A DNA stretch of 64,000 bases, taken from the NCBI RefSeq assembly GCF_000092205.1, contig NC_014216.1, positions 186,001 to 250,000 of the forward strand, given 5' to 3'. The notes beneath the pieces are model-generated. The model saw only the letters and a list, made by a program, of their open reading frames with translations. It ran no database searches and was not told where the DNA came from. Shown here one piece after another: positions 1 to 64,000 of this stretch (the first letter of the stretch is position 1; every line of letters begins with the position of its first letter). This DNA is from Desulfurivibrio alkaliphilus AHT 2 (GTDB lineage Bacteria > Desulfobacterota > Desulfobulbia > Desulfobulbales > Desulfurivibrionaceae). Made by a program: the position numbers and the translations under genes.

Positions 1-469
1 CCTGGTCGTTGGTAACCTCGCCTTCGACAAAGCCCAGGCCCGCCTCGCCCTCGGCGATCATGGTTTCGGCATGCCGGGTATTGCAAACCAGCATATCCAG
101 TGATACCTGAGGGTGCAGCTTCTTGAAAACTCCGATAAAATAAGGAAGTACGTAATTGCCGATGGTTGAGCTGGCCACGATCTTGAGTGAGCCGGCCACA
201 CTTCCCGACTTCTCGCCCAGTAAAGATTCAATATTGTTGATTTGCCCCAGAATCTCCTTGGCCAGTGGCAACAGATAGCGGCCCCGGTCGTTGAACAGCA
301 GGTTACGCCCCTTGCGGTCGAAAAGAGGGCCATCCAGCTGATTCTGCAGCTCGTTCAAGGCCATACTCACCGCCGACTGGGTAAGGTGCAATTTGGCGCT
401 GGCCTTGGTTACCTGGCTGGTTTCCGCCACTGCGACAAAGATCTCGAGCTGCCGCAAAGTAATCGCCAT
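1..469 (-). CDS. LysR-family transcriptional regulator (3' part cut by window edge)
   Basis: The reverse strand from an ATG at 469 reads without a stop to the window edge and gives about 156 residues. Residues 1-60 form a typical LysR winged helix-turn-helix (MAITLRQLEIFVAVAETSQV, then KASAKLHLTQSAVSMALNEL). After it comes the start of the periplasmic-binding-like effector domain (LKIVASSTIGNYVLPYFIGV). The C-terminal half of the effector domain is missing because the window ends. It is divergent from the PilZ-like gene across an AT-rich 167-bp gap that probably holds both promoters. LysR proteins usually control a divergent neighbour and themselves; the effector here cannot be told from the sequence. 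Confidence 0.9.
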   Translation of the reverse strand, partial: MAITLRQLEIFVAVAETSQVTKASAKLHLTQSAVSMALNELQNQLDGPLFDRKGRNLLFNDRGRYLLPLAKEILGQINNIESLLGEKSGSVAGSLKIVASSTIGNYVLPYFIGVFKKLHPQVSLDMLVCNTRHAETMIAEGEAGLGFVEGEVTNDQ

Positions 470-636
470 CCTGCCTTCTCTTTTTTCCGGTATCGCTACA
501 GCACAGGCCTGGTTAAATGTAATTGATGTTTATCATTAATATAATGCATTTTTATTTATCAATAGCTTTCGCTAAAGTGACAACTGAGATAATGGCCAGA
601 GCAGCCCGTTGCAGATCAAAGAAGCAGGAGGAAGCC

Positions 637-1188
637 ATGAGCGGTCAAGAGTACTTTGCTGATTACTCAGTCCCCATCACCCTGAAGGAAGCGGTCCGGG
701 CGCGATCGGATTTTGCCCGTAACCGTTGGCAACACCGGTTTGAACCGCCTTTTTTTTCCGGTACACCCGGTGGCGGATCGCCGTTGGCGATAACAGGACC
801 AAAAGCCTGCCGCCGAAAAAAGTTTCCCCGTTTCGCCCCCCGGCGGGATTTTTATGTGCTGCACCGGGAGGTTGGTCGGGTAATCAATGTCGGCATGGGT
901 GGTCTTTGTTTCACTTATTTCGATGACCCGAGCCGGCAAGGCGAATTACCCGAGGAGGGTCTGCTGCTGGCCGGCACCGGTCAGTGCGTTAAAGGGGTGC
1001 CGTTTGAAACCATGGCCGACCAGGTGGTTGTTCCGCTTTTAGCCGGGAAATACCGGGTCAAAAGACGCTGTGTTCAGTTCGGTGAACTGACTGAGCACCA
1101 GATCGAGGAGTTGGAGCGTTTTATTCTTGATAACGCTTATGTCCCACAATTGGCAGGGGCGCCGGGGCGGCGTACGTGCTGGAAATGA
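637..1188 (+). CDS. PilZ-like domain protein
   Basis: A 183-residue protein. The start at 637 is chosen because AGGAGGAAGCC lies just upstream; the frame is open further 5' but has no ribosome site there. In the middle, RFAPR followed about 20 residues later by NVGMGG resembles the PilZ signature RxxxR...(D/N)xSxxG that binds cyclic di-GMP, although Gly replaces the usual Ser. The rest looks like a beta-rich barrel followed by a C-terminal helix (ELTEHQIEELERFILDNAY), typical of stand-alone PilZ proteins. No membrane segment or signal peptide is visible. It is followed 13 bp later by a DoxX-like gene. The PilZ assignment rests on these short motifs only, so ligand binding is uncertain. Confidence 0.55.
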   Translation: MSGQEYFADYSVPITLKEAVRARSDFARNRWQHRFEPPFFSGTPGGGSPLAITGPKACRRKKFPRFAPRRDFYVLHREVGRVINVGMGGLCFTYFDDPSRQGELPEEGLLLAGTGQCVKGVPFETMADQVVVPLLAGKYRVKRRCVQFGELTEHQIEELERFILDNAYVPQLAGAPGRRTCWK

Positions 1189-1201
1189 GAGGGCGTGAAA
1201 C

Positions 1202-1678
1202 ATGAGCTACCGGCACGACATGACAAACCAAACAAGTTGGCTGCCAAAGCGGCTGGACCAATTCGATGTCCGCACCTCCGCCTGGTTGGATCGGCATTGC
1301 CAGGTGGTGTTGCGACTCTCCCTGGCCATCATTTTTCTCTGGTTCGGGGGGCTCAAGCTTTTGGGGCTGAGCCCCGAAGAGGAACTGATCAAAAATACTG
1401 TTTACTGGATAGAACCTTCGTCATTTATCCCGATTCTGGGCTGGTGGGAGATGGCCATCGGCCTCGGATTGCTCTACCGCCCCCTGATTCGCGTTGCCTT
1501 GCTGCTGCTTATTCTGCAAATACCCGGCACCATGCTGCCCCTGGTACTGCTGCCCGAAGTCTGCTTCACCCGCATCCCTTTCGGGGTCAGTCTGGAGGGG
1601 CAGTACATCATTAAAAATCTTTTCCTGGTAAGCGCAGCTTTCGTGATTGGCGGCAAGGTCCGCCATACGGGGAGATGA
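1202..1678 (+). CDS. DoxX-like / DUF417-type inner-membrane protein
   Basis: A 158-residue protein with four predicted membrane segments, at about residues 36-54, 78-95, 97-116 and 136-152. The stretch RLSLAIIFLWFGGLKLLGLS is characteristic of the DoxX/YkgB (DUF417) superfamily. Members are small quinone-associated or stress-related membrane proteins whose biochemical role is mostly undefined. It lies 13 bp after the PilZ-like gene and may share its transcript; the next gene (umuC) converges on it. Confidence 0.7.
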   Translation: MSYRHDMTNQTSWLPKRLDQFDVRTSAWLDRHCQVVLRLSLAIIFLWFGGLKLLGLSPEEELIKNTVYWIEPSSFIPILGWWEMAIGLGLLYRPLIRVALLLLILQIPGTMLPLVLLPEVCFTRIPFGVSLEGQYIIKNLFLVSAAFVIGGKVRHTGR

Positions 1679-1756
1679 TCACCGTCGCTGGCCTTGCTTT
1701 TTTCCCGGCCTGGTTTTTGTTGATTCTTGCGTGCGCCAAGTGTTTTTTTTCGGCTT

Positions 1757-3022
1757 TCAGCCCACCAGCGGCAACTCGTGCCAGGAAGTGGTGTAGGCCG
1801 GTGATTTTCTGTTCTGCCGGTTCTTCCAGTCCCGCAGCAGCCCGGTGGCGGCGCTGTGCAGCGTTTCGCGGCCCCATTTGTGGTTGATGGTGTCCATCGC
1901 CGCCATCAACGCCTCCTGGCGCTGATCCGGCTGGGCCTGGAAAAGGTTGGGCTGCAAGCGGCCGGCCGGGGTCAATTCCAGCAGAATTACGCCCACTTTC
2001 TGGTAAGCGTGACCGACCCGGAAGATGTGTTGCAGGGCTTTAGCGGCATGCCGGATCAACTCCGTAGTCGAGGCGCAGGGGCTGGGCAGGGTGACCACGG
2101 TGCTGTTGGCGTATTGCCGCTGCTGGGCACCAAAACGGCTGGTGGCCAGGAAAACCTGAAGAGAGCCGGTTGTAAGCCGTTGCGCCCGCAGTTTTTCAGC
2201 GGCGATGCCCACGTAGGTGGCCAGAGCTTCTTTCAATTCGGCCGGCTCGTAAACCGGTCGGCCGAATGAACGGGAGGTGGTGATGGACTGGCTGGGCGGC
2301 GGGCACTGCTCCAGGGGCAGGCAGGGGATGCCGCGCAATTCCATGGCGGTGCGCAGCCCGGTGACGGTTAGTTGGCGGCGTAGCCGGCGGTCTTCGGCGT
2401 TTTTCAAGGCCAGCGCGGTGGTAATGCCGCCCAGGGCCAGCTTGGCGGCCGAGCGGCGGCCAATACCCCAGATCTCGGCGACCGGCACGGAGGCCAGCAT
2501 GGTGTCGATTTCCCGGTCGGCAAGCACAAAAACGCCACCGTGCTCCGGTTGCCGCTTGGCCAGCCGGTTGGCGACCTTGGCCAAGGTCTTGGTGGCGCCA
2601 AAGCCGATGGAAACGGGAATGCCGATTTCTCTGCCGATGGTGGCCCGGATTCGGCGGCCGGTTTCCCGCAGCACCGCCGGATCGGCCGCCGGCAGCCGGA
2701 TAAAGGCTTCGTCGATGGAATAGATCTCCACCTCCGGCTCCAGCCGCGCCAGCACCGTCATCACCCGGTGGGAGATATCGGCGTACAGGGGATAGTTGGA
2801 GGAGAAAACCCGGACCTTGTCGGCGGCAAGCTGCCGGCGGCACTTGAAAAAAGGTTCGCCCATCCCGATGCCCAGGGCCTTGGCCTCGTTGGAGCGGGCG
2901 ATGACGCAGCCGTCATTGTTGGACAGCACCACCACCGGCTTGCCGTTGAGGCCGGGCGCGAACAGGCGCTCGCAGGAAACGTAGAAGTTGTTGCAGTCCA
3001 GCAGGGCGTAAATTTTGCGCAT
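1757..3022 (-). CDS. umuC: DNA polymerase V catalytic subunit (UmuC, Y-family)
   Basis: A 421-residue translesion DNA polymerase. The start at 3022 gives [20 protein letters not shown], the family N-terminus; the open frame extends 18 codons further into umuD and is rejected. The catalytic carboxylates are visible as D9 (LLDCNNFY) and D104-E105 (YSIDEAF). The little-finger domain and the C-terminal UmuC extension fill residues from about 240 to the end, matching the usual length near 420. It begins 8 bp after the umuD stop, so the two are one operon. UmuC with processed UmuD forms Pol V, which copies past lesions during the SOS response. Confidence 0.95.
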
Positions 3023-3030
3023 GGTCAAAC

Positions 3031-3468
3031 CTACAGAGGGTGAATGACAAAGGTGACCACGCCCCATACTTCGCAACTGGTTTCTTCGTTCAGTTTGATG
3101 GCCGGGTAGTCGGGGTTTTCGGCCTGCAGGCGGATGGTGCCGTTTTGCCGCCGCAGCCGTTTGACCGTCAATTCGCCATCGACCACGGCGATCACCACCT
3201 TGCCGTCGGTCGGCTCCAGGGAGCGGTCCACCACCAGGATATCATGGTGATGAATCCCGGCGCCGATCATCGAATCGCCGGCCACCCGGACAAAGAAGGT
3301 GGCCGCCGGGTTGGCGATCATCAACTGGTTAAGATCAAGCCGGCCCTCGATGTAGTCATCCGCCGGTGAGGGAAAGCCGGCGGACACCCCGCAGGTAAAC
3401 AATGGCCGCCGCAATTCGCCTTTACGGTTAAAGCCGTGAATGGATGCTATGGTGTGGTCGCTCTTCAT
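3031..3468 (-). CDS. umuD: UmuD, self-cleaving SOS protein (LexA/S24 fold)
   Basis: A 145-residue S24-family protein. It has the auto-cleavage region [14 protein letters not shown] with predicted cleavage at A30-G31 (E. coli cuts Cys-Gly before FPSP). The Ser/Lys dyad is S66 in GDSMIG and K103 in GELTVKRL; the 37-residue spacing equals that of E. coli UmuD. There is no N-terminal DNA-binding domain, which separates it from LexA. Two ATGs (3474 and 3468) lie close together and the choice is uncertain. It is the first gene of umuDC. A weak dyad at 3522-3537 could be an SOS operator. Confidence 0.93.
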
Positions 3469-3521
3469 GTGCATACCGGGTAATCGTAAAGGTAGATAAT
3501 TGCAGAAGCGGGGGCGAGTCG

Positions 3522-3537
3522 GGTAATATTGATAACC
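3522..3537. promoter_or_regulatory. Imperfect dyad upstream of umuD, possible LexA operator
   Basis: GGTAAT-ATTG-ATAACC lies 53 bp before the umuD start. The half-sites match at five of six positions. Some delta-proteobacterial LexA boxes carry GGTT/AACC half-sites, so a role in SOS control is plausible but unproven. No E. coli-type CTGTATAT box was found nearby. Confidence 0.25.
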
Positions 3538-3689
3538 TTGCAAAAACCCGCCAAACTAGTTGGTCGGTAACGCGAAAACAATTAGTTACAAAGCGTGCCC
3601 AGTCGGCGGCGCGGCTTTGTGCGACGCCGACAATATTACACCGGCGACGCGTTTTTGCAGCAACCAAATTCCCTTTCAGGAGGCAGGCC

Positions 3690-4148
3690 ATGCAACTGAC
3701 CAGTTCCGCTTTCAGCCCTAACGGCGTTATTCCCGTTCGTTATACCTGTGACGGCGACAACGTCAACCCGCCGCTGGCCATTGCCGGGGTGCCGGCGGCG
3801 GCCGTCAGCTTGGTGCTGATCATGGATGATCCCGATGTACCCAAAAAGCTGCGGGCCGACGGCATGTGGGATCACTGGATTGTGTTCAATATACCCCCTG
3901 ATTTAGCCAAGATAGAGGAAGGGGCAGAACCGCCGGGCGTCCGTGGGATCGGCACCGGCGGCAACCACGACTACCACGGACCCTGCCCGCCGGACCGCGA
4001 GCATCGCTATTTTTTCAAGCTCTACGCGCTCGACTGCCGGCTCGATCTGCCGGCGGGTGCCACCAAGACCCGGGTGGAAGCGGCCATGGCCGGCCACATC
4101 CTGGCCCAGGCCGAACTGATGGGCCGTTACGATCGCCCCCGGCGCTGA
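3690..4148 (+). CDS. YbhB/YbcL-family PEBP-like protein
   Basis: A 152-residue cytoplasmic protein of the phosphatidylethanolamine-binding-protein fold. Family motifs are present in order: CDGDNVNPPLAI near residues 22-33, MDDPDVP near 48-54, GMWDHWIVFNIP near 61-72, GIGTGGNHDYHGPCPP near 90-105 and HRYFFKLYAL near 108-117. These build the conserved anion-binding pocket. The start at 3690 follows AGGAGGC by 5 bases; the frame is open upstream, but that part lies in the umuD promoter region. It is divergent from umuDC. The physiological ligand of bacterial members is unknown. Confidence 0.9.
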   Translation: MQLTSSAFSPNGVIPVRYTCDGDNVNPPLAIAGVPAAAVSLVLIMDDPDVPKKLRADGMWDHWIVFNIPPDLAKIEEGAEPPGVRGIGTGGNHDYHGPCPPDREHRYFFKLYALDCRLDLPAGATKTRVEAAMAGHILAQAELMGRYDRPRR

Positions 4149-4151
4149 AGG

Positions 4152-4172
4152 TGGAATACCCCTGGTGAAGGT
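4152..4172 (+). repeat. Tail fragment of repeat family A
   Basis: The stretch reading AATACCCCTGGTGAAGGTT directly after the YbhB stop matches the tail that follows family A copies at 41001-41042 and 51590-51632 (AATACCCCTGGTGAACGGTT). The hairpin arms are absent, so this is a remnant. Confidence 0.5.
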
Positions 4173-4198
4173 TGCCATGCCCAAACAGCCGGCGCGCC

Positions 4199-4805
4199 TT
4201 AAAGCTGAAAACGCAAACCCAGGGCGATGAAGTTGGAACCCGTGGCTTCGTCCACCACCCCGAAGGCCCCGGAACGGTGGTGGATACGGAGCAGCATTTG
4301 CCAGTTGGCTCCCGGTGGCCCCAGGGTCAGTTCGGTGGGCATGAAAAGCAGGGAGCGCGAGGCCCGCCGGTCCGGTTGGTCTTCAATGGCCGGCCTGGCT
4401 AAGGCATAGGAGAGCCCCAGCCCCCAGGCCACCGAAGTAGCGACCTGCCGGCGCCAGGGAAAAGCGTGCCAGCGTAAAACCGCCGCCGTGTTGATCTCGA
4501 TATGGTCCTGCCGACCGGTATTCCGGCCGGCATTGAACTCGCCTTCCACGCTTAAGTAATCACCGTAAGCGGCAAGTTTCCTGGCCGCTCCCGCCACCCA
4601 TACATAAAGAACGGCGCATTTCCGTTTGGCCGCGAACGATTTCATTCCACCGGTTATCGGTCCACTTGCCACCATAAACAAAGGCCGTCCAAGGTCCGGC
4701 AGCGTCCGCATGGGCTTGGGTTGAAGTCAATAACAGCAGTACGCCTGCCACGACAACAACGTAATTCAGCTTTTTGCTCGCGCAGAAATATTTACGCCGG
4801 TTCAT
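4199..4805 (-). pseudogene. Outer-membrane beta-barrel protein, frameshifted (PagL-like lipid A deacylase candidate)
   Basis: Two overlapping reading frames make one protein. The first, from ATG 4805, encodes a signal peptide (VVVVAGVLLLLTSTQAHADA) and the mature start WTAFVYGGKWTDNRWNEIV. The second, ending at 4199, continues with LYVWVAGAARKLAAYGDYL and LSVEGEFNAG, and ends in ALGLRFQL, an outer-membrane barrel terminus. The frame change falls at about 4605-4640 and needs a single 1- or 2-base indel. LRIHHRSGAFG near the C-terminus resembles the His-x-Ser region of PagL-type lipid A deacylases, but that link is weak. It may be a real inactivation or a sequencing error. It is separated from the next operon by a relic of the Mut7-C gene. 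Confidence 0.6.
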
Positions 4806-4862
4806 CTTCAAGTTTCCTTCATCGTCGTTTTCTGCCAACCTTGTTTCCGGCAAGTCATGTCT

Positions 4863-4914
4863 GCCGGGTTGTCAGCAGTTCCGCCTGCCCTTAGTGAAAA
4901 ATCAGCCGTATCAT
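4863..4914 (-). pseudogene. Duplicated 5' fragment of the Mut7-C gene
   Basis: Reading the minus strand from 4914, ATGATACGGCTGATTTTTCA is identical to the start of the intact Mut7-C gene at 10384. The copy then diverges and hits TAA after seven codons (MIRLIFH), with further similarity (GGCGGAACTGCTGAC). Both copies sit directly after an upstream gene's stop in the same arrangement. It is a degenerate duplicated gene start, not a functional gene. Confidence 0.65.
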
Positions 4915-4916
4915 CT

Positions 4917-6254
4917 TTAAAAAAATCGGCGCAGGCGCAATTCCAGCCGGTATTGGTTGGCTCTTTCCCCGTACTCCCGGCCGCTGCCGCCGGTGAGCAG
5001 GGTGAGGCGCAGGCGGGTTTCCCAGTTGGTGAAACCGGTGTAGAGCGCCTCGGGGCTTAGCGAGGCGCTGCCGTCGTCGAGGTTGGTGATCAGGGTGAGG
5101 GCCGGGGTGAAGTAAAGGATATCCGCCGGTTCCTTCCAGCTCAGGCGGGTGTAGAGGTAGTTGCGGCCGGCTTGGGGCCGGTCGTAGCGGGGGGCCAGGC
5201 CGGCGGCCTGGTTCAGCTCGGCGGTGCCGCCGTTGCTTTGATACTGCTGGTGGCCGTCATGGATCAGGTCGTAAAAGCGGCCCAGCTCACGGCGCCGGTA
5301 ACCCTCGCCGTTATGATAATATTCGGTGATAATGGTCAGTTGGCGGGCGGTGAGATAGCGCAGGCCCAGCAGGTAGCTGGTGGCCGCGGCGCGGTGCCGG
5401 AGCACGCTGCCGTCGGCCTGCAGGGTCTGGAAGTTTTGCCGGGGAATGTGGGCCAGCTCGCCGTGGATGGCGAAGTTGGGCCGCAGGTTGCGGGCGGCGG
5501 CGACCCCGAAGCGGTCGGGGCGGCTGTCGCCGGTATAGCCCAGCAGGTTGAGGTCGGTATTCCGGTAGAGCAGGTAGAGGCGGGCGGCCAGGTTGAGGTG
5601 GTCGGCGGCACCGAAATCCCGATTGATTTCACCGGTGACCGGCAGGGCCACCAGGTTCAGGGTGGCGGTTTTCAGGGCGCCGGTGGTGCTGCGGGTCAAC
5701 TCCAGGCCGCCGGTCACGTAACCTTCCCGCGATTCTTCCGGGTTGTCCGGGTCTTTAGGGCGCTGGATAAAGCCCACCGGGTTGAAGGCGTAGCCGGTGC
5801 CCCAGTTATAGGTTTTTTTGCCCAGGTCCAGGCTGCGGCGGGGTGAGGGGGTGAAGCTGAGGTAGCCTTCCAGCAGGTCGGCCCGATCCGTGCTCGTCGC
5901 CTCGTCCCAGGAGGCCGCCGCGTTGGCCTTGCCCTGCACCACCAGGTTGCCCCGGCGGTAGCGGCCCTGCAGTTGCATGGCGGGGGTAAGGCGGTTCAGG
6001 CGGGCGCGGGGCTGCCGGTAGTGGCGCAGCAGATAGAGGGCGCCGTCGGAGTTCAGGCGCAAATGTTCCCCCTTCAGCTCCAGGTAGCCGCCCCAGGAAA
6101 ATGGTTTGGGGGCGAAGGCGACCGGGTCGAAGTCGAACTCGAAAAGATCGTCATCATCCACCGCCGGGCCGGCAACGGCTGCCGGCGGCAGCTTCAGAAC
6201 CAGTAACAGCATGAGCAACAGCAAGGCCGGTCGGCCCCGGAAGTGCGGTTTCAT
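4917..6254 (-). CDS. Outer-membrane beta-barrel protein of a LolCDE-like operon
   Basis: A 445-residue protein with a Sec signal peptide (LLLLMLLLVLKLPPAAVAGP). The rest alternates polar and hydrophobic residues with many aromatics and ends in LELRLRRFF, the terminal Phe of outer-membrane barrels. YWxGG-like and porin-like strands are seen (FSWGGYLELKGEHL, KKTYNWGTGYAFNPVGFIQR). Its ATG overlaps the stop of the LolA-like gene by 4 bases, so translation is coupled. Operons pairing an ABC exporter, a LolA-like protein and a barrel occur where envelope lipid or lipoprotein is moved. The substrate is not identifiable. Confidence 0.75.
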   Translation of the reverse strand: MKPHFRGRPALLLLMLLLVLKLPPAAVAGPAVDDDDLFEFDFDPVAFAPKPFSWGGYLELKGEHLRLNSDGALYLLRHYRQPRARLNRLTPAMQLQGRYRRGNLVVQGKANAAASWDEATSTDRADLLEGYLSFTPSPRRSLDLGKKTYNWGTGYAFNPVGFIQRPKDPDNPEESREGYVTGGLELTRSTTGALKTATLNLVALPVTGEINRDFGAADHLNLAARLYLLYRNTDLNLLGYTGDSRPDRFGVAAARNLRPNFAIHGELAHIPRQNFQTLQADGSVLRHRAAATSYLLGLRYLTARQLTIITEYYHNGEGYRRRELGRFYDLIHDGHQQYQSNGGTAELNQAAGLAPRYDRPQAGRNYLYTRLSWKEPADILYFTPALTLITNLDDGSASLSPEALYTGFTNWETRLRLTLLTGGSGREYGERANQYRLELRLRRFF

Positions 6255-7000
6255 CGCAGCTCTTCGATTCTCGGCAGATAGCTCAGGGTAAACACCTCGT
6301 CGGCCAACTCGCGGGGGGTGATCTGGCCCCAGACCATCAACGAGCGGTAACCTTCGTACAGCGGGCTGTCGGTTTCCAGCACCGAGGGGCGCAGGAGGCC
6401 GTCGCCGAAATCCTGGAGCCGGCTGTAGCGCAGGGTTTTAATCAGCATACCCTCGGCGGTGCGGCACTCGATTTCGGTGGGGACCAAAGCTTCCCGGTCC
6501 ACCAGCATCACCAGGCGGTCGTAGGCCACCGCCCCGCTGCGGGCCTTGAGTTCCAAGCGGTAATGATCGTCATACTCGCTCATGGCGAAGGCTTCGTACT
6601 CGCTCTGGTAGTCCAGCCGCATGATATCGGAGTTGTTGAAAACCCCGCCCACCACCGATTGCAGGCTGGTAATCCGGATGGGCCGGCCCACCTCGGGGAT
6701 GTAGAGCCACATGTTGTCATCCCGGCGCAGGGTGGCCCGCCCCCGCTCGCTGGCCGGCTCCAGGAAAAGGGCCACCATCCGGTCGCGCCCCTTGCGCAGA
6801 CTGTAGAGGGTGAATTCCTTGCGGCTGCCGTCGGGTTCGATATTGATCAACCGGCGGTACATCTCCGCCGATTCCGGCTGCAGGTTGCGGTCCACCCGGG
6901 CCAGTACCTCTTCGGCGCTCGGCGTTTCGGCGGCAACGGCCAGGGGGGTTGCCGCCAGCAGGCCAAAGATCAGGATTACACGCAGGGTAAGCTTAATCAT
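6251..7000 (-). CDS. LolA-like outer-membrane lipoprotein-sorting protein
   Basis: A 249-residue secreted protein. The signal peptide is about residues 1-23 (LTLRVILIFGLLAATPLAVAAE). The mature part carries the LolA/LppX fold signature: SAEEVLARVDRNLQPESAEM, then DNMWLYIPEVGRPIRITS and the SVVGGVFNNSDIMRLDYQ segment typical of the family often annotated as outer membrane lipoprotein-sorting protein. It would act in the periplasm, carrying a hydrophobic cargo released by the ABC permease encoded upstream. The gene sits between the NifX-like gene (13-bp gap) and the barrel gene (4-base overlap). It has no lipobox. Confidence 0.82.
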   Translation of the reverse strand: MIKLTLRVILIFGLLAATPLAVAAETPSAEEVLARVDRNLQPESAEMYRRLINIEPDGSRKEFTLYSLRKGRDRMVALFLEPASERGRATLRRDDNMWLYIPEVGRPIRITSLQSVVGGVFNNSDIMRLDYQSEYEAFAMSEYDDHYRLELKARSGAVAYDRLVMLVDREALVPTEIECRTAEGMLIKTLRYSRLQDFGDGLLRPSVLETDSPLYEGYRSLMVWGQITPRELADEVFTLSYLPRIEELR

Positions 7001-7013
7001 TGTCTTCTCCCGG

Positions 7014-7412
7014 CTATTGCCGATTCAGCAGGGCCTGCACAACGGTGGCCGCCGTCCCGTCGGCTATTCGTGGTTCCAGGCCCTGATTTTGCATGGCGGT
7101 CAGCATTTTGGCGCCGAATTCGCCGGCGATTACCACCCCCGCACCTTGGTCAGCCAGAAATTGCGCCACCTGGGGACCGGCGGCACCGCCGGCCTGCCGG
7201 TAAGGATTGGCCATGGCGGCGGTCAGGTTGCCCTGGTGGTCGAAAAGCAGCAGATAAGGAGCCCGGGCCGCCACCTTGCTGACCGCCGCAGTTGCCTCCG
7301 GGCCTTCGGCAGCCACGGCGATAAGCACCGATTCCGCCGCTCCGGCCGGCGCCAGGCTCAGCAACCATAAAACCGTTGCCAGTAAGCAGGAAAAACGAGA
7401 TCTGGCATTCAT
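7014..7412 (-). CDS. Secreted NifX/NifB-C-fold (dinitrogenase FeMo-cofactor-type) domain protein
   Basis: A 132-residue protein with a clear Sec signal peptide (FSCLLATVLWLLSLAPAGAA). It is followed by a single DiNase FeMo-Co-type domain: VLIAVAAEGPEATAAVSKVA, then RAPYLLLFDHQGNL, NPYRQAGGAAGPQVAQFLAD and GAGVVIAGEFGAKMLTAMQN. Family members are normally cytoplasmic and bind metal clusters or act as scaffolds. Export of this one is unusual. GGAGG precedes the start. It lies inside the ABC operon, 42 bp after the permease and 13 bp before the LolA-like gene, suggesting a periplasmic accessory role. Function not known. Confidence 0.78.
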   Translation of the reverse strand: MNARSRFSCLLATVLWLLSLAPAGAAESVLIAVAAEGPEATAAVSKVAARAPYLLLFDHQGNLTAAMANPYRQAGGAAGPQVAQFLADQGAGVVIAGEFGAKMLTAMQNQGLEPRIADGTAATVVQALLNRQ

Positions 7413-7454
7413 AGGGATTCCTCCGGGGTTAAATTATCCGTAGTAGCCTGCTGG

Positions 7455-8693
7455 TCATACATGGTGCAGGGCCTTGATGGGGTCCAGCCGGGAGGCTTTG
7501 AGGGCCGGTTGCAGGCTGGCCAGCACCGCGCCGCTGATGACGATCAGCGAGATCAGAAGCAGTTCGCCAGCGGCGATTTCCGCTTGGAGGACCAGGCCCT
7601 GCTGGCGGCCGAAATCGTAAGTTATTTCCGCCAGGTTAAGCAGCTTGATCAGCAGCAGGCCCAGCAGGCTGCCGGCCGCCGCTCCCGCCACCCCCAGGCT
7701 GAAACCCTCCAGCATGAACAGGGTCAGGATGCGGCCGGGCGGGGTGCCGATGGCGGCCATGGTGCCGATTTCCCGGATTCGCTCGTAAACCGCCATGATC
7801 ATCACGTTCATGATGCTCACCAGGACAATGGCGATCAGCATCAGCTTGACAAAAAAGGTCATTACCTCGATCATCCGGGCGATATTGTAAAAGGGCGAGA
7901 GCCGTTCCCAGGTGTGCAGCTCGTACAGCGGCCGTTCCTGGGGAGTGGTGTAGGGCGCCAGTTTTTCTTCCAGGGCGGCGGCCACCGCCGGCAGGCGGTT
8001 GAAATCGTGCAGGCGGACGGCGATTTCGCTGATCTCCCTTTGCGGAAGGCGCAGGATCGCCGCCGCGTCGTCGATATGGAGGTAGCCGTCGCGGCCGCCG
8101 GGGCCGGTGGCGCTTTCCAGGATACCGGCCACCGTGAGCTGGCGGCCGTTGACCGAGCCGTCCTGGTTGGTGGCCACCACCACCACCGCATCCCCCGGCT
8201 TGATCCCCATCCCCCGGGCCAGCAGTTCCGGCACCCAGATCCGCCCCGGCGTCAGTTCGGGATCGCCGGCCAGCAGCCGCCCTTTAAGCAGCGGCACGGT
8301 GGCCAGTTCGCGTTCGGGATCGATGCCGTTTAGGCGGATATTGGTGGTCTCGACAAAGGTGCTGAACATGGCCCCGAACTTGAGGCGGGAGGAAAAAGCC
8401 TCCACCTCCGGTTGCCGGGTCAGCACCTCTTCCACCCGATTCAGGGCCTCGCCGCTCAAGTTGAGGTTGAGCGGCAGGTTTTCGATGGAGGCCACGTAGC
8501 CCCGCTTGTGCAGTTGCAGGTGGCCCAGCATGGAATCGGTGGTTTGGGCGATCATCAGGTTTTTAAACGAGCCGGTCACCGCCACGAAGAGCAACACGAA
8601 GATGACGCCGATGGCGATCAGCGAGGTGGTCAACAGGGTCCGCCGCCGGTAGCGGAGCAGGTTGCGCAGGGCGATTTTCAGTAGATTAGCCAT
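7455..8693 (-). CDS. FtsX/LolE-type ABC transporter permease
   Basis: A 412-residue inner-membrane permease of the MacB/LolC/LolE class. One N-terminal membrane helix (residues 19-42, LLTTSLIAIGVIFVLLFVAV) is followed by a large periplasmic MacB-PCD domain (about 45-270). Three C-terminal helices form the FtsX domain (about 280-400), with the typical YERIREIGTMAAIGTPPGRI coupling segment. Its start overlaps the ATPase gene by 8 bases. With the ATPase it would drive extraction or mechanotransmission toward the LolA-like and barrel partners rather than ordinary import. Confidence 0.9.
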   Translation of the reverse strand: MANLLKIALRNLLRYRRRTLLTTSLIAIGVIFVLLFVAVTGSFKNLMIAQTTDSMLGHLQLHKRGYVASIENLPLNLNLSGEALNRVEEVLTRQPEVEAFSSRLKFGAMFSTFVETTNIRLNGIDPERELATVPLLKGRLLAGDPELTPGRIWVPELLARGMGIKPGDAVVVVATNQDGSVNGRQLTVAGILESATGPGGRDGYLHIDDAAAILRLPQREISEIAVRLHDFNRLPAVAAALEEKLAPYTTPQERPLYELHTWERLSPFYNIARMIEVMTFFVKLMLIAIVLVSIMNVMIMAVYERIREIGTMAAIGTPPGRILTLFMLEGFSLGVAGAAAGSLLGLLLIKLLNLAEITYDFGRQQGLVLQAEIAAGELLLISLIVISGAVLASLQPALKASRLDPIKALHHV

Positions 8694-9399
8694 GGTGTCC
8701 TCCCGGCTTTTCGCCCGTTATTTCGCTCTTGACCAGGCGGCCGTCTTCCAGGTGGTGGATGATTTCGGCGGCGCCGACGATCTTGGGGTCGTGGGTGGAG
8801 AAGATGAAGGTGGTGCCGAACTCGTCGCGCATCCGGCGCATCAGCTCGATCACCCGCATGGCGGTACGGTGATCCAGGTTGGCGGTGGGTTCATCGGCCA
8901 GCACCAGTTGGGGCCGGCTGACCAGGGCCCGGGCCACCGCCACCCGCTGCTTCTGGCCGCCGGAGATCTGGTCCGGGTACTTGTCGGCCTGGTCCTCCAT
9001 TTCCACCGCCGCCAGCAGGGTCTGCACCCGGCGGCGGCGTTCGGCGGCGGGCAGGTCCAGCACCAGTTGCAGGGGGTATTCGATGTTTTCCGCCACCGTC
9101 AGCACCGGCAGCAAGTTGAAATCCTGGAAGATGAAGCCGATATGGCGGCCCCGGAAGCGGGCCCCGGCCCGGCGTTCCAGTTGCCCCACTTCCTTGCCCG
9201 CCACCGTCAGGGTGCCGCGGCTGGGTTTGTCCAGGCAGCCGATGAGGTTGAGCAGGGTGGTCTTGCCGCTGCCCGAAGGCCCGACAAAGGAGACGAAGGA
9301 GGCCGGGGCGATCTCGAAATCCAGGTCGCTCAAGGCCTGCACCCGCACCTCCCCGGACTGATATTCCTTGCCCAGGTCTTTGGCCGTTACCAGGTTCAT
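8686..9399 (-). CDS. LolD/MacB-type ABC transporter ATP-binding protein
   Basis: A 237-residue nucleotide-binding subunit and the first gene of the operon. Motifs: Walker [13 protein letters not shown] (about residues 40-51), Q-loop [10 protein letters not shown], signature [15 protein letters not shown] and Walker [13 protein letters not shown], then the H-loop STHDP. The sequence order and the partner permease place it in the LolD/MacB (type VII) ABC group. It would energise the FtsX-type permease encoded immediately downstream. About 250 bp without a recognised gene separate it from the Mut7-C gene. Confidence 0.93.
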
Positions 9400-9652
9400 G
9401 GCGGTTCCTCTTGCTCAGTTTTTTTCGTCCCCGGTTAGTGGCGGTCGGGGAACGGGGTTAAGCTCAGCATAGAAGATAAGAAATCAAAGCAGAAGAGGAA
9501 TTTATGGTCTTGCGGCGGTTTGCCATCGCTCTTGCCCCGGCGGGGGTTCGTGTCGCTAGCGGTAACCTTGCAATCAAAGCGGAAACAGTCTTTCTACACT
9601 CAGTGCCTACGCCTGAAATTCAAGGAGCTGTCGCCGGCTCGTATCCACTGCG

Positions 9653-10384
9653 TTATCTTGCGTGCGGTAAGGCCTGCTCGACCAGGTGCTGCATTTTTTC
9701 CCGGTGGGAGCCGGCCCAGTAGATCTGGTCGCAGGCGGGGCAGTATTTGAAGCGAGTGTAGTATTTTTTGGTCAGGGGCTCCAGGCGGTGAATAATTTTT
9801 TCTTTGGCCACCGGCTGCAGGATCTCGTTGCAATTCAGGCAGCGGCTGAAGGGGAGGGCCCGCTGCTGCAGGCCATAGTGGTTGAGCACTTCCAGGAGTT
9901 GTTTTTGGGGGTCGGTGGCCCGGATCAGGCGGCCGAACAGCACCTGGCGGCGCTTGAGCAGGCGTCGGTCCCGGGTCAGCAGAATACGGCCGGCGGCGGC
10001 CAGCCGGGCCAGGTTGGCGTCGTCGTGGTCGGCCGGCAACAGGGCGTCGAAACCCAGCATTCGTAAGCGCCGGGCCAGTTTGGCCACGTTGACATCGATT
10101 ATGAACCGGACTGCGGTGAAAGGCTCAGGTCGCAGGCAGGTGGGGATGGTGATATCAACGGGCGGGGTGAGCGGAAAAATATCCAGCCGCTCATCGTCGG
10201 CGGGGATGTAGCTGAAGTTCACCGACTGCCCGGCGGCAATCTTTCCCACCTCGGTATGGGGTATCCCGCAGGCTTCGACCATATCTTTGATGGAAGCGCC
10301 CCTGGCGGTCGTCCGAACTTCACCGGCAGCCTGCGGGGCCGTTAGCAGTTCCGCCAGCTCTCCGTGAAAAATCAGCCGTATCAT
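9653..10384 (-). CDS. Mut7-C RNase domain protein with ubiquitin-like N-terminus
   Basis: A 243-residue protein. Residues 1-85 resemble the ubiquitin-like Mut7-C N-terminal domain (MIRLIFHGELAELL, FPLTPPVDI). Residues 95-180 form the PIN-like Mut7-C domain with acidic positions (FIIDVNVAKLARRLRMLGFD, PADHDDANLARLA, ILLTRDRRLLKRR). A C-terminal zinc ribbon follows (CLNCNE ... CPACDQIYW, CxxC-x31-CxxC). The fold predicts RNA binding or cleavage in the cytoplasm. The start is 2 bp after the SelO stop, so the two are probably co-transcribed. A broken copy of its 5' end lies at 4863-4914. Confidence 0.88.
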   Translation of the reverse strand: MIRLIFHGELAELLTAPQAAGEVRTTARGASIKDMVEACGIPHTEVGKIAAGQSVNFSYIPADDERLDIFPLTPPVDITIPTCLRPEPFTAVRFIIDVNVAKLARRLRMLGFDALLPADHDDANLARLAAAGRILLTRDRRLLKRRQVLFGRLIRATDPQKQLLEVLNHYGLQQRALPFSRCLNCNEILQPVAKEKIIHRLEPLTKKYYTRFKYCPACDQIYWAGSHREKMQHLVEQALPHAR

Positions 10385-10385
10385 C

Positions 10386-11837
10386 TTAAGTGCCGCAATA
10401 GGTTACGATTTGCGGCGCATCGTGCGGGGCCGGCCGGGCGTAGGCCTCAGCGCTGTCGACGTGGGTGAATGGGGCTTGCACCAGTGCCAGCAAACGCCGG
10501 AATGGTTCCATGTCGTCCTGGAAGCTGGCCGCTTGTAGCGCCTCTTCCACCAGTTGATTGCGGGGAATGTAAACAGGGTTGTTGCGCGCGACCAACTCGG
10601 GGGTGGCGTTACTGGCCAGGGCACGGTAGCCGGCCAGCCAATCGCCCACTGCGGCATCATCGTCGAAAAGTGCTCGCAACGGCGCCTCGTCGCCGCCCAA
10701 GGCAGCGGGCAGGGCGCGAAAAAAGCTGGTGAAATCCACCCCCTGTCCTTGCCAAAGCTGATGCATCTCCTCGATGAGTGCCGCATCGGGCCTGTTAAGC
10801 CCCAACTTGCGGGTAAAGACCTGCAGCCAGGCGGCGCGATAGAAGGTCTGTGCCTCCTTGATGACCTGCAAGGCGCCTTCGATGGCCCGATCTTCATCGG
10901 TATTGATCAGGGGCAGCAGCGTTTCGGCCAGCCGTGCCAGGTTCCAGAAGATGATGGCGGGCTGGTTGCCGTAGGCGTAGCGCCCCTGGTGGTCGATGGA
11001 ACTGAAGCAGGTCTGTGGGTCATAACGTTCCATGAAGGCGCAGGGGCCGTAATCGATGGTTTCGCCGGAAATGGTGGTGTTGTCGGTGTTCATCACCCCA
11101 TGGACGAAACCGATCCCCATCCAGTGGGCAACGGTTTGTGCCTGGCGGGCGCTCACCCGGGCCAGCAGCTTAAGGTAGCGGTGCGGCGCCTCGGTCAAGT
11201 CGGGATCATGGCGGGAAATGGCATAGTCCGCCAGCCTCTGCAGCAGCTGGTTGTCGCCACGGGCGGCGAGAAACTGGAAGGTGCCGACCCGTAGATGGCT
11301 TGCGGCCACCCTCGCCAGCACGGCGCCCGGCTCCAGCCCCCGCTGGCGCAAAATCCGCTCACCGGTGGTGCAGGCGGCCAGGGCGCGGGTGGTGGGCACG
11401 CCCAAGGCGGCCATTGCTTCCGAGATCATATATTCGCGCAGCACCGGCCCCAGTACGGCGCGGCCATCGCCCCCGCGGGCAAAGGGAGTTTGGCCGGAAC
11501 CTTTCAGGTGAAGGTCCCAGCGCTTGCCTTGGGGGTCGATTACCTCACCTACCAGGATCGCGCGGCCATCGCCCAGTTGCGCGGAAAATCCGCCGAACTG
11601 GTGGCCGGCGTAGGCCATGGCCAGGGGGCGCGCCGTGTCGGGCATGGCATGGCCGGACAGCATTGCCACCCCTTCGACACTGGTCAACGCCGCCGGGTCA
11701 AGCCCCAGGGCCTGCGCCAGTCTTTCATTGAGCAGCACCAGCTGTGGCTTGGGCCATTGCTGCCCCTGCCAGGGGGTGTAAAGCCCGGGTAACTCATGCG
11801 CATAGCTGTGTTCAAAGCTAACGGTGGGGCTTGCCAT
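10386..11837 (-). CDS. selO: SelO/YdiU-family protein AMPylase
   Basis: A protein of about 483 residues of the pseudokinase-fold SelO family, which transfers AMP to Ser/Thr/Tyr of target proteins in redox stress. Family motifs are clear: YAGHQFGGFSAQLGDGRAIL, HLKGSGQTPFARGGDGRAVL, RASHLRVGTFQF-like ASHLRVGTFQFLAARGD, and MNTDNTTISGETIDYGPCAF with the metal-binding Asn/Asp. The C-terminus ends in YCGT, where homologues carry Cys or selenocysteine; here the codon is Cys. The start at 11837 is preferred over 11855 because GGAGAGA lies just upstream of it. The downstream Mut7-C gene follows after 1 bp. Confidence 0.92.
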   Translation of the reverse strand: MASPTVSFEHSYAHELPGLYTPWQGQQWPKPQLVLLNERLAQALGLDPAALTSVEGVAMLSGHAMPDTARPLAMAYAGHQFGGFSAQLGDGRAILVGEVIDPQGKRWDLHLKGSGQTPFARGGDGRAVLGPVLREYMISEAMAALGVPTTRALAACTTGERILRQRGLEPGAVLARVAASHLRVGTFQFLAARGDNQLLQRLADYAISRHDPDLTEAPHRYLKLLARVSARQAQTVAHWMGIGFVHGVMNTDNTTISGETIDYGPCAFMERYDPQTCFSSIDHQGRYAYGNQPAIIFWNLARLAETLLPLINTDEDRAIEGALQVIKEAQTFYRAAWLQVFTRKLGLNRPDAALIEEMHQLWQGQGVDFTSFFRALPAALGGDEAPLRALFDDDAAVGDWLAGYRALASNATPELVARNNPVYIPRNQLVEEALQAASFQDDMEPFRRLLALVQAPFTHVDSAEAYARPAPHDAPQIVTYCGT

Positions 11838-11916
11838 GCCGTCTCTCCGCGTCATGTGTTACTCGATGAAGTTCCAGTTGGTAAGTTAACGGTTTTGTCA
11901 GGTTATGCCAAGGTTC

Positions 11917-11946
11917 TTGACAGCGTGTTCTTTTATGTGCTAAAAT
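11917..11946 (+). promoter_or_regulatory. Predicted sigma-70 promoter for the DUF4382 lipoprotein gene
   Basis: A perfect -35 TTGACA at 11917-11922 and a -10 TAAAAT at 11941-11946 are separated by 18 bp in an AT-rich stretch. The predicted start lies about 75 bases before the ATG at 12029. Confidence 0.6.
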
Positions 11947-12028
11947 TAGTGTAATTTCAACGATATAGAATGAAAAATTGATTTTTGCGGTACAATTTTG
12001 ATTCAATTCAAACTCAAGGGGTAGAACA

Positions 12029-12925
12029 ATGAAAGTAATTCGTGGGCTTATGGCGGTGGGGTTGTCTGCTGCCTTGTTGGTCGGCTGCAGCAGTGACGGC
12101 AGTTCGGGGAAGGATAAGCAAGGCATGTTGTCTCTCAGCGTGACCGATGCGCCGGTGGCTGAAGCCACGGCGGTGTGGGTGCAGTTCAGCGGGGTTGAGT
12201 TGCAGAGCAGCAGTCATGGTCGGCAAACTTTTGATTTCAGCGAGGAACCCAAGCAGATTGACCTGCTGGCCCTGGAAGGGGGCGGTTCGGAATTGTTGCT
12301 CGACGAAGTGAGTCTGCCCGCCGGTAATTACCAATGGGTGCGGTTGATGGTGGACACCGAGCCCGGGGTGCTGGACTCGTACCTGGTGAGCGCCACCGGT
12401 GAGCATGAATTGACGATTCCCAGCGGCGATCAGACCGGTCTCAAGCTGATACGGGGCTTTGTGGTGCCCGCCGGAGGCCACGCCGATTTCACCATTGATT
12501 TCGACCTGCGCAAGTCCGTGGTGGGTGATGACGAAAAAGGCTACAAACTGCGGCCGACTTTGCGGATGGTCGATAACAGCGAAGTGGGAGCGGTGATCGG
12601 CCACGTCGACATAGCCAACTTGTGTGGCAGTGAAGAGGGGGCGGCGGTATATGTTTTCCCCGGTCCCGATACAAGCCCGGTGGATATCAACATCAACGAA
12701 GAGCAGGGACCGCTGGTGGTTGCTCCGGTCCGGTTCAATGAGGAAGAGGGCCAGTATTGCTATCGGGCCGCCTTTTTGACGGCCGGCGAATACACCTTGG
12801 CTCTTACCTGTCAGGCGGACCAGGATGACCCGGAAGCCACCGACGATATTGCCTTTGTGGAGCAGCAGAATGTGATGGTGGAGGCCGGTGCGCCCCCCAC
12901 CCAAGCGCACTTTCCGGCCGAATAA
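12029..12925 (+). CDS. DUF4382-domain lipoprotein
   Basis: A 298-residue lipoprotein. The signal peptide ends in the lipobox LLVGC (Cys20), followed by a Ser/Gly-rich linker. Residues 33-190 match DUF4382: LSLSVTDAPVAEATAVWVQF, then FDFSEEPKQIDLLAL, LPAGNYQWVRLMVD and GFVVPAGGHADFTIDFDLRKS. The C-terminal 110 residues look like a second beta-sandwich (carboxypeptidase-regulatory-like). It is envelope-anchored; its function is unknown. AAGGGG lies upstream of the start. It has its own promoter and terminator, so it is monocistronic. Confidence 0.85.
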   Translation: MKVIRGLMAVGLSAALLVGCSSDGSSGKDKQGMLSLSVTDAPVAEATAVWVQFSGVELQSSSHGRQTFDFSEEPKQIDLLALEGGGSELLLDEVSLPAGNYQWVRLMVDTEPGVLDSYLVSATGEHELTIPSGDQTGLKLIRGFVVPAGGHADFTIDFDLRKSVVGDDEKGYKLRPTLRMVDNSEVGAVIGHVDIANLCGSEEGAAVYVFPGPDTSPVDININEEQGPLVVAPVRFNEEEGQYCYRAAFLTAGEYTLALTCQADQDDPEATDDIAFVEQQNVMVEAGAPPTQAHFPAE

Positions 12926-12974
12926 GCATCGACCGGAACGACGGGCTGGCAGCTCGCCAGAAGTTGCCTTTTTT

Positions 12975-13013
12975 AAGCCAGGTCCAGCATTGTTTGCCGG
13001 ACCTGGCTTTTTT
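12975..13013 (+). terminator. Rho-independent terminator after the DUF4382 gene
   Basis: An 11-bp perfect stem AAGCCAGGTCC / GGACCTGGCTT with a 13-base loop is followed by a T run (TTTTTT). It lies 50 bp after the lipoprotein stop. Confidence 0.9.
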
Positions 13014-13067
13014 GTGTGACCCGGAGGCGATGTCACACTGTGAGAGTTGTTGAGGGGTGAATATAGA

Positions 13068-13097
13068 TTGACAAGTCGAAATATATCGATTTATTAA
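13068..13097 (+). promoter_or_regulatory. Predicted sigma-70 promoter for the TPR/InlB-repeat gene
   Basis: TTGACA at 13068-13073 is followed after 18 bp by TATTAA at 13092-13097 (or TTATTA with a 17-bp gap). The region is AT-rich and lies about 45 bases before the gene start at 13141. Confidence 0.5.
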
Positions 13098-13140
13098 TAC
13101 AACTTATTTGGGTCCAACAAAGTAGCGAAAGGTGCTGGCA

Positions 13141-14421
13141 ATGAAAAAGACTTTTCTGATCTCCGGGCTGATGGTGTTTGGGCTGTCAATGTTGCTGCCG
13201 GTGACTGCCCCCCTGTTTGCTGCCGACTGCCAGGTCATCGGCGGCGAAATTGAAAGCGAGACCAACCTGTTAAAGCGCCAGGCCCTGGCCCGGCAGGGGG
13301 TGGTCGCCTGCCCCGATGATCCCCGCATTAATTTCCACTATGCATACTCTCTTGAGCGTTTTCGGCAATACCGCGAGGCCCTTAAGCATTATCAGCAGGC
13401 CGCCATACATGATCCGGAGTTTGCCGCCAGCTATTTTGGCATGGGTGATATGTACCTGCAGCTTGGCCGGCCCGAAGACGCCGTCAAGGCTTATGAGTTT
13501 GGTTTGGCCCTGGCGCCGGAGGCCGGGCGCGCCCAAAGATCCCTGGCTGAAGCCCGCAGTCGGCTCCAGGAGCAGGCCACGGGCCGCCACGATGATGATG
13601 TCACCTCATTTGCCGGTCTGATGGGGCTTGAGCCCGAACAAGAGCCCGACCCGGAGCCGGTGGTTGAGGCGGTACCGCAGCAAGAGGAGCCGCCGAAGGC
13701 GGTCACTCATCTCCTGGTTTATGCCGCCGGCGCCGGCGGCTCGATTGCCGGTGATGTTTCCCAGCAGGTGGTGGAGGGTGAAGATGGCCGCAAGGTCACC
13801 GCCGAGCCGGAGGTTGGCTACCAGTTTGTTGCCTGGAGTGATGGGCGCACCGACAACCCTCGGGTGGATAGCGGAGTGAGCAGAGATGTTACCGTAGCAG
13901 CCGGCTTTGCCCCAGTGGTCTATACTGTGACGGCCCTGACCGGGCCTAACGGCGATATCGCCGGTCGTGGGTCACAGCCTGTGGTGCACGGGGGTGAGGT
14001 TGGTTTCGCGGTTAAGCCCGGGGCGGGTTACATCGCCAGCGCGGAAGGAAGTTGTGACGGTTATTTTGATGGTGACCTCTACCGCATCGGCTCGGTTACC
14101 GCCGATTGCACGGTGAACTTTACTTTTGCCGCCATCAGGGACGAGCCGGAAGATGCGGCTGGGGTGTCGGTGGATGAGGTGGTCGTGGAAGCGGCTGTGG
14201 AGGCCCCCGGCGTTGAGGCAACGGCCGTGGAAATGGCGAGCCCTGAGCCGTCGACGGCGGTCAGCGATAAACCGCTTGAAGGAGAACGCCTGGGTGATAC
14301 CTGGTGGCGAGTGCAGGGCAGTGACGGCGCAGGTTCGATAACCGAGTCGGCCACCGTTGGGCAAAAGATGGAGCAGGGTGGGCGGCTGGGTGATACCTGG
14401 CTGCGCCCGTTGCCTGATTGA
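13141..14421 (+). CDS. Secreted TPR protein with InlB-type beta-repeats
   Basis: A protein of 426 residues starting at ATG 13141 (an in-frame GTG at 13132 is rejected). The signal peptide ends near LFAADC. Residues about 60-150 hold two to three TPR units (FRQYREALKHYQQAAIHDPE, YLQLGRPEDAVKAYEFGLAL). A Pro/Glu-rich linker follows, then two InlB B-repeat-like units (GSIAGDVSQQVVEGEDGRKV with VGYQFVAWSDGRTDNP; GDIAGRGSQPVVHGGEVGF with AGYIASAEGSCDG). The last 45 residues carry a repeated motif, GERLGDTWWR and GGRLGDTWLR. Likely envelope-associated and involved in protein contacts; no specific role can be assigned. Confidence 0.75.
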   Translation: MKKTFLISGLMVFGLSMLLPVTAPLFAADCQVIGGEIESETNLLKRQALARQGVVACPDDPRINFHYAYSLERFRQYREALKHYQQAAIHDPEFAASYFGMGDMYLQLGRPEDAVKAYEFGLALAPEAGRAQRSLAEARSRLQEQATGRHDDDVTSFAGLMGLEPEQEPDPEPVVEAVPQQEEPPKAVTHLLVYAAGAGGSIAGDVSQQVVEGEDGRKVTAEPEVGYQFVAWSDGRTDNPRVDSGVSRDVTVAAGFAPVVYTVTALTGPNGDIAGRGSQPVVHGGEVGFAVKPGAGYIASAEGSCDGYFDGDLYRIGSVTADCTVNFTFAAIRDEPEDAAGVSVDEVVVEAAVEAPGVEATAVEMASPEPSTAVSDKPLEGERLGDTWWRVQGSDGAGSITESATVGQKMEQGGRLGDTWLRPLPD

Positions 14422-14463
14422 TCCTTGGTGCCTTCTGCAGGTGGGGCTGGCCGGTAATGTTGT

Positions 14464-15285
14464 TCAGCGGGCCAGGCGCAGGCCGATGACGAAGAAGCGG
14501 TAGCCGGTGTCGTTCCAGTCGCGGTAGGTGGTGCGGGCGTTGAGGGCGTTGAAGTTCCAGGAGCCGCCCCGCATCACCCGACGTTCGGCCTCCCGGTCGC
14601 CGGCTGCGGTGCCGAGCCGGGGGGATGAGTCGGTGGGAGCGCCTTCGTAGTTGGGGTGCCAGATATCCTCGCACCATTCCCAGACGTTGCCGCTCATGTC
14701 GTGCAGGCCCAGGCCGTTGGGGAGCTTGCGCCCCACCGGTTGCGGCCGGCCCTGGCTGTTGGCGCTGTACCAGGCGTATTCGGGCAGCAGTTTTTCCTCG
14801 CTGGTCCCGGCCCATTTTTGTTCTTTGCCGCCGGAACGGGCGGCGTATTCCCACTGGGCCTCGCTGGGCAGGCGGAAATTTTCCCCGCTGGCTTGGTTGA
14901 GCCGGGCGATGAAATCCTTGGCGTCGTTCCAGCTTACATTGACCACCGGTTTGTCGTCGCCGACAAAGACCTGGCCGGAAGCCTCCGCCGGGTTGTGGCC
15001 CATCACCGCCTGCCACTGGGCCTGGGTGACGGGATAGCGGGCGAGTTGAAAAGCCGCCACCTGAACCAGGTGGACCGGCTGTTCATCCCGCCCGCCGTCG
15101 TCCCAGATATTGCCCATCCGGAAGCTTCCCCCCGGCACCGGCACAAACTCCATGCCGGTGTGGGGGGCCGACCACAGGCTCGCTTCAGCCGCAGTGGTGG
15201 TGTCCTGCTCGGGCAGGACCTCGCCGCAGAACATGCAAAATCGTGACTCCGCCGGGATGCTTCGTTTACAGGCTGGGCAATGCAA
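14464..15285 (-). CDS. Formylglycine-generating-enzyme (FGE-sulfatase) domain protein with zinc ribbon
   Basis: A protein of about 273 residues starting at a TTG at 15285, preceded by AGAGG and giving a zinc ribbon at once (HCPACKRSIPAESRFCMFCG). The open frame extends to 15327, but that part is repeat-element DNA. Residues from 45 on form the FGE/SUMF1-like domain: FVPVPGGSFRMGNIWDDGG, PVTQAQWQAVMGHNPA, FRLPSEAQWEYAARSG, LHDMSGNVWEWCEDIW and RVMRGGSWNF. No catalytic Cys pair of true FGE (the CxxxC of SUMF1) is evident, so it is probably a non-catalytic or scaffold member. No sulfatase gene is present in the window. It converges with the TPR/InlB gene. Confidence 0.82.
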   Translation of the reverse strand: MHCPACKRSIPAESRFCMFCGEVLPEQDTTTAAEASLWSAPHTGMEFVPVPGGSFRMGNIWDDGGRDEQPVHLVQVAAFQLARYPVTQAQWQAVMGHNPAEASGQVFVGDDKPVVNVSWNDAKDFIARLNQASGENFRLPSEAQWEYAARSGGKEQKWAGTSEEKLLPEYAWYSANSQGRPQPVGRKLPNGLGLHDMSGNVWEWCEDIWHPNYEGAPTDSSPRLGTAAGDREAERRVMRGGSWNFNALNARTTYRDWNDTGYRFFVIGLRLAR

Positions 15286-15309
15286 AAGGCACCTCTTCTT
15301 GTATGGTTC

Positions 15310-15416
15310 GTAACCGAGCAGCCGCACCGCAGATGAGGTCTTGCAGCCAGGTGCAGCGTACCCTTGTATGTAAGCCTGGCTGATCGCCCGAAGGTGCGGT
15401 GCGGCTGTTCGGTTAC
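15310..15416. repeat. Repeat family A, copy 1
   Basis: A 107-bp palindromic element. The arms GTAACCGAGCAGCCGCACCG and the complementary right arm differ by one base. A nested inner inverted repeat holds AGCCAGG/CCTGGCT-type arms around GTAC-like centres. Its right end overlaps the TAG stop of glnN (15416-15418) by one base. Confidence 0.8.
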
Positions 15417-17605
15417 TACAGCTTGAACAGCAGGTCGCTGTAAGTCGGCACCGGCCACAGGTCCGCCGGCAGCAGCTCTTCCAGTTGGTCGACGTCTTCG
15501 CGCAGGCTGAGCATGGTGGGGATCACCTTGTCGCGGAAGGCGCTGGCCTGTTTGCCCACATCCTCAATGGCCCGAGCCTTCTGGGCCTCAGCTTCCAGTT
15601 TGTCCACCTTTTTGTCCACCGCCTCCAGCAGTTTGGAGATCTTCTCCAGCAGTTTCTTCTGCACGTTGCCATGCTTGCCGGCGGCACCGGCTGAAGCCCC
15701 CAGCACGCTGATATAGCGAATCACCGCCGGGATGTACTGGCGGCGGGTCATCTGCACGGCGGCCCGGGCCTCGATGTTAAGGTGCTTGGCGTACTGCTCC
15801 GAGTAAATCTCGTAGCGGGAATGCAGCTCTTCTTTGCTTAATACACTGTACTTGTCGAAAAGCTTGATGGTCTTCGGGGTAACCAGGGTCTTTAAGGCGT
15901 CAGCGGTGTTTTTGACGTTGGGCAGGCCCCGTTTTTGGGCCTCCACCACCCATTCGTCCGAGTAGTTGTTGCCGTTGAAGATGATCCGGCCGTGTTTGGC
16001 CATGGTTTCCTTGATCAGGGCCTGGATCTCTTTGTTGACATCCTTGGCCTTTTCCAACCGGCCGGCGATTTCGTCCAGGGCCTCGGCGGCGATGGTGTTC
16101 AGGGCCACGTTATGGCCGGAGATCGACTGGGAAGAGCCCACCATGCGGAACTCGAACTTGTTGCCGGTGAAGGCAAAGGGCGAGGTCCGGTTACGGTCGG
16201 TGTTGTCCTTGGGCAGGTCGGGCAGGGAGTCGACCCCGATTTTGACAAACTGGCAGCCTTCCGGCGAGCAGATCTTTTCCCCCTTGGCCAGTTTTTCCAG
16301 AATCTCGGTCAGTTCCTGACCCAGGAAGATGGAGATAATGGCCGGCGGCGCCTCGTTGGCCCCCAGGCGATGGTCGTTGCCGGAGCTGCCGCAGGTGGTC
16401 CGCATGATGTCGGCGTGTTCGTCCACCGCCTTGATCATGGCGCAGAGGAAGACCAGGAACTGGGCGTTGTCGCCGGGGGTCTGGCCGGGTTCCAGCAGGT
16501 TGATGCCGTCGTCGGTGGCCAGCGACCAGTTGTTGTGTTTGCCCGAACCGTTGACCCCGGCATAGGGCTTTTCGTGCAGCAGGCAGACCATGTTGTGGCG
16601 CAGGGCCACCTTCTGCATGGTCTCCATCACCAACTGGTTATGGTCGGCGGCGATATTGGTGGAGGTGAAGACCGGGGCCATTTCGTACTGGGCCGGGGCC
16701 ACTTCGTTGTGCTTGGTCTTGGAGGTGACCCCCATCTTCCAGAGTTCGGTGTCCAGGTCCTTCATGTAGGCCGAAACCCGGTCCTTGATCGCCCCGAAAT
16801 ACTGGTCTTCCAGCTCCTGGCCCTTGGGGGAGGGGGCGCCGAACAGGGTGCGGCCGCAGTTCATCATGTCCAGCCGCTTGCTGTAGTACTCCTTTTCCAC
16901 CAGGAAGTACTCCTGCTCCGCCCCCACGGTGGGGATTACCTTCTGCGACGTGCTGTTGCCCATAGCCCGCAGCACCCGCAAGGCCTGCCTGGAGACGGCG
17001 TTCATCGAGCGCAGCAGCGGGGTTTTCTTGTCCAGGGCCTCTCCTTTATAGGAGCAAAAGGCGGTGGGGATGCAGAGGGTGACGTTGCCGGCCCCATCTT
17101 CCTTCAGGAAGGCCGGTGAGGTGCAGTCCCAGGCGGTGTAGCCCCGGGCCTCGAAGGTTACCCGCAGGCCGCCGCTGGGGAAAGACGAGGCGTCGGGTTC
17201 GCCCTGGATCAACTGCTTGCCGGAAAATTCCATGATCACCGTCCCTTCCACGGAAGGGCTGATGAAGGAATCGTGCTTTTCGGCGGTGGCTCCGGTCAGG
17301 GGCTGAAACCAGTGGGTGTAGTGGGTGGCTCCCCGTTCAATGGCCCAATCCTTCATGGCGTTGGCCACCACTGCCGCCACGTCCGCCTGTAGGGAGGCGC
17401 CGGCGTTGATGGTGCGTTGCAGGGCCTTGTAGGTCTCTTTGGGCAGACGGGCCTTCATTACCTGGTCGCTGAAGACGTTGGCTCCAAAAAGTTCCGGGAC
17501 GGCGGCGCCGATGGTCTTGCCGCTGCGGGCCGGGCTGGAAGCCCCGTGGCCGTGGCAACAAACAGCATGATGAGCGCCTTTCTTGCAACAGGACGATGCG
17601 CACAT
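15416..17605 (-). CDS. glnN: Type III glutamine synthetase (GlnN)
   Basis: A 729-residue GSIII enzyme making glutamine from glutamate, ammonia and ATP in the cytoplasm. The length matches the roughly 75-kDa class rather than the 470-residue GSI. Visible motifs are [20 protein letters not shown] (metal-binding Glu), [39 protein letters not shown] and [20 protein letters not shown]. The C-terminal helical region ([20 protein letters not shown]) is typical of GSIII. The first 25 residues are unusually rich in Cys and His ([20 protein letters not shown]). GAGGAGG precedes the start. A consensus sigma-54 promoter about 100 bp upstream indicates nitrogen control. Confidence 0.96.
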
Positions 17606-17704
17606 TGGAAATTCCTCCTCATAAAAATGGTTAATGGTCGGCTTGGGGTTGGTAACCGCTCACGCACCAAGTGGTTGAACCGGGTGCTTTGGTTACAATG
17701 CCTG

Positions 17705-17721
17705 AGCAAGAGCCGTGCCAG
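17705..17721 (-). promoter_or_regulatory. Sigma-54 (RpoN) promoter of glnN
   Basis: On the minus strand, CTGGCACGGCTCTTGCT matches the RpoN consensus YTGGCACGRNNNTTGCW at every defined position, with the GG and GC elements at correct spacing. The predicted start leaves a leader of about 90 bases before glnN. An NtrC-like activator would be needed; no clear activator site was assigned. Confidence 0.85.
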
Positions 17722-17823
17722 CAATGGTTTCAGGGTTGGAGTATAGTTGTTACTGCTTGATTAAACAGCCTTTTTACTTATTGTTGCGCCGCTGGGTGGC
17801 GCCGCAGTCACCGGGGATGAAAT

Positions 17824-17866
17824 TTACAAATTTGTAATATGTCGCCGGCTGGCTGACAATTTTGTC
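17824..17866. promoter_or_regulatory. Two dyads upstream of the Rrf2 gene
   Basis: The first is a perfect 14-bp palindrome, TTACAAATTTGTAA, at 17824-17837. The second is GACAA-TT-TTGTC at 17855-17866. Their centres are 30 bp apart, about three helical turns, in the 385-bp gap between the divergent glnN and Rrf2 genes. They could be operators for the Rrf2 protein or a global regulator. Apart from these and the sigma-54 site, the gap shows no gene. Confidence 0.4.
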
Positions 17867-17990
17867 GTATCGGTTATTTCTCTTTTTTCTTTCGCTAAAC
17901 TAGCGGGAAGACCGGCAGTTGTCAACGAATGGTAAGTGAGAACAAAAAATACTGGACAGCGGCTTCAAAAGAGGATAAAAAAGGTCCACT

Positions 17991-18383
17991 ATGCAGATTA
18001 CCCGAGCCACCGATTATGCCATTCGTTGCGTTTACTGCCTGGCCCGGCATCCCGGTGAGTTGTGGATGATCGACGATATTGCCCGGGAAATGGAGATTCC
18101 CAACAGTTTTTTGGCCAAGATTCTGCAAAAACTGGCCCGGGCGCAGATCGTCGAGTCGCAGCGGGGGGTCAGGGGCGGTTTTCGCCTGGCTCGCGCCCCG
18201 GAAGAGATCAGCCTCCATGACGTGGTGGTGGCCACCGAGGGTCCGGTGGCGATGAATGTATGCACCCTGGAAGGAGAGCGTTGCGACCGGGTTGAAAAAT
18301 GCCGGGTGCATCCGGTCTGGGTGACCATTCGTCAAGAGGTGGAGGAAGCACTGCAGAAAAGAAAATTTGCCGACTTTTTGTAA
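17991..18383 (+). CDS. Rrf2-family transcriptional regulator, probable Fe-S sensor
   Basis: A 130-residue Rrf2 protein. The winged helix spans residues 1-75 (MQITRATDYAIRCVYCLARH, then MEIPNSFLAKILQKLARAQI and GVRGGFRLAR). A cysteine cluster follows, C-x6-C-x5-C in NVCTLEGERCDRVEKCRVHP, as in IscR/NsrR-type proteins that hold a [2Fe-2S] or [4Fe-4S] cluster and respond to iron-sulfur status, NO or oxygen. It lies directly upstream of the cbb3 oxidase operon, which it may control. Two dyads at 17824-17866 are candidate operators. Which signal it senses cannot be read from sequence. Confidence 0.92.
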   Translation: MQITRATDYAIRCVYCLARHPGELWMIDDIAREMEIPNSFLAKILQKLARAQIVESQRGVRGGFRLARAPEEISLHDVVVATEGPVAMNVCTLEGERCDRVEKCRVHPVWVTIRQEVEEALQKRKFADFL

Positions 18384-18397
18384 GGGCGTTTTTTTGG

Positions 18398-18434
18398 GGC
18401 CCAAAACAGGACGTAAAATGTCTTGTTTTGGGCC
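18398..18434 (+). other. Strong hairpin between the Rrf2 gene and ccoN
   Basis: GGCCCAAAACAGGAC and GTCTTGTTTTGGGCC form a 15-bp stem with one G-U pair around a 7-base loop, 14 bp after the Rrf2 stop. A T run precedes it instead of following it on the plus strand, so it is not a standard terminator. It may be an mRNA processing or stability element or a regulator site in the cco leader. Confidence 0.5.
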
Positions 18435-18550
18435 TTGGTGGATTATTTAGTATTAGGTTTTAGGCGCCGGCTTGTGGTATTTTTGGGTCTTAGTCGGTCC
18501 GGGTAGGAGAGAAGTCTTTTGGCACGTAATTAGGGCAATAAGGAGGGAGT

Positions 18551-19954
18551 ATGGACAGACCTGCGTACAATTACGACATCGTCAAGCACTTTGTCCACTG
18601 GAGCATCCTATGGGGTGCGGTGTCGGTGCTGGTCGGGGTGATCATCTCTTTTCAACTGGTGATGCCCCAGTTGAATTTTGGTGAGTACCTCAGTTACGGC
18701 CGCCTGCGGCCGGTTCACACCAATGCCGGCATCTTCGGCTTTGCCGTGGGGGGCTTTTTCGCCCTCTTTTACTACATGGTGCAACGCCTTTGCCGGGTGC
18801 CCATCTGGAGCAACGGCTTGGCCCGTTTCCAGCTCTGGCTGTTCAATATCATCATCGTGCTCTCGGCGGTGACCCTGCTTTTGGGTTTTTCTCAGAGCAA
18901 GGAATACCACGAGATGGAGTGGCCCATCGACATTCTGATTGCCGTGCTCTGGGTGGGTTTTACCATCAACATTTTAATGACCATTTTCAAGCGCCGCGAG
19001 CCGCAGATGTACATTTCGCTGTGGTTCATGATGGCGGCGCTGATCGGGGTGGCGGTGCTCTTTGTGGTCAACGGCCTGTCGGTGCCGGTGACCCTGTTTA
19101 AATCCTACTCCGCCTTTGCCGGTACCAACGACGCCAACGTGCAGTGGTGGTACGGGCATAATGCCGTGGCCATGGTGCTCACCGTGCCGCCGCTGGCCGT
19201 CTTTTACTACTTTTTGCCCAAGTCCACCGGGGTGCCGATATACAGCCACCGGCTGGGCATTGTCGCTTTCTGGTCGCTGATCTTCATGTACCTCTGGACC
19301 GGCGCCCACCATCTGCTCTGGACCCCCATTCCCGACTGGGTGCAGACCCTGGCCATGGCCTTTTCCATCATGCTGATTGCTCCCTCCTGGGGTTCGGTGA
19401 TCAACGGTTACCTGTCCATGAACGGCCAGTGGCACCAGATGCGGGAAAATTACCTGGTCAAATTTTTTATCCTGGCCATCACCTTCTATGGCCTGCAGAC
19501 CCTGCAGGGGCCGATGCAGGCGGTTCGCAGCTTCTCCGGTTTTATCCACTACACCGAGTGGATCCCCGGCCATGTCCACATGGGCACCATGGGCTGGATC
19601 ACCCTGCTGATCTGCGGCGCTTTTTATTACCTGGCGCCACGGTTGTACGGGCGCGAGTTGTACAGTATTCCCCTGGCCAATCTCCACTTCTGGCTGGTGC
19701 TTATCGGCCAGCTTATCTACTCGGTGAGCATGTGGATCGCCGGGGTGGTGCAGGCCTCCATGTGGCACAGCCTTAATGATGACGGCTCCCTCACCTATAC
19801 CTTCGTGGATTCGCTGCTGGCCATGTACCCCTACTGGTGGATCAGAGGCCTGGGCGGCGTGATCTATCTGTTGGGAATCGGAGTTTTTGTCTACAATATC
19901 GCGATGACGGCCCGGGGGGCGCAAACCCCGCAACAGGCCGCGCAGCAGGCATAA
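18551..19954 (+). CDS. ccoN: cbb3-type cytochrome c oxidase subunit I (CcoN)
   Basis: A 467-residue integral membrane protein with about 12 helices, the catalytic subunit reducing O2 at the heme b3-CuB centre. Ligand regions are visible: RPVHTNAGIFGF (low-spin heme b His), WWYGHNAVAMVLTVPPLAVFYYF (CuB His and helix), GAHHLLWTPIPDW (CuB His pair) and IPGHVHMGTMGW (heme b3 and b His). AAGGAGGGAGT precedes the ATG. It is the first gene of the cco cluster and is followed 14 bp later by the ccoO fusion. cbb3 enzymes are high-affinity oxidases used at low oxygen. Confidence 0.97.
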   Translation: MDRPAYNYDIVKHFVHWSILWGAVSVLVGVIISFQLVMPQLNFGEYLSYGRLRPVHTNAGIFGFAVGGFFALFYYMVQRLCRVPIWSNGLARFQLWLFNIIIVLSAVTLLLGFSQSKEYHEMEWPIDILIAVLWVGFTINILMTIFKRREPQMYISLWFMMAALIGVAVLFVVNGLSVPVTLFKSYSAFAGTNDANVQWWYGHNAVAMVLTVPPLAVFYYFLPKSTGVPIYSHRLGIVAFWSLIFMYLWTGAHHLLWTPIPDWVQTLAMAFSIMLIAPSWGSVINGYLSMNGQWHQMRENYLVKFFILAITFYGLQTLQGPMQAVRSFSGFIHYTEWIPGHVHMGTMGWITLLICGAFYYLAPRLYGRELYSIPLANLHFWLVLIGQLIYSVSMWIAGVVQASMWHSLNDDGSLTYTFVDSLLAMYPYWWIRGLGGVIYLLGIGVFVYNIAMTARGAQTPQQAAQQA

Positions 19955-19968
19955 AGGAGGCCCTGGCT

Positions 19969-20835
19969 ATGTGGGAAAGAAATCCGGTAATCTTTTTGCT
20001 GCTGGCAACGGCGGTGATCATGGTGGGCACCATCGTCACCATGGTGCTGCCCTTTGCCTACGTTAACACCGAGCGGGACGCCATCGAATCGGTGGTGCCC
20101 TACACCGCCCTGGAACTGGCCGGGCGCGATGTGTACATCAAGGAAGGGTGCAACAACTGCCATACCCAGACGGTACGCCCCCTGGTGGCCGAGGTAATCC
20201 GCTACGGCGATTACTCCAAGTCCGGTGAGTTCGTCTACGACCGGCCCCATCTCTGGGGCTCGCGCCGTACCGGCCCGGATCTGGCCCGGATTGGCGGCAA
20301 GTACCCGGATCAGTGGCACTACGAGCACATGCGCAACCCCGCGGGCATGGTGCCGGGGAGCAACATGCCGCCCTACGCTTTTCTCGATAACCGCTCCGTG
20401 GACCCGGAGTTGACCCGTCGCAAGATGGATGTGCTGGGCTTCCCGTACACGGAAGAGGAAATCCGGGCCCTTGCCGGCAAGACCGACATGGATGCCATGG
20501 TCGCCTATATGCAGAAGCTGGGCAGTGATATTCCCTGGCGGGAGCAGCAGCGGGTGGCGTTGGTGGGTGAACTGGAGAATCCTTTCAGCGGTGACGCTGC
20601 CGCCATTGCCGAGGGCCGGGAGTTGTACGATCGCAACTGTGCCGCCTGTCACGGCAGTGGCCTGCGCGGTGGTTTTGCCGCCTCGTTGGACCGGTTGCAT
20701 TACCCCGAGGAGGTCTTTTTCCGGATTATCCATGATGGTATCCAGCCTTTGAACATGCCCTCTTTCGCCGGCATGGGCAGTGAGCGGATCTGGAAGATCG
20801 TCACCTATATCGACAGCGAACAGGTGGCGCCATGA
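19969..20835 (+). CDS. ccoO: CcoO fused to a CcoP-type cytochrome c domain
   Basis: A 288-residue protein. Residues 8-30 form the single N-terminal membrane anchor. C61-N-N-C64-H65 is the heme c site of CcoO, followed by the family sequence HLWGSRRTGPDLARIGGKYP and MPPYAFL (Met ligand). CcoO normally ends near residue 200. Here the chain continues into a second class I cytochrome domain with C224-A-A-C227-H228 and NMPSFAG (Met ligand), which resembles the distal heme domain of CcoP. AAGGAGG precedes the start at 19969. Its stop overlaps ccoQ. The fusion, with the separate CcoP-like anchor encoded downstream, implies two rather than three c hemes in the complex. Confidence 0.92.
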   Translation: MWERNPVIFLLLATAVIMVGTIVTMVLPFAYVNTERDAIESVVPYTALELAGRDVYIKEGCNNCHTQTVRPLVAEVIRYGDYSKSGEFVYDRPHLWGSRRTGPDLARIGGKYPDQWHYEHMRNPAGMVPGSNMPPYAFLDNRSVDPELTRRKMDVLGFPYTEEEIRALAGKTDMDAMVAYMQKLGSDIPWREQQRVALVGELENPFSGDAAAIAEGRELYDRNCAACHGSGLRGGFAASLDRLHYPEEVFFRIIHDGIQPLNMPSFAGMGSERIWKIVTYIDSEQVAP

Positions 20836-21011
20836 CCTGGGCCGGTATGGTCTATCTGCTGATGACCATCGGCATGTTTGCCGTTTTCGCCGCCATTGTG
20901 ATCTGGACCTTCAGCGGCAAACGCAAGGAGCGGCTGGAGGCACCCAGGGAGCGGATGCTGGAACCGGACGAAAGGTCGGCCGAAAAGTCGGCTGACAAGG
21001 AGGAAAAATAA
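20832..21011 (+). CDS. ccoQ: CcoQ-like small cbb3 subunit
   Basis: A 59-residue protein with one membrane helix (residues 5-25, GMVYLLMTIGMFAVFAAIVI). The helix is followed by WTFSGKRKERLEAPRERML, the usual CcoQ/FixQ pattern after the helix, and a charged tail. The ATG overlaps the stop of the preceding gene (ATGA), and its TAA overlaps the next ATG, indicating translational coupling. CcoQ stabilises the cbb3 complex. Confidence 0.85.
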   Translation: MTWAGMVYLLMTIGMFAVFAAIVIWTFSGKRKERLEAPRERMLEPDERSAEKSADKEEK

Positions 21012-21223
21012 TGATGAGCGAGCATAATTCAGCCCCCCAGGCGGGGCCGCACAGTGACGGAATCAAGGAAGGGCACGCCCCGCTACCGGGTTACTACAAG
21101 CTGCTGTTCGGCGGCCTGGTGGTCTGGGCGGTGCTGTTCATGGGCTATTTTTTGTCTACCGGCTGGAGTTCCGCGGAATATTTCGAGCGCAAGATGGCCG
21201 AGCACCAGGAATCCATCCGTTAA
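21011..21223 (+). CDS. Stand-alone CcoP N-terminal anchor (FixP_N-like)
   Basis: A 70-residue protein without a heme motif. Residues 15-30 (HSDGIKEGHAPLPGYYKLLF) match the start of CcoP/FixP, where a conserved DGI..-(N/A)PLP.WW segment precedes the membrane helix. The helix is LFGGLVVWAVLFMGYFLSTG. The chain ends at SSAEYFERKMAEHQESIR, just where CcoP would continue into its cytochrome domains. ATG starts exist at 21011 and 21014. Together with the heme domain fused to CcoO it looks like a CcoP divided into two polypeptides. Confidence 0.75.
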   Translation: MMSEHNSAPQAGPHSDGIKEGHAPLPGYYKLLFGGLVVWAVLFMGYFLSTGWSSAEYFERKMAEHQESIR

Positions 21224-21226
21224 TCA

Positions 21227-22018
21227 ATGATTCGGCCCTGGCGGCGCGCCGTTCAATGGCTGGGCGCCCTGCTTTTTTTCAGCCTGCCTTTTGGGCGCTG
21301 GCAGGGCGAAAGCCTGCTGCGGCTGGATGTTCCCGGCTGGACCCTCTATCTGCCGGGCCGGCAGTTGGGGGTCCAGGAATTTTACCTGGTGGTGCCGGCG
21401 CTGCTGGCCCTGATCTTTTTGTTTTTGCTGGTGGCCAGGTTTCTGGGCCGGGTCTGGTGCGGTTGGCTCTGCCCCCAGACCTGGCTCAACAACCTGGTGG
21501 AATGGCTGGCCCGGGGGCTGAAGTTGCGGGTTGACCCCTGGCGCATCGGCGGCGCCTGGTGGCGCCTGGCCCTGCTGCACCTGATCGGGCTGCTTTTTGC
21601 CCTGTGGTGCGGCGCCACCCTGGTCTGGTATTTCGTGCCGCCGGAGCTTTACTGGCAGCGCCTGCTGGCCGGCGAACCCGGCCCCTGGGCCCCGGGATTC
21701 ACCCTGGCGCTGGCGGCGCTGATTTACCTGGATGCCCTGTTTGTCCGGCGCTTGGCCTGTCGGGAGTTTTGCCCCTATGGCCGCTTTCAGGTCATCCTGC
21801 TGGGTAAAAACACCCTTACCCTGGGGCTGACCGCCGACCATGCCGAGCGCTGCCTGGACTGCCGGGCCTGTGTCCGGGCCTGCCCCATGGGGATCGATAT
21901 CCGCCGGGGCTACCAGGTGGAATGCATCAACTGCGGCAACTGCCGGGACGCCTGCCGCCGGGTCATGGCCAAAGCCCAGCCGGGCCGACCGGCCCTGATC
22001 GCTTATCGCTTCGGGTAA
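21227..22018 (+). CDS. ccoG: CcoG-like 4Fe-4S membrane protein, short form
   Basis: A 263-residue polyferredoxin-type membrane protein. At least four helices lie in residues 10-185, with GRVWCGWLCPQTW and CREFCPYGRFQVILL, the NapH/CcoG (Fer4_5) signature. Two 4Fe-4S motifs follow: CLDCRACVRACPMGIDIRRG and CINCGNCRDACRRVM. CcoG/RdxA is a cupric reductase supporting CuB assembly of cbb3. Typical CcoG has about 460-480 residues with a C-terminal periplasmic Ig-like domain; that part is absent here. The gene starts 3 bp after the CcoP-anchor stop. A family B repeat follows. Confidence 0.88.
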   Translation: MIRPWRRAVQWLGALLFFSLPFGRWQGESLLRLDVPGWTLYLPGRQLGVQEFYLVVPALLALIFLFLLVARFLGRVWCGWLCPQTWLNNLVEWLARGLKLRVDPWRIGGAWWRLALLHLIGLLFALWCGATLVWYFVPPELYWQRLLAGEPGPWAPGFTLALAALIYLDALFVRRLACREFCPYGRFQVILLGKNTLTLGLTADHAERCLDCRACVRACPMGIDIRRGYQVECINCGNCRDACRRVMAKAQPGRPALIAYRFG

Positions 22019-22057
22019 GCAATCAGGGGGTGCCCCCGGGGCAACGCCCGAATCGCC

Positions 22058-22221
22058 CGGGAACTGGACGGGGGCCGCGAAACCCGGTAGCGACGGGTTC
22101 GCCCGCCGCCGGGCGCATGGACGCGCAGGAGGCGGCGGGCGCCTCGGAGGCCGACAGGATGTCGGCCGAGAATGAGTCGCTACCGGGTTTCGCGGCCCCC
22201 ACCCCGGTGCAACAACCAATG
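22058..22221. repeat. Repeat family B, copy 1
   Basis: The core at 22070-22200 is bounded by a 25-bp perfect inverted repeat (22070-22094 and 22176-22200, beginning GGGGGCCGCGAAACCCGG). Inside is a smaller hairpin, GCCGACAGGATGTCGGC. The flanks GGGAACTGGAC and ACCCCGGTGCAACAACC are shared, in opposite orientation, with the copy at 37026-37218. It lies between ccoG and ccoH, the only large gap in that operon. Confidence 0.9.
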
Positions 22222-22255
22222 ACTTTACCGTAAATTTTTTATGGAGGACCCAATC

Positions 22256-22768
22256 ATGCCTCAGCAAATATCCCGGGTCGATTCACCGCCGGTGTCGATT
22301 TACCGCTGGCCGTTGATGCTGGGCGGCCTCTTTCTATCCTTTCTGCTCTTCAGCTCCTGGTCCATCATCCAGGCCGGAGCCAAGGGCAGCCCGGTGGTGG
22401 ACCCCGATTATTACGCCAGCGGCCAGGCCTACCATAATGATGAACGGGCCTGGCGGGCCGCCGCCGAAGCCGGCTGGCGGCTGTGGTTGAGCAAAGAAGA
22501 TGAAGAGCTGCGGGTGCGCCTGGTGGATGGCGCCGGGCAGCCGATAAGCGGCGGCGAGGTGACGCTGCGCGTCGCCCGCCGGGCCGCCGGCAACCCGGCG
22601 CTTTGGCAAGTGGAGTTGTCGGAGGTCAGCCCGGGGGTTTACCGGGCCATGGCGGCTGAATTGCCGGCAGGAGCGGTGGAGATGGTGTTGACGGCGGCCA
22701 CTGCCGAGGCTGAACTGCAGCGGCGCTTTAAGGTGGTATCCGGGCCATGGCAGGAGTTGGCGCTCTGA
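22256..22768 (+). CDS. ccoH: FixH/CcoH-family cbb3 maturation protein
   Basis: A 170-residue protein with a single N-terminal membrane helix (residues 16-37, RWPLMLGGLFLSFLLFSSWS). A periplasmic part follows with the family hallmark VVDPDYYASGQAYHND at about residues 46-61 and an immunoglobulin-like beta domain (EELRVRLVDGAGQPISGGEV). TGGAGG lies before ATG 22256; an in-frame ATG at 22241 overlaps this site and is rejected. CcoH acts with CcoI in assembly of the oxidase. Its end overlaps ccoI by 22 bases. Confidence 0.9.
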   Translation: MPQQISRVDSPPVSIYRWPLMLGGLFLSFLLFSSWSIIQAGAKGSPVVDPDYYASGQAYHNDERAWRAAAEAGWRLWLSKEDEELRVRLVDGAGQPISGGEVTLRVARRAAGNPALWQVELSEVSPGVYRAMAAELPAGAVEMVLTAATAEAELQRRFKVVSGPWQELAL

Positions 22769-25296
22769 ACGATTCACGCTGTCACCACTGCCAGGACCCG
22801 CTGCCCGCCGACGGCGGCTTTCGCGGTGAACGCGATGGGGAGGAATACCGCTTCTGCTGCCGGGGCTGCCTGGGCGCCTGGCTGATCATCACCGGTGCCG
22901 GGCTGGAGGATTATTACCGCAAGCGGAGCTGGCAGGATGCCGGCGGCATGGCCGATGTCTTTGCCGTCGAGTACGATGATCAACTCCTGGCCCGTTACGT
23001 CCGGCAGGGCGAGGAGGGCGCCGAGCTGGCCTTCCTGGTCGAGGGGATTCGCTGCGCCACCTGCGTCTGGCTGATCGAAAAGATCGTCGGCGGCCTGGAG
23101 GGGGTCTGCACGGTGCGGGCCAACTACGGCAGCCACCGGGTCTTTGTGGTCTACGACCCGGACCGCCTGACCCCGGCAAAACTTTTTTCCGCCGTGGCCC
23201 GCCTGGGCTACCGCCCCCGGGTGCTCACCCGCGACAACCTGCACCGGGCCGCCGAGGCGGAAAGCCGCGATCTGCTGCTGCGCTTCGGCACCGCATTCTT
23301 TCTGGCCATGCAGCTCATGGGCTACTCTTTTGCCCTTTACGCCGGCTATTTCCAGGGCATGAGCGCCCTGACCCGGGATGTCATGCAGTGGCTGGCGGCC
23401 CTGGTCACTACTCCGGTGGTTTTCTACTCCGGCTGGCCCTTTCTGATCGGCGCCTGGCGCAGCCTGCGCAGTAATCTGCCCAATATGGACCTGTTGGTGG
23501 CCCTGGGGGTGTTGGCGGCTTATTTCTACAGCCTTTATGCCACCGTGGTGGGGCGGGAGGTCTACTTTGAAACGGCGGCAATGATTGTCACCCTGATCCT
23601 GCTGGGCCGGCTCTTTGAGCACCATGCCCGCCGCCGGGCCGCCGCCGGGGTCGACCGCCTGCTCCACCTCACCCCGGATACCGCCCTGCGTCTGGACGAT
23701 CAGGGGCAGCAAGTGGTGGTGGATAGCGCCGAGTTGCGGCCCGGCGAGCTGATCCTGGTGCGGCCCGGTGAACGTTTTCCGGTGGACGGCATGATTGTCG
23801 ACGGCCACTCGGAGGTGGACGAGGCGGTGGTCAGCGGCGAATCCCGGCCGCTGGCCCGCGGCCCCGGCGAGCCGGTGCTGGGCGGCAGCTTCAACCTGAC
23901 CGGCGCCCTGCGGGTGGAGGTTGCCAAAACCACCGCCGAATCCTTTGTCGCCCGCATGGCCCTGCTGGTGGAAGAGGCCCAGAGCCGCCAGGCCCCGGTC
24001 CAGCGGCTGGTCGACCGCCTGGCCGCCGCCTTTGTGCCCCTGGTGCTGGGCTTGAGCCTGACGGCCCTGCTCTTCTGGCTCTGGCAGGGGCTCGGCTTGG
24101 GTCCGGCCATGTTGATCGCCATTGCCGTGCTGGTGGTGGCCTGTCCCTGCGCTTTGGGTTTGGCCACCCCCACCGCCGTGCTGGTGGCCGCCGGCAAGGC
24201 CGCCGGCCGAGGAATTTTGTACCGGGGTGGCGATGTGTTGGAGGCCAGCGCCAAGATCACCCACGTGGCCTTCGATAAAACCGGCACCCTGACCACTGGC
24301 CGCCCCCGGGTGGTGGCGGTACGGCCTCATATTTCCGCCGCTATTGACGAGGCGAGCGGGGGGGCAAGCCGAGCCGAGGAAATTGCCAACCGCCTGCTGG
24401 CCCTGGCGGCGGCGGTGGAAAGCGGTTCCAGCCACCCCTTGGCCGAGGCCATTGTGGCGGAGGCCGAAAGCAGGGGCTTGCTCAATGGGCCGGTGGGCGC
24501 CCAACCGGCCGGATTGCCGGCAACCGACGCCGTCGGCGAGATCAGCGCCGTGGCCGGGCGCGGGATGATCGCCGCCGGGCCGGCCGGCAAGGTGGTGGTC
24601 GGCAACCGGGATTTCTTGCTCCAGCAGGGCATAGCGCTGCCGCCCCGGCAGGCGGGAAGGGCGTTGCCCGAGCATCTCCGGGGGCAAGACTCCGCCGTCG
24701 GCGAGGCCCTGACCGAAGTGCATCTGGCCGAGGCCGGTCGCTATCTGGGGGTGATTTTATTACAGGACACCCTGCGCTCCGATGCCCCCGCCCTGGTTGC
24801 CGAACTGCGCGCCCGCGGCTTGCAGGTGCTGATGCTCAGCGGCGACAACCAAGGAGTGGCGGCCCGGGTGGCTACCGAGGCCGGGATTGAGCCGGACAAG
24901 GTTTACAGCGCCGTCGATCCCGCCGGCAAGAAGGCGATTATCGAAGAGTTGCAACAGGGCGGCGCCCGGGTGCTGATGGTGGGTGACGGGATCAACGACG
25001 CCCCGGCCCTGGCCGCCGCCCGGGTGGGCTGCGCCCTGGCCGGCGGCACCGATATCGCCGTGGGGTCCGCCGGCCTGGTGCTGACCCGCGACCGGCTGGC
25101 GGAACTGGCCCCGGCCCTGGCTATGGCCCGCCACACCATGGGGATTATCCGGGAAAATCTTTTCTGGGCCTTTTCATACAATATGGTAACCTTGCCTTTG
25201 GCGGTGGCCGGGCTGCTGGCCCCGGTCTACGCCGCCGCCGCCATGGCCGCCAGTTCGGTGCTGGTGGTGGCAAATTCTTTACGTTTAGCCCGGTAA
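22747..25296 (+). CDS. ccoI: CcoI/FixI copper-type P1B-ATPase
   Basis: An 849-residue heavy-metal P-type ATPase. The N-terminus carries a Cys cluster (CHHC ... FCCRGC) typical of CcoI, then an HMA-like domain with GIRCATCVW. Eight helices surround the actuator motif SGES (VVSGESRPLA), the ion-site CPC (VACPCALGLATP), the phosphorylation site DKTGTLTTG, the HP motif (SSHPLAEAI) and GDGINDAPAL. It exports copper to the periplasmic side for CuB insertion. The TAA stop is the first part of repeat family A copy 2. Confidence 0.95.
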   Translation: MAGVGALNDSRCHHCQDPLPADGGFRGERDGEEYRFCCRGCLGAWLIITGAGLEDYYRKRSWQDAGGMADVFAVEYDDQLLARYVRQGEEGAELAFLVEGIRCATCVWLIEKIVGGLEGVCTVRANYGSHRVFVVYDPDRLTPAKLFSAVARLGYRPRVLTRDNLHRAAEAESRDLLLRFGTAFFLAMQLMGYSFALYAGYFQGMSALTRDVMQWLAALVTTPVVFYSGWPFLIGAWRSLRSNLPNMDLLVALGVLAAYFYSLYATVVGREVYFETAAMIVTLILLGRLFEHHARRRAAAGVDRLLHLTPDTALRLDDQGQQVVVDSAELRPGELILVRPGERFPVDGMIVDGHSEVDEAVVSGESRPLARGPGEPVLGGSFNLTGALRVEVAKTTAESFVARMALLVEEAQSRQAPVQRLVDRLAAAFVPLVLGLSLTALLFWLWQGLGLGPAMLIAIAVLVVACPCALGLATPTAVLVAAGKAAGRGILYRGGDVLEASAKITHVAFDKTGTLTTGRPRVVAVRPHISAAIDEASGGASRAEEIANRLLALAAAVESGSSHPLAEAIVAEAESRGLLNGPVGAQPAGLPATDAVGEISAVAGRGMIAAGPAGKVVVGNRDFLLQQGIALPPRQAGRALPEHLRGQDSAVGEALTEVHLAEAGRYLGVILLQDTLRSDAPALVAELRARGLQVLMLSGDNQGVAARVATEAGIEPDKVYSAVDPAGKKAIIEELQQGGARVLMVGDGINDAPALAAARVGCALAGGTDIAVGSAGLVLTRDRLAELAPALAMARHTMGIIRENLFWAFSYNMVTLPLAVAGLLAPVYAAAAMAASSVLVVANSLRLAR

Positions 25297-25400
25297 ACGT
25301 CCAGCAGCACCGCATCTTGGGGCGATCGGACCGGCTTGCGTACCTGGGGTACGCGGCGCCGGTCCGCTTGCCCCAACCTGCGGCACTGCTGAACGTTTAC
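25293..25400. repeat. Repeat family A, copy 2
   Basis: 108 bp. The arms GTAAACGTCCAGCAGCACCG and the complementary right arm ending GAACGTTTAC enclose a nested inverted repeat centred on GTACCTGGGGTAC. The ccoI stop codon TAA is bases 2-4 of the left arm. The element separates ccoI from ccoS. Confidence 0.85.
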
Positions 25401-25452
25401 CCCCTTGGTTCCGGCTGATGGTTGGCCGGAAAAAACAGGCTTGTGGTAAGAA

Positions 25453-25629
25453 ATGATGCTTGAATCCACCATTGCATTGATCATTATTTCGCTGGGGTTG
25501 GGTCTGGGGGCCTGGCTGGCCTTTGTCTGGGCGGTGAAAAAGGGCGAGTTTGATGACCTGGAGGGGCCCAAGTACCGGATGATGAACGATGATGACGAGC
25601 CCCCGCCACCCGGGGGGGCTTGCCGTTAG
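25453..25629 (+). CDS. ccoS: CcoS-like cbb3 maturation protein
   Basis: A 58-residue protein: one helix (residues 5-26, STIALIIISLGLGLGAWLAF) followed by WAVKKGEFDDLEGPKYRMMN, the diagnostic CcoS sequence, and an acidic Pro-rich tail. CcoS is needed for cofactor insertion into cbb3. Two adjacent ATGs (25453, 25456) are possible starts. The stop overlaps the stop of the convergent LysM gene by 3 bases. Confidence 0.88.
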   Translation: MMLESTIALIIISLGLGLGAWLAFVWAVKKGEFDDLEGPKYRMMNDDDEPPPPGGACR

Positions 25630-26660
25630 CGGACCTGCCCCAGGAGATCGCCGGGGCGGACGTGGTTGGTGCTGGCGCTGGTCACCAGGGCGGCGGCCCG
25701 CTCCGGGGTGACTCGCAAGATCAGCAACTCGCCCCGGCGCCGTGCGTTCTTGCTGCTGTCCGGCGAATGGACGGTGAAGCTCTGGCCGGGGGCCAGTCCG
25801 TCGTTTTCACCCCGATCCAGGTAGACCACGTTGTCGCTGGCGGCCACCATCCGGTGATGCTTGACCGCCACCACGGTGGCGGGAATGGTGTAAGCGTCCT
25901 TGTCCAGCGATTCCGCCGTAACCTCCGGGACGGGTGGGACCGGTCCCAGCAGGTCGCCCTGCTTGATTTCGGTAAAGGAACGCTCGACCACGGCCCGCTG
26001 CTTGCCGCCTTCAGGGGCGATAACCTTGATAATGCCGACATCCGCCAGCAGGTGACCGGGGCTTTTCCCCAGGTAGCGCTGGGCGTCCACCCGGCCGAGA
26101 TCGCGGTATATTCCCAGGCGTTGGCCCGGCTGGGCGCCGGGGGCGTCGATCAGCACCGTTTGGTGGCTGGCGGCGTGGTGCCAGCCAACTTCTGAACCGA
26201 GCACCCGGCCCTCGGTGGGCAGCTCCCAGGTGACCATGCCGATGCCCCGGTCGTATTGCCGCGCCAGTTCCGCCTGTATTGCGGCCAGGCGTTCATCTAC
26301 TTCCGGTTCCTCAGCCACCTTCGGCCTGAAGGGGGTGGTGACCTGCATGGGCAAGGGTTCGCCGGTGCTGACGATGGGAGGCGGTTTTATCACCACTTCT
26401 TCTTTGGGTGGCGGGGGTGGTGCCAGGGGGATCAGCACAATCTGGCCGGGGTAAATCCAGTGGGGGTTGGTGAGTTCCGGGTTGACCTGCCAGATCTCCG
26501 ACCAGCGGTCCGGGTCGGACAGATAATGTTCGCTCAGGCTCCAGAGGTTATCACCTTCCTGCACCAGGTGAGGGGTCAACTCGTCGGCAGTGGCCTGCAT
26601 TTTTGCGGTCATGATGGCTACACAACCCAAGAGTGCAGCCGTCAGAATAGTTTTTTTCAT
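25626..26660 (-). CDS. Secreted LysM-domain protein
   Basis: A 344-residue protein with a signal peptide (ILTAALLGCVAIMTAKMQAT, possible lipobox-like LLGC but early). A LysM domain follows at about residues 29-78 (HLVQEGDNLWSLSEHYLSDP, then WIYPGQIVLIPL), which binds peptidoglycan. A Pro-rich linker (PLAPPPPPKEE) leads to a 230-residue C-terminal region with repeated short beta motifs (GQRLGIYRDLG, GDLLGPVPPVP, GQSFTVHSPD). AGGAG precedes ATG 26660. The open frame upstream to 26810 is rejected. It is transcribed toward ccoS. Confidence 0.85.
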   Translation of the reverse strand: MKKTILTAALLGCVAIMTAKMQATADELTPHLVQEGDNLWSLSEHYLSDPDRWSEIWQVNPELTNPHWIYPGQIVLIPLAPPPPPKEEVVIKPPPIVSTGEPLPMQVTTPFRPKVAEEPEVDERLAAIQAELARQYDRGIGMVTWELPTEGRVLGSEVGWHHAASHQTVLIDAPGAQPGQRLGIYRDLGRVDAQRYLGKSPGHLLADVGIIKVIAPEGGKQRAVVERSFTEIKQGDLLGPVPPVPEVTAESLDKDAYTIPATVVAVKHHRMVAASDNVVYLDRGENDGLAPGQSFTVHSPDSSKNARRRGELLILRVTPERAAALVTSASTNHVRPGDLLGQVR

Positions 26661-26830
26661 GGTTTGACTCCTGGAGTTGGTGGCCTGACGAACCCCCCTG
26701 AATGGTGGCAGGTGACGCCAAAACAACGAGTTGCATGGTAGTCGCCAGCAGTCAACAGGTTTGTTGCCGGGTGCTGGTAAGCGCCGGGAACGACCCCGCT
26801 GGGATGACACCTGCTCCTCATTTCGGATAC

Positions 26831-26859
26831 ATAATGAAACTTGTCGGCACGGATGTCAA
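26831..26859 (-). promoter_or_regulatory. Predicted sigma-70 promoter for the LysM gene
   Basis: On the minus strand TTGACA (26859-26854) and CATTAT (26836-26831) are separated by 17 bp. The leader to the ATG at 26660 would be about 165 bases. Confidence 0.4.
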
Positions 26860-26924
26860 GTGTCAGGAGGGGGGTAGGGTCGCGCTCCCCCAAAAAAGAT
26901 TCAGCGGCTGGGGGTAAATAAGAG

Positions 26925-27662
26925 ATGTTCGGGGTACTGGAATTTGATCCGCTGTATGGTCTGGCTTTTGTAACCGCCCTGCTGGGTTCCGGCCATTGCC
27001 TGGGAATGTGTGGCCCGCTGGTGGCGGCGCTCTCCCTGAGCTCGCCGGAACTGCAGCGACCCCGGGTGGGGGTGGCTTTTCATTTGCTGTACAGTACCGG
27101 CCGGATTATCACTTATACCGCCGTTGGCGCCCTGGTTGGCTGGTTTGGCTCCGCCCTGGCTTATACCCAGAACCTGGTGATGGTTACCGCCATAGCCCTG
27201 ATTTTTTCCGATCTGTTCATTATTGCCGTGGGCCTGGCCACCGCCGGCGCTTTCCGGCGCTTGAATGTCATGGGGCTTAACTTTCCCGCCCCCACCGCGC
27301 TGATCACCGGCCTGGTAAGTCAACTGGCGCTGCTGCCGCCGGCCCTGCGGGCTTTGCCGGTGGGGTTGCTGATGGGTTTTTTGCCCTGCGGTTTTCTCTA
27401 TGCCATGTTCATCGCCGCGGCCCAGAGCGCGGCTCCCCTCACCGGGGCGCTGACCATGTTGGCCTTCGGCCTGGGTTCGGTGCCCGCCCTGCTGCTGTTC
27501 GGCAGCACCGCCGCCTGGCTTTCCGGCCGGGCCCGGGGGCGGATGCTGCAAGTTGCCGGGATCATGGTGGTGCTGATCGGGCTTTATAACCTCTATCGCC
27601 ACCTGCAGATGTTCGACTGGCTGGTGGCCGGCATTCCCTTTGTGGAGGCGATTTGCCACTGA
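26925..27662 (+). CDS. SafE/TauE-like (DsbD_2 type) membrane protein, probable cbb3/copper accessory
   Basis: A 245-residue membrane protein with about six helices. The N-terminal GSGHCLGMCGPLVAAL carries the conserved HCxGMCGP motif of the sulfite exporter TauE/SafE (DsbD_2) group. YSTGRIITYTAVGALVGWFG and MGFLPCGFLYAMFIAA, also conserved, follow. Homologues lie next to ccoGHIS clusters and are linked to copper supply. Its position just beyond ccoS fits that role, though the LysM gene intervenes on the other strand. Confidence 0.85.
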   Translation: MFGVLEFDPLYGLAFVTALLGSGHCLGMCGPLVAALSLSSPELQRPRVGVAFHLLYSTGRIITYTAVGALVGWFGSALAYTQNLVMVTAIALIFSDLFIIAVGLATAGAFRRLNVMGLNFPAPTALITGLVSQLALLPPALRALPVGLLMGFLPCGFLYAMFIAAAQSAAPLTGALTMLAFGLGSVPALLLFGSTAAWLSGRARGRMLQVAGIMVVLIGLYNLYRHLQMFDWLVAGIPFVEAICH

Positions 27663-27828
27663 ACGGTTGGAGGGCACGCTACATAAAACTTGCCATCGAA
27701 GGTGTTTTCTGTTCACCTGAAGCAGTTGTTGCCGGTTGGTTCCGGTCACCGCCCTGCGGTGGTGCCGGTAAAGGTGTCGAGGCCGGTTTTTCGCTGACTG
27801 CCTTGTTTGTGTGGATGGACTTAAACTT

Positions 27829-29421
27829 ATGAACAGCATGGTTGACCAGGATAGCGACAGCTCACCGGAAGAAAGCCGGCTGCTGGAAATTTTTGCCCGG
27901 ATGAAAATCAAAGGTTTGCCGGCCATGTCCAGCCACGTCCGGGAACTGATCTCGCTTACCCAAAGCAGCCAGAGCGCCGGCTACGAACTGGCCCAGGTTA
28001 TCCTCAAGGACTATTCTCTCACCAACAAGGTCCTGCAGGTGGTCAACTCGGCTTATTATTCCCTGGGGCGACATGTAAACTCCATTTCCCGGGCAGTCAC
28101 CATTTTGGGCTTTGATGCGGTGCGGGAACTGGCCATGGCCATTGCCCTGTTTGAGGATTTTGTTAAGTCCGGCCGGGAAAAAGAGCTGGTCAGCCGGGTG
28201 CTGACCTCTTCCTTTTTAAGTGCCATGCAGGCCAGGGAAATGGCGGCGGAAAAAGACTACGGGGTGGCCCCGGAAGAGGCCTTTATCTGTGCTCTTTTGC
28301 ATAACTTGGGCAAGATAATTATCTGTATTTACCTGCCGGAACAGTATCAGCAGATCGAGGAACTGCAGGCCCGGGGCCTTAGCGAACAGGAAGCGGCCCG
28401 CAAGGTGCTCTCCGGGTTGACCTTTCACCGGGTGGGCATGGAGGTGGCCGCCCACTGGAATTTGTCGGCAAACGTCATCGCCGCCATGGCCCCGAACCCC
28501 GAGGAGCCGAAAAACAGGCGGGACCAGACCGGTTACCTGCGCAACCTGGCAGCCTTCACCAACCGGTTAACCGAGCAGGTCTGCCAGGGCCAGGATGTCG
28601 GCCGGCTGGTAAGGCGTTTCGAGCAGGCGCTGCAGGTTAATACCGAAGAGGTTCTCGATCGCCTTAATCGCAGTGTGGACAACTCCGAAGAGGTCTCACC
28701 CGCCATTCGTTTCGGGTTGAGCAAGCTCAAAATCAGAAACAACCTGCAGCGGGTGGAGGCAGAGTTGCGGCACCCGGGCAAAGCCCCCAAAATAGTACCC
28801 CCGGAAAAGGAGCCGCCCGCAAACAGCTGGGCGGAGTCTCCGGAGTTGCCGGAGCCAGCAGTGGAAAACCAGGTGATCGAGATCGCCGATCCCGCCGCCG
28901 ATCCTGAAGCCCCGAAATCGGTAACCGATTTTATCCAGGAAATTACCGAAACCCTGATGGGTGAATTTAATATTAACGATTTTTACATTAACCTGCTGGA
29001 AGGCTTGTATCGCGGGGTAGGTTTTGACCGGGTGCTGCTGGCCATCATGATGGTTCGGGGCAAGCAGCACCTGCTTTGCGGCCGTTTCGGTTTTGGTGAT
29101 CTTGATCGTGAGGGAATTACCGGTTTTCGTTATGACCTTGCTTCGCCGGGCGCGATCCAGCAGGCGGTGAAAAACTGCCGTGACCTGGCGGTGCCGCCCG
29201 GGGTGCCGGGGGCCTTCCCCGAAATTATGCAGCCGCTGGTGGCGGGGCGTACGGTTTACCTGTTGCCGGTCTGCCTGGAGAATAAGCCAATCGGGCTGAT
29301 TTATCTCGACCGGCGAGAGGGGCGGCCCCGGCTGGATGCCGCGACCCTGCAGACCACGAGAATGTTTCGGGATTTTGCGGTGATGGCCATTCGTAAGCTG
29401 CGGCAAAGCAAACGGCGCTGA
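27829..29421 (+). CDS. HDOD-domain signalling protein with C-terminal GAF-like region
   Basis: A protein of about 530 residues starting at ATG 27829; GTG 27811 and ATG 27838 are alternatives. Residues 25-240 form an HDOD domain (LPAMSSHVRELISL, YSLTNKVLQVVNSAYYSLGR, ISRAVTILGFDAVRELAMAI, ICALLHNLGKIII, HRVGMEVAAHWNLS). It retains part of an HD-like motif (LLHNLGK) without a full metal set. Residues 370-530 look like a GAF-type domain (GFDRVLLAIMMVRGKQHLLC). HDOD proteins act as signalling scaffolds in stress and motility responses; the partner is unknown. Confidence 0.85.
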   Translation: MNSMVDQDSDSSPEESRLLEIFARMKIKGLPAMSSHVRELISLTQSSQSAGYELAQVILKDYSLTNKVLQVVNSAYYSLGRHVNSISRAVTILGFDAVRELAMAIALFEDFVKSGREKELVSRVLTSSFLSAMQAREMAAEKDYGVAPEEAFICALLHNLGKIIICIYLPEQYQQIEELQARGLSEQEAARKVLSGLTFHRVGMEVAAHWNLSANVIAAMAPNPEEPKNRRDQTGYLRNLAAFTNRLTEQVCQGQDVGRLVRRFEQALQVNTEEVLDRLNRSVDNSEEVSPAIRFGLSKLKIRNNLQRVEAELRHPGKAPKIVPPEKEPPANSWAESPELPEPAVENQVIEIADPAADPEAPKSVTDFIQEITETLMGEFNINDFYINLLEGLYRGVGFDRVLLAIMMVRGKQHLLCGRFGFGDLDREGITGFRYDLASPGAIQQAVKNCRDLAVPPGVPGAFPEIMQPLVAGRTVYLLPVCLENKPIGLIYLDRREGRPRLDAATLQTTRMFRDFAVMAIRKLRQSKRR

Positions 29422-29440
29422 ACGACGGGCGGGCGAGAGG

Positions 29441-29800
29441 ATGAGCAGGAGTAGCTACCGGAAGATCAAGGCCTATATCACCAAAGATGGCTCGGAGATC
29501 CGGGAGTTGATGCACCCCGGCGTGCACGGCAACGCCAACCAGAGCCTGGCCGAAGCCCGGGTGCCGCCGGGGGCGCTGACCCTGGCCCACCGCCACCGGG
29601 TGAGCGAGGAGATTTATCATTTCACGGCCGGCCGGGGGGTGATGGGGCTGGGGGAGACAACCTTTGCGGTGGCTGCCGGCGATACTGTGGCCATCAGCCC
29701 GGGGACGACCCACTGGCTGGAGAATCCCGGCCCGGGTCCCCTGGTCGTTCTTTGCGCCTGCAGTCCCGCCTACTCACACGAAGATACGGAGTTGGCTTGA
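29441..29800 (+). CDS. Cupin-domain protein
   Basis: A 119-residue single-domain cupin. Motif 1 is LAHRHRVSEEIYHFTAGRG (His, His, Glu metal ligands) and motif 2 is GDTVAISPGTTHWLENPG (His). The conserved metal site is complete, so it may be an enzyme or a small-molecule sensor. Its TGA overlaps the ATG of the next gene by one base, so the two are coupled. The substrate is unknown. Confidence 0.88.
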   Translation: MSRSSYRKIKAYITKDGSEIRELMHPGVHGNANQSLAEARVPPGALTLAHRHRVSEEIYHFTAGRGVMGLGETTFAVAAGDTVAISPGTTHWLENPGPGPLVVLCACSPAYSHEDTELA

Positions 29801-30318
29801 TGAATGATGACGAAAAAGATAAACTGCCCCCGGCGGGTTCCCAGAAGCAGAGTCCCACGCTCTATCGCGGCCCCGACCGCCGCGCGCCCTATCCGGTGAG
29901 CCGCATGGCGCCGGCCTTCGACCTGGTGGACCTGGCCCGCCAGATCGAAGATGCCGATCGACTGATCGGCACCAGTGTCGGCGGTAAGCTGCAGGTGATT
30001 GCCGAGCAGGTAAGACAATTGCGTCGGCAGGCCCACGAGATTCTCGACAACGCCCGCCGCGATCAGGAACTGCACCGGGCCCGCTGCAATTTCCGGCGCC
30101 TTCCCGGCCACACCTATCACCTTTATCGCCGCCCCGATGGGGAGAGCTATTTCTCCATGCTGGCGCCGGAGGATTGGCGGGACGGGCCTCCCCACGAATA
30201 CGCCGGTTCCTGGCGGTTGGAGGCCGATCAATCCTGGACGCCGATGGGCCAGGGGGATGAGTCGGGCGACAGCGAAGAGCAACAGGCGCTCCTCAGTGCC
30301 CTGCTGGAAAAACGTTGA
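29800..30318 (+). CDS. DUF2452-family protein
   Basis: A 172-residue soluble protein. The central part matches DUF2452: LVDLARQIEDADRLIGTSVG, then KLQVIAEQVRQLRRQAHEIL, ARCNFRRLPGHTYHLYRRPD, YFSMLAPEDW and PHEYAGSWRLEADQSWTPMG. The helical N-terminal half and compact C-terminal half are usual. No function is known for the family. It is translationally coupled to the cupin gene. Confidence 0.82.
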   Translation: MNDDEKDKLPPAGSQKQSPTLYRGPDRRAPYPVSRMAPAFDLVDLARQIEDADRLIGTSVGGKLQVIAEQVRQLRRQAHEILDNARRDQELHRARCNFRRLPGHTYHLYRRPDGESYFSMLAPEDWRDGPPHEYAGSWRLEADQSWTPMGQGDESGDSEEQQALLSALLEKR

Positions 30319-30420
30319 GCCCGGACGGGATTGCGCCGGGTTTTCGTTGACAGGATTTGACCGGTCGGGCATTTAGCACCAGACCATTAACCACTTATTT
30401 CAATCATTAGAGGGGAAAAG

Positions 30421-30834
30421 ATGCGAAAAATCATTCAGTATACTGGAAAACCGTTGTGCCTGTTGTTGCTGCTGTCCTTTGTTCTGCTTGATCTCAGCAT
30501 TCACTCGGCAAAAGCCGGGATGATCGGGACCGAAGCGGTAATCGAGGCCCGGGCGGCCGAAGCTTCCCGTGAGCGGGTGGCCGACTTCCTGGAGCGGGAC
30601 GATGTTCGTCGGGCCCTGGTGAAACAGGGGGTTGATCCGGTGGAGGCAAGCAAGCGGGTGGAGGCCTTGACCGATGCCGAGGTTAACCGGCTGGCCCGGG
30701 AACTGGAACAGTTGCCCGCCGGCGCCGGTATTAACACCATTGTTGGGGCGGCGGTGTTTGTCTTTCTGGTCCTGCTGGTGACCGATATCCTTGGCTTCAC
30801 CGAGGTCTTCCCCTTTGTTAAACCGGTAAACTGA
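30421..30834 (+). CDS. PA2779-type small membrane protein
   Basis: A 137-residue protein with an N-terminal signal or anchor (LCLLLLLSFVLLDLSIHSAKA) and a C-terminal helix (INTIVGAAVFVFLVLLVTDI). Between them is a helical region (RERVADFLERDDVRRALVKQ, GVDPVEASKRVEALTDAEVN). This layout is that of PA2779-family proteins, which are regularly encoded beside a C39-like peptidase of the PA2778 type, as here (2-bp gap). AGAGGGG precedes the start. Function unknown. Confidence 0.78.
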   Translation: MRKIIQYTGKPLCLLLLLSFVLLDLSIHSAKAGMIGTEAVIEARAAEASRERVADFLERDDVRRALVKQGVDPVEASKRVEALTDAEVNRLARELEQLPAGAGINTIVGAAVFVFLVLLVTDILGFTEVFPFVKPVN

Positions 30835-30836
30835 GG

Positions 30837-31784
30837 TTGCCGTTGTTCCTCGCCGGCCTGCTGCTGGGGCTTCTGCTGGTCCTGCCGTTCACCGGCTGTG
30901 CCCCCGCCTTTCAGGAGACCCTGCGGGAGCAGGCCGGCCCCGGCAGGGTGGTGATCGACAGCGTTCCTTTTTATCCCCAGGAAAAATATCAGTGCGGGCC
31001 GGCCTCGCTGGCCATGCTGCTGGCCTGGAGCGGCCTTGAGGTGGTACCGGAGCAACTGGTGGATCAGGTCTACTCCCCCGACCGGCAGGGCAGTTTGCAG
31101 CCTTCCATTGTGGCCGCAGCCCGGCGTCATGGCCGGGTGGCATACCCGTTGTCCGGCCAGGAGGAGCACCTTTTGGCTGAGGTGGCGGCCGGGCATCCGG
31201 TGTTGGTGCTGAAAAATCTTGGCCTGGCCTGGTTGCCCCGCTGGCACTACGCAGTGGTTATCGGTTATGAGCGGGAGCAGGAGGTGGTCTACCTGCACTC
31301 CGACAGCCGGGGCAACAAAGCTTTATCGGCCCGGGTTTTTGCCAACACCTGGCAGCGTGGCGGCTCCTGGGGCCTGCTGGTGCTGCCGCCGGACAAACTG
31401 CCCGCCACGGCCACGGAAAAAACCTGGCTGGCGGCGGTGGTGGGCCTGGAGCGGACCGAGCAATGGCCGGCCGCCGCCCGGGCTTATGAAGCCGCCCTGC
31501 AGCGCTGGCCGGACAGTGTGGTGGCCTGGATGGGGCTGGGGAACAGCCGCCATGCCCTGGCCGATTACCTCGGCGCCGTTACGGCGTTTACCCGGGCGGC
31601 CGAGCTGGAACCCGATTTTGTGCCGGCCAGTAATAACCTGGCCTTCAGCCTGGCCGCCGCCGGCCGGGTTGCCGAGGCTCTGGCCGTAATCGAACGGGCC
31701 ATGGCGGCCAACGGTCCCTGGCTGGAGCAACTCGAGCAGACCCGTCGGGAAATAATGAGCCGCCACCAATTGATGCTGCCGTAA
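30837..31784 (+). CDS. PA2778-type C39-like peptidase lipoprotein with TPR repeats
   Basis: A 315-residue lipoprotein. It must begin at a TTG (30837, or 30843 which has a better-spaced GAGG). The signal peptide ends with the lipobox FTGC. Residues 35-190 form a papain-like C39 domain: YQCGPASLAMLLAWSG (Cys), WHYAVVIGYE (His) and LHSDSRGNKAL (Asp). The remainder holds three TPR units (EQWPAAARAYEAALQRWPDS, ADYLGAVTAFTRAAELEPDF). It would act at the envelope. The pair with the preceding gene is conserved in many proteobacteria; the substrate is unknown. Confidence 0.85.
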   Translation: MPLFLAGLLLGLLLVLPFTGCAPAFQETLREQAGPGRVVIDSVPFYPQEKYQCGPASLAMLLAWSGLEVVPEQLVDQVYSPDRQGSLQPSIVAAARRHGRVAYPLSGQEEHLLAEVAAGHPVLVLKNLGLAWLPRWHYAVVIGYEREQEVVYLHSDSRGNKALSARVFANTWQRGGSWGLLVLPPDKLPATATEKTWLAAVVGLERTEQWPAAARAYEAALQRWPDSVVAWMGLGNSRHALADYLGAVTAFTRAAELEPDFVPASNNLAFSLAAAGRVAEALAVIERAMAANGPWLEQLEQTRREIMSRHQLMLP

Positions 31785-31803
31785 GAGCTCACGGCTGCGG
31801 CAG

Positions 31804-33270
31804 CTATTTGAAGGGATCCCAGCGGGCGGTCATCTTCTCGTAACCGGCGGGGAAGTGCTGCCGGAACAGCTTGTAGTAATAAAGTTCTTTCGGGGAGTTG
31901 AGTTTGATCCCGGTTTCGCTGCGGGGGGTGGCCTTGAATTCGTCCTCGCTGACGTATTTGGCGGTCAGTTCGTCCATCAGGTCGTCCACCCCGGTGCCGC
32001 CGGCAAAGCGCAGCTTGGTGCGGTTGGCGATTTCCTTGGGCAGCATACCCCGGAAGGCCTCGCGGAGAATCCATTTCTCTATATCGATCCCCCTTGCCTC
32101 ATCATGGTAAACCTTTAGCTCCAGCGGAATCTTGCGGCTGAAGGCCACCACTTCCGGGTCCAGGAAAGGGGTGCGGTAGTTGACCGAGTGGGCCAGCCAG
32201 GAGCGGTCCAACCGGCGCAGGGCGGTGTTGTAGGCGATCTGTACCAGTTTCTCCGCCACTTCTTCCCGCTGCTCTTCCGATTCCACCTCTTTCAACTCAG
32301 CGAAATAGCCCCCGAACAGCTCATCGGCCCCTTCCCCCACCAGAATAGCGTTGGTGAAGACGGTGGTTAGTTTGGAGGTATAGATATTGGCGGTGGTGCC
32401 GGAAACGCAGTCTTCATCGAAGCTTTCCAGATGATAGACAGCCTTGTCCAGAATACGATCGATATCCTGGTCGGTAATCTGGTAAATGTGGTGCTCAAGG
32501 TCCAGGAACTCGGCCATCAGTTTGGCGAATTCCAGGTCTTTGCTGGGATAGCGCTTGATGGTGGTGCTGAACAGCTTGATGCCGGGGTCGATCTCCTTGG
32601 CGATGGCGGCGATGATGGAACTGTCCAGGCCGCCGCTGAGCGAGACGCCCTGCACGGCGCCGTCGGCCATCATCTTGCCGGTGGCCTTGATCAGCAACTC
32701 CCGCAGAATCTCCGCCGCTTCGGCGGGGGTGGAAAAATCCGGGGTGGTGAAGGTATGGCGGGGGAAGGGTTGCAGCCCTTCCTGGGAGGAGTAAAAGTGC
32801 CCCGGCGGCAACTCTTCCACGGTGTCGCTCCAGGCCAGCAGGGCCTTGGCTTCGGAGGCGAAATAAAGCCGGTTGCCCCGGGCCCGGTAGATCAGGGGGC
32901 GGGAGCCCACGGCGTCGCGGGCCAGGATGGTCTCCCCCCGGTCGACGATGGCGCAGGCGAAGCTGCCGTCGATTTTTGCCAGCCCCTCGCGCCCTTCCCG
33001 CTGGTAGACCTCCCGGATAAAGCCGACATTGGTCTGGCCCGGGGGGATTTCCTGGTAGATATCACCGTCCAGCAGTACCACCGGCTCTTCCTTGCCGGCC
33101 ATGGCCGGGGTCGCCCGGGGCGAAAGGGAGAGTTCGCAGCAGGCCAGGCCGCCGTCTGCCACCTGCCGGGTGATGGTGTTGTCCGGACCACGGTGGGTTA
33201 ACTTGCCGATCATCTCCTGCAGCTGATCCTTGCCGACTTTTTCCCCGGTAACTCCTGCAATTCCGCTCAT
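31804..33270 (-). CDS. Asparagine-synthetase-like protein with degenerate glutaminase domain
   Basis: A 488-residue AsnB homologue. The start is fixed by AAGGAGG before ATG 33270 and gives MSGIAGV; true glutamine-dependent enzymes need Cys as residue 2 (MCGI). The oxyanion-hole NGEIYN segment is also changed to DGDIYQE. The synthetase domain (about 200-488) is intact: SLSGGLDSSIIAAIAKE pyrophosphate loop, LVGEGADELFGGY and YRTPFLDPEVVAFSRK. It may therefore use free ammonia or another amine, or adenylate a different substrate. It is followed by a gap of about 150 bp from the DUF342 gene on the same strand. Confidence 0.88.
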   Translation of the reverse strand: MSGIAGVTGEKVGKDQLQEMIGKLTHRGPDNTITRQVADGGLACCELSLSPRATPAMAGKEEPVVLLDGDIYQEIPPGQTNVGFIREVYQREGREGLAKIDGSFACAIVDRGETILARDAVGSRPLIYRARGNRLYFASEAKALLAWSDTVEELPPGHFYSSQEGLQPFPRHTFTTPDFSTPAEAAEILRELLIKATGKMMADGAVQGVSLSGGLDSSIIAAIAKEIDPGIKLFSTTIKRYPSKDLEFAKLMAEFLDLEHHIYQITDQDIDRILDKAVYHLESFDEDCVSGTTANIYTSKLTTVFTNAILVGEGADELFGGYFAELKEVESEEQREEVAEKLVQIAYNTALRRLDRSWLAHSVNYRTPFLDPEVVAFSRKIPLELKVYHDEARGIDIEKWILREAFRGMLPKEIANRTKLRFAGGTGVDDLMDELTAKYVSEDEFKATPRSETGIKLNSPKELYYYKLFRQHFPAGYEKMTARWDPFK

Positions 33271-33418
33271 CAAACTCCTCCTTTGGCTGGCCGGGCCAAC
33301 CGTTTGCGCCGGTTGCCCTTTGGCTGTTCAGTACGGTTTGTTGGAGCAGGATAACATAATCGGCCAGGATTGACATCCGCCGGATGCCCGGCTTGAAGTG
33401 GGAGAGTGGTTGAAATTA

Positions 33419-35197
33419 TTATTTTGCCAGTTCCAGCAAAGTGGTGTCGTAATTGAAGACAAGGGCAATGCTCTGGCGGCCGGCGGGGAGCTTGACCAGT
33501 TGTTCTTCTTTGGCCGGACGTTCAAGAACAATTTCGTTTTCGATCTTTTTGAGCAGCAGGTGATCATCCCAGCAGTCAATAGCGAAGCTGGCCCCGTCCT
33601 TGCATTCTTCCAGTTCAAGTTTCATCCGGATGGGTGGGCTGATTTCCGCCAGCCGGGCAGCAAATTTACGCTGCTCTTCCTGGCGCTGTTTTTTTTCCGT
33701 GATCAACCGGGTCACCGGCAACACATTTTCCAGGCCCAGGTCGTAGAGAGTGTTGGAAATTTCCAGGTGCAGGTCTTTTTCTTCTTCTTCCGGGCAGTGC
33801 ATGTATTGTTGTGTCAACCGGAGTATGGCGTCCTGCGCGTAACGTTCCGTGCCGCTGGCCGCCGGCTGGTGGTTGACGTTTTTTTCCTTAAGATGGGCCG
33901 ACAGGGTCTTTTGCAGTTGTTCGTCGGTCCGCTTGATCTGTTGTCGGCTGGCGGCCAGGTTGGCCAGCAGGGAGCGGCGGTGCTGGAAGATGTTGCGGCC
34001 GGAAAAGTCGCAGCTGTCTGGGCCGCAGCCATGTGCGCGCAGAGTGTCGTTACCCAGCAACAGCCGGTTGCGGCCGGAAAGCAGGATTTTATGGCCGGTG
34101 AAGCTGTGGCGGGCGTGCAGTCTGGCATTCATCATGGTGGCGATCAGTTGGCCGTTGCCGATGATAATCTCCGGGGCGTACAGAGCACCTTTTTGGATTG
34201 AGCGATTAATGGTGATCGGCCCCGAGGTTGCCACCAGGTATTTGTCGTCGGCCTGATTGACCATTTCCGCCACGATCTCGGCGCCGTACACCTTGCCCTG
34301 GACCAGCTCCGCCACTTTAATCAGGCCGCCGGTTTTGGCCTCAAAGGCGCTGGGAATGGTGCGAAATTCGGCCACGTCCAGGTCCAGGGCCTGCTCCCGG
34401 TCGCTGCCGCCACCGGCCTTAACATGACCCCCGGCCCGGAAACCCACTTCGTCCAGGCGCAGATCACGCTCCACCTCGATATAGCGCAGATTTCCTTCGC
34501 CGTCGTAGCGGGTTCTTACCATGCCGTTGAGGGCAGAAAAGAGCCTGATCTTCCCCCGCTCGCTTTCCTGCTTTTCGATCCCTTTGCCTAATTCGATGGC
34601 ATACGGGATGGCAGTGCGGGGTTTGATCACGGCGCCGCGAACGTCGATTCCCGGCTCACCATTGACCCTGCTGTTGTCGATGATGGCCAGCAATTCGCCC
34701 TTGGTGGTCTGGGCAAATTCGCCGGTGGTGTAGTGATCGATGCGCCGAGCTTGCTGGCGGGCCCGGCGGGCGGCGGCATAACGCCCTTTTTCCCTTAAAA
34801 AGCCGTGAACTCCGTCTTTGGGCGGCACGCCGCTTATTTTCAAGCGGCTCCTGCTGCGGCTGAGGGCAAAAGTTACCTGGCGCTTGTAAGGGCCGGGGTC
34901 AGTGGTCACGGCGAAAGAGATTCGGGTGTGGGGGTCTGCCTCCCGGCGTTTGATCTTTTGCAGCAAAGCTTTGATAATTTCTTCCATTTCGCGGAAAATG
35001 TTGGATTCGCCAAAGGGAATCTCTTCCAGCTTGCGCAGCCGCAGCTTTTGGGCCACTTCCCGCAGAGAGCGCAGCAGCAGGTCTTGCAGGACCACGGCGC
35101 CGTCGGGGGCGGCGGTTATTTCCCCATGATGCTTCTGGTAGAAAGAAGCCGGAGAGGGCATGTTGACGGTAAGCTGGAAGAGGGTGCGGGAGGCCAT
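33419..35197 (-). CDS. DUF342/FapA-family protein
   Basis: A 592-residue protein of the FapA (DUF342) family. The N-terminal third is helical and basic (RSLREVAQKLRLRKLEEIPF, YAAARRARQQARRID). Residues about 190-400 carry the FapA beta-helix with polar repeats (EPGIDVRGAVIKPR, ITINRSIQKGALYAPEIIIG). A coiled coil follows (LANLAASRQQIKRTDEQLQK), then a C-terminal beta domain. FapA-type proteins sit at the cell pole or membrane in some bacteria, but their role is unclear. The start could also be ATG 35161. A second, larger family member is at 53550-56075. Confidence 0.75.
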   Translation of the reverse strand: MASRTLFQLTVNMPSPASFYQKHHGEITAAPDGAVVLQDLLLRSLREVAQKLRLRKLEEIPFGESNIFREMEEIIKALLQKIKRREADPHTRISFAVTTDPGPYKRQVTFALSRSRSRLKISGVPPKDGVHGFLREKGRYAAARRARQQARRIDHYTTGEFAQTTKGELLAIIDNSRVNGEPGIDVRGAVIKPRTAIPYAIELGKGIEKQESERGKIRLFSALNGMVRTRYDGEGNLRYIEVERDLRLDEVGFRAGGHVKAGGGSDREQALDLDVAEFRTIPSAFEAKTGGLIKVAELVQGKVYGAEIVAEMVNQADDKYLVATSGPITINRSIQKGALYAPEIIIGNGQLIATMMNARLHARHSFTGHKILLSGRNRLLLGNDTLRAHGCGPDSCDFSGRNIFQHRRSLLANLAASRQQIKRTDEQLQKTLSAHLKEKNVNHQPAASGTERYAQDAILRLTQQYMHCPEEEEKDLHLEISNTLYDLGLENVLPVTRLITEKKQRQEEQRKFAARLAEISPPIRMKLELEECKDGASFAIDCWDDHLLLKKIENEIVLERPAKEEQLVKLPAGRQSIALVFNYDTTLLELAK

Positions 35198-35325
35198 GCA
35201 TCATTATCCCCGGTGGCGGGAGGGGCGTTTCCTTGAAAAAAATAAAGAAATCGGCACCTTAACAGGGGGGTGGCCCCGCTCCGGTTGAGGTGAGCTTTGT
35301 GTTATGTTTGTCTCCTCTAATCAAT

Positions 35326-35355
35326 AAGATATACAACGGAATCGGCGTAAGTCAA
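35326..35355 (-). promoter_or_regulatory. Predicted sigma-70 promoter for the DUF342 gene
   Basis: On the minus strand TTGACT (35355-35350) and TATCTT (35331-35326) are 18 bp apart in an AT-rich stretch, about 130 bases before the start at 35197. Confidence 0.5.
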
Positions 35356-35409
35356 TCTTTATTGTTATTTTTTCGAAGACCGGGGCCCTGTGATCGCTTA
35401 CACAAAAGC

Positions 35410-35604
35410 TCATAGCCCGGTTGGCCGGCAGAGATTTTCCTCCCGGTTGGCTACTCGCCCGCATTTGCGGCAGACAAAACGGGGATTGTTGACCAGTTCC
35501 CGGTATTGCTCCGGAGAGTCGGCCAACAAGCCCCCCTTGACCAGCTTGCACAGCCCTTTTGCCGCCGCCTGCTCTTTGTCTTTCTTTTTGCCGCTGTCGC
35601 CCAT
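35410..35604 (-). CDS. Small zinc-ribbon-like protein
   Basis: A 64-residue protein starting at ATG 35604 after AGGGAGA. The N-terminal half is basic (GDSGKKKDKEQAAAKGLCKL), and the C-terminus holds FVCRKCGRVANREENLCRPT, a CxxC plus a third Cys like a half zinc ribbon. It lies 14 bp after the rhodanese-MBL gene and is probably in its operon. No function can be given. Confidence 0.65.
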   Translation of the reverse strand: MGDSGKKKDKEQAAAKGLCKLVKGGLLADSPEQYRELVNNPRFVCRKCGRVANREENLCRPTGL

Positions 35605-35618
35605 CCGTTTCTCCCTGG

Positions 35619-36812
35619 TTAGTCGGTGGCGGCGCGCTGGACCTCGGCGCTGATCCCCACCTTGCCGTAGTTGCTGGCCCCGCATTCGTTTTTGCCCAGG
35701 TCCATCACATTCGCCTCTTCCGGGCTGACCTTGAGCCAGCCGCCGTTGACCCGCCGGATCTCGGCATAAACCCCGGGCTGAGGGCGCATGTTTTCCTGGA
35801 TAAACTCGGCAAATTTCTTTTCATGGGGCAGGCGGAAGGCGGTGACCTGACGGCGCAGTTGCCCCAGCCGGCCACAAATCAGCAACTCGTCGTCGGCCTC
35901 TTCCCAGGTGGTGTAGTGGCCGGGCAGCACGATGGTGCTGTCATCCAGGTGGCGCAGGCGCAGCATCAGGGTCAGGTACAGCTCGCGGGCCCAGGCTTCC
36001 CATTTGCCCCCCAGGTCCGGCCGCCCGGAGGTGTTGACGAAGATGGTGTCGCCGCTGAGCAGATATTTTCCGTCCACCAGAAAGCAGGTGCTGCCCATGG
36101 TATGACCCGGGGTGTGCAGGGCCCGAACCTCAGGACCTCCGGCTTTGAAGGCAAAGATTTCGTTGTGGTTAACCTCCTGGTAAGGAAAATCGGCCCCGTC
36201 GAAATCCAGTTTGTTGACCAGCATGGTGCAGCCGGTTTCCCGGACCAGGTCAGGGCCGCCGGAGATATAGTCGGCCTGGCGATGGGTTTCAAAGCTGTGG
36301 GTGATGACGGCGCCATGGGAGGCGGCCAGTTCGATGTAGGTTTCAATATTGCGGGCCGGGTCGAAGACCATGGCCTCTTTGCCGACGATCAGCAGGTAGC
36401 TGCAGGAGGCTTTGCCGGGACGGTTGCACTGGTAAAGGAGATAGGGCGCCTCCGGCGGGGTCACCAGCCGCGGGGCCAGCAGGTTGCCCCAACCCACGAT
36501 TCCCTGCTGCAGGTAACCGACATCGGTAAAACCATTGTCAACCAACAGGTCGGCCACATATTTGGCTGAACCTTCTTTGGCGCAGACAATGCGAATTTTT
36601 TCCCCGGCCGGAATTTTGGCCAGGCTGTCCTGGACATCCTCCATGAAATGGAAATAGGGAATATTGATATAGGGGAAAAAGTTGGGGCCCTCCACGCTCC
36701 AGTTGGCGAAATCCTTTTCATTGCGCACATCCAGCAAAACGAAATCCGGTCCCTGGCAGATCTGCGCGAAAAGTTCCCCGGCGGTGTAGGTAAACGGTAC
36801 AGCATTGCTCAT
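35619..36812 (-). CDS. Rhodanese-metallo-beta-lactamase protein (persulfide-dioxygenase-like, altered metal site)
   Basis: A 397-residue protein. Residues 1-115 form a rhodanese domain (FVLLDVRNEKDFANWSVEGP, with C77 in IVCAKEGSAKY). Residues 120-330 form an MBL fold of the ETHE1/persulfide dioxygenase type. The HxHxDH motif reads H177-R-Q179-A-D181-Y182, so two of its His are lost. The positions equivalent to the iron ligands of ETHE1 remain: H177, HTPGHTMGS and SGDTIF. The later His (LPGHYTTW) is also present. This fits a mononuclear iron enzyme in sulfane-sulfur metabolism, but the substrate is untested. A small zinc-ribbon gene follows it. Confidence 0.85.
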   Translation of the reverse strand: MSNAVPFTYTAGELFAQICQGPDFVLLDVRNEKDFANWSVEGPNFFPYINIPYFHFMEDVQDSLAKIPAGEKIRIVCAKEGSAKYVADLLVDNGFTDVGYLQQGIVGWGNLLAPRLVTPPEAPYLLYQCNRPGKASCSYLLIVGKEAMVFDPARNIETYIELAASHGAVITHSFETHRQADYISGGPDLVRETGCTMLVNKLDFDGADFPYQEVNHNEIFAFKAGGPEVRALHTPGHTMGSTCFLVDGKYLLSGDTIFVNTSGRPDLGGKWEAWARELYLTLMLRLRHLDDSTIVLPGHYTTWEEADDELLICGRLGQLRRQVTAFRLPHEKKFAEFIQENMRPQPGVYAEIRRVNGGWLKVSPEEANVMDLGKNECGASNYGKVGISAEVQRAATD

Positions 36813-37025
36813 GGCAACCTCCCATAATGGTTAAAAGCGTTTAGTAATTTTTATCGACTTTAGTGCGTTGTGCATATTTCCGCAATAATTATTTGCATTT
36901 AATGCTAAATGGCCGAAGGGTATGATCTGTCCCTTTCTGCAATCAATGGTTTCGACAAAATCGTGATGGGTATCTAAGTGTTGATCACCGGTTTATTTCT
37001 TCGGCCCGGCCGGTTCAATGTTATT
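36813..37025. other. Intergenic region, no gene found
   Basis: An AT-rich stretch upstream of the rhodanese-MBL gene, presumably its promoter. No open frame with a ribosome site, RNA gene or clear terminator was seen. The rest of the 569-bp gap to 37382 is occupied by repeat family B copy 2 and the leader of the DUF502 gene. Confidence 0.5.
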
Positions 37026-37218
37026 TGGTTGTTGCACCGGGGTGGGGGCCGCGAAACCCGGTAGCGACTCATTGTCGGCAGTTCTGCCGACAAAAACAGA
37101 CTAAGCTCGGCGGGCATCCATGCCCGCCTCCGAGGCGCCCTCCGCCTCCTGCGCGTCCATGCGCCCGGCGGCGGGCGAACCCGTCGCTACCGGGTTTCGC
37201 GGCCCCCGTCCAGTTCCC
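37026..37218. repeat. Repeat family B, copy 2 (inverted)
   Basis: The core at 37044-37207 has the same 25-bp perfect terminal inverted repeat as copy 1. Inside are TCGGCAGTTCTGCCGA and a longer GC-rich segment shared, in reverse orientation, with copy 1 (CTCCTGCGCGTCCATGCGCC). The flanking sequences match copy 1 swapped left to right, so the whole element is inverted. Confidence 0.9.
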
Positions 37219-37381
37219 AGGCGACTTTGACGTTGCCTTGAGCCCTGCGGGACATTGCTTTTGCTTGCCGCCGGGATATGCTAAACTGTCGGGGTGCCGG
37301 GAGGAGCCTGCTCCATGATGCCGGTCCCGTTTTTTCCGATAAATTACCGCTGGCAAGGGTTAATCGATGTTGGAGGAAACC

Positions 37382-37924
37382 ATGAAAACCATCGGCAAAT
37401 ATTTTCTCCATGGCCTGCTTTTTCTGGTGCCGCTGCTGGTGACCCTGTACGTGTTGTACCTGGTGTTTGCCACCATCGACGGGATTTTTCCCTTTACCGT
37501 CCCAGGGGCCGGCTTCCTGCTGACCATCGGTTTGATCCTGGCGGTGGGGTTTGTTACTTCCAATTTGCTGGGCCGTGGGCTGGTGCAACTGGTGGATCGG
37601 CTCTTTGCCCGCCTGCCGCTGGTGGCTCTGCTGTACACCTCCCTCAAGGATCTGGTAAACGCCTTTGTCGGCGACAAAAAGAGTTTTAACCGGCCGGTGG
37701 AGGTGGCCCTGGATGCCGAGGGACAAATCCGGGTAGTGGGGTTCATTACCCGGGAGGACCTGGAAAGATTCGGCCTGAAGGGGCAGTGCGCCGTTTACCT
37801 GCCCCAGTCTTACAATTTTGCCGGCAATATGCTGGTGGTGCCGCATGAGCGGGTGCGTCCGATTAATGCCGACCCGGCGGAGGTGATGAAGCTAATCGTC
37901 TCCGGCGGGGTGTCGTCGAGATAG
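37382..37924 (+). CDS. DUF502-family inner-membrane protein
   Basis: A 180-residue protein starting at ATG 37382 after GGAGGAAACC. Two helices lie at about residues 8-30 (FLHGLLFLVPLLVTLYVLYL) and 47-66 (LLTIGLILAVGFVTSNLLGR). The conserved DUF502 soluble part follows (IPLV-like LPLVALLYTSLKDLVNAFVG, VGFITREDL, AVYLPQSYNFAGNMLVVPHE). The family has no assigned function. The aat gene follows. Confidence 0.88.
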   Translation: MKTIGKYFLHGLLFLVPLLVTLYVLYLVFATIDGIFPFTVPGAGFLLTIGLILAVGFVTSNLLGRGLVQLVDRLFARLPLVALLYTSLKDLVNAFVGDKKSFNRPVEVALDAEGQIRVVGFITREDLERFGLKGQCAVYLPQSYNFAGNMLVVPHERVRPINADPAEVMKLIVSGGVSSR

Positions 37925-37978
37925 GTTGCTTTGCCCCCTTTAGTATAGTTCGTGGCAGAGCGTTGCATGCAGGAAGTT

Positions 37979-38677
37979 ATGCCGGTTTATCAGCTTGATC
38001 CCAACCTGGTGCTGTTCCCCCCGCCGCAGGTGGCCCGTTATGACGGTCTGCTGGCGGTGGGGGGTGATCTTTCCCCCGAGCGCCTGCTGCTGGCTTACCG
38101 GATGGGGATTTTTCCCTGGTATGGGCCGGGCGAGCCCATTTTGTGGTGGGCGCCGGACCCCCGTCTGGTGCTGTTGCCCGGGGAATTTCACATAAGCCGG
38201 CGCCTGGCCCGGAAGCTGCGCCAGGGGCGGTTCAGCTTCAGCACTAATCAGGATTTTGCCGGGGTTATCCGGCACTGCGCCGAAATTGCGCGACCCGGCC
38301 AGGAGGGCAGCTGGCTGAGCGAGGAGATGATCGCCGCCTATCTCAGGCTCCATGAACTGGGCTATGCCCATTCGGTGGAGTGCCGGCGGGACGGTCGGCT
38401 GGTGGGCGGTGTTTATGGCGTGGCTTTGGGGCGGGTCTTTTTTGGGGAATCGATGTTTTCCCTTGAAACCGATGCCTCCAAGGCGGCCATGGCCCACCTG
38501 GTGGCGGCCATGGAAACAACCGGCGGTACCATGATCGACTGCCAGGTTAAAAGCGATCACTTGCTGCGCCTGGGCGCCCGCCTGGTTCCCGGCCCTGTTT
38601 TTTACCAGCGACTGGCCCTGGATATCGACGATGAGCAACTGACCTCACCGCCGCCCCCGGCCACGCTTTTGCTGTGA
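37979..38677 (+). CDS. aat: Leucyl/phenylalanyl-tRNA-protein transferase
   Basis: A 232-residue cytoplasmic enzyme that adds Leu or Phe to N-terminal Arg/Lys of proteins, marking them for ClpAP in the N-degron pathway. The start at 37979 follows AGGAAG and gives MPVYQLDPNLVLFPPP; GTG 37952 and ATG 37967 are less likely. Motifs: GLLAVGGDLSPERLLLAYRM, GIFPWYGPGEPILWWAPDPR, GYAHSVECRRDGRLVGGVYG, GRVFFGESMFS and IDCQVKSDHLLRLGARLV. A remnant of repeat family A begins at its TGA. Confidence 0.95.
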   Translation: MPVYQLDPNLVLFPPPQVARYDGLLAVGGDLSPERLLLAYRMGIFPWYGPGEPILWWAPDPRLVLLPGEFHISRRLARKLRQGRFSFSTNQDFAGVIRHCAEIARPGQEGSWLSEEMIAAYLRLHELGYAHSVECRRDGRLVGGVYGVALGRVFFGESMFSLETDASKAAMAHLVAAMETTGGTMIDCQVKSDHLLRLGARLVPGPVFYQRLALDIDDEQLTSPPPPATLLL

Positions 38678-38714
38678 CCGTTCACCAAGGGTACTAAGCT
38701 GCTGAACGCTTACC
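38677..38714. repeat. Remnant of repeat family A
   Basis: CCGTTCACCAAGGGTACTAA is the reverse complement of the family A tail (compare 50108-50137), followed by GCTGCTGAACGCTTAC, an arm remnant. It begins at the last base of the aat stop codon. Confidence 0.6.
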
Positions 38715-38721
38715 TTTTGCT

Positions 38722-38750
38722 TTGACAAGCCGCGCCGGACTAAGTAAAAG
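38722..38750 (+). promoter_or_regulatory. Predicted sigma-70 promoter for etfBA
   Basis: TTGACA at 38722-38727 and TAAAAG at 38745-38750 are 17 bp apart, about 60 bases before the ATG at 38809. Confidence 0.5.
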
Positions 38751-38808
38751 CTCCGGTGCGAACCCTTACCGGCTTTGGTAAAGGACTAAATAGGAGCGAC
38801 CATCACCC

Positions 38809-40896
38809 ATGAGCAATTACATCGTCCTGGTTAAACAGGTGCCGGATGTGGCCCGGATCACCGACAATGCCTTTGATCCGGACACCGGCAACCTGATCCG
38901 TTCCCGGCTGGCCAGCGTGATCAATGAACTGGACGCCCAAGCCCTGGCCTTTGCCTGGCGGATGAAGGAAATATCCGGCGATACCGGGGCCCGGCTTATC
39001 TGCCTTTCCATGGGGCCGCCCATGGCCGCCGAGGTGCTGCGTTACGGCCTGAGCCGGGGAGCGGACGCCGGGGTGCTGCTCACCGACCGGGCCCTGGGCG
39101 GGGCCGACACCCCGGCCACCGCCAATCCTCTGGCCCACGCCATTAAAAAGATCAAGGCGGAAATGCTGGCCGATGATGACGACTATTTTGTGGTGGCCGG
39201 CATGCAGTCGGTGGACGGCGACACCGCCCAGGTGCCGCCCCAGATTGCCGAAGAACTGGGGATCGGCTGTATTCCTTACGCCACCGAGGTGGAGTTTGTC
39301 GATGGCCGTTTCCGCTTTCACCACATTATCTCCGGCGGCAGCCAGGTGGTGGAAGCCCGGCGCCGGCCGGCGGTGATCACCGTCGCCCAGTACGATTACA
39401 CCCTCTATGCCTCCTTTGCCGCCACCCGCCAGGCCAACCGCAGTGAGCTGGTGCAGTGGGGGGCCGATGACGTCAAGCCCACCGCCATGGGTGGCAGCGG
39501 TTCCAAAACCCGGGTGATCCGGGTTTTTCCGCCGCCCAAAACCAACCGGCTGGGGCGGCAACTGCACTCGGTGGCCGAACTGGCCGGGGTGCTGCGCGAA
39601 ACCCTGCACCAACAGTCGCGCCCCGGCGATGAAGGGCGGCAAGGCCCCGAGCCTGATTATCTGCTGCCCTCCCGACGGTCCTTCTGGTTTGACCGCCCCT
39701 TTGAAGGGACGGCCAAGGAGTGCGACGACTTTGCTCAACTGGCGTCGATCCTGGTCGAACTGGGAATCAAGGAGCCGGGGCAAATCACCGAGCAGGTCAA
39801 GGAACAGGTGCTGGCGGCGGAAAAATTGTCGCTTTCCCCGAAAGTGGCGGCCACCATGCTCGACGGTCTGGGGCAACAGGAAACGGCCTACCAGGGTGAG
39901 GTCTGGGTGATGGCCGAACACGAGGAGGGGGCGCTCAATGCCGCCACCTTCGAGCTGACCGGCAAAGCCCGGGAACTGGCGGATTCTCTTGAGGTGCCGC
40001 TGGGAGTGGTGCTGGCCGGAGATGGGGTGCGGGAGCTGGCGCCGGAGCTGATCGCCGCCGGGGCCGACAAGGTATATCTGCTGGAACACCCGTTGCTGGA
40101 GGAGTTTGACCCTTTGAGCTACCGCAAGGCGGTGGCCGAACTGTTTGCCGTGCATCGGCCCCAGATTCTGCTTTACGGCGCCACGCCCCAGGGGCGGGTA
40201 CTGGCGCCCATGGTGGCCTACCGAACCGGCTGCGGGCTGACCGCCGACTGCACCGAGCTGACCATCCGCGACATCAGCCGCCAGGGGCAGCTGGCGGTAA
40301 TGATGCAGACCCGGCCGGCTTTGGGAGGAAACATCATGGCCACCATCTGCAGCCGCAACTCAAGCTGCCAAATGGCCACCGCCCGTCCCGGGGTGATGCA
40401 ACGGCGACCGGCGGACCCCGCTCGCCGGGGCGAAATTATCACCCACCAGGTGGAGTTGACTGAAGAAGACCTGGGGCTGGCAATCATCGAGCGTGCCGCC
40501 GGTGGCGAAAAGGTGGACTTTGCCTGCGATATTCTGGTCGGCGGCGGCAAGGGCCTGGCCAGCCGGGACAATTTCGTGCGCCTGCTGGATGAGTTGAACG
40601 CGGCCCTGACGGCAAAATTTAAGGTCAAGGTCGGCAAAGGGGCCTCCCGGGCGGCGGTGGAGCAGGGTTTTATTGCGCGGGCCTTCCAGGTAGGACAAAC
40701 CGGCACCGCCGTGGGCCCCAAGGTTTACCTGGCGGTGGGGATTTCCGGGGCCATCCAGCACATGATCGGAGTGGCGGCCAGCGGCACCATTATCGCCATC
40801 AACGCCGATCCGGCCGCGCCGATTTTCAAACAGTGCGATTATTACCTGGTGGGCCGGGCCGAGCAGGTGATCCCCGAACTGATTGTAACTTTGTAA
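38809..40896 (+). CDS. Fused electron transfer flavoprotein beta-alpha (EtfB-EtfA)
   Basis: A 695-residue fusion. Residues 1-270 are the beta subunit (VLVKQVPDVARITDNAFDPD, INELDAQALAFAWRMKE, GMQSVDGDTAQVPPQIAEEL). Residues 365-695 are the alpha subunit (VWVMAEHEEGALNAATFELT, then the FAD-binding C-terminus GGGKGLASRDNFVRLLDELN, ARAFQVGQTGTAVGPKVYLA, GISGAIQHMIGVAASGTIIA, INADPAAPIFKQCDYYLVGR). ETF accepts electrons from dehydrogenases and passes them to the ETF-quinone oxidoreductase encoded next. Normally two genes encode it. The TAA stop is part of repeat family A copy 3. Confidence 0.93.
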   Translation: MSNYIVLVKQVPDVARITDNAFDPDTGNLIRSRLASVINELDAQALAFAWRMKEISGDTGARLICLSMGPPMAAEVLRYGLSRGADAGVLLTDRALGGADTPATANPLAHAIKKIKAEMLADDDDYFVVAGMQSVDGDTAQVPPQIAEELGIGCIPYATEVEFVDGRFRFHHIISGGSQVVEARRRPAVITVAQYDYTLYASFAATRQANRSELVQWGADDVKPTAMGGSGSKTRVIRVFPPPKTNRLGRQLHSVAELAGVLRETLHQQSRPGDEGRQGPEPDYLLPSRRSFWFDRPFEGTAKECDDFAQLASILVELGIKEPGQITEQVKEQVLAAEKLSLSPKVAATMLDGLGQQETAYQGEVWVMAEHEEGALNAATFELTGKARELADSLEVPLGVVLAGDGVRELAPELIAAGADKVYLLEHPLLEEFDPLSYRKAVAELFAVHRPQILLYGATPQGRVLAPMVAYRTGCGLTADCTELTIRDISRQGQLAVMMQTRPALGGNIMATICSRNSSCQMATARPGVMQRRPADPARRGEIITHQVELTEEDLGLAIIERAAGGEKVDFACDILVGGGKGLASRDNFVRLLDELNAALTAKFKVKVGKGASRAAVEQGFIARAFQVGQTGTAVGPKVYLAVGISGAIQHMIGVAASGTIIAINADPAAPIFKQCDYYLVGRAEQVIPELIVTL

Positions 40897-41042
40897 GCGA
40901 ACAGCCGCACCGCAGGTTCGGGCAAGCAGCCAAGCTTACGTACAGGGGGTACGCTGCGCTTGGCTGCAAGACCTAACCTGCGGCACGGCTGTTCGCTTAC
41001 GGCCCGTTATAACTGTAGGTTAATACCCCTGGTGAACGGTTA
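40893..41042. repeat. Repeat family A, copy 3 with tail
   Basis: The core at 40893-41000 has perfect arms over most of GTAAGCGAACAGCCGCACCG and its complement ending GTTCGCTTAC, with a nested inner inverted repeat GCAGCCAAGC/GCTTGGCTGC around GTACAGGGGGTAC. The etfBA TAA is bases 2-4. A 42-bp tail (GGTTAATACCCCTGGTGAAC) follows. Confidence 0.88.
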
Positions 41043-41128
41043 TGCTACTTTGTAGCTGTTTGCCGCCAGGGCATTCCTGCAAGCATGCACCTGAAGATAA
41101 CCCCAAAGACTGACACAAAGGCATGGCC

Positions 41129-42799
41129 ATGAATGACAACCCGCAGGATTACCGTAAAGTGGATGTGTTGATCGTCGGCGCCGGGCCGGCGGGGTTGGCG
41201 GCGGCCATTGCCGCCAAGCATCGGCGCCCGGAACTGGCGATCTGCGTCATCGACAAGGGGGCGGCCCCGGGTAACCACGCCCTTTCCGGGGCGGTGCTGG
41301 AGCCCGGTGCCCTGGCCCGCTTGCTGGATCCGGTGCGCCCCGGCTGGCAGGAAAGCGATGAAGCCGGGGCGGTGTTGCTCGCCCGGGTGGAGAGCGATGA
41401 CGTGCTTTGGCTGCCCGGCCACCGCCGGGCCGTGTCGTTGTTGCCGTTGCTTAAAACCGCCCGGCTGCTGGGTCTGGGCTACGGCCGGATGATCCATGGC
41501 GGCGATTACATCTGCTCGGTGAGCCGGCTGGCGGCCTGGCTGGGTAAAATCGCGCAGGAGCTGGGGGTTGAGGTGCTGCCCGGTTTTGCCGCTGCCGATC
41601 TCCTCTGGGATCAGGGAGCCGGGCGGGCTGCCGGGGTGAAACTGGTGGACCAGGGCCGTGACAAGGAGGGTCGGCCCCAGCGCAACTTTTTGGCCGGTGA
41701 GACCATCAGTGCCGATTTTATTCTTTTGGCCGAGGGTTGCGACGGCCTGCTCAGTGAAAAATTTATCACCATGGCCGGGCTGCAGCGTGCCGGGGAGCAG
41801 CTTTATTCCCTGGGGGTCAAGGAGTTGATCCGGGTCAGTGACGAACAGTACGCCAAATTCGGTGATCGTCGGGTGGTGCACGCCATGGGCTTTCCTCTTT
41901 GGACCCCGCTGAGCGGCCCCGATGTTTTTGGGGGCGGGATCATGTACCCCATGGGGGAAAACCGGATCGCCGTGGGGATTATCGCCGGGCTTGATTATCG
42001 CTACCACGATTTCAACCCCCAGAACGCCTTGAGCCTGTTCAAGGAACATCATTACGTCAAGCAATTCATCGACGGCGGCACCCTGGTGGAAACCGGGGCC
42101 AAGATGATTCCCGAAGGCGGTTGGGAGGCGGTGCCCCGCTGCCCGCAAAACGGCACTGTCGGCAAGGGCAACGTGGTTCTGCTGGGGGATGCCGCCGGCC
42201 TGGTCAACATGTTGAAAATAAAGGGGCTGCACAACGCCATCGAATCGGGCCTGGCCGCCGCCGAAGCCCTGGCGGCCAACGGGAGTCCGGAAAAGCTGGC
42301 GGCGGCTTACACCGCTGCCCTGGAGCGGGCGGGGGTGGTGCGGGAAATGGCGGCGGCCCGTAATTTTCGCCAGTGTATCGCCCGTTTCGGTACCACGGCG
42401 GGTCTGCTGCTGGCCGCCGCCGGCCGGTTGCTGCCCCGCTTTAAAATCAAGCCCGACTACACCCATCTGCAAAGGGAAGCCTTTCCCCGCCGGGCGCCGG
42501 CACCCTACGATAAGGACACCTTCACCGCCCTGGCCCGCACCGGTCACCGGGAAGAGGAACCCTGCCATCTGCTGATCGGTGATGAAGCCTTGTGCCGCGA
42601 CCATTGCCTGGCAAAATTCAATGCCCCCTGCATCACCTTTTGCCCCGCCGGGGTGTATGAAAAAATCGGGCCGCAGCCCCGGCCGGCCAACCCCTCCAAC
42701 TGCCTGCATTGCAAGACCTGCCAGCGCAAGTGCCCCTTTGATAACATCCGTTGGACGGTGCCGGAGGGTGGCGAGGGCCCTCGCTACACCACCATGTAG
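41129..42799 (+). CDS. ETF-quinone oxidoreductase-like flavoprotein
   Basis: A 556-residue membrane-associated protein starting at ATG 41129 (AAAGG seven bases upstream). The N-terminal FAD site is DVLIVGAGPAGLAAAIAAKH. The body has the ETF-QO features GNHALSGAVLEPGALARLLD, GFPLW-like MGFPLWTPLSGPDVFGGGIM, GDAAGLVNMLKIKGLHNAIE and AMAAR-like AAARNFRQC. The C-terminus carries the ETF-QO 4Fe-4S segment NCLHCKTCQRKCPFDNIRWT followed by VPEGGEGPRY. It passes electrons from ETF to the membrane quinone pool. It lies just after the EtfBA fusion. Confidence 0.92.
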   Translation: MNDNPQDYRKVDVLIVGAGPAGLAAAIAAKHRRPELAICVIDKGAAPGNHALSGAVLEPGALARLLDPVRPGWQESDEAGAVLLARVESDDVLWLPGHRRAVSLLPLLKTARLLGLGYGRMIHGGDYICSVSRLAAWLGKIAQELGVEVLPGFAAADLLWDQGAGRAAGVKLVDQGRDKEGRPQRNFLAGETISADFILLAEGCDGLLSEKFITMAGLQRAGEQLYSLGVKELIRVSDEQYAKFGDRRVVHAMGFPLWTPLSGPDVFGGGIMYPMGENRIAVGIIAGLDYRYHDFNPQNALSLFKEHHYVKQFIDGGTLVETGAKMIPEGGWEAVPRCPQNGTVGKGNVVLLGDAAGLVNMLKIKGLHNAIESGLAAAEALAANGSPEKLAAAYTAALERAGVVREMAAARNFRQCIARFGTTAGLLLAAAGRLLPRFKIKPDYTHLQREAFPRRAPAPYDKDTFTALARTGHREEEPCHLLIGDEALCRDHCLAKFNAPCITFCPAGVYEKIGPQPRPANPSNCLHCKTCQRKCPFDNIRWTVPEGGEGPRYTTM

Positions 42800-42823
42800 C
42801 AGCTTGCCGGGGGGTAGAACAGG

Positions 42824-44449
42824 ATGGGAATTTTAGAACAGCTTGATATCTGGCGGCTGCTGGCCGGCCTGGGAATTTTTCTGTTCGGCATGTACATGCT
42901 GGAGGAATCCATCCGTCTGCTGGCCGGCCGCGCCTTCAAATCGCTGATCCGGCGTTACACCGGCACCCGCCTGCGGGGGATTGTCGCCGGGGCGGTGAGT
43001 ACCTCGATTCTGCAGAGCTCTTCCGCCGTTTCCCTGATGGTGCTGGCCTTCACCGGGGCCGGGCTGATGACCCTGGTCAATGCCCAGGCGGTGATGATCG
43101 GGGCCATGGTGGGCACCACCATGACCACCTGGATCGTGGCGGTTTTCGGTTTTAAGATCAAGATCGAGGCCTTTGCCCTGCCGATGATCGCCGTCGGCGG
43201 CCTGGGCTTGATCCTGTCGGCCAACTCTCCGCGCTATGTCAATCTTTGCAAGCTGCTGGTGGGCTTCGGCTTTCTCTTCCACGGCCTGGACTTTATGAAG
43301 AGCAGTGTGGAGGGAGTGGCCGCGGCCATCGATATCGCCGCCCTGCCGGATCTGGGCCTGTGGATTTACCTGTTGGCCGGCCTGCTGATGACGGTGATCA
43401 TGCAGTCATCCTCGGCCACCAATGCCATTACCCTGACCATGCTCTTTAGCGGCGTGGTGGATTTCAGTGGTGCCGGGGCCATGGTGATCGGGGCCAACGT
43501 GGGCACCACAGTCACCGTGTTGATCGCCTCGTTGGGAGGGATTGCGGTGAAAAGGCAGGCGGCCTTGGGGCAGCTGATCTATATCAGCACCACCGCCCTG
43601 GTGGCTTATACCCTGTTGCCGCTGCTGACCTGGCTGGTGCTGGAGCAATTCCGTTTCGCCGATAACCCGGTGCTGGGGCTGGCCCTTTTTCATACCCTGT
43701 ACAACGTCGTGGGGGTAATGGTTTTCTTTCCGCTCATTCCCCGGGTGACGGCCTTTGTCCGCCGTCGTATTCCCGAACCGGTGCCGTTGCACCTTACCCT
43801 TTACATTACCAAAACCAGTCCCGAGGTTCCCGAAGCGGCCATTGAGGCGCTGCGCAAGGAGGCCATTAACCAGGCTCGCTGCAGCATGGATTTTGTACGG
43901 ATGATTTACGGTATCGACCCCAAGGGGCGCACCCGGGGGCGCGTTACCTACGATGACCTGGAAAGGATGCATGCGGAAATTTTTACCTTTTATGCCAGGA
44001 TTCAGACCCAGCAGATGGAAGAGGCGGAGGCCCGCAGGCTGGAGCCCTACATCCGGGCTTCCCGCAGCATCATGAACGCCACCAAGAATTTCTTTGAACA
44101 AAACCAGGAGATTGATGAACTGCGGCGGGAGGACCAGCGCTTCATGCATGAGGCCTGGCAGCGTTTTCTCGCCCGGTTGCAGAACATCGGCAAGCTGGTG
44201 GAAAATATCGGCGAGGAGCCCGAGGTTGATCACACCGCCCTGCTGGAGCAGAGTTTTGCCGCCGTGGAAGAAGAGGATAGGAATTTCATCCGGGCCTGTG
44301 CCACCGAGGTGGCGTCCAGGCGGTTGCAGGAAAACGAGGTTACCCGCCTTTTGATGAGCAACCGGCTCTTTACCCAGTCCTGCCGGATGCTGGTGTTAAG
44401 CCTGCAAAGCCTGAACCTGGCTGTGGCCGCCCCGGAGCAGGAAACCTGA
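42824..44449 (+). CDS. Na+/Pi cotransporter-family protein with PhoU-like domain
   Basis: A 541-residue membrane protein. Two inverted Na/Pi-cotransporter repeats are visible: the N-terminal LFGMYMLEESIRLLAG with SILQSSSAVSLMVLAFTGAG, and MQSSSATNAITLTMLFSGVV later, each with the QSSS(A/S) ion-binding motif. About eight helices occupy residues 10-320. The C-terminal 210 residues are helical and PhoU-like (IEALRKEAINQARCSMDFVR, LEPYIRASRSIMNATKNFFE). It is probably a sodium-coupled phosphate transporter, though ion and substrate are inferred. Confidence 0.9.
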   Translation: MGILEQLDIWRLLAGLGIFLFGMYMLEESIRLLAGRAFKSLIRRYTGTRLRGIVAGAVSTSILQSSSAVSLMVLAFTGAGLMTLVNAQAVMIGAMVGTTMTTWIVAVFGFKIKIEAFALPMIAVGGLGLILSANSPRYVNLCKLLVGFGFLFHGLDFMKSSVEGVAAAIDIAALPDLGLWIYLLAGLLMTVIMQSSSATNAITLTMLFSGVVDFSGAGAMVIGANVGTTVTVLIASLGGIAVKRQAALGQLIYISTTALVAYTLLPLLTWLVLEQFRFADNPVLGLALFHTLYNVVGVMVFFPLIPRVTAFVRRRIPEPVPLHLTLYITKTSPEVPEAAIEALRKEAINQARCSMDFVRMIYGIDPKGRTRGRVTYDDLERMHAEIFTFYARIQTQQMEEAEARRLEPYIRASRSIMNATKNFFEQNQEIDELRREDQRFMHEAWQRFLARLQNIGKLVENIGEEPEVDHTALLEQSFAAVEEEDRNFIRACATEVASRRLQENEVTRLLMSNRLFTQSCRMLVLSLQSLNLAVAAPEQET

Positions 44450-44466
44450 AGATCGGAAGTGGGCTG

Positions 44467-44498
44467 CGGGGCGCTCCAATCGGTGCGGTAGCGCCCCG
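44467..44498. terminator. Hairpin between convergent genes, likely bidirectional terminator
   Basis: CGGGGCGCT and AGCGCCCCG form a perfect 9-bp stem with a 14-base loop. A T-rich stretch follows on the plus strand. It sits between the convergent Na/Pi transporter and the small conserved protein gene. Confidence 0.6.
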
Positions 44499-44511
44499 TA
44501 TAATTTGCTTT

Positions 44512-44952
44512 TTATTTCCAGGAAGGGAAAGCAATAGTGAGCGAAGATTTATCCCCTTTTTCTTTCAGCTTCACTTTAAGGTCAAGGCTGCCGGCGCGCA
44601 GGCCCAGCGCCAAGGGCAATTCACCGCCCTCTTGGTCAAAGTGCAGAATCCGGCGGATGGTGGCGACCATGCCCTCCCACACTGATCCGGCGGGGGCGGG
44701 CAGCTTTATTTTTTGCTCCCCTTTCAGTTCCGCTTCAATGCTGCCGTCTTTATCCCTTTTGAGTTTAAGTTTGTCGGCCTTTTCAGTGATGCCGTACATA
44801 ATGGCCAGGGCCAGATACTTGACCGCGTTTTCTTCCGGCTCGCTTTCCGGCCCGGCCGCCATCCTGGCCAACTCGACGGCATAGTCGGTGTCCAGGTAAC
44901 AGTCGCACATCTCCTGCAGTTTCAGGTGCAGGTTGGGATCTTTAATTTGCAT
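44512..44952 (-). CDS. Conserved protein of unknown function in the KorAB-DsrC-like cluster
   Basis: A 146-residue soluble protein, not recognised. The N-terminal half is helical with a Cys pair in LKLQEMCDCYLDTDYAVELA. The second half is beta-rich with alternating charged residues (KLKLKRDKDGSIEAELKGEQ). It ends in SSLTIAFPSWK. GGAGAAAAAAC precedes the start. It is the last gene of a minus-strand cluster that runs from the 82-residue protein at 48826 through KorAB and the DsrC-like gene, so it may serve the same pathway. Confidence 0.7.
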   Translation of the reverse strand: MQIKDPNLHLKLQEMCDCYLDTDYAVELARMAAGPESEPEENAVKYLALAIMYGITEKADKLKLKRDKDGSIEAELKGEQKIKLPAPAGSVWEGMVATIRRILHFDQEGGELPLALGLRAGSLDLKVKLKEKGDKSSLTIAFPSWK

Positions 44953-45006
44953 GTTTTTTCTCCTTTTTCCTTGCTTGATAACAAAAGATACGGTTGGTCT
45001 TCTGGT

Positions 45007-45363
45007 TTAAGTTGGTGGTTCCATTATGTAATGTTGACCGTCGGTGCTGATGAAATGGACTCCGGCCAGTTTTGGCAGTCCTGCTATCTTCCACGCCTTT
45101 TCAGGATTAATAAATTCGTCGCTGACACAATTGCGGGGTTGGTCGACATTTTTGCATACATAGTTAAGGATCGGAAAGGCCTTGAACTTCATGTAATATG
45201 ATCGCATGAAACGGATCACCTCCATCATTTCCTCGTCCAGTTGTTCGATGCCTTCACGGGCGGCCATGGCCCTGGCCACCTCCTCGGTCCAGTCTTCAAG
45301 ATTTACCAGGAATCCCTGATCGTCGATTTCGACGCTGCCGCCGGAATAAGTCAGTTGTGCCAT
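45007..45363 (-). CDS. DsrC/TusE-like protein lacking both redox cysteines
   Basis: A 118-residue protein. The DsrC fold is evident from GGSVEIDDQGFLVNLEDWTE, EGIEQLDEEMMEVIRFMRSY and YYMKFKAFPILN. The end of the family domain reads A-W91-KIAGLPK-L-A-G-V102, where DsrC has ACKIAGLPKPTGCV; both conserved Cys positions are replaced (Trp91, Val102). It extends 16 residues past this point. Two other Cys (C70, C79 in VCKNVDQPRNC) lie before it. It therefore cannot form the DsrC trisulfide in the usual way. A regulatory or scaffold role is possible. It lies downstream of korB. Confidence 0.85.
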   Translation of the reverse strand: MAQLTYSGGSVEIDDQGFLVNLEDWTEEVARAMAAREGIEQLDEEMMEVIRFMRSYYMKFKAFPILNYVCKNVDQPRNCVSDEFINPEKAWKIAGLPKLAGVHFISTDGQHYIMEPPT

Positions 45364-45455
45364 TGGGGGTCTCCTTAATTTTCTTGATGAGGTTTGCAGC
45401 TTGATCGGCGCCGGCAACCGGGGCCGGGCCGACCGGCCTATGATGGTCAGATGAT

Positions 45456-46307
45456 TTAACGATACTGTTGCATAATTTCTTCCAGCTTGGGCCGGGAAAC
45501 CTCCTGCCGGGCCAATGGCCCGTGCTTGAGGGGCGTAAACTGCTCTTCAAACAGCGGTCGTTGGGTTTGGTAGATAATGCCCAGGGGTAAATTCTCACCG
45601 AATTCCAGGGCAACCCGCAGGGCCTGGTCGCGATCGGTGGGATCATGTTCCGGCGGTAGTTCGTAGCAGTGCTCCTGGTACCATTGGAAGGTGTTGATCT
45701 TGTTGAAGGAAACACAGGGTTGCAGGATATCCACCAGGGCTGTGCCCCGGTGCTTGATGGCTTTGCTGATCAGCTCGCTGAGCTGTTCCAGCTTGCCGGC
45801 GTAGCCCCGGGCTACGAAGGAGGCGCCCATGGTCACCGCCACCGCCAAGGGGTTGAAAGGCGGGGGGAAGGCCCCGTGGGGCTGGGTTTTGGTCACCATC
45901 CCCTGCTGGGAAGTGGGACTGGCTTGGCCCTTGGTCAGTCCGTAAACCCGGTTGTCGTGGGCCAGGATAGTAAGATCTAGGTTGCGGCGCAGGGCGGCGA
46001 GAAAATGGTTGCCGCCTTCGCCGTACAGGCAGCCATCGCCGCTTTCGGCGATCACCGTCAGTTCCGGGTTGGCCAGCCGGGCGCCGATGGCCGCCGGCAA
46101 ACTGCGGCCATGCAGGCCGTTGAAGACGTTGGCCCGCAGATAATGGGGTGCCTTGGCCGCCTGGCCGATGCCGGAGACCAGCAGGACTCGGTGGGGAGGC
46201 AGGTCGCAGTTGACCAGGGCCTGTTTTAAGGCGTTGAGAATGCCGAAGTTGCCGCAGCCCGGGCACCAGGCGGTTTCATACTTGCCGTAATCTTCAATGG
46301 TAGTCAT
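45456..46307 (-). CDS. korB: 2-Oxoacid:acceptor oxidoreductase, beta subunit
   Basis: A 283-residue thiamine-diphosphate subunit starting at ATG 46307. It has the N-terminal CPGCGNFGILNALKQAL, the TPP-binding GDGCLYGEGGNHFLAALRRN with DNRVYGLTKGQASPTS, and the C-terminal helical tail. It pairs with the gamma-alpha subunit encoded just upstream (10-bp gap). The enzyme converts a 2-oxoacid plus CoA to acyl-CoA and CO2 and reduces an acceptor, usually ferredoxin. 2-Oxoglutarate is the most likely substrate class from the KorAB layout, but this is inference. Confidence 0.9.
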   Translation of the reverse strand: MTTIEDYGKYETAWCPGCGNFGILNALKQALVNCDLPPHRVLLVSGIGQAAKAPHYLRANVFNGLHGRSLPAAIGARLANPELTVIAESGDGCLYGEGGNHFLAALRRNLDLTILAHDNRVYGLTKGQASPTSQQGMVTKTQPHGAFPPPFNPLAVAVTMGASFVARGYAGKLEQLSELISKAIKHRGTALVDILQPCVSFNKINTFQWYQEHCYELPPEHDPTDRDQALRVALEFGENLPLGIIYQTQRPLFEEQFTPLKHGPLARQEVSRPKLEEIMQQYR

Positions 46308-46317
46308 CTTTGCTCCT

Positions 46318-48015
46318 TTACGCGGCAGCTGATTTCTCCAGATGTTCAAGGAGGTAGCCGGCGGTAAAAGGGAGGCCGTCATAACGGTTGATCCGACGGT
46401 CAATGGCAAAGCCAGTTTCGCGCCGGATCAGCCGGGCAAATTGGCCGGTGGCGTTACCCTCGATACAGACCACCTGGCCGGCGGCCTGGAGAATATCCAG
46501 GAACTGTTCCGGGACCAGAGGCCACACCTGTGAAAAATGCAGGGTGGCAACCTCCTGGCCTTGGCCGCGCAGGATCTCGGCGGTTTCCCGCACCGGCCCG
46601 AGGCTGGAGCCCCAGCAGACCAAGAGCAGTTCCGCCCCCCGGGCTCCATTCAGGGTGGGGGCCAAGGCCTGCCGCTTGAGCAGTTCCAGTTTACCCAACC
46701 TTTTTTCCACCATGGCCTTGCGCAGCCCGTAATCCTCGCTGAGATGGCCCTCTTCGTTGTGCTCGTCGCTGTCGGCCACCACCAGGTGCTCCGACAGACC
46801 AGGCAACAAGCGGGGGGAAAGGCCGTCCGGGGTAAGATAATAACGCCGGTAGGGAGGGACCACTTTTTGTGGATCGCTGCCGGCCCTGACCGGGGTAACG
46901 GTATCGCCGTCAAAAGGGGTCACCGGCCGGGAAGAGTCGGCCAGAAACTGGTCGGTCAGCAGGAAAACCGGCGACTGGGTGTGCTCGGTCAAGCCCAGGG
47001 CCCGGGCGGTCAAGGACCAGCATTCTTCGATGCTGCCCGGCGCCAAAATGGCCCGGGGGAATTCACCGTGGCCGGCGTGGAGGACAAACTCCAGGTCCGC
47101 CTGCTCGGTGCAGGTGGGCATGCCGGTGGCCGGTCCCGGCCGCTGGCCCACCACCACCAGCACCGGGGTTTCGGTCATCGCCGCCAGGCTGACCCCTTCG
47201 ACCATCAGGGCAAAACCGCCGCCCGAGGTGGCCACCATGGCCGGCGCCCCGGCATAGGAGGCGCCGATGGCCATGTTGATGGCGGCGATTTCATCTTCGG
47301 CCTGCTCGACAATGCAGCCCATGGTGTCGGCATGGCTGATCAATTCGATCACGATGGAGGTGGCCGGGGTCATGGGGTAAAAAGCACAGAACTTGAGGCC
47401 GCCGGCCAGGGCGCCCAGGGCTATGGCCTGGTTGCCGGTAAGCAGCAGCCGTTTGGCGGCGCCGGTGCTGCGGTCGGCGAGGGTGAAGGGGTGTTCCGGG
47501 ACATGCTGCCCGGCCCATTCCCGGCTTTTCTTCATGACCTTGCGGTTTTCGGCCAGCACTTCCGCTTGTTTGTGGCCAAACATCTCGTCTACCGCCTGTT
47601 GCAGTGGCTCCGTCGGCAACCCCAGGATCTGGCCGAGCAGGGCCAGGGCGGCGGTGTTCCAGAGTTTCTCCGGCCCCAGTTGGGCAAAGGGCACCGGTAT
47701 GGCCCCCGCGGTGTTGGGGGCCGTATTGGCATCGGCGATGATCAGTGCTCGTTGGGTCAACTGGGCCTGGTGCAGTTCCACGGTTTCGGCGTTGAGGGCC
47801 ACCAGGATGTCGATGTTGTCCCTGGAGGCGGCCAAGGGGGCCGGGCCTACGCGTAGGGCAAAAGTATTATGCCCCCCACGAATCCGGGAATGATAGCTCT
47901 GGCTGGTGAATATCTCCCGGCCCGAACGTACCAGGGCCTTGGCCAGCAACTGGCCGATGGTCACCAGTCCCTGGCCGGCTTCGCCACCGATGAGAATCTG
48001 GATGTCCTGTGACAT
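46318..48015 (-). CDS. korA: 2-Oxoacid:acceptor oxidoreductase, fused gamma-alpha subunit
   Basis: A 565-residue protein. Residues 1-190 are the gamma domain (DIQILIGGEAGQGLVTIGQL, then SYHSRIRGGHNTFALRVGPA). Residues 200-565 are the alpha domain (GNQAIALGALAGGLKFCAFY, PMTPATSIVIELISHADTMG, VEQAEDEIAAINMAIGASYA, GAPAMVATSGGGFALMVEGV). It lacks a ferredoxin domain, as in KorAB enzymes. It is the larger subunit for the beta protein encoded next, and follows two small conserved genes. Confidence 0.92.
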   Translation of the reverse strand: MSQDIQILIGGEAGQGLVTIGQLLAKALVRSGREIFTSQSYHSRIRGGHNTFALRVGPAPLAASRDNIDILVALNAETVELHQAQLTQRALIIADANTAPNTAGAIPVPFAQLGPEKLWNTAALALLGQILGLPTEPLQQAVDEMFGHKQAEVLAENRKVMKKSREWAGQHVPEHPFTLADRSTGAAKRLLLTGNQAIALGALAGGLKFCAFYPMTPATSIVIELISHADTMGCIVEQAEDEIAAINMAIGASYAGAPAMVATSGGGFALMVEGVSLAAMTETPVLVVVGQRPGPATGMPTCTEQADLEFVLHAGHGEFPRAILAPGSIEECWSLTARALGLTEHTQSPVFLLTDQFLADSSRPVTPFDGDTVTPVRAGSDPQKVVPPYRRYYLTPDGLSPRLLPGLSEHLVVADSDEHNEEGHLSEDYGLRKAMVEKRLGKLELLKRQALAPTLNGARGAELLLVCWGSSLGPVRETAEILRGQGQEVATLHFSQVWPLVPEQFLDILQAAGQVVCIEGNATGQFARLIRRETGFAIDRRINRYDGLPFTAGYLLEHLEKSAAA

Positions 48016-48033
48016 ATTCCGCCTGCAACAGCG

Positions 48034-48333
48034 CTATTTTTTGACCGCTTTGTACTGGGCGTAAAGATCGTGGATGCGACGGCGCAGGGCGCTGATCTTT
48101 TTGGAATCCTCGTTGGTAAGCCAGCGCGGCTCGCTGATGGAAAAGACCAGCTTGGCCAGTTCATCAAGGGTTTCTTCGGCGGCGGCGCACCATTCGTCGG
48201 TGCAGATCTGCGCTACGCTCTTGGCATCCTCCAGGTCCCGGGCCACCAGTTCGACCGACTTTTCAAGGTTATCTATGAAATCCCGATGGGCTCGCAACAT
48301 ACTTTCTTGCATTTCAACTTGACGTTTCATCAT
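48034..48333 (-). CDS. Small helical conserved protein in the KorAB cluster
   Basis: A 99-residue protein starting at ATG 48333 after GGGAGGTGC. The whole chain is predicted helical and probably coiled coil (MQESMLRAHRDFIDNLEKSV, AEETLDELAKLVFSISEPRW, KKISALRRRIHDLYAQYKAV), with a Cys pair in QICTDEWCAAAE. It ends 18 bp before korA. No family was recognised. Confidence 0.65.
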   Translation of the reverse strand: MMKRQVEMQESMLRAHRDFIDNLEKSVELVARDLEDAKSVAQICTDEWCAAAEETLDELAKLVFSISEPRWLTNEDSKKISALRRRIHDLYAQYKAVKK

Positions 48334-48577
48334 GCACCTCCCGGATTAGTTTGTTTGTGGGTGTAGACCGGCTCAAAGTTCCAGCAGGCGCCGATGGCTC
48401 TCGACGCCCACCATACCCCCGCAATTATAGTTTGAGAGCTAACCGCTTTCAGGGTTCCCAAAACAAACAGGTTCCATGCCGATTTTTCACAGTGGTGGTC
48501 GGTGGCCAGTTTGTTGCCGCCGGCTTCCCGCTGATTTTGCAATCATAATCGTGTGTTGGCAAGAGCGCCGTAGCCAG

Positions 48578-48826
48578 TTATAACTGATCAATATTGCGTC
48601 TTAGTTCGGCGATTTGCAGGCCCAGGGAAACGCACTGCTTGCCCTCCATGCACTGCTGGGCCTCGGGTTCTTCCAGAAAAGTTTTCAACTCATGTTGATC
48701 CTTTTTCAGGTCAACCACCCAAGCCTTGTTGGTGTCGTCGTAATCAACCTCCACGTCGATGCCGCAGGCGCCGATGTCGGGAAAAACTTCCTTGATTTTA
48801 CTGCACAGCTCTTCTTTGGTTGCCAT
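48578..48826 (-). CDS. Small four-cysteine protein in the KorAB cluster
   Basis: An 82-residue acidic protein. Cysteines occur at C8, C21, C59 and C65 (ELCSKIKE, DIGACGIDV, QQCMEGKQCVSL). The first half resembles a small alpha-beta domain (VDVEVDYDDTN-type GIDVEVDYDDTNKAWVVDLK), the second a helical segment. It is the first gene of the cluster, 244 bp before the helical protein gene; that gap shows no gene. It may bind a metal or take part in redox, but nothing proves this. Confidence 0.6.
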   Translation of the reverse strand: MATKEELCSKIKEVFPDIGACGIDVEVDYDDTNKAWVVDLKKDQHELKTFLEEPEAQQCMEGKQCVSLGLQIAELRRNIDQL

Positions 48827-48958
48827 AGCTTCTTCCTCCGTAAAAATCTTGGTCAGATATCGGGTTGGCTTACTTCCATGTTTAAACGATAGGTATTTGC
48901 GCCGGGGATGTCAAATGGATAATGGCAGGAAAGAGCAGGGAAAAACCGGGAAAAGGGT

Positions 48959-49318
48959 TTAGTTGAACCACCACGTGGTGGGGTTTGGCAGTGGCTCGTG
49001 GCGGTCCAGGTATCTCATCCCCTGGGCGCAGCGGACGATTAGCCAGATCAGCCAGAAGAGTACCAGCAGCCAGCCCACCACCACGGTGGCCAGAATGGAG
49101 CCCAGCAGCAGGTAGAGCATGCCGATCCAGAAGGTGCGGATCTGAAAGCGGTAATGGCTGGCCAGCCAGGCGGGGGCCTCGGTGCGGTTGATATAGGCTA
49201 TAACCACGCCAATCACCGCCGTCAGGCCGATGATGATTCCCGCCAGATACAGAATATAGACGATCTTGGCGGTGGTGGTGCGAGGCTGTTCCGCGGTCGG
49301 GTAAACTGAGTCGCTCAT
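48959..49318 (-). CDS. DUF4870-like small membrane protein
   Basis: A 119-residue protein starting at ATG 49318, which overlaps the TorD stop (ATGA). The N-terminus is polar (MSDSVYPTAEQPRTTTAK). Three helices follow: IVYILYLAGIIIGLTAVIGV, FQIRTFWIGMLYLLLGSILA and VVGWLLVLFWLIWLIVRCAQ. It ends GMRYLDRHEPLPNPTTWWFN, the family's typical end. Function unknown. It is co-transcribed with torD. Confidence 0.8.
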   Translation of the reverse strand: MSDSVYPTAEQPRTTTAKIVYILYLAGIIIGLTAVIGVVIAYINRTEAPAWLASHYRFQIRTFWIGMLYLLLGSILATVVVGWLLVLFWLIWLIVRCAQGMRYLDRHEPLPNPTTWWFN

Positions 49319-49938
49319 TGGTTTGCCAGTTGTAGAGCCTGCATATCCGTGAGGATAAATTGTTGCGTTAAAGTGGCCAGCAGTCGGTAAAACTCGGCGG
49401 TACTGTGGGCGATTATGGCTTCGGTGAAGGGTTCGATCCACAGGGCCGGGTGCTGGCCGAGAAAACTTCGTTGCCGTTCGATGAAATCAGGGTTTTGCGA
49501 CTGCAGGTAGCAGTGACCGAGAAAAAACATGAACTCCAGCTCGGTGCCGATGAAGTCCGGCGGCTGATTGCTCTCTTTATTGGCCTTCAGGCCCACCGCC
49601 TGGTAATGCTCCAGGGCGTTCATGGTGGTTTCCCCCATGAGCTTGCGACCCTCATCCAGGTAAACCGAACCGTAGGGCGCCGCCACCAAGGTGCCGGGGC
49701 CGACAAAGAGCCGGGCGTATTCCACCTTGAGGTTGGTAGAGTCAGCCGGCTGTTCCTTGAATTCGATCAGCAGATCGACGGCATAAGGGGCCAGGCTAGG
49801 GTAGGTAGCTTCCAGGGCGGCGGGCAGATTTTCCAGCATTTCGAGCAGTTCCGCCGCAGGCGAATAGTACATGGCCGAAAGGATCCGGTAAATATAAGCC
49901 CGCCGGGCCTGTTGCTGTTCGTCGGCGAAATTTTGCAT
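49315..49938 (-). CDS. TorD/DmsD-family molybdoenzyme chaperone
   Basis: A 207-residue all-helical protein starting at ATG 49938. Family features are RRAYIYRILSAMYYSPAAEL, LKVEYARLFVGPGTLVAAPY and GSVYLDEGRKLMGETTMNAL. Then come PPDFIGTELEFMFFLGHCYL, which contains the conserved PDhh-x-EL(x)FM pattern of TorD chaperones, and FIERQRSFLGQHPALWIEPF. These proteins guide folding and Tat export of molybdopterin enzymes. No molybdoenzyme gene lies in the window, so the partner is elsewhere. Repeat family A copy 4 lies directly upstream. Confidence 0.9.
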   Translation of the reverse strand: MQNFADEQQQARRAYIYRILSAMYYSPAAELLEMLENLPAALEATYPSLAPYAVDLLIEFKEQPADSTNLKVEYARLFVGPGTLVAAPYGSVYLDEGRKLMGETTMNALEHYQAVGLKANKESNQPPDFIGTELEFMFFLGHCYLQSQNPDFIERQRSFLGQHPALWIEPFTEAIIAHSTAEFYRLLATLTQQFILTDMQALQLANQ

Positions 49939-49969
49939 CGGTGGTGCGGCCCGCAACGCTGTGTTTAGC

Positions 49970-50143
49970 GTAAGCGAACAGCCGCACCGCATCTTCGGGC
50001 GATCAGCCAGGCTTACGGAGGGGACAGTTTTTAAAACTGTCCCCGATTACGCTGCGCCTGGCTGCAAGACCAAACCTGCGGCGCGGCTGCTCGCTTACGG
50101 CCCGTTATACCTTGTAGTTTAGTACCCCAGGTGAACGGTTACT
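49970..50143. repeat. Repeat family A, copy 4 with inserted palindrome and tail
   Basis: The core at 49970-50098 carries the standard arms (GTAAGCGAACAGCCGCACCG; right arm ending GCTCGCTTAC). A 25-bp palindrome at 50020-50044 (GGGGACAGTTTT, T, AAAACTGTCCCC) replaces the usual centre. The tail at 50099-50143 matches the other copies. It lies between torD and the rhodanese gene. Confidence 0.88.
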
Positions 50144-50175
50144 GTTTAGCATATTTTTCAGCCGGCGCTTGGGGC

Positions 50176-50592
50176 TCAGCGCACGCTGATGGGGTAACGT
50201 CTCCGTTGCCAGTCGGGGAAACCGGCCCGGTAGGTGTAAACATTTTTGTGGCCGGCCTTTTGCGCCGCGACCGCGGCAGCGGGGGCCAGGCCTCAGTCGA
50301 AGCCCCGGCAGTAGAAGACCAGCGGGACCTCTTTGTCGTCCGGCAACAGCCGGGCAATATCCTGAAACTGGTTGCTGGCCTGGGAGCTGATGTTGATGGC
50401 GCCGCTGATATGCCCCTGGCGGTACTCCTGTTCGGTCCTGGTGTCCACCACCACGATTCTGCGGGGCTCATCCATGCGCTGTTTCAACTCTTCGGTGCTC
50501 AGGTCGCTGATCCAGGCCCGGGCTCCGGCGGTGGCGGCCAGCAGCAGACAGATGCTGGTGGCCAGCAGAATGGTAAAAAATTTATAACGCAT
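50176..50592 (-). CDS. Secreted rhodanese-like protein, probable selenoprotein with in-frame UGA
   Basis: A frame of 139 codons (138 residues) from ATG 50592 to TGA 50176, crossed by one in-frame TGA at 50293-50295. The signal peptide is about residues 1-25 (LATSICLLLAATAGARA). The rhodanese domain shows IVVVDTRTEQEYRQGHISGA and the active loop C95-R-G-F-D-U100. After the UGA the frame continues without break as GLAPAAAVAAQKAGHKNVY and YRAGFPDWQ, which is conserved rhodanese sequence. The bases directly after the UGA fold into a long stem with an apical loop containing GGUC 21 bases from the UGA, like the fdhF SECIS element. With selA in the same window, UGA is most likely read as selenocysteine. 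It would act in the periplasm on sulfur. Confidence 0.82.
50250..50295 (-). promoter_or_regulatory. Putative bacterial SECIS element
   Basis: After the UGA, GGCC(U)GGCC pairs with GGCCGGCC over eight base pairs with one bulged U. Inside this, CGCUGC pairs with GCGGCG (one G-U), leaving the apical loop CGCGGUC. The loop GGUC and its distance from the UGA resemble the E. coli fdhF SECIS that SelB recognises. Compensatory changes in homologues would confirm it. Confidence 0.65.
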
Positions 50593-50753
50593 CGCTTCCT
50601 TACTCCTTCTGGTTTTATTCCGAACTGGCGGTTTGCCGGGCCATGGTTTAAGCTGGACCCGATTTGCGGATGTTATTCATTCGGGCATCGCATGTCAATA
50701 CAGAAAGGGGTCGGAAAGGCCGGAAAAAACGGTCGTTGGGGAGGTGGAGGCAG

Positions 50754-51545
50754 ATGGGGCTTTGGCGATGGTGGAAAAGATGGCGACGCACCCGGCTGTT
50801 GCACCGCCGTGCGCTGCCCGCCGAGGTCTGGGAGGCCGCCTGCCGGCACCCGCCGGAACTATTTACCGGGCTCAGCGCCGAGGAGCGGGCGCGGCTGCGG
50901 CGGTTGGTCACCCTTTTTCTGGCCGAAAAACGGTTCTACGGGGCCCGCGGCCTGCAACTCACCCCGGCCATGCGGGCCGCCATTGCCGCCCAGGCCTGTC
51001 TGCCCATCCTGAACCTTGATCTGGACTGTTATCGTGGTTGGACTTCCATTGTGGTCTATGCCGACACCTTTGTCGCCCCCCGGGAAGAGACCGACGAGGA
51101 CGGGATCGTGCACAGCGGCAGCGAGGTCCTGGCCGGCGAGGCCTGGGATGGCGGTCCGGTGGTGCTTTCCTGGGCCGATTGCGCCCGCGGCAGCTACCCG
51201 CACGGGCCGGCGAGTAATGTGGTGATCCACGAGTTTGCCCACAAGCTGGACATGCTCAGCGGGGCGGTCAACGGCATGCCTCTACTGCCCCGAGGGGTGA
51301 GCCGGGAGGCCTGGGCGGCGGCCCTGGGTGGGGGCTATGAGCAGTTACGGGGGGAGCTGGAACGGGGAGAGGAGCCGGCGCTGGATGAATATGCCGCTGA
51401 AGATCCGGGTGAATTTTTCGCCGTGATCAGCGAATATTTTTTCATGGCCCCGCTTTATTTGCAGCACTACCTGCCGGCGGTTTATGAGCAACTGACTCTT
51501 TATTACCGCCAGGATCCGGCGGCCCGGCAACAGCGAAGTACGTGA
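50754..51545 (+). CDS. mtfA: MtfA-type zinc peptidase
   Basis: A 263-residue protein starting at ATG 50754 after GGAGGTGGAGG; the frame is open upstream but has no site there. The zinc motif HEFAHKLDML (HExxH-like, with the family's extra residues) and a downstream Glu in FFAVISEYFF are present, as in Mlc titration factor A, a M90 metallopeptidase. Conserved features include YRGWTSIVVYADTFV and GEAWDGGPVVLSWADC. In E. coli MtfA binds the regulator Mlc; its substrate here is unknown. The TGA stop is bases 2-4 of family A copy 5. Confidence 0.92.
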   Translation: MGLWRWWKRWRRTRLLHRRALPAEVWEAACRHPPELFTGLSAEERARLRRLVTLFLAEKRFYGARGLQLTPAMRAAIAAQACLPILNLDLDCYRGWTSIVVYADTFVAPREETDEDGIVHSGSEVLAGEAWDGGPVVLSWADCARGSYPHGPASNVVIHEFAHKLDMLSGAVNGMPLLPRGVSREAWAAALGGGYEQLRGELERGEEPALDEYAAEDPGEFFAVISEYFFMAPLYLQHYLPAVYEQLTLYYRQDPAARQQRST

Positions 51546-51632
51546 GCCGGGCCGCTCGCCGCAAGATGCGGTGTTCCGTGGCCGCTTACGGCCCGTTAAT
51601 ACCGGCAGGTTAATACCCCTGGTGACGGTTAC
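51542..51632. repeat. Repeat family A, copy 5, internally deleted, with tail
   Basis: Only about 48 bp of arms remain (GTGAGCCGGGCCGC ... GTGGCCGCTTAC), then the tail (GGTTAATACCCCTGGTGACG). The mtfA stop codon lies inside the first bases. Confidence 0.75.
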
Positions 51633-51633
51633 C

Positions 51634-52788
51634 TTACAAAAAGTTATCCGCTGCCAGGCACAAATCCAGGTAGATTTCCGCGGCTTTGATCACCTCTCCC
51701 AAGGTGGTGTGCTCTTCCGAGGTGTGAGCCACTTCCAGGGCGCCGGGGCCCAGAATCACCGGCTTGATGCCGGCCTGGTGAAACAGGTTGCCATCGGAGT
51801 GGGAGCGGAAGGCATCGCAGCGCCAGGGCAGTTGTCGGTGGCGATAAATTTCCTGCAGCCGGAGGGCCAGGGGATTGTCCAACTCCAGGCTGTAGCCGGG
51901 GGCGGCCAGGTCGCAGGTCAACTCCAGGTCCAGGTCGGGGATCAGGGTGGAGGCTTCATCGGCCCGGGCCCGCAGCACCTGTTCCACTTCCGCCGGATCG
52001 GTGTGGGGCGGCAGGTGCAAGTCGATCCAGGTTTCGCAATGGTCCGGGACCACAAAGCCCGCCCGGCTGGAGGTCATCTCCCTGATGGAATAGACGATGT
52101 TGGAACTGCCCCGGTCGAAAAGGGGGTCCCGTCCCAGGTGCAGCAGTACCCGCAGCATGGACTCCACGGCGTTGTGTCCCAGTTCGGGCAGGGAAGAATG
52201 GGTGCGCCGCCCCCGGGTGAGCAGGTAGGCCTCCAGGTAGCCGTAATGGGCAAAGTTGGGGGTCAGGCCGGTGGGTTCACCGATCACCACCCAGGGCGGG
52301 GTAGCTTGCCGGCAGGATTCGATAAAGGCGGCACTGCCTTCACCATTTTCTTCCTCACCCACCACCAGCAGCAGCCCCACCGGCGGTCGCCGGTCCGGCG
52401 GCAGGTCGCGGGCCAGGGTGAGGAAGGCCTCCACCATGGCGGCGCAGCCCCCTTTCATGTCGGCGCTGCCCAGGCCGTAAATAAGTCCATCCTCCTCCCG
52501 GGCTTCATATTCGTCCAAATCCCGGGCGGCAACGGTATCCACGTGTCCCACCAGGTACAATTTCGGGGCCTGGGGGCTTAAAGGCACCACCAGGTTGTAA
52601 CGATCTTCTTCCACCTCCTGGCGCTGCACGATCAGGCCGGCGCCGCGCAGCACTTCTTCCAGGTAAAGCTGAATATCCTCTTCCTTGCCGGAGGGGGAGT
52701 AGATGTCGATCAGGTTCCGGAGCAGTTCATCCAGGTGGCAGTGGTCCAGGGTTGGTTGGCGCTGGGGTTGTTCATTTTTTGCCGGCAT
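51634..52788 (-). CDS. M20-family metallopeptidase (ArgE/DapE-like)
   Basis: A 384-residue zinc hydrolase. Metal-site motifs are GHVDTVAARDLDEYEA (His, Asp), GLGSADMKGGCAAM (bridging Asp), GEEENGEGSAAFI (catalytic and ligand Glu), VIGEPTG and AHTSEEHTTL (His). The inserted lid domain spans about residues 185-290. Such enzymes deacylate amino-acid derivatives or cleave dipeptides; ArgE or DapE assignment is not possible from sequence alone. Its start overlaps the GNAT gene's end by 17 bases, so they are one unit. Confidence 0.9.
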   Translation of the reverse strand: MPAKNEQPQRQPTLDHCHLDELLRNLIDIYSPSGKEEDIQLYLEEVLRGAGLIVQRQEVEEDRYNLVVPLSPQAPKLYLVGHVDTVAARDLDEYEAREEDGLIYGLGSADMKGGCAAMVEAFLTLARDLPPDRRPPVGLLLVVGEEENGEGSAAFIESCRQATPPWVVIGEPTGLTPNFAHYGYLEAYLLTRGRRTHSSLPELGHNAVESMLRVLLHLGRDPLFDRGSSNIVYSIREMTSSRAGFVVPDHCETWIDLHLPPHTDPAEVEQVLRARADEASTLIPDLDLELTCDLAAPGYSLELDNPLALRLQEIYRHRQLPWRCDAFRSHSDGNLFHQAGIKPVILGPGALEVAHTSEEHTTLGEVIKAAEIYLDLCLAADNFL

Positions 52789-53356
52789 TTTTCTTCTTTT
52801 TTCGTCTTTTTTTCTTGGGGGTGGCCAGGTTTAAGGTCATGTAAACGTGTTCCTGGGGGTGATCGAAGCCCAGCTTGCTGAAAAAGTGGATGGCGGCATG
52901 GTTGTCGGCGGAGGTGTCGATGATGATCATCCGTACCCCTTGGGCTTTCATCCGCCTTTTCATCTCCCGGAAGAGGCGCTCGCCCACCTGCAGTTTCTGC
53001 GACCGGGGGCAGACCCCCAGCCAGACCAGGTAGCCGTATTTCCAGGCCGAGTGCTGTTTTTCCACCGTGGTACCCAGGGCAAACCCCACGGTGCGGCCGG
53101 CGCTTTCCGCCACCAGGCAGAGCTGGGAGTCGGTGTTGAACATGGAGGTCACTTCATATTCGTCCCAGGTGCGGTAAAGGCTTGGGGAGTATTCCGCGGT
53201 GAACACCGTTTCGCCGATATGAAAAACTTCGGCCAGATCATCGATGGTCATCTCCCGGATACACAGGGAGCTTTGTAACTGCTCACGGAGCACCGCATCT
53301 GGCATCTCATGATCAGTGACGGGATTATTACTGTCGAAGGAGGTAGGAACGGTCAT
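52772..53356 (-). CDS. GNAT-family N-acetyltransferase (RimI-like)
   Basis: A protein of about 194 residues; the start is uncertain (53356 preferred, open upstream to 53428). The GNAT fold runs from residue 30 (SLCIREMTIDDLAEVFHIGE) through the acetyl-CoA motif LVWLGVCPRSQKLQVGERLF to MIIIDTSADNHAAIHFFSKLGF. The C-terminus is a strongly basic tail of Lys and Arg (TPKKKRRKKKKNAGKK), unusual for the family and suggestive of ribosome or nucleic-acid contact. It precedes the M20 peptidase gene. Confidence 0.88.
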   Translation of the reverse strand: MTVPTSFDSNNPVTDHEMPDAVLREQLQSSLCIREMTIDDLAEVFHIGETVFTAEYSPSLYRTWDEYEVTSMFNTDSQLCLVAESAGRTVGFALGTTVEKQHSAWKYGYLVWLGVCPRSQKLQVGERLFREMKRRMKAQGVRMIIIDTSADNHAAIHFFSKLGFDHPQEHVYMTLNLATPKKKRRKKKKNAGKK

Positions 53357-53438
53357 GTATGTTAATCTAACACGTTGCCCCGGTCCGGTGAAAGTTATAT
53401 TCATAGGCGTAGTTGCTTGGCCGATCATGCTTTAAAAT

Positions 53439-53521
53439 GTTACGGTGCAGCCAGGCGTAGCGTACCCCCTGTACGTAAACCTTGCTGATCGCTCGAAGAT
53501 GCGGTGCTGCTGAACGATTAC
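53439..53521. repeat. Repeat family A, copy 6 (left arm lost)
   Basis: It contains the inner part GGTGCAGCCAGGCGTAGCGT, the GTACG-type centre and the right arm GGTGCTGCTGAACGATTAC. The left outer arm is absent. Unlike most copies it lies between divergent genes (GNAT and DUF342). Confidence 0.75.
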
Positions 53522-53549
53522 AACTTATTCTGGTTGAGGGGTCACTGGG

Positions 53550-56075
53550 ATGACAAGTGGTGAAGAAGACAGGCCGGAAGAGAACCGGACAGCAGCCGGG
53601 GAAACGGCGGAGACACCTTTTCTGATCCGCATCCGGGCCGACCGGATGGCGGTGGATCTGGAGGTGCGCGCCCCGCTGGCGCCGGGCCAGGAGCTGAGTG
53701 TAGAGCAGATTAAAGAGGAACTGGGCCAGCGGGGTGTGGTTTTTGGTTTTGATGACCGGAGCCTGGCCGCTGCCATTTTGGAACTGGCCGGCCAGCCGCA
53801 GGGAACCGGAGTGGTCCGGCTGGCCGACGGGCAGGCGCCGGTGGCGGGTGGTGTGGGCAGCCTGGAGTACCTGGTGGGCCCCACTGCAGCCGGCCATGAC
53901 CCGGAAACGCATGATCTGGTGCGCCCCGGGCAGGTGCTGGTGCGCAAAATTAAGGCTTCCCCCGGCCAGCCCGGGCGCGATGTGTTTGGCGAGGAACTGC
54001 CGGCCCCGGCCGGGAAAGAGCCGGTTCTGGCGGCCGGCGAGCATGTGCGGCTGGCCGGAGAGGATGACACCGAATACCAGGCCGAGCTTTACGGTCGAGC
54101 CCGTTTGGAGGGCGACAGGATTGACGTTGAGCCCTTGGTGGAGGTTGCCCCCGACGGCATGAGTGCCTGGGTGCCGATTTATCCCCGCCTGGCCGACAAC
54201 AGCGCCCTGGCCTACGAACACCTGGAGCACAGCCTGCAGGCGGCCGGAGTGGTCCATGGCATAAGGGAAGAGGCGTTGCGGGGAGTGTTGGAGCAGCAGG
54301 TGGTGGTCCCGCGTATGCTGGCGGCCCGGGGGGATGAGCCGGAGGCTGGTCAGGACGCCAGGGTGAGTTTTGAGTTTTTTTTAAACGACGACGATCCGGT
54401 TCGGGTAGATGCGGCTCGCCGGGCCGGGACCCTGCCGCCCGGGCCGGTACGGAAAACGCTGCGCCTGAAGGGTGAGGTCCTGGCGGTGAAAACGCCGCCG
54501 GTGGCGCCGGTGGCCGGTTGCAAGGTGACCGGGGAAATCATTGCCGGCCGGGAAGGGCGGGATTGGGAGTTGACTGCGGGGGAAAACGTGGCGGTGGGCG
54601 ACGAGGCCCGGGTCTTTTTCGTGGCTGACCAGTTGGCGGCCGGTTACCCCGATTATCAAGATGGTACCGTTTGGGTGAGCGATCCCTTGCAGGTCAGCGA
54701 TGACGCCATGGTCGCCTACCTTCAGGTCCATCCGCCGGGGCGGGCAGAACGTGGGTTCAGCGGCGAGCAGATCCTGCAACTGCTGGCCGCCCACGGAGTT
54801 ACCAGAGGTGTGCGGAAACAGCATATTCGCCGGGCCGTGGAGTATGCTGCCGCCCACCGGCGGGTTTTGCCCAGAATCGTGGCAGCTCGGGGCCGACTTC
54901 CGGAAGATGGTCGGGATGCAACCATTGAAGTGCTGGTGCAGGCCGGTCAGAAGCCCGGCCTGATCGTTGAACCCACCGAAAATATCGATTTCCGGGAGCG
55001 CAATACCATCAACTCGGTGCGCCGGGGCGACCTGCTGGCCCGGCGTACCCCGCCGGGGCCGGGGGTGGATGGCTGGACGGTGCGGGGTGAGACCATCGCG
55101 GCCAAGCCCGGGGCCGATCTGCAATTCCAGCCCCAACCCAATGTGGTGATCAGTGAAGATGGCCTGGAACTGCTGGCTGGGGTTGACGGCATGCTCACGG
55201 TGCTGGCCCCGAATAAAATCGCGGTTTTAGAGATTTATGAAGTCAAGGGGGACGTGGACTACCGCGTGGGCAACCTGGATATGGTCGGGGCACTGCTGAT
55301 CGCCGGCTGGATCCGGCCCGGGTTCACGGTAAAGGCCAGCGGTGATATCCGGGTGGGCGGCGGGGTGGAGGATGCCAAGCTGATCGCCGGGGCCAACGTG
55401 GAAATCAAGGGCGGCATGGTTTCTCGGGGCAAGGGCAAAATCAAGGCGGAGATTGATGTGGTCGCCCGCTTTCTGGAGTGGACCAGAGTTCATGCCGGTG
55501 GTAACATTGTAATCCATGACCAGGTTATGCGCAGTCAGGTCTTTGCCGGCGGCACCCTTACCGTCACCGCCGGCAAAGGGCGCATCCGGGGAGGGGTTTG
55601 TTCGGCAATCCAGGGGATAGTGGCCAACGAAATCGGCTCCCCGGCCGGGGTGCGGACGGTGGTCATGGCCGGTGCCAATCCGGCTTTGCGCCGCCGCCTG
55701 CTGCAGGTCGACCGGCAGATGGCCGAGTATGCCCGGCAAAAAGCCAAGATGGACACCGTGCTGGGGCGTTATCTGAAACATGGGAGAGGCGCCGGCCTGC
55801 CGCCGGAGGTGCAGCGCAAACTTTCCCTGCTGGCCAAGCAGCGCCGAGCCGTGGTGCAGGCGGAAAAACGTCTGGCTCGCCCCCGGGAGGAGATGGCCCG
55901 GCAACTGGCCGCCATTGATCTGAACAAAATCAGGATCGTCGCCAGAAAGGCGGTCTATGCCGGCACCATGGTAATTATCGGCACCAGCCGTTACAAGGTG
56001 CGGGAGGATCTGCTGCGGCCGGTAACCTTCATGGTGGACCCCTCCGGCCGGGAAGTTAAAACCTTGGATGATTAA
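53550..56075 (+). CDS. Large DUF342/FapA-family protein with triplicated N-terminal modules
   Basis: An 841-residue protein. Three related N-terminal modules occur near residues 38-110, 204-285 and 385-470, each with a pattern of hydrophobic strand, (S/F)-x-EQIxxxLxxxGV-x-GI-like helix and an ARGxxPxxGxDA-type end (for example LAARGDEPEAGQDARVSFEF and VAARGRLPEDGRDATIEVLV). The FapA beta-helix occupies about residues 490-700 (IREKGG-like VKGDVDYRVGNLDMVGALLI, NVEIKGGMVSRGKGKIKAEI, AGGNIVIHDQVMRSQVFAGG). A coiled coil and short C-terminal beta part follow. It probably forms large assemblies; the function is unknown. Confidence 0.8.
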   Translation: MTSGEEDRPEENRTAAGETAETPFLIRIRADRMAVDLEVRAPLAPGQELSVEQIKEELGQRGVVFGFDDRSLAAAILELAGQPQGTGVVRLADGQAPVAGGVGSLEYLVGPTAAGHDPETHDLVRPGQVLVRKIKASPGQPGRDVFGEELPAPAGKEPVLAAGEHVRLAGEDDTEYQAELYGRARLEGDRIDVEPLVEVAPDGMSAWVPIYPRLADNSALAYEHLEHSLQAAGVVHGIREEALRGVLEQQVVVPRMLAARGDEPEAGQDARVSFEFFLNDDDPVRVDAARRAGTLPPGPVRKTLRLKGEVLAVKTPPVAPVAGCKVTGEIIAGREGRDWELTAGENVAVGDEARVFFVADQLAAGYPDYQDGTVWVSDPLQVSDDAMVAYLQVHPPGRAERGFSGEQILQLLAAHGVTRGVRKQHIRRAVEYAAAHRRVLPRIVAARGRLPEDGRDATIEVLVQAGQKPGLIVEPTENIDFRERNTINSVRRGDLLARRTPPGPGVDGWTVRGETIAAKPGADLQFQPQPNVVISEDGLELLAGVDGMLTVLAPNKIAVLEIYEVKGDVDYRVGNLDMVGALLIAGWIRPGFTVKASGDIRVGGGVEDAKLIAGANVEIKGGMVSRGKGKIKAEIDVVARFLEWTRVHAGGNIVIHDQVMRSQVFAGGTLTVTAGKGRIRGGVCSAIQGIVANEIGSPAGVRTVVMAGANPALRRRLLQVDRQMAEYARQKAKMDTVLGRYLKHGRGAGLPPEVQRKLSLLAKQRRAVVQAEKRLARPREEMARQLAAIDLNKIRIVARKAVYAGTMVIIGTSRYKVREDLLRPVTFMVDPSGREVKTLDD

Positions 56076-56149
56076 CCGCAGCTTTGGCTGCCCGATGCAA
56101 AACCTGACCCCGGCGGGGCACAAAATAAAGATAAACAGGAGGACCAGCA

Positions 56150-56554
56150 TTGATTGATATTAAAAAGCTGCGGGTGCGGGACTTGATGCAGACCAGCATC
56201 CAAACCATCGAGAGGACCGCTACCCTGGCGGAGGCTGCTCGCTGGATGGCGGAGAATAACTGCGCCAGCCCGGTTGTGCTGCCGCTGGATGACAGCGATG
56301 CTTACGGGATTGTCACCCGCAAGGACATTCTCAATATCATGGTCATGGAGGTGCACGACGACTTTGTCACCCAGATCGGTGATATCATGACCAAACCGGC
56401 GATTACCGTGGGGCCGGCGCTCTCTTTGGAAAACTGTCTGCTGCTGATGCGAAGCACTGGCACCCGGCGCTTGCCGGTGGTCGAAGGCGACAAGCTGGTG
56501 GGGATGATCAGCAACACCGATATCTTCAACCGTCTGGTCAGCGAACTGGACTGA
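56150..56554 (+). CDS. CBS-domain-pair protein
   Basis: A 134-residue protein starting at TTG 56150 (AGGAGGACC upstream). Two CBS motifs are seen: VRDLMQTSIQTIERTATLAE with GIVTRKDILNIMV, and IMTKPAITVGPALSLENCLL with LPVVEGDKLVGMISNTDIFN. Such pairs bind adenosine nucleotides and report energy state. It lies between the DUF342 gene and a protein of unknown function. Confidence 0.92.
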   Translation: MIDIKKLRVRDLMQTSIQTIERTATLAEAARWMAENNCASPVVLPLDDSDAYGIVTRKDILNIMVMEVHDDFVTQIGDIMTKPAITVGPALSLENCLLLMRSTGTRRLPVVEGDKLVGMISNTDIFNRLVSELD

Positions 56555-56572
56555 GGTGGCCGGGGAGGCCGT

Positions 56573-57352
56573 ATGAGCGCGAAACAAAAGAGCCTGGATA
56601 ATATCTTGGCCGATGAGGTCAAGCAGGAGATTGCCGGCCGCTACTTCGGCTTTCGTAAACTGATTGAGGAAGACACCCAGGACTACACGCAAAAAATCCG
56701 GCGGCACTCGGTGATCCTGGAAAAGCGGATCAGTTTCGACCTGATCCGCCTTTATCTGCTACTGGGACGGGAGGAGTTGATCCAGCAGTTTCTGCAACTG
56801 GCGGGACTGAAGGAAAGACTTTTTTTCGACCCCTACCTGCTGGAATCCCCCACCATCCAACAGCGGGTTTTTGAGTGTCAGCGCTTTAAGGGGTGGACCA
56901 GAAAGGGCCGTTTTGTCCGTTATTCTCTTACCTGTTATGACAACCTGGCCTTTCATGTGAAGCTCTATCACCAGAAGCTGCAGGAGCTGGCCAATGACCG
57001 CTATAACATTATGGCGACCATCGAGGCCTTCTACGAACAGAACAATATCAGCGCCATTCTTGCCTTTCTTCGCTCGCTGGGCGACGACCATTCCACCGGG
57101 GCCATGCAGGGGGACAAAGAGATCGGCCTGGCCGAAGGCCTGGATGAAAAACTGAAAATAAACCCCCCGGCCCCCTTGGAACAAATGTTGCCGCTGATCA
57201 AGCCGTTGCCGCCCATGGTGGATCTCAAGAGGCCTTTGAGGCGGCTCTTCAAGCAAGCCTACCTGTTGCAGAAACCTGAGATCATCTCCCTTTTTGACGC
57301 CCACAGTACGCCCTGCCCGGAGCGGGATTACGCCTTGAAAACCGACCGCTAA
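56573..57352 (+). CDS. Protein of unknown function after the CBS gene
   Basis: A 259-residue soluble protein, not recognised. It is mostly helical (DEVKQEIAGRYFGFRKLIEE, LIRLYLLLGREELIQQFLQL, CYDNLAFHVKLYHQKLQELA, DRYNIMATIEAFYEQNNISA) with no signal peptide. GGCCGGGGAGGCC lies upstream of the start. It is 18 bp after the CBS gene, so it is probably co-transcribed. The region with conserved-looking aromatic and basic residues (RRHSVILEKRISFDLIRLYL) could bind a partner. No function is proposed. Confidence 0.65.
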   Translation: MSAKQKSLDNILADEVKQEIAGRYFGFRKLIEEDTQDYTQKIRRHSVILEKRISFDLIRLYLLLGREELIQQFLQLAGLKERLFFDPYLLESPTIQQRVFECQRFKGWTRKGRFVRYSLTCYDNLAFHVKLYHQKLQELANDRYNIMATIEAFYEQNNISAILAFLRSLGDDHSTGAMQGDKEIGLAEGLDEKLKINPPAPLEQMLPLIKPLPPMVDLKRPLRRLFKQAYLLQKPEIISLFDAHSTPCPERDYALKTDR

Positions 57353-57539
57353 CGGTTTGGCCGTGGCAGGCCTGGCGGCAAAATACCTGAAAAATATATG
57401 ATATTCCTCAAACTACGGCTTGACCATGGCTGGCCGGCTTGTTAACCTGCCATCACTGTGAGTTTTTTGACGGTTGCCGCCTGTTTGTGGACCAAGCCGT
57501 CGGCGTGTTTGCCGGCCAAGTATTTAAGGAGGGTATGGC

Positions 57540-57785
57540 ATGAAAAAGCAAAGTTTAATATTGTCGCTGCTGCTGGCCGGTGGTTTAATGCTGGCCGCCG
57601 GGGCTGGCTGCCAGCGGGCCGATGAGCAGGAGCAGCCCCCGGCAGCCACTTATGATGAGCCAAGTCCCGGCATCTATGCCGCTCCCGAGGAAGATGCTCC
57701 CCCGGCCCGAGAGCCAGAGCCCGCCGCCCCGGCCTACGGCGCGCCGCCAGCCGAGCCGGCACCCTCAGGTGGTTATGGGCTGTAG
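57540..57785 (+). CDS. Small Pro/Glu/Ala-rich lipoprotein
   Basis: An 81-residue protein with a lipoprotein signal peptide (LILSLLLAGGLMLAAGAGC, lipobox AGAGC at Cys24). The rest is disordered and rich in Pro, Glu and Ala (EPEPAAPAYGAPPAEPAPSG). AAGGAGGG precedes the start. No family was recognised. Confidence 0.7.
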   Translation: MKKQSLILSLLLAGGLMLAAGAGCQRADEQEQPPAATYDEPSPGIYAAPEEDAPPAREPEPAAPAYGAPPAEPAPSGGYGL

Positions 57786-57814
57786 CGGTTGCCGGTGGCG
57801 GGGCAACGTCAAAG

Positions 57815-57842
57815 TCGTCCCGGTGCGAAAACCAATGACTTT
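57815..57842. repeat. Possible fragment of repeat family B flank
   Basis: CCCGGTGCGAAAACCAATGA shares all but two bases with the right flank of family B copy 1 (CCCGGTGCAACAACCAATGA). It sits upstream of selA and lacks the palindromic core. Confidence 0.35.
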
Positions 57843-57882
57843 GGTGTTGCCCGGCGCCGCCGGAATGTAAAATGGAGATTGC

Positions 57883-59334
57883 ATGACCAGATCGCCTTCT
57901 GCCGCAGCCGATTCCCACTCCTTACTGCGGGCCATCCCCAAAGTTGATGAAGCGGTGTCCTGGCTGGCCTCAGAGCTTGAGGATCCTGGGGCGGCCGAGT
58001 CGGCGTGGGCCGTCGTGCCGCCCCGGCTGATGAAAAATGTGGTGCGGGAAGTGCTGGCCGAATACCGCCGGCGGATCCTGGCCGGAGATAACCCGAGTTT
58101 GGCAGAGCTGGCCCGGGAAGGATTGCTGCCACGCCTTAAGGAGCGCCTGGCCGGCCGCTTGCAGCCCAACTTTCGCCCGGTGATCAACGCCACCGGGGTG
58201 GTGGTGCATACCAACCTGGGGCGCTCTCTGCTGCCGGCGGCGGCCTCCGCCAACCTGGCAGCGGTGGCCTGCCGTTACTCCAACCTGGAATATGACTTGC
58301 ACACCGGCCGGCGGGGCAGCCGCTACTCCCTGGTGGAAGATCTGCTCCTTGAGCTGACCGGGGCCGAGGCGGCGCTGGTGGTCAACAACAACGCCGCCGC
58401 CGTGCTCCTGGTGCTGCAGACCTTGGCCCACGGGCGCGAGGTCATTGTCTCCCGGGGGCAACTGGTGGAAATCGGCGGCTCGTTCCGCATTCCCGAGGTC
58501 ATGGCCCGCAGCGGCGCCCGCCTGGTGGAGGTGGGGGCCACCAACCGGACCCATCGGCGCGACTACGAGCAGGCCATCGGCGAGGAAACCGCCCTGCTGC
58601 TCAAGGTTCACACCAGCAACTACCGGATCAGCGGTTTCACCTCCGAGGTGGCCGCCGAAGAGCTGGTGGACCTGGCCCGCGGCTACCGTTTGCCGGTGAT
58701 GGAAGACCTGGGCAGCGGTTCCCTGCTGGATTTTTCCCGTTACGGCTTGACTAAAGAGCCCACGGTGCAGGAGGTGCTGGCGGCCGGGGTCGACGTGGTG
58801 ACCTTCAGCGGCGACAAGCTGCTCGGCGGCCCCCAGGCCGGGCTGATCCTGGGCCGCCGGGAGCTGATTGAACAGATCAAGAAAAATCCTCTTAATCGGG
58901 CGCTCAGGATCGACAAATTCACCCTGGCCGCACTGGAATCGGTGCTGCGTCTTTATTTTGACGAGGAGCAGGCCTGCCGGGAGATTCCCACCCTGCGCAT
59001 GCTCACCTCCCCGTACCAAGAGCAGCGCCGCCGGGCGCAACGGTTGCGCCGTCGCCTGCGAGGGTTGCCCGCCGCCTGCTGCGAACTGGAACTGGTCAGG
59101 GTGAATTCCCGGGTCGGCGGCGGGGCCCTGCCGGAGATGCCCCTGCCCAGTTGCGCCCTGGCTCTCAAGCCGCAGCGGATGAGCCTGAATCGGCTGGAGC
59201 AGGCCCTGCGGGCGGCGCCGGTGCCGGTGATTGGCCGGATCGAAGATGATCGCCTGCTGCTTGATATGCGCACCGTGGCCGACGCTGAGGTCGCCGAACT
59301 GGCGTCGGTTGTGCAAGAGGTGCTGGGTACCTGA
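57883..59334 (+). CDS. selA: L-seryl-tRNA(Sec) selenium transferase
   Basis: A 483-residue PLP enzyme converting Ser-tRNA(Sec) to Sec-tRNA(Sec). Family motifs: VINATGVVVHTNLGRSLLPA, YSNLEYDLHTGRRGSRYS, VNNNAAAVLLVLQTLAHGRE, VGATNRTHRRDY, KVHTSNYRISGF, and FSGDKLLGGPQAGLILGR with the PLP-binding Lys. The length matches E. coli SelA (463). It shows the organism makes selenoproteins and supports the reading of the UGA in the rhodanese gene. selB and selC are not seen here. A small lipoprotein gene precedes it. Confidence 0.97.
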   Translation: MTRSPSAAADSHSLLRAIPKVDEAVSWLASELEDPGAAESAWAVVPPRLMKNVVREVLAEYRRRILAGDNPSLAELAREGLLPRLKERLAGRLQPNFRPVINATGVVVHTNLGRSLLPAAASANLAAVACRYSNLEYDLHTGRRGSRYSLVEDLLLELTGAEAALVVNNNAAAVLLVLQTLAHGREVIVSRGQLVEIGGSFRIPEVMARSGARLVEVGATNRTHRRDYEQAIGEETALLLKVHTSNYRISGFTSEVAAEELVDLARGYRLPVMEDLGSGSLLDFSRYGLTKEPTVQEVLAAGVDVVTFSGDKLLGGPQAGLILGRRELIEQIKKNPLNRALRIDKFTLAALESVLRLYFDEEQACREIPTLRMLTSPYQEQRRRAQRLRRRLRGLPAACCELELVRVNSRVGGGALPEMPLPSCALALKPQRMSLNRLEQALRAAPVPVIGRIEDDRLLLDMRTVADAEVAELASVVQEVLGT

Positions 59335-59398
59335 GCTTTCACCGAGTGGCGACCGGCCGCCGGTGATTACCGTTTTTACATCATGATTATGGAGGAGT

Positions 59399-61138
59399 AT
59401 GGGGTTTCTGCTTTTTCAACCTGAATCCGATCACTGGCAAGATCCCATCACCGGCCTGCCCGGCGCGGTGGCCCTAATGGCCGAACTGACGGCCTGGTCA
59501 GGGCCGGCGGCCACCGAAGAACCCCGGGGAGAAGGGGATTTTCTGCTGTTGCTGGAGGTTTATCCCCAGGCCCGCAACGCCGCCGGCGGGATCAAGGCCC
59601 TGCGCCGGGCCGGTGATTATCTGCAGTCGCTGTTTGCCGCCGCCACCCCCCTTTACGCTTTGGGGATGGGGGTGTTTGCTCTGCTGTGGCCCGGAGTCGG
59701 GCCGGAAAACGCCAGGCATATGGCCGATATGCTGCTACGCCGCCTCCAGCGCGAAGATTTTCCCCGGGCCCAGGCCGGTCTGGTGGCCATCGGACGCGGT
59801 GGCCGGCAGAGCGAGGCGGAGGTGCTTGATGAAGCCTGGCGGGCCCTGGCGGTGGCCCGCCGGCGCGGACCTTTCGGGCTGTGTGTGGCCGGCAGTGAAC
59901 GTGTCTTTCCGCCGTTGGCGGCTGCTGATCGGGCCAAGCTGAGCCGGCTCTGGCGGGGGCGGGATTGTTTTGCCCTGCTGCTGATCCGCCAGGACCAGGT
60001 GGCCTTGAGCAACCATTTCAGCAAGCGGGTAAGGGCCGCCCTGGAGCCGGAAACCCCGGCGCTGTTTCTCAATCAGCGCGAGGTACTGGTCTATCTGGAT
60101 GGAGCCGGCGAGGCGGAGGCGGAAGAGTGGTTTCAGGGCTTTCGCCGCCGGATGCTGGCGGCTGGCGGCAGCACCTTTTCCGCCGGGATTGCCTTGTACC
60201 CCTGCCTGAATTTCCGCAAGTCGCAGATCCCGATCAACTGCCGCAAGGCCGTGCGGCATGCCGAACTGCTGGGGCCGGAGTCGGTGGCGGTGTTTAACGC
60301 CGTCAGCTTGAATGTCAGCGGTGATGCTTATTATAACGAGGGTGACCTGCGGAAGGCGGTGGGGGAATACCGGCTGGGCCTGACCCTGCAACCGGCCAGC
60401 GTCAACCTGCTCAACAGCCTGGGGGTGGCACTGGTGCAGCTGAAACAGGTGCGGCCGGCGCTGGCTGCCTTTGAAAAGGCGCTGCAGGTTGAACCGGAGA
60501 ATTTCATGGCCCTGTGCAACCTGGGGTTTGCCCATCTTTCGGCCGACCGTGAGGGGATGGCCCTGGATTTTTTTGAACGGGCCCTGGCTGTTGAGGGGCG
60601 TTCTTTTGATCTGCTGCTGCAGTTGGGCAAACTTTACTGCCGGCACCGGAAATACCGGGAGGCGGTGGAGCTGTTGAACCGTTGCGTGGATGACCCGCGC
60701 ATCGAGGAACGGCGCAACGGTGATCTGGCCGCCGCCCATCGTCTGCTGGGGCGGGCCCTGATGGCGCTGGAGCAGTACCGGCCAGCCATGACCGCGGTGC
60801 AAAAGGCGTTGACCTTCAACCCCCGCGACGCCCAGGCCATGAGCCTGCTGGGTGAGCTCTACCTGCATAACGGTCAGGGGGGGGAAATTGCCCACTCCCT
60901 CTGCCGGCAGGCCGTGGAGCTGGACGCCGGGCGGAGTGAGAGCTGGCGGCGGCTGGGCTGGGTGCAATGGCAACTGGGGTTGCCGGCAGAAGCCGCCGCC
61001 TCGCTGGAGCATTGTTTACATTTGAATCGCCGCGATCATTGGGCCACCGCCTGGCTGGGGGAAATACTGGCCCAGCAGGGTCAAGCGCGCCGGGCCCGGC
61101 ACCTGCAGGCCAGGGCCCGGAGGTTGGCCGCTGCCTAG
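59399..61138 (+). CDS. Protein with degenerate GGDEF-like region and TPR repeats
   Basis: A 579-residue protein starting at ATG 59399 after GGAGG. Residues 15-300 resemble two weak nucleotide-cyclase-like halves: DPITGLPGAVALMAELTAWS matches the start of a GGDEF domain, and FSAGIALYPCLNFRKSQIPI with INCRKAVRHAELLGPESVAV matches its end, but no GG(D/E)EF catalytic motif is visible. Residues 310-579 hold about six TPR units (YYNEGDLRKAVGEYRLGLTL, LKQVRPALAAFEKALQVEPE, LEQYRPAMTAVQKALTFNPR). It may bind nucleotide and scaffold partners; enzyme activity seems unlikely. Confidence 0.75.
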   Translation: MGFLLFQPESDHWQDPITGLPGAVALMAELTAWSGPAATEEPRGEGDFLLLLEVYPQARNAAGGIKALRRAGDYLQSLFAAATPLYALGMGVFALLWPGVGPENARHMADMLLRRLQREDFPRAQAGLVAIGRGGRQSEAEVLDEAWRALAVARRRGPFGLCVAGSERVFPPLAAADRAKLSRLWRGRDCFALLLIRQDQVALSNHFSKRVRAALEPETPALFLNQREVLVYLDGAGEAEAEEWFQGFRRRMLAAGGSTFSAGIALYPCLNFRKSQIPINCRKAVRHAELLGPESVAVFNAVSLNVSGDAYYNEGDLRKAVGEYRLGLTLQPASVNLLNSLGVALVQLKQVRPALAAFEKALQVEPENFMALCNLGFAHLSADREGMALDFFERALAVEGRSFDLLLQLGKLYCRHRKYREAVELLNRCVDDPRIEERRNGDLAAAHRLLGRALMALEQYRPAMTAVQKALTFNPRDAQAMSLLGELYLHNGQGGEIAHSLCRQAVELDAGRSESWRRLGWVQWQLGLPAEAAASLEHCLHLNRRDHWATAWLGEILAQQGQARRARHLQARARRLAAA

Positions 61139-61193
61139 AACCGCCGGGGGATCCGGCGGCTGGATGACAACAATTAACCAAGAAAGAGAGCCG

Positions 61194-61880
61194 ATGATGA
61201 AAATTACCAGAGCCGGGGTGGTGGATGAACGCCAGCAGTATTCACTCGATAACTTCAAAGCCGGTGATTCCTGGCGCATGTTTCGGATCCTGGGGGAGTT
61301 TGTCGACGGTTTCGACACCCTCTCCAGCGTCGGCCGGCCGGCGGTGTCCATTTTCGGCTCGGCCCGCACGCCCATGGAAGACAAGTATTTCGAACTGGCC
61401 GACAAGATCGCTTACGAACTGGCCATGGCCGGTTACGCGGTGATTACCGGCGGGGGGCACGGGATCATGGGGGCGGCCAACCGGGGGGCGGCCAAGGCCG
61501 ACGGCATTTCCATCGGGCTCAACATCAACCTGCCCTTTGAGCAGGAGCCCAACGGTTTTGCCAATGTGCCGCTGCACTTCAAGTATTTTTTTGTCCGCAA
61601 GGTGATGTTCATCAAATATTCCATGGCCTTCATCGGCATGCCCGGGGGGTTCGGCACCCTGGATGAACTCTTTGAGTCGTTGACCCTGATGCAGACCCGT
61701 CGGATCAAGGCCTTTCCGGTGATCCTGGTGGGCAGCGAGTTCTGGGGCGGGCTGGTTGACTGGATTAAAGAGCAGTTGCTGGTCACCGGCAAGATCGATC
61801 CCGATGACATGCTCTATTTTCAGGTGATGGACGACCCCGCGGAGGTGGTGAAGTATATCAAACGCACCGTGGTGCTGTAG
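61194..61880 (+). CDS. LOG-family (TIGR00730-like) Rossmann-fold protein
   Basis: A 228-residue protein; the start at 61194 is preferred (ATG 61164 and 61197 are alternatives). Motifs of the LOG/lysine-decarboxylase-like family are present: VSIFGSARTPMEDKYFELAD, YAVITGGGHGIMGAANRGAA and GMPGGFGTLDELFESLTLMQ, the PGGxGTxxE signature. Bacterial members include nucleoside-5'-monophosphate phosphoribohydrolases that make free bases. The stop is followed one base later by repeat family A copy 7. Confidence 0.9.
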   Translation: MMKITRAGVVDERQQYSLDNFKAGDSWRMFRILGEFVDGFDTLSSVGRPAVSIFGSARTPMEDKYFELADKIAYELAMAGYAVITGGGHGIMGAANRGAAKADGISIGLNINLPFEQEPNGFANVPLHFKYFFVRKVMFIKYSMAFIGMPGGFGTLDELFESLTLMQTRRIKAFPVILVGSEFWGGLVDWIKEQLLVTGKIDPDDMLYFQVMDDPAEVVKYIKRTVVL

Positions 61881-61881
61881 G

Positions 61882-61990
61882 GTAAGCGACCACAGGGCAC
61901 CGCCGAAAGCGGCGATCGAGCCGGCTCACGTACTGAGGTACGCTTCGCCGTCTCGCTTGCCGCAACCTGCGGCACCCTGTGACCGCTTAC
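61882..61990. repeat. Repeat family A, copy 7
   Basis: 109 bp. The outer arms GTAAGCGACCACAGGGCACC and the right arm ending GTGACCGCTTAC are complementary with few mismatches. The inner part has CGTACTGAGGTACG. It lies between convergent genes, one base after the TAG stop of the LOG-family gene. Confidence 0.85.
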
Positions 61991-62027
61991 CCCCGTAGCC
62001 TCCGTGATCAGTATAGGGTTGCGCTTT

Positions 62028-63383
62028 CTACCGGAGTAAGTGGCGCAGGGCCTGTAGCGGCGCTGGTCGGTCGTTGATGGTCAACTCGCCATTCTGATAG
62101 CGCAACTGGAAACTGACCTGATTGCTGTCCGGGTCGCTGTTCAGGTAGCCCCGCTGGTGCAGGCCGGCCAGCGGATCGGAGGACTTGGTTACGGCCTGGT
62201 CGGCGGTGGTGCTGTCTTCTGCGCTGCTCTCTGCCGGGGCTTGCCGCCAGAGCTGATAATCACTGGACAACGCCGTCAGCAGGCGCTCGGGGGCGTTCGC
62301 CTCGATGTTCAGTTGCAGCCCGGAAAGCAGCATAATGGGATGAAATGGGCGGCCATTTGCCCGGTGGCGGTAGGCCATATGCAGGCGGGCTTCAGCCTCG
62401 CCGTGGGGAGTGGCCAGTTGCAGCGGGTTTATTTCCACGGCCGGGGATTTGGCCAGCAGCCGAGCCAGGGTTTCCACCATGTTTTGCGCCGTAGCCGGCG
62501 GCATCTGGCTGCCGTTGGGACCCAGCAGCAGCCGCTGCCACCAGGGGGTCAGGCGTAGCATGTCGCCGGCAGCCTGCCGGTCTAAATTGTGCCAGTGCAG
62601 GGCCAGGCGCAGGGGGCCATATTGCTCCCCGGCGCTGTTGATGGCGGCCAGTTCCAACCGTTGCTGCGCCTGCAGGGTGATCCCGTCCTGGTCGTCGCGT
62701 TGTTGCTGATAGCCGAAATCAAGCTCTACCCCTTTCAGTTCCAGCACCCGGGCGGTGGTCTCAGACCCGGCCGGCCCGGCCAGGGTAAGTCCGGCAGTAC
62801 TCAACTTTCCTTCCAGTTTTTCTAGATTAACCGGCACAACCAGCTCACCGGCCAGTTCTTGCCAGATCAGGGTCAAGCCGTGGGTGTCCGGGTCCTGCTG
62901 TTGGCCGGCGGCCAGCCGAAACCGGCTCCTGATCAGGCCGCCAAAGGTTACGATGGTATGGGCCTGCAACAGTTCCTCCCGGCCGGTTCCGGCGGGTGAT
63001 AACAGCCGGGAGTTGATCGCTGCCAGCAAGGGGCGCAGGCTTGGCCTTGGCGACTGGGCGGAGAAGCCCCAGAGCAGGGGCAGGGGGCCGTGCTGGAGGT
63101 GGTGCACCATTTGCTGTGCCTCCTCCTCTAGTTGCTCGGCCGCTGCCGGCGGCTGCTGCTGGTGCAGGCGGGTAACCGCTTGCGCGGTGAAAAGGTGGCG
63201 CTGGTAACTCACCAGTTCCAGCTGGAACCGGTGCTGGTCGTTGAGTCTGGCCACACTCCGGGCGAAATGTTGTTCCGCCTGCAGGCCGATAAAATAGGCG
63301 GCGGCAGCAATCGCCAGCAAAGCGGCGCCGGCGATCAGCGGTAGCCACAGTCGCAGCAGCTTTTTGGGTTTGGGAGCGGGCAT
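62028..63383 (-). CDS. YdgA-like (DUF945) membrane-anchored protein
   Basis: A protein of about 451 residues. A short basic N-terminus (MPAPKPKKLLR) precedes one membrane helix (LWLPLIAGAALLAIAAAAYF). The remainder is a long periplasmic beta-rich region, including VVPVNLEKLEGKLSTAGLTL and GELTINDRPAPLQALRHLLR near its end, which matches the DUF945/YdgA family. GTG 63431 overlaps the previous stop (GTGA) and could be the start instead. Function unknown. It is downstream of the phosphotransferase gene and probably coupled to it. Confidence 0.7.
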   Translation of the reverse strand: MPAPKPKKLLRLWLPLIAGAALLAIAAAAYFIGLQAEQHFARSVARLNDQHRFQLELVSYQRHLFTAQAVTRLHQQQPPAAAEQLEEEAQQMVHHLQHGPLPLLWGFSAQSPRPSLRPLLAAINSRLLSPAGTGREELLQAHTIVTFGGLIRSRFRLAAGQQQDPDTHGLTLIWQELAGELVVPVNLEKLEGKLSTAGLTLAGPAGSETTARVLELKGVELDFGYQQQRDDQDGITLQAQQRLELAAINSAGEQYGPLRLALHWHNLDRQAAGDMLRLTPWWQRLLLGPNGSQMPPATAQNMVETLARLLAKSPAVEINPLQLATPHGEAEARLHMAYRHRANGRPFHPIMLLSGLQLNIEANAPERLLTALSSDYQLWRQAPAESSAEDSTTADQAVTKSSDPLAGLHQRGYLNSDPDSNQVSFQLRYQNGELTINDRPAPLQALRHLLR

Positions 63384-63427
63384 CTGGGTGTCCTGCCGAC
63401 AGTCAGTCTGGTTCCCGGTTAACAGTT

Positions 63428-64000
63428 TCACCAGGTAAGTTCATTGATGATCAACCGTAGCAACTCTTCCTGGTCCTCGATGGAGGCGGTCAACCGGAAC
63501 TGGGTCAGGGCCCGGTGCAGGTTATGTTCCGGGTCGGTGACCTTGAAGTAACGGTTGCCGTCCAGGTAGTCACTGAAAAAGCGAATTCCCAGCTCGAAGC
63601 TGATTAGCCTGGCGGCATCGTAAAAATAAGAAAAATCACTGTAGGTAAGCAAGGCCCGCATCTCTTCCAGGTAGCCGGTTAGCAAAGCCCGGGCCAGGTC
63701 CAGGTCGAACTCAACCTCATCGGGGTTGGCGGGATTTTCGCCGGCCCGGTTGCAGCAGGAGCGCAGGCAGTCTCCCACATCGTATTGGGTCAGGCCTGGT
63801 TTGACGGTGTCCAGGTCGATGAGGGCCAGGGGGTGGTCGCTGTATTGGGCGAAAAGAATGTTGGCCAGTTTGGGGTCGCCGTGGATCACCCGTTCCGGCA
63901 GGATCCCTCGCGCCCGGGCCTGTTCCAGGACGGCGGCGGTATGGCGGCGGCGCTCGATGAAATCGTGGCAGAAGGAGATCTCGGCTTTGGGGCCGCCCGC
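63428..64000 (-). CDS. APH-family phosphotransferase (5' part cut by window edge)
   Basis: At least 190 residues of an aminoglycoside-phosphotransferase/choline-kinase-fold protein; the N-terminus lies beyond the window. The frame runs open to the edge (AEISFCHDFIERRRHTAAVL). The catalytic loop VIHGDPKLANILF (HGDxxxxN) and metal-site LALIDLDTVKPGLTQYDVGD (DxD-type) are intact. A helical C-terminus follows. Such kinases phosphorylate small alcohols or sugars; the substrate is unknown. It overlaps the YdgA-like frame by 4 bases if that uses the GTG start. Confidence 0.85.
   Translation of the reverse strand, partial: AGGPKAEISFCHDFIERRRHTAAVLEQARARGILPERVIHGDPKLANILFAQYSDHPLALIDLDTVKPGLTQYDVGDCLRSCCNRAGENPANPDEVEFDLDLARALLTGYLEEMRALLTYSDFSYFYDAARLISFELGIRFFSDYLDGNRYFKVTDPEHNLHRALTQFRLTASIEDQEELLRLIINELTW

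Follow-up and report, generated by a model that had tools for sequence, protein, structure and literature searches.

A conserved, predicted periplasmic single-domain rhodanese of Desulfurivibrio alkaliphilus with a UGA codon, read as selenocysteine, in its active-site loop

In a 64,000-nucleotide stretch of the chromosome of Desulfurivibrio alkaliphilus AHT 2 (hereafter designated the window), the minus strand at 50176–50592 carries a rhodanese gene that starts with an ATG at 50592, is coding from 50592 to 50179, ends with a TGA stop at 50178–50176, and contains one in-frame TGA at 50295–50293, corresponding to residue 100. With this codon read as selenocysteine (Sec), the product is a single-domain protein of 138 residues, which begins with MRYKFF and ends with FYCRGFDUGLAPAAAVAAQKAGHKNVYTYRAGFPDWQRRRYPISVR. 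Sec100 closes the six-residue active loop of the rhodanese, C95-R-G-F-D-U100, five residues past Cys95 (codon 50310–50308), the predicted persulfide-forming catalytic Cys. The initial annotation had located the gene and its TGA at residue 100 correctly, leaving the strand unstated; no rhodanese was seen on the plus strand of the same interval. It had also expected gene callers to cut the protein at residue 99, which is where a mechanical list of open reading frames indeed stops the frame. A Shine-Dalgarno-like AAGGAG (50603–50608, minus strand), read from the sequence, lies 10 nt 5' of the ATG, and a sigma-70-like promoter match, TTGACA-17-TAACAT (50670–50698, minus strand; 10/12 positions), is weak evidence, one such match having been found against 0.4 expected. 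Residues 1–26 (50515–50592) form a predicted signal peptide, recognized by eye from the sequence and the model, with a hydrophobic helix at residues 2–22 and the ending ARA, suggesting that the single-domain rhodanese is probably exported to the periplasm.

The downstream gene encodes a TorD/NarJ-like chaperone (PF02613). Between it and the rhodanese gene lies a 131-bp inverted repeat (49969–50099) with 44-nt arms that are 80% complementary, which looks like a REP-type repeat; its centre is the perfect palindrome GGGGACAGTTTTTAAAACTGTCCCC (50020–50044), found in three exact copies in the genome (3,097,763 bases, one contig), whereas the reversed control gave none. No conserved operon was found for the rhodanese gene, as no neighbour is common to all 15 loci compared and some are common within sub-groups only. 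A plasmid search gave 15 records, all below 60% identity and 10 of them listed at 29–35%, with nothing informative among them.

The read-through product matches the Pfam Rhodanese family (PF00581) with 77.9 bits (cut-off, 22.2) over residues 32–130 and profile positions 1–101 of 102, and the 99-residue product scores 54.2 bits, so that reading through the UGA gains about 24 bits. AlphaFold2 modelling based on a 20-row alignment (hereafter A4; 18 Sec and 2 Cys rows) gave a pLDDT of 86.1 and a pTM of 0.74. The top solved match found by Foldseek is the rhodanese-fold structure 6mxv (E 2.8e-6), and VIA-align superposed the model on 3tp9 with a Z of 16.3 (rmsd 1.7, 104 residues aligned) and on Escherichia coli GlpE (1gmx) with a Z of 15.2 (rmsd 2.2, 105 residues aligned). 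The window protein is thus modelled with a rhodanese fold; in the 99-residue product, the helix behind the active loop and everything after it, comprising helices and a strand, would be missing. The length of the open frame beyond the UGA was rejected as evidence for read-through, because, among the 150 frames in the window that end with TGA and have at least 90 codons, 67 also remain open for at least 38 more codons.

The open frame and the hairpin described below are not decisive by themselves, and it is the comparison across relatives that goes far beyond chance. Relatives were sought in 257 genomes of the order to which D. alkaliphilus belongs, in 277 of the class of Pelovirga, and in 395 of the phylum that includes a Thermodesulfovibrionales MAG. 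Among the loci retrieved, at least 33 distinct stand-alone relatives form a clade in which position 100 is encoded by TGA in 30 and by TGT (Cys) in 3; the latter are the Cys homologues that the initial annotation had suggested looking for. Six of these members come from the window's order, 4 from the class of Pelovirga, and 23 from the phylum of the Thermodesulfovibrionales MAG, groups that we take to be Desulfobulbales, Desulfuromonadia, and Nitrospirota-type genomes. Further short rhodaneses with one TGA occur outside the 33 (for example, in genomes G514, G513, G495, G470, G533, G471, and G459, and on G549 contig 131 and G893 contig 95). Within the window's own family (27 genomes, its own included), three relatives with 77, 63, and 56% identity each contain exactly one TGA, aligned to residue 100. 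Moreover, TGA occupies this position in all of eight distinct stand-alone orthologues, which include the window gene and those of Pelovirga terrestris and the Thermodesulfovibrionales MAG. The scan of named genomes used two peptide patterns that both precede the UGA, so it was made without selection for what comes after this codon.

A tree restricted to Cys and Sec rows (133 rows, 101 columns; quick method) supports the clade with an SH-aLRT value of 97. This tree admitted only rows with Cys95 and with Cys or Sec at position 100, leaving out L034 (see below) and identical domains, so the restriction to Sec or Cys is partly built in there. A second tree of 218 rows, in which any residue was admitted at position 100, again recovered the clade (SH-aLRT 90), still with 30 Sec members, 3 Cys members, and no third state. 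Scores against the family profile also separate the clade, its lowest member having 104 bits versus 66 bits for the best row with another residue at this position. The 133-domain tree requires nine changes between Sec and Cys. Cys95 is Cys in all 20 rows of A4 and in all 43 Sec domains counted, and one Sec member of the clade (L194) has two extra residues between this Cys and Sec.

Homologues that end naturally at residue 99, and loss of the frame after the UGA in close relatives, had been named in the initial annotation as observations that would speak against a selenoprotein. None of the 33 clade members retrieved ends at residue 99; the 30 Sec frames continue through the C-terminal part of the rhodanese (29 read directly and one, L214, by its match), and the frame is kept in relatives with 78, 63, 60, 55, and 51% identity. 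The sole exception seen is L034 (positions 1450–1623; G002 contig 180, 3.2 kb, from an assembly 77% complete), in which a signal peptide is joined to approximately the last 30 residues and the UGA-bearing middle is absent. The break lies near a GC-rich repeat of the hairpin and represents either a real deletion or an assembly collapse.

The protein part following the UGA is under purifying selection. Over the 35 codons 3' of the UGA, dN/dS against the window gene was 0.24, 0.12, 0.18, 0.28, 0.22, and 0.39, with dS saturated in a seventh comparison (L052); over the 28 codons 5' of it, values of 0.26–0.49 were obtained in five of the seven comparisons, the other two being saturated. In all five comparisons that gave both values, dN/dS was lower after the UGA than before it.

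Directly 3' of the UGA, a bacterial-type SECIS (bSECIS) hairpin is predicted at 50250–50292 (minus strand), in which 8 pairs make up the lower stem and 2+5 pairs the upper one, capped by an apical GGUC loop (50272–50269) that starts 20 nt after the UGA. This fold is close to the one given in the initial annotation, which had stems of 8 and 6 pairs and a GGUC loop 21 bases from the UGA. The energy of the hairpin, −28.0 kcal/mol (z −1.75), is only modestly unusual when taken alone, since 8 of 200 shuffled sequences fold equally well. The Rfam SECIS model RF00031 gave no match in the whole genome, a silence that is uninformative, as the model gave none in 14 control genomes either. When the hairpin predicted from the window is mapped onto eight aligned sequences, 85% of the pair cells are kept versus 79% in shuffles, of which 1 in 500 reaches 85%, and versions of the hairpin slid along the alignment keep 28–50%. 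Its covariation score was reached by 5 of 500 shuffles; in the stem pair at columns 21–30, C-G is replaced by U-A in two of the eight sequences, and both columns lie at third codon positions. Double-changed pairs and further pair types were no more numerous than in shuffles, of which 100 and 109 of 500, respectively, reached the observed numbers. RNAalifold applied to the eight orthologues retained the upper stem and placed the lower stem in another register; the upper stem is well supported, and the register of the lower one less so.

For comparison among domains, we used a bSECIS rule that asks for a loop of 3–14 nt starting 14–37 nt after the UGA, with a G at the first or second base of the loop, and for at least 4 stacked pairs. 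Hairpins of this kind were found in 42 of the 43 Sec domains and in 28 of the 90 Cys domains (Fisher, 1.2e-14, for domains that are not phylogenetically independent); the Cys count becomes 29/91 if the deleted copy L034, no true Cys form, is included. Among domains with other residues at position 100, they were found in 14/58 with Gly, 2/10 with Arg, 2/8 with Ser, 0/3 with Ala, and 0/2 with Thr. Within the clade, among the loci read, 29 of the 30 Sec genes (all but L208) and 2 of the 3 Cys genes have such a hairpin. Phylogenetically independent pairs, of which there were 4 (on starred branches), pointed in the same direction without reaching significance (median p, 0.25).

The genome also encodes the machinery for Sec incorporation. 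The window itself contains selA for Sec synthase (57883–59334, plus strand; PF03841, 559 bits), as reported in the initial annotation, about 7 kb from the rhodanese gene and on the opposite strand. Elsewhere in the genome, selB (351 bits) and a tRNA-Sec gene (73 bits) were found with scores over their cut-offs, so that the absence of selB and selC, the remaining observation named beforehand as contrary, does not apply. In addition, selD (384 bits) lies at chromosome positions 2,436,357–2,437,286 (L231) and has one in-frame TGA, the selenophosphate synthetase that it encodes probably being a selenoprotein as well. At E 1e-60, selB was detected in 8 of the 10 assemblies of one set (the window's own included) and in 9 of the 12 of another (8 over the cut-off). 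At the same threshold, it was not found in three Sec-bearing assemblies (G026, which is 60% complete, as well as G575 and G751), in G004, in which a stand-alone gene was not seen, or in the Cys-form genome G618. Another Cys-form genome (G567) retains selB, and a third (G607) gives a partial selB match from base 2 of its contig.

Collectively, these data bear on whether the UGA is translated at all and, if so, by which amino acid. Were it a true stop, the gene would yield a 99-residue half-rhodanese or be in decay, as might be read from the end of the mechanically listed frame and from the relative (L034) that has lost the middle of its gene. Against this stand the 30 TGA codons and three Cys codons at one position of the clade, among the loci read, the purifying selection downstream of the UGA, the gain in rhodanese score upon read-through, and the helices and strand after the loop that the shorter product would lack in the model, so that termination at residue 99 appears very improbable. 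Suppression or programmed read-through inserting another amino acid, with no part for selenium, has in its favour that UGA read-through occurs in bacteria. It is hardly to be expected here, where the full Sec machinery is present in the genome, Cys is the only aligned replacement in the clade among the loci read, and a hairpin stands at the usual bSECIS distance in nearly all Sec genes of the clade. From this comparative sequence evidence, we conclude that the window gene almost certainly encodes a selenoprotein, with UGA codon 100 decoded as Sec.

Exchange between Sec and Cys at the same loop position is seen both within the clade and among paralogues. The loops of the closest Cys forms, FYCRGLGCSLS (L198 and L200) and FYCRGAGCTLS (L201), compare with FYCRGAGUTLS of the Sec forms L199 and L207, and one IclR-like gene (71–75% identity; labelled by eye) adjoins L198 and L201 with Cys as well as L207 with Sec. 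In the D. alkaliphilus genome, a paralogue on the minus strand at chromosome positions of about 490.9–492.1 kb (L216; L234:6858–8096) has three rhodanese domains and an N-terminus that is lipoprotein-like by eye, with the UGA at +5 of domain 1 (FYCGGLAUPFT) and Cys in domain 2 (FYCGGHHCDLS). The multi-domain paralogue on the minus strand at about 2,849 kb (L217) has Cys in domain 1 (FYCGGLHCPLS) and Sec in domain 2 (FYCGGYGUPHS), an arrangement that mirrors that of the 491-kb protein. Multi-domain rhodaneses with Sec at +5, FYCGG[YF]TUGMSP, also occur in genus g4 of the window's family (L029, L030, L031, L033, L035, L037, and L038), and Cys versions of such proteins are found in that genus (L032) as well as in another one (L041).

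The 491-kb paralogue is adjoined on the same strand by NrfD-like and PhsA-like genes, which score below the specific family models (494.5 bits versus a cut-off of 694 for PhsA, with NrfD/HmcC-type models far under theirs). It would fit the rhodanese DaAHT2_0417, described next to psr/phs in D. alkaliphilus in the genome paper (PMC5016858), and the annotation of that rhodanese may have been cut at the UGA. Because a paralogue thus stands beside a PhsA-like gene and the published rhodanese beside psr/phs, the likeliest setting of the window rhodanese, by analogy, would be periplasmic polysulfide or thiosulfate metabolism.

The host is a sulfur-metabolising soda-lake bacterium, and the catalytic Cys of rhodaneses forms a persulfide. 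The genome paper (PMC5016858) describes strain AHT2T as a strict anaerobe capable of thiosulfate and sulfur reduction and of sulfur disproportionation. Judging from the sequence, we consider it fairly probable that the window gene encodes a selenoprotein and that this protein acts as a periplasmic sulfane-sulfur carrier or reductase, with Cys95 taking the sulfur and Sec100 resolving. In the proposed mechanism, UGA 100 would be decoded as Sec via the downstream bSECIS hairpin with SelA, SelB, tRNA-Sec, and SelD of the same genome; Cys95 would become Cys-S-SH with sulfur donated by polysulfide, thiosulfate, or a partner; and Sec100 would then resolve the persulfide, giving a Cys95–Sec100 selenenylsulfide with release of sulfide, or would itself take over the sulfur. 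The enzyme would be reset by a DsbD/thioredoxin-type donor or by a respiratory sulfur reductase, and the Cys-x4-Cys relatives would perform the same chemistry with a thiol. The initial annotation had proposed a selenosulfur transferase; since Sec occupies loop +5 instead of the place of the catalytic Cys, resolving the persulfide is no less likely a role for it.

In the same selenoprotein, the roles might instead be reversed, with Sec100 as the sulfur carrier or nucleophile (an Se-S persulfide) and Cys95 resolving, or the protein might not be a sulfurtransferase but a general thiol/selenol oxidoreductase. Sec is usually the attacking residue in selenoproteins; TsoB, a rhodanese-related selenoprotein discussed below, has Sec at both loop positions, implying that either can attack, and the fusion of its rhodanese domain to a DsbD-like part (by family name) points to redox chemistry. 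Nevertheless, Cys95 stands at the canonical rhodanese nucleophile site and is invariant in the alignment and in the Sec domains counted, which makes these versions rather unlikely, and we prefer to assign sulfur uptake to Cys95 and the resolving step to Sec100. More broadly, and only tentatively, the clade may represent an uncurated family of secreted single-domain C-x4-U rhodaneses of Desulfobulbales, Desulfuromonadia, and Nitrospirota-type genomes that were ancestrally Sec-containing, in which Sec at +5 would resolve the persulfide and the protein would serve as a free periplasmic, selenium-dependent shuttle of sulfane sulfur for sulfur reduction or disproportionation.

These results add a conserved selenoprotein, which a plain open-reading-frame call cuts at residue 99, to a type strain that is available in culture and has been studied for its sulfur disproportionation, the pathways of which the genome paper (PMC5016858) calls poorly understood. 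With 30 Sec and 3 Cys members in the clade, and both states in tandem domains of single proteins, natural variation at one loop position offers a ready test of selenium versus sulfur in persulfide chemistry.

The initial annotation had called the protein new-looking, which holds in part. The window protein gave 17 NCBIfam matches, all under their cut-offs; rhodanese selenoproteins as such, however, are already catalogued in five forms, UxxS, UxxG, CxU, UxxG, and UxxxxU (TsoB), in a 2026 review (PMC13188914). Another source lists a 'Sulfurtransferase homologous to a rhodanese-like protein' with numbers 24 and 25 (PMC5029168). The window protein is not named in the passages on rhodaneses and sulfurtransferases of PMC13188914, PMC9312934, PMC1088965, PMC5029168, PMC1794560, PMC2398784, and PMC5877670, which does not imply its absence from print. 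The word Desulfurivibrio does not occur in the available portions of PMC13188914 and PMC5029168 and is used for an ExtI homologue in that of PMC5877670, and the available portion of the species genome paper (PMC5016858) contains no word beginning with 'selen'.

Among known systems, E. coli GlpE shares the single-domain rhodanese fold at 21% identity to the window protein; GlpE is not known to be a selenoprotein or to have a signal peptide. TsoB (NF045694, form 5) is the best NCBIfam match, with 82.4 bits over residues 31–136 and Sec at the same +5 position. However, the match spans only positions 46–157 of the 572 of the model, far below its 805-bit cut-off, and in TsoB the residue corresponding to Cys95 is a second Sec (UxxxxU) and a DsbD-like part is fused to the rhodanese domain, whereas the window protein is a single-domain CxxxxU protein. 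The TsoB loop reads FYUAGLTU in all four loci read of six fetched; in a search of 249 genomes of the order at E 1e-100, TsoB matches were obtained in 30, and none in the D. alkaliphilus genome. The rhodanese_LYCAU family (NF041203, form 3) likewise comprises single-domain rhodanese-related (seleno)proteins and was matched over positions 7–124 of 126, but with 53.4 bits versus a cut-off of 115, and its Sec comes two residues after Cys (CxU in PMC13188914) instead of in C-x4-U. At E 1e-5, both of these models, TsoB and LYCAU, match all 20 members of A4. Forms 2 and 4 (UxxG) differ in motif, which is absent from the window protein, UGLA. Form 1 (UxxS, WP_010941598.1), compared by motif only, is a rhodanese domain with one Sec, and its spacing fits loop +5, as in L219 (FCAGVTUALS). 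The window protein reads UGLA, not UxxS, but some members of the clade read UGLS or UTLS and so could belong to form 1; the UxxS examples outside the clade, among the loci read, are multi-domain, unlike the single-domain window protein with its predicted signal peptide. Selenium in rhodaneses is therefore already known, and the window gene is, by its predicted product, a member of a single-domain C-x4-U subfamily.
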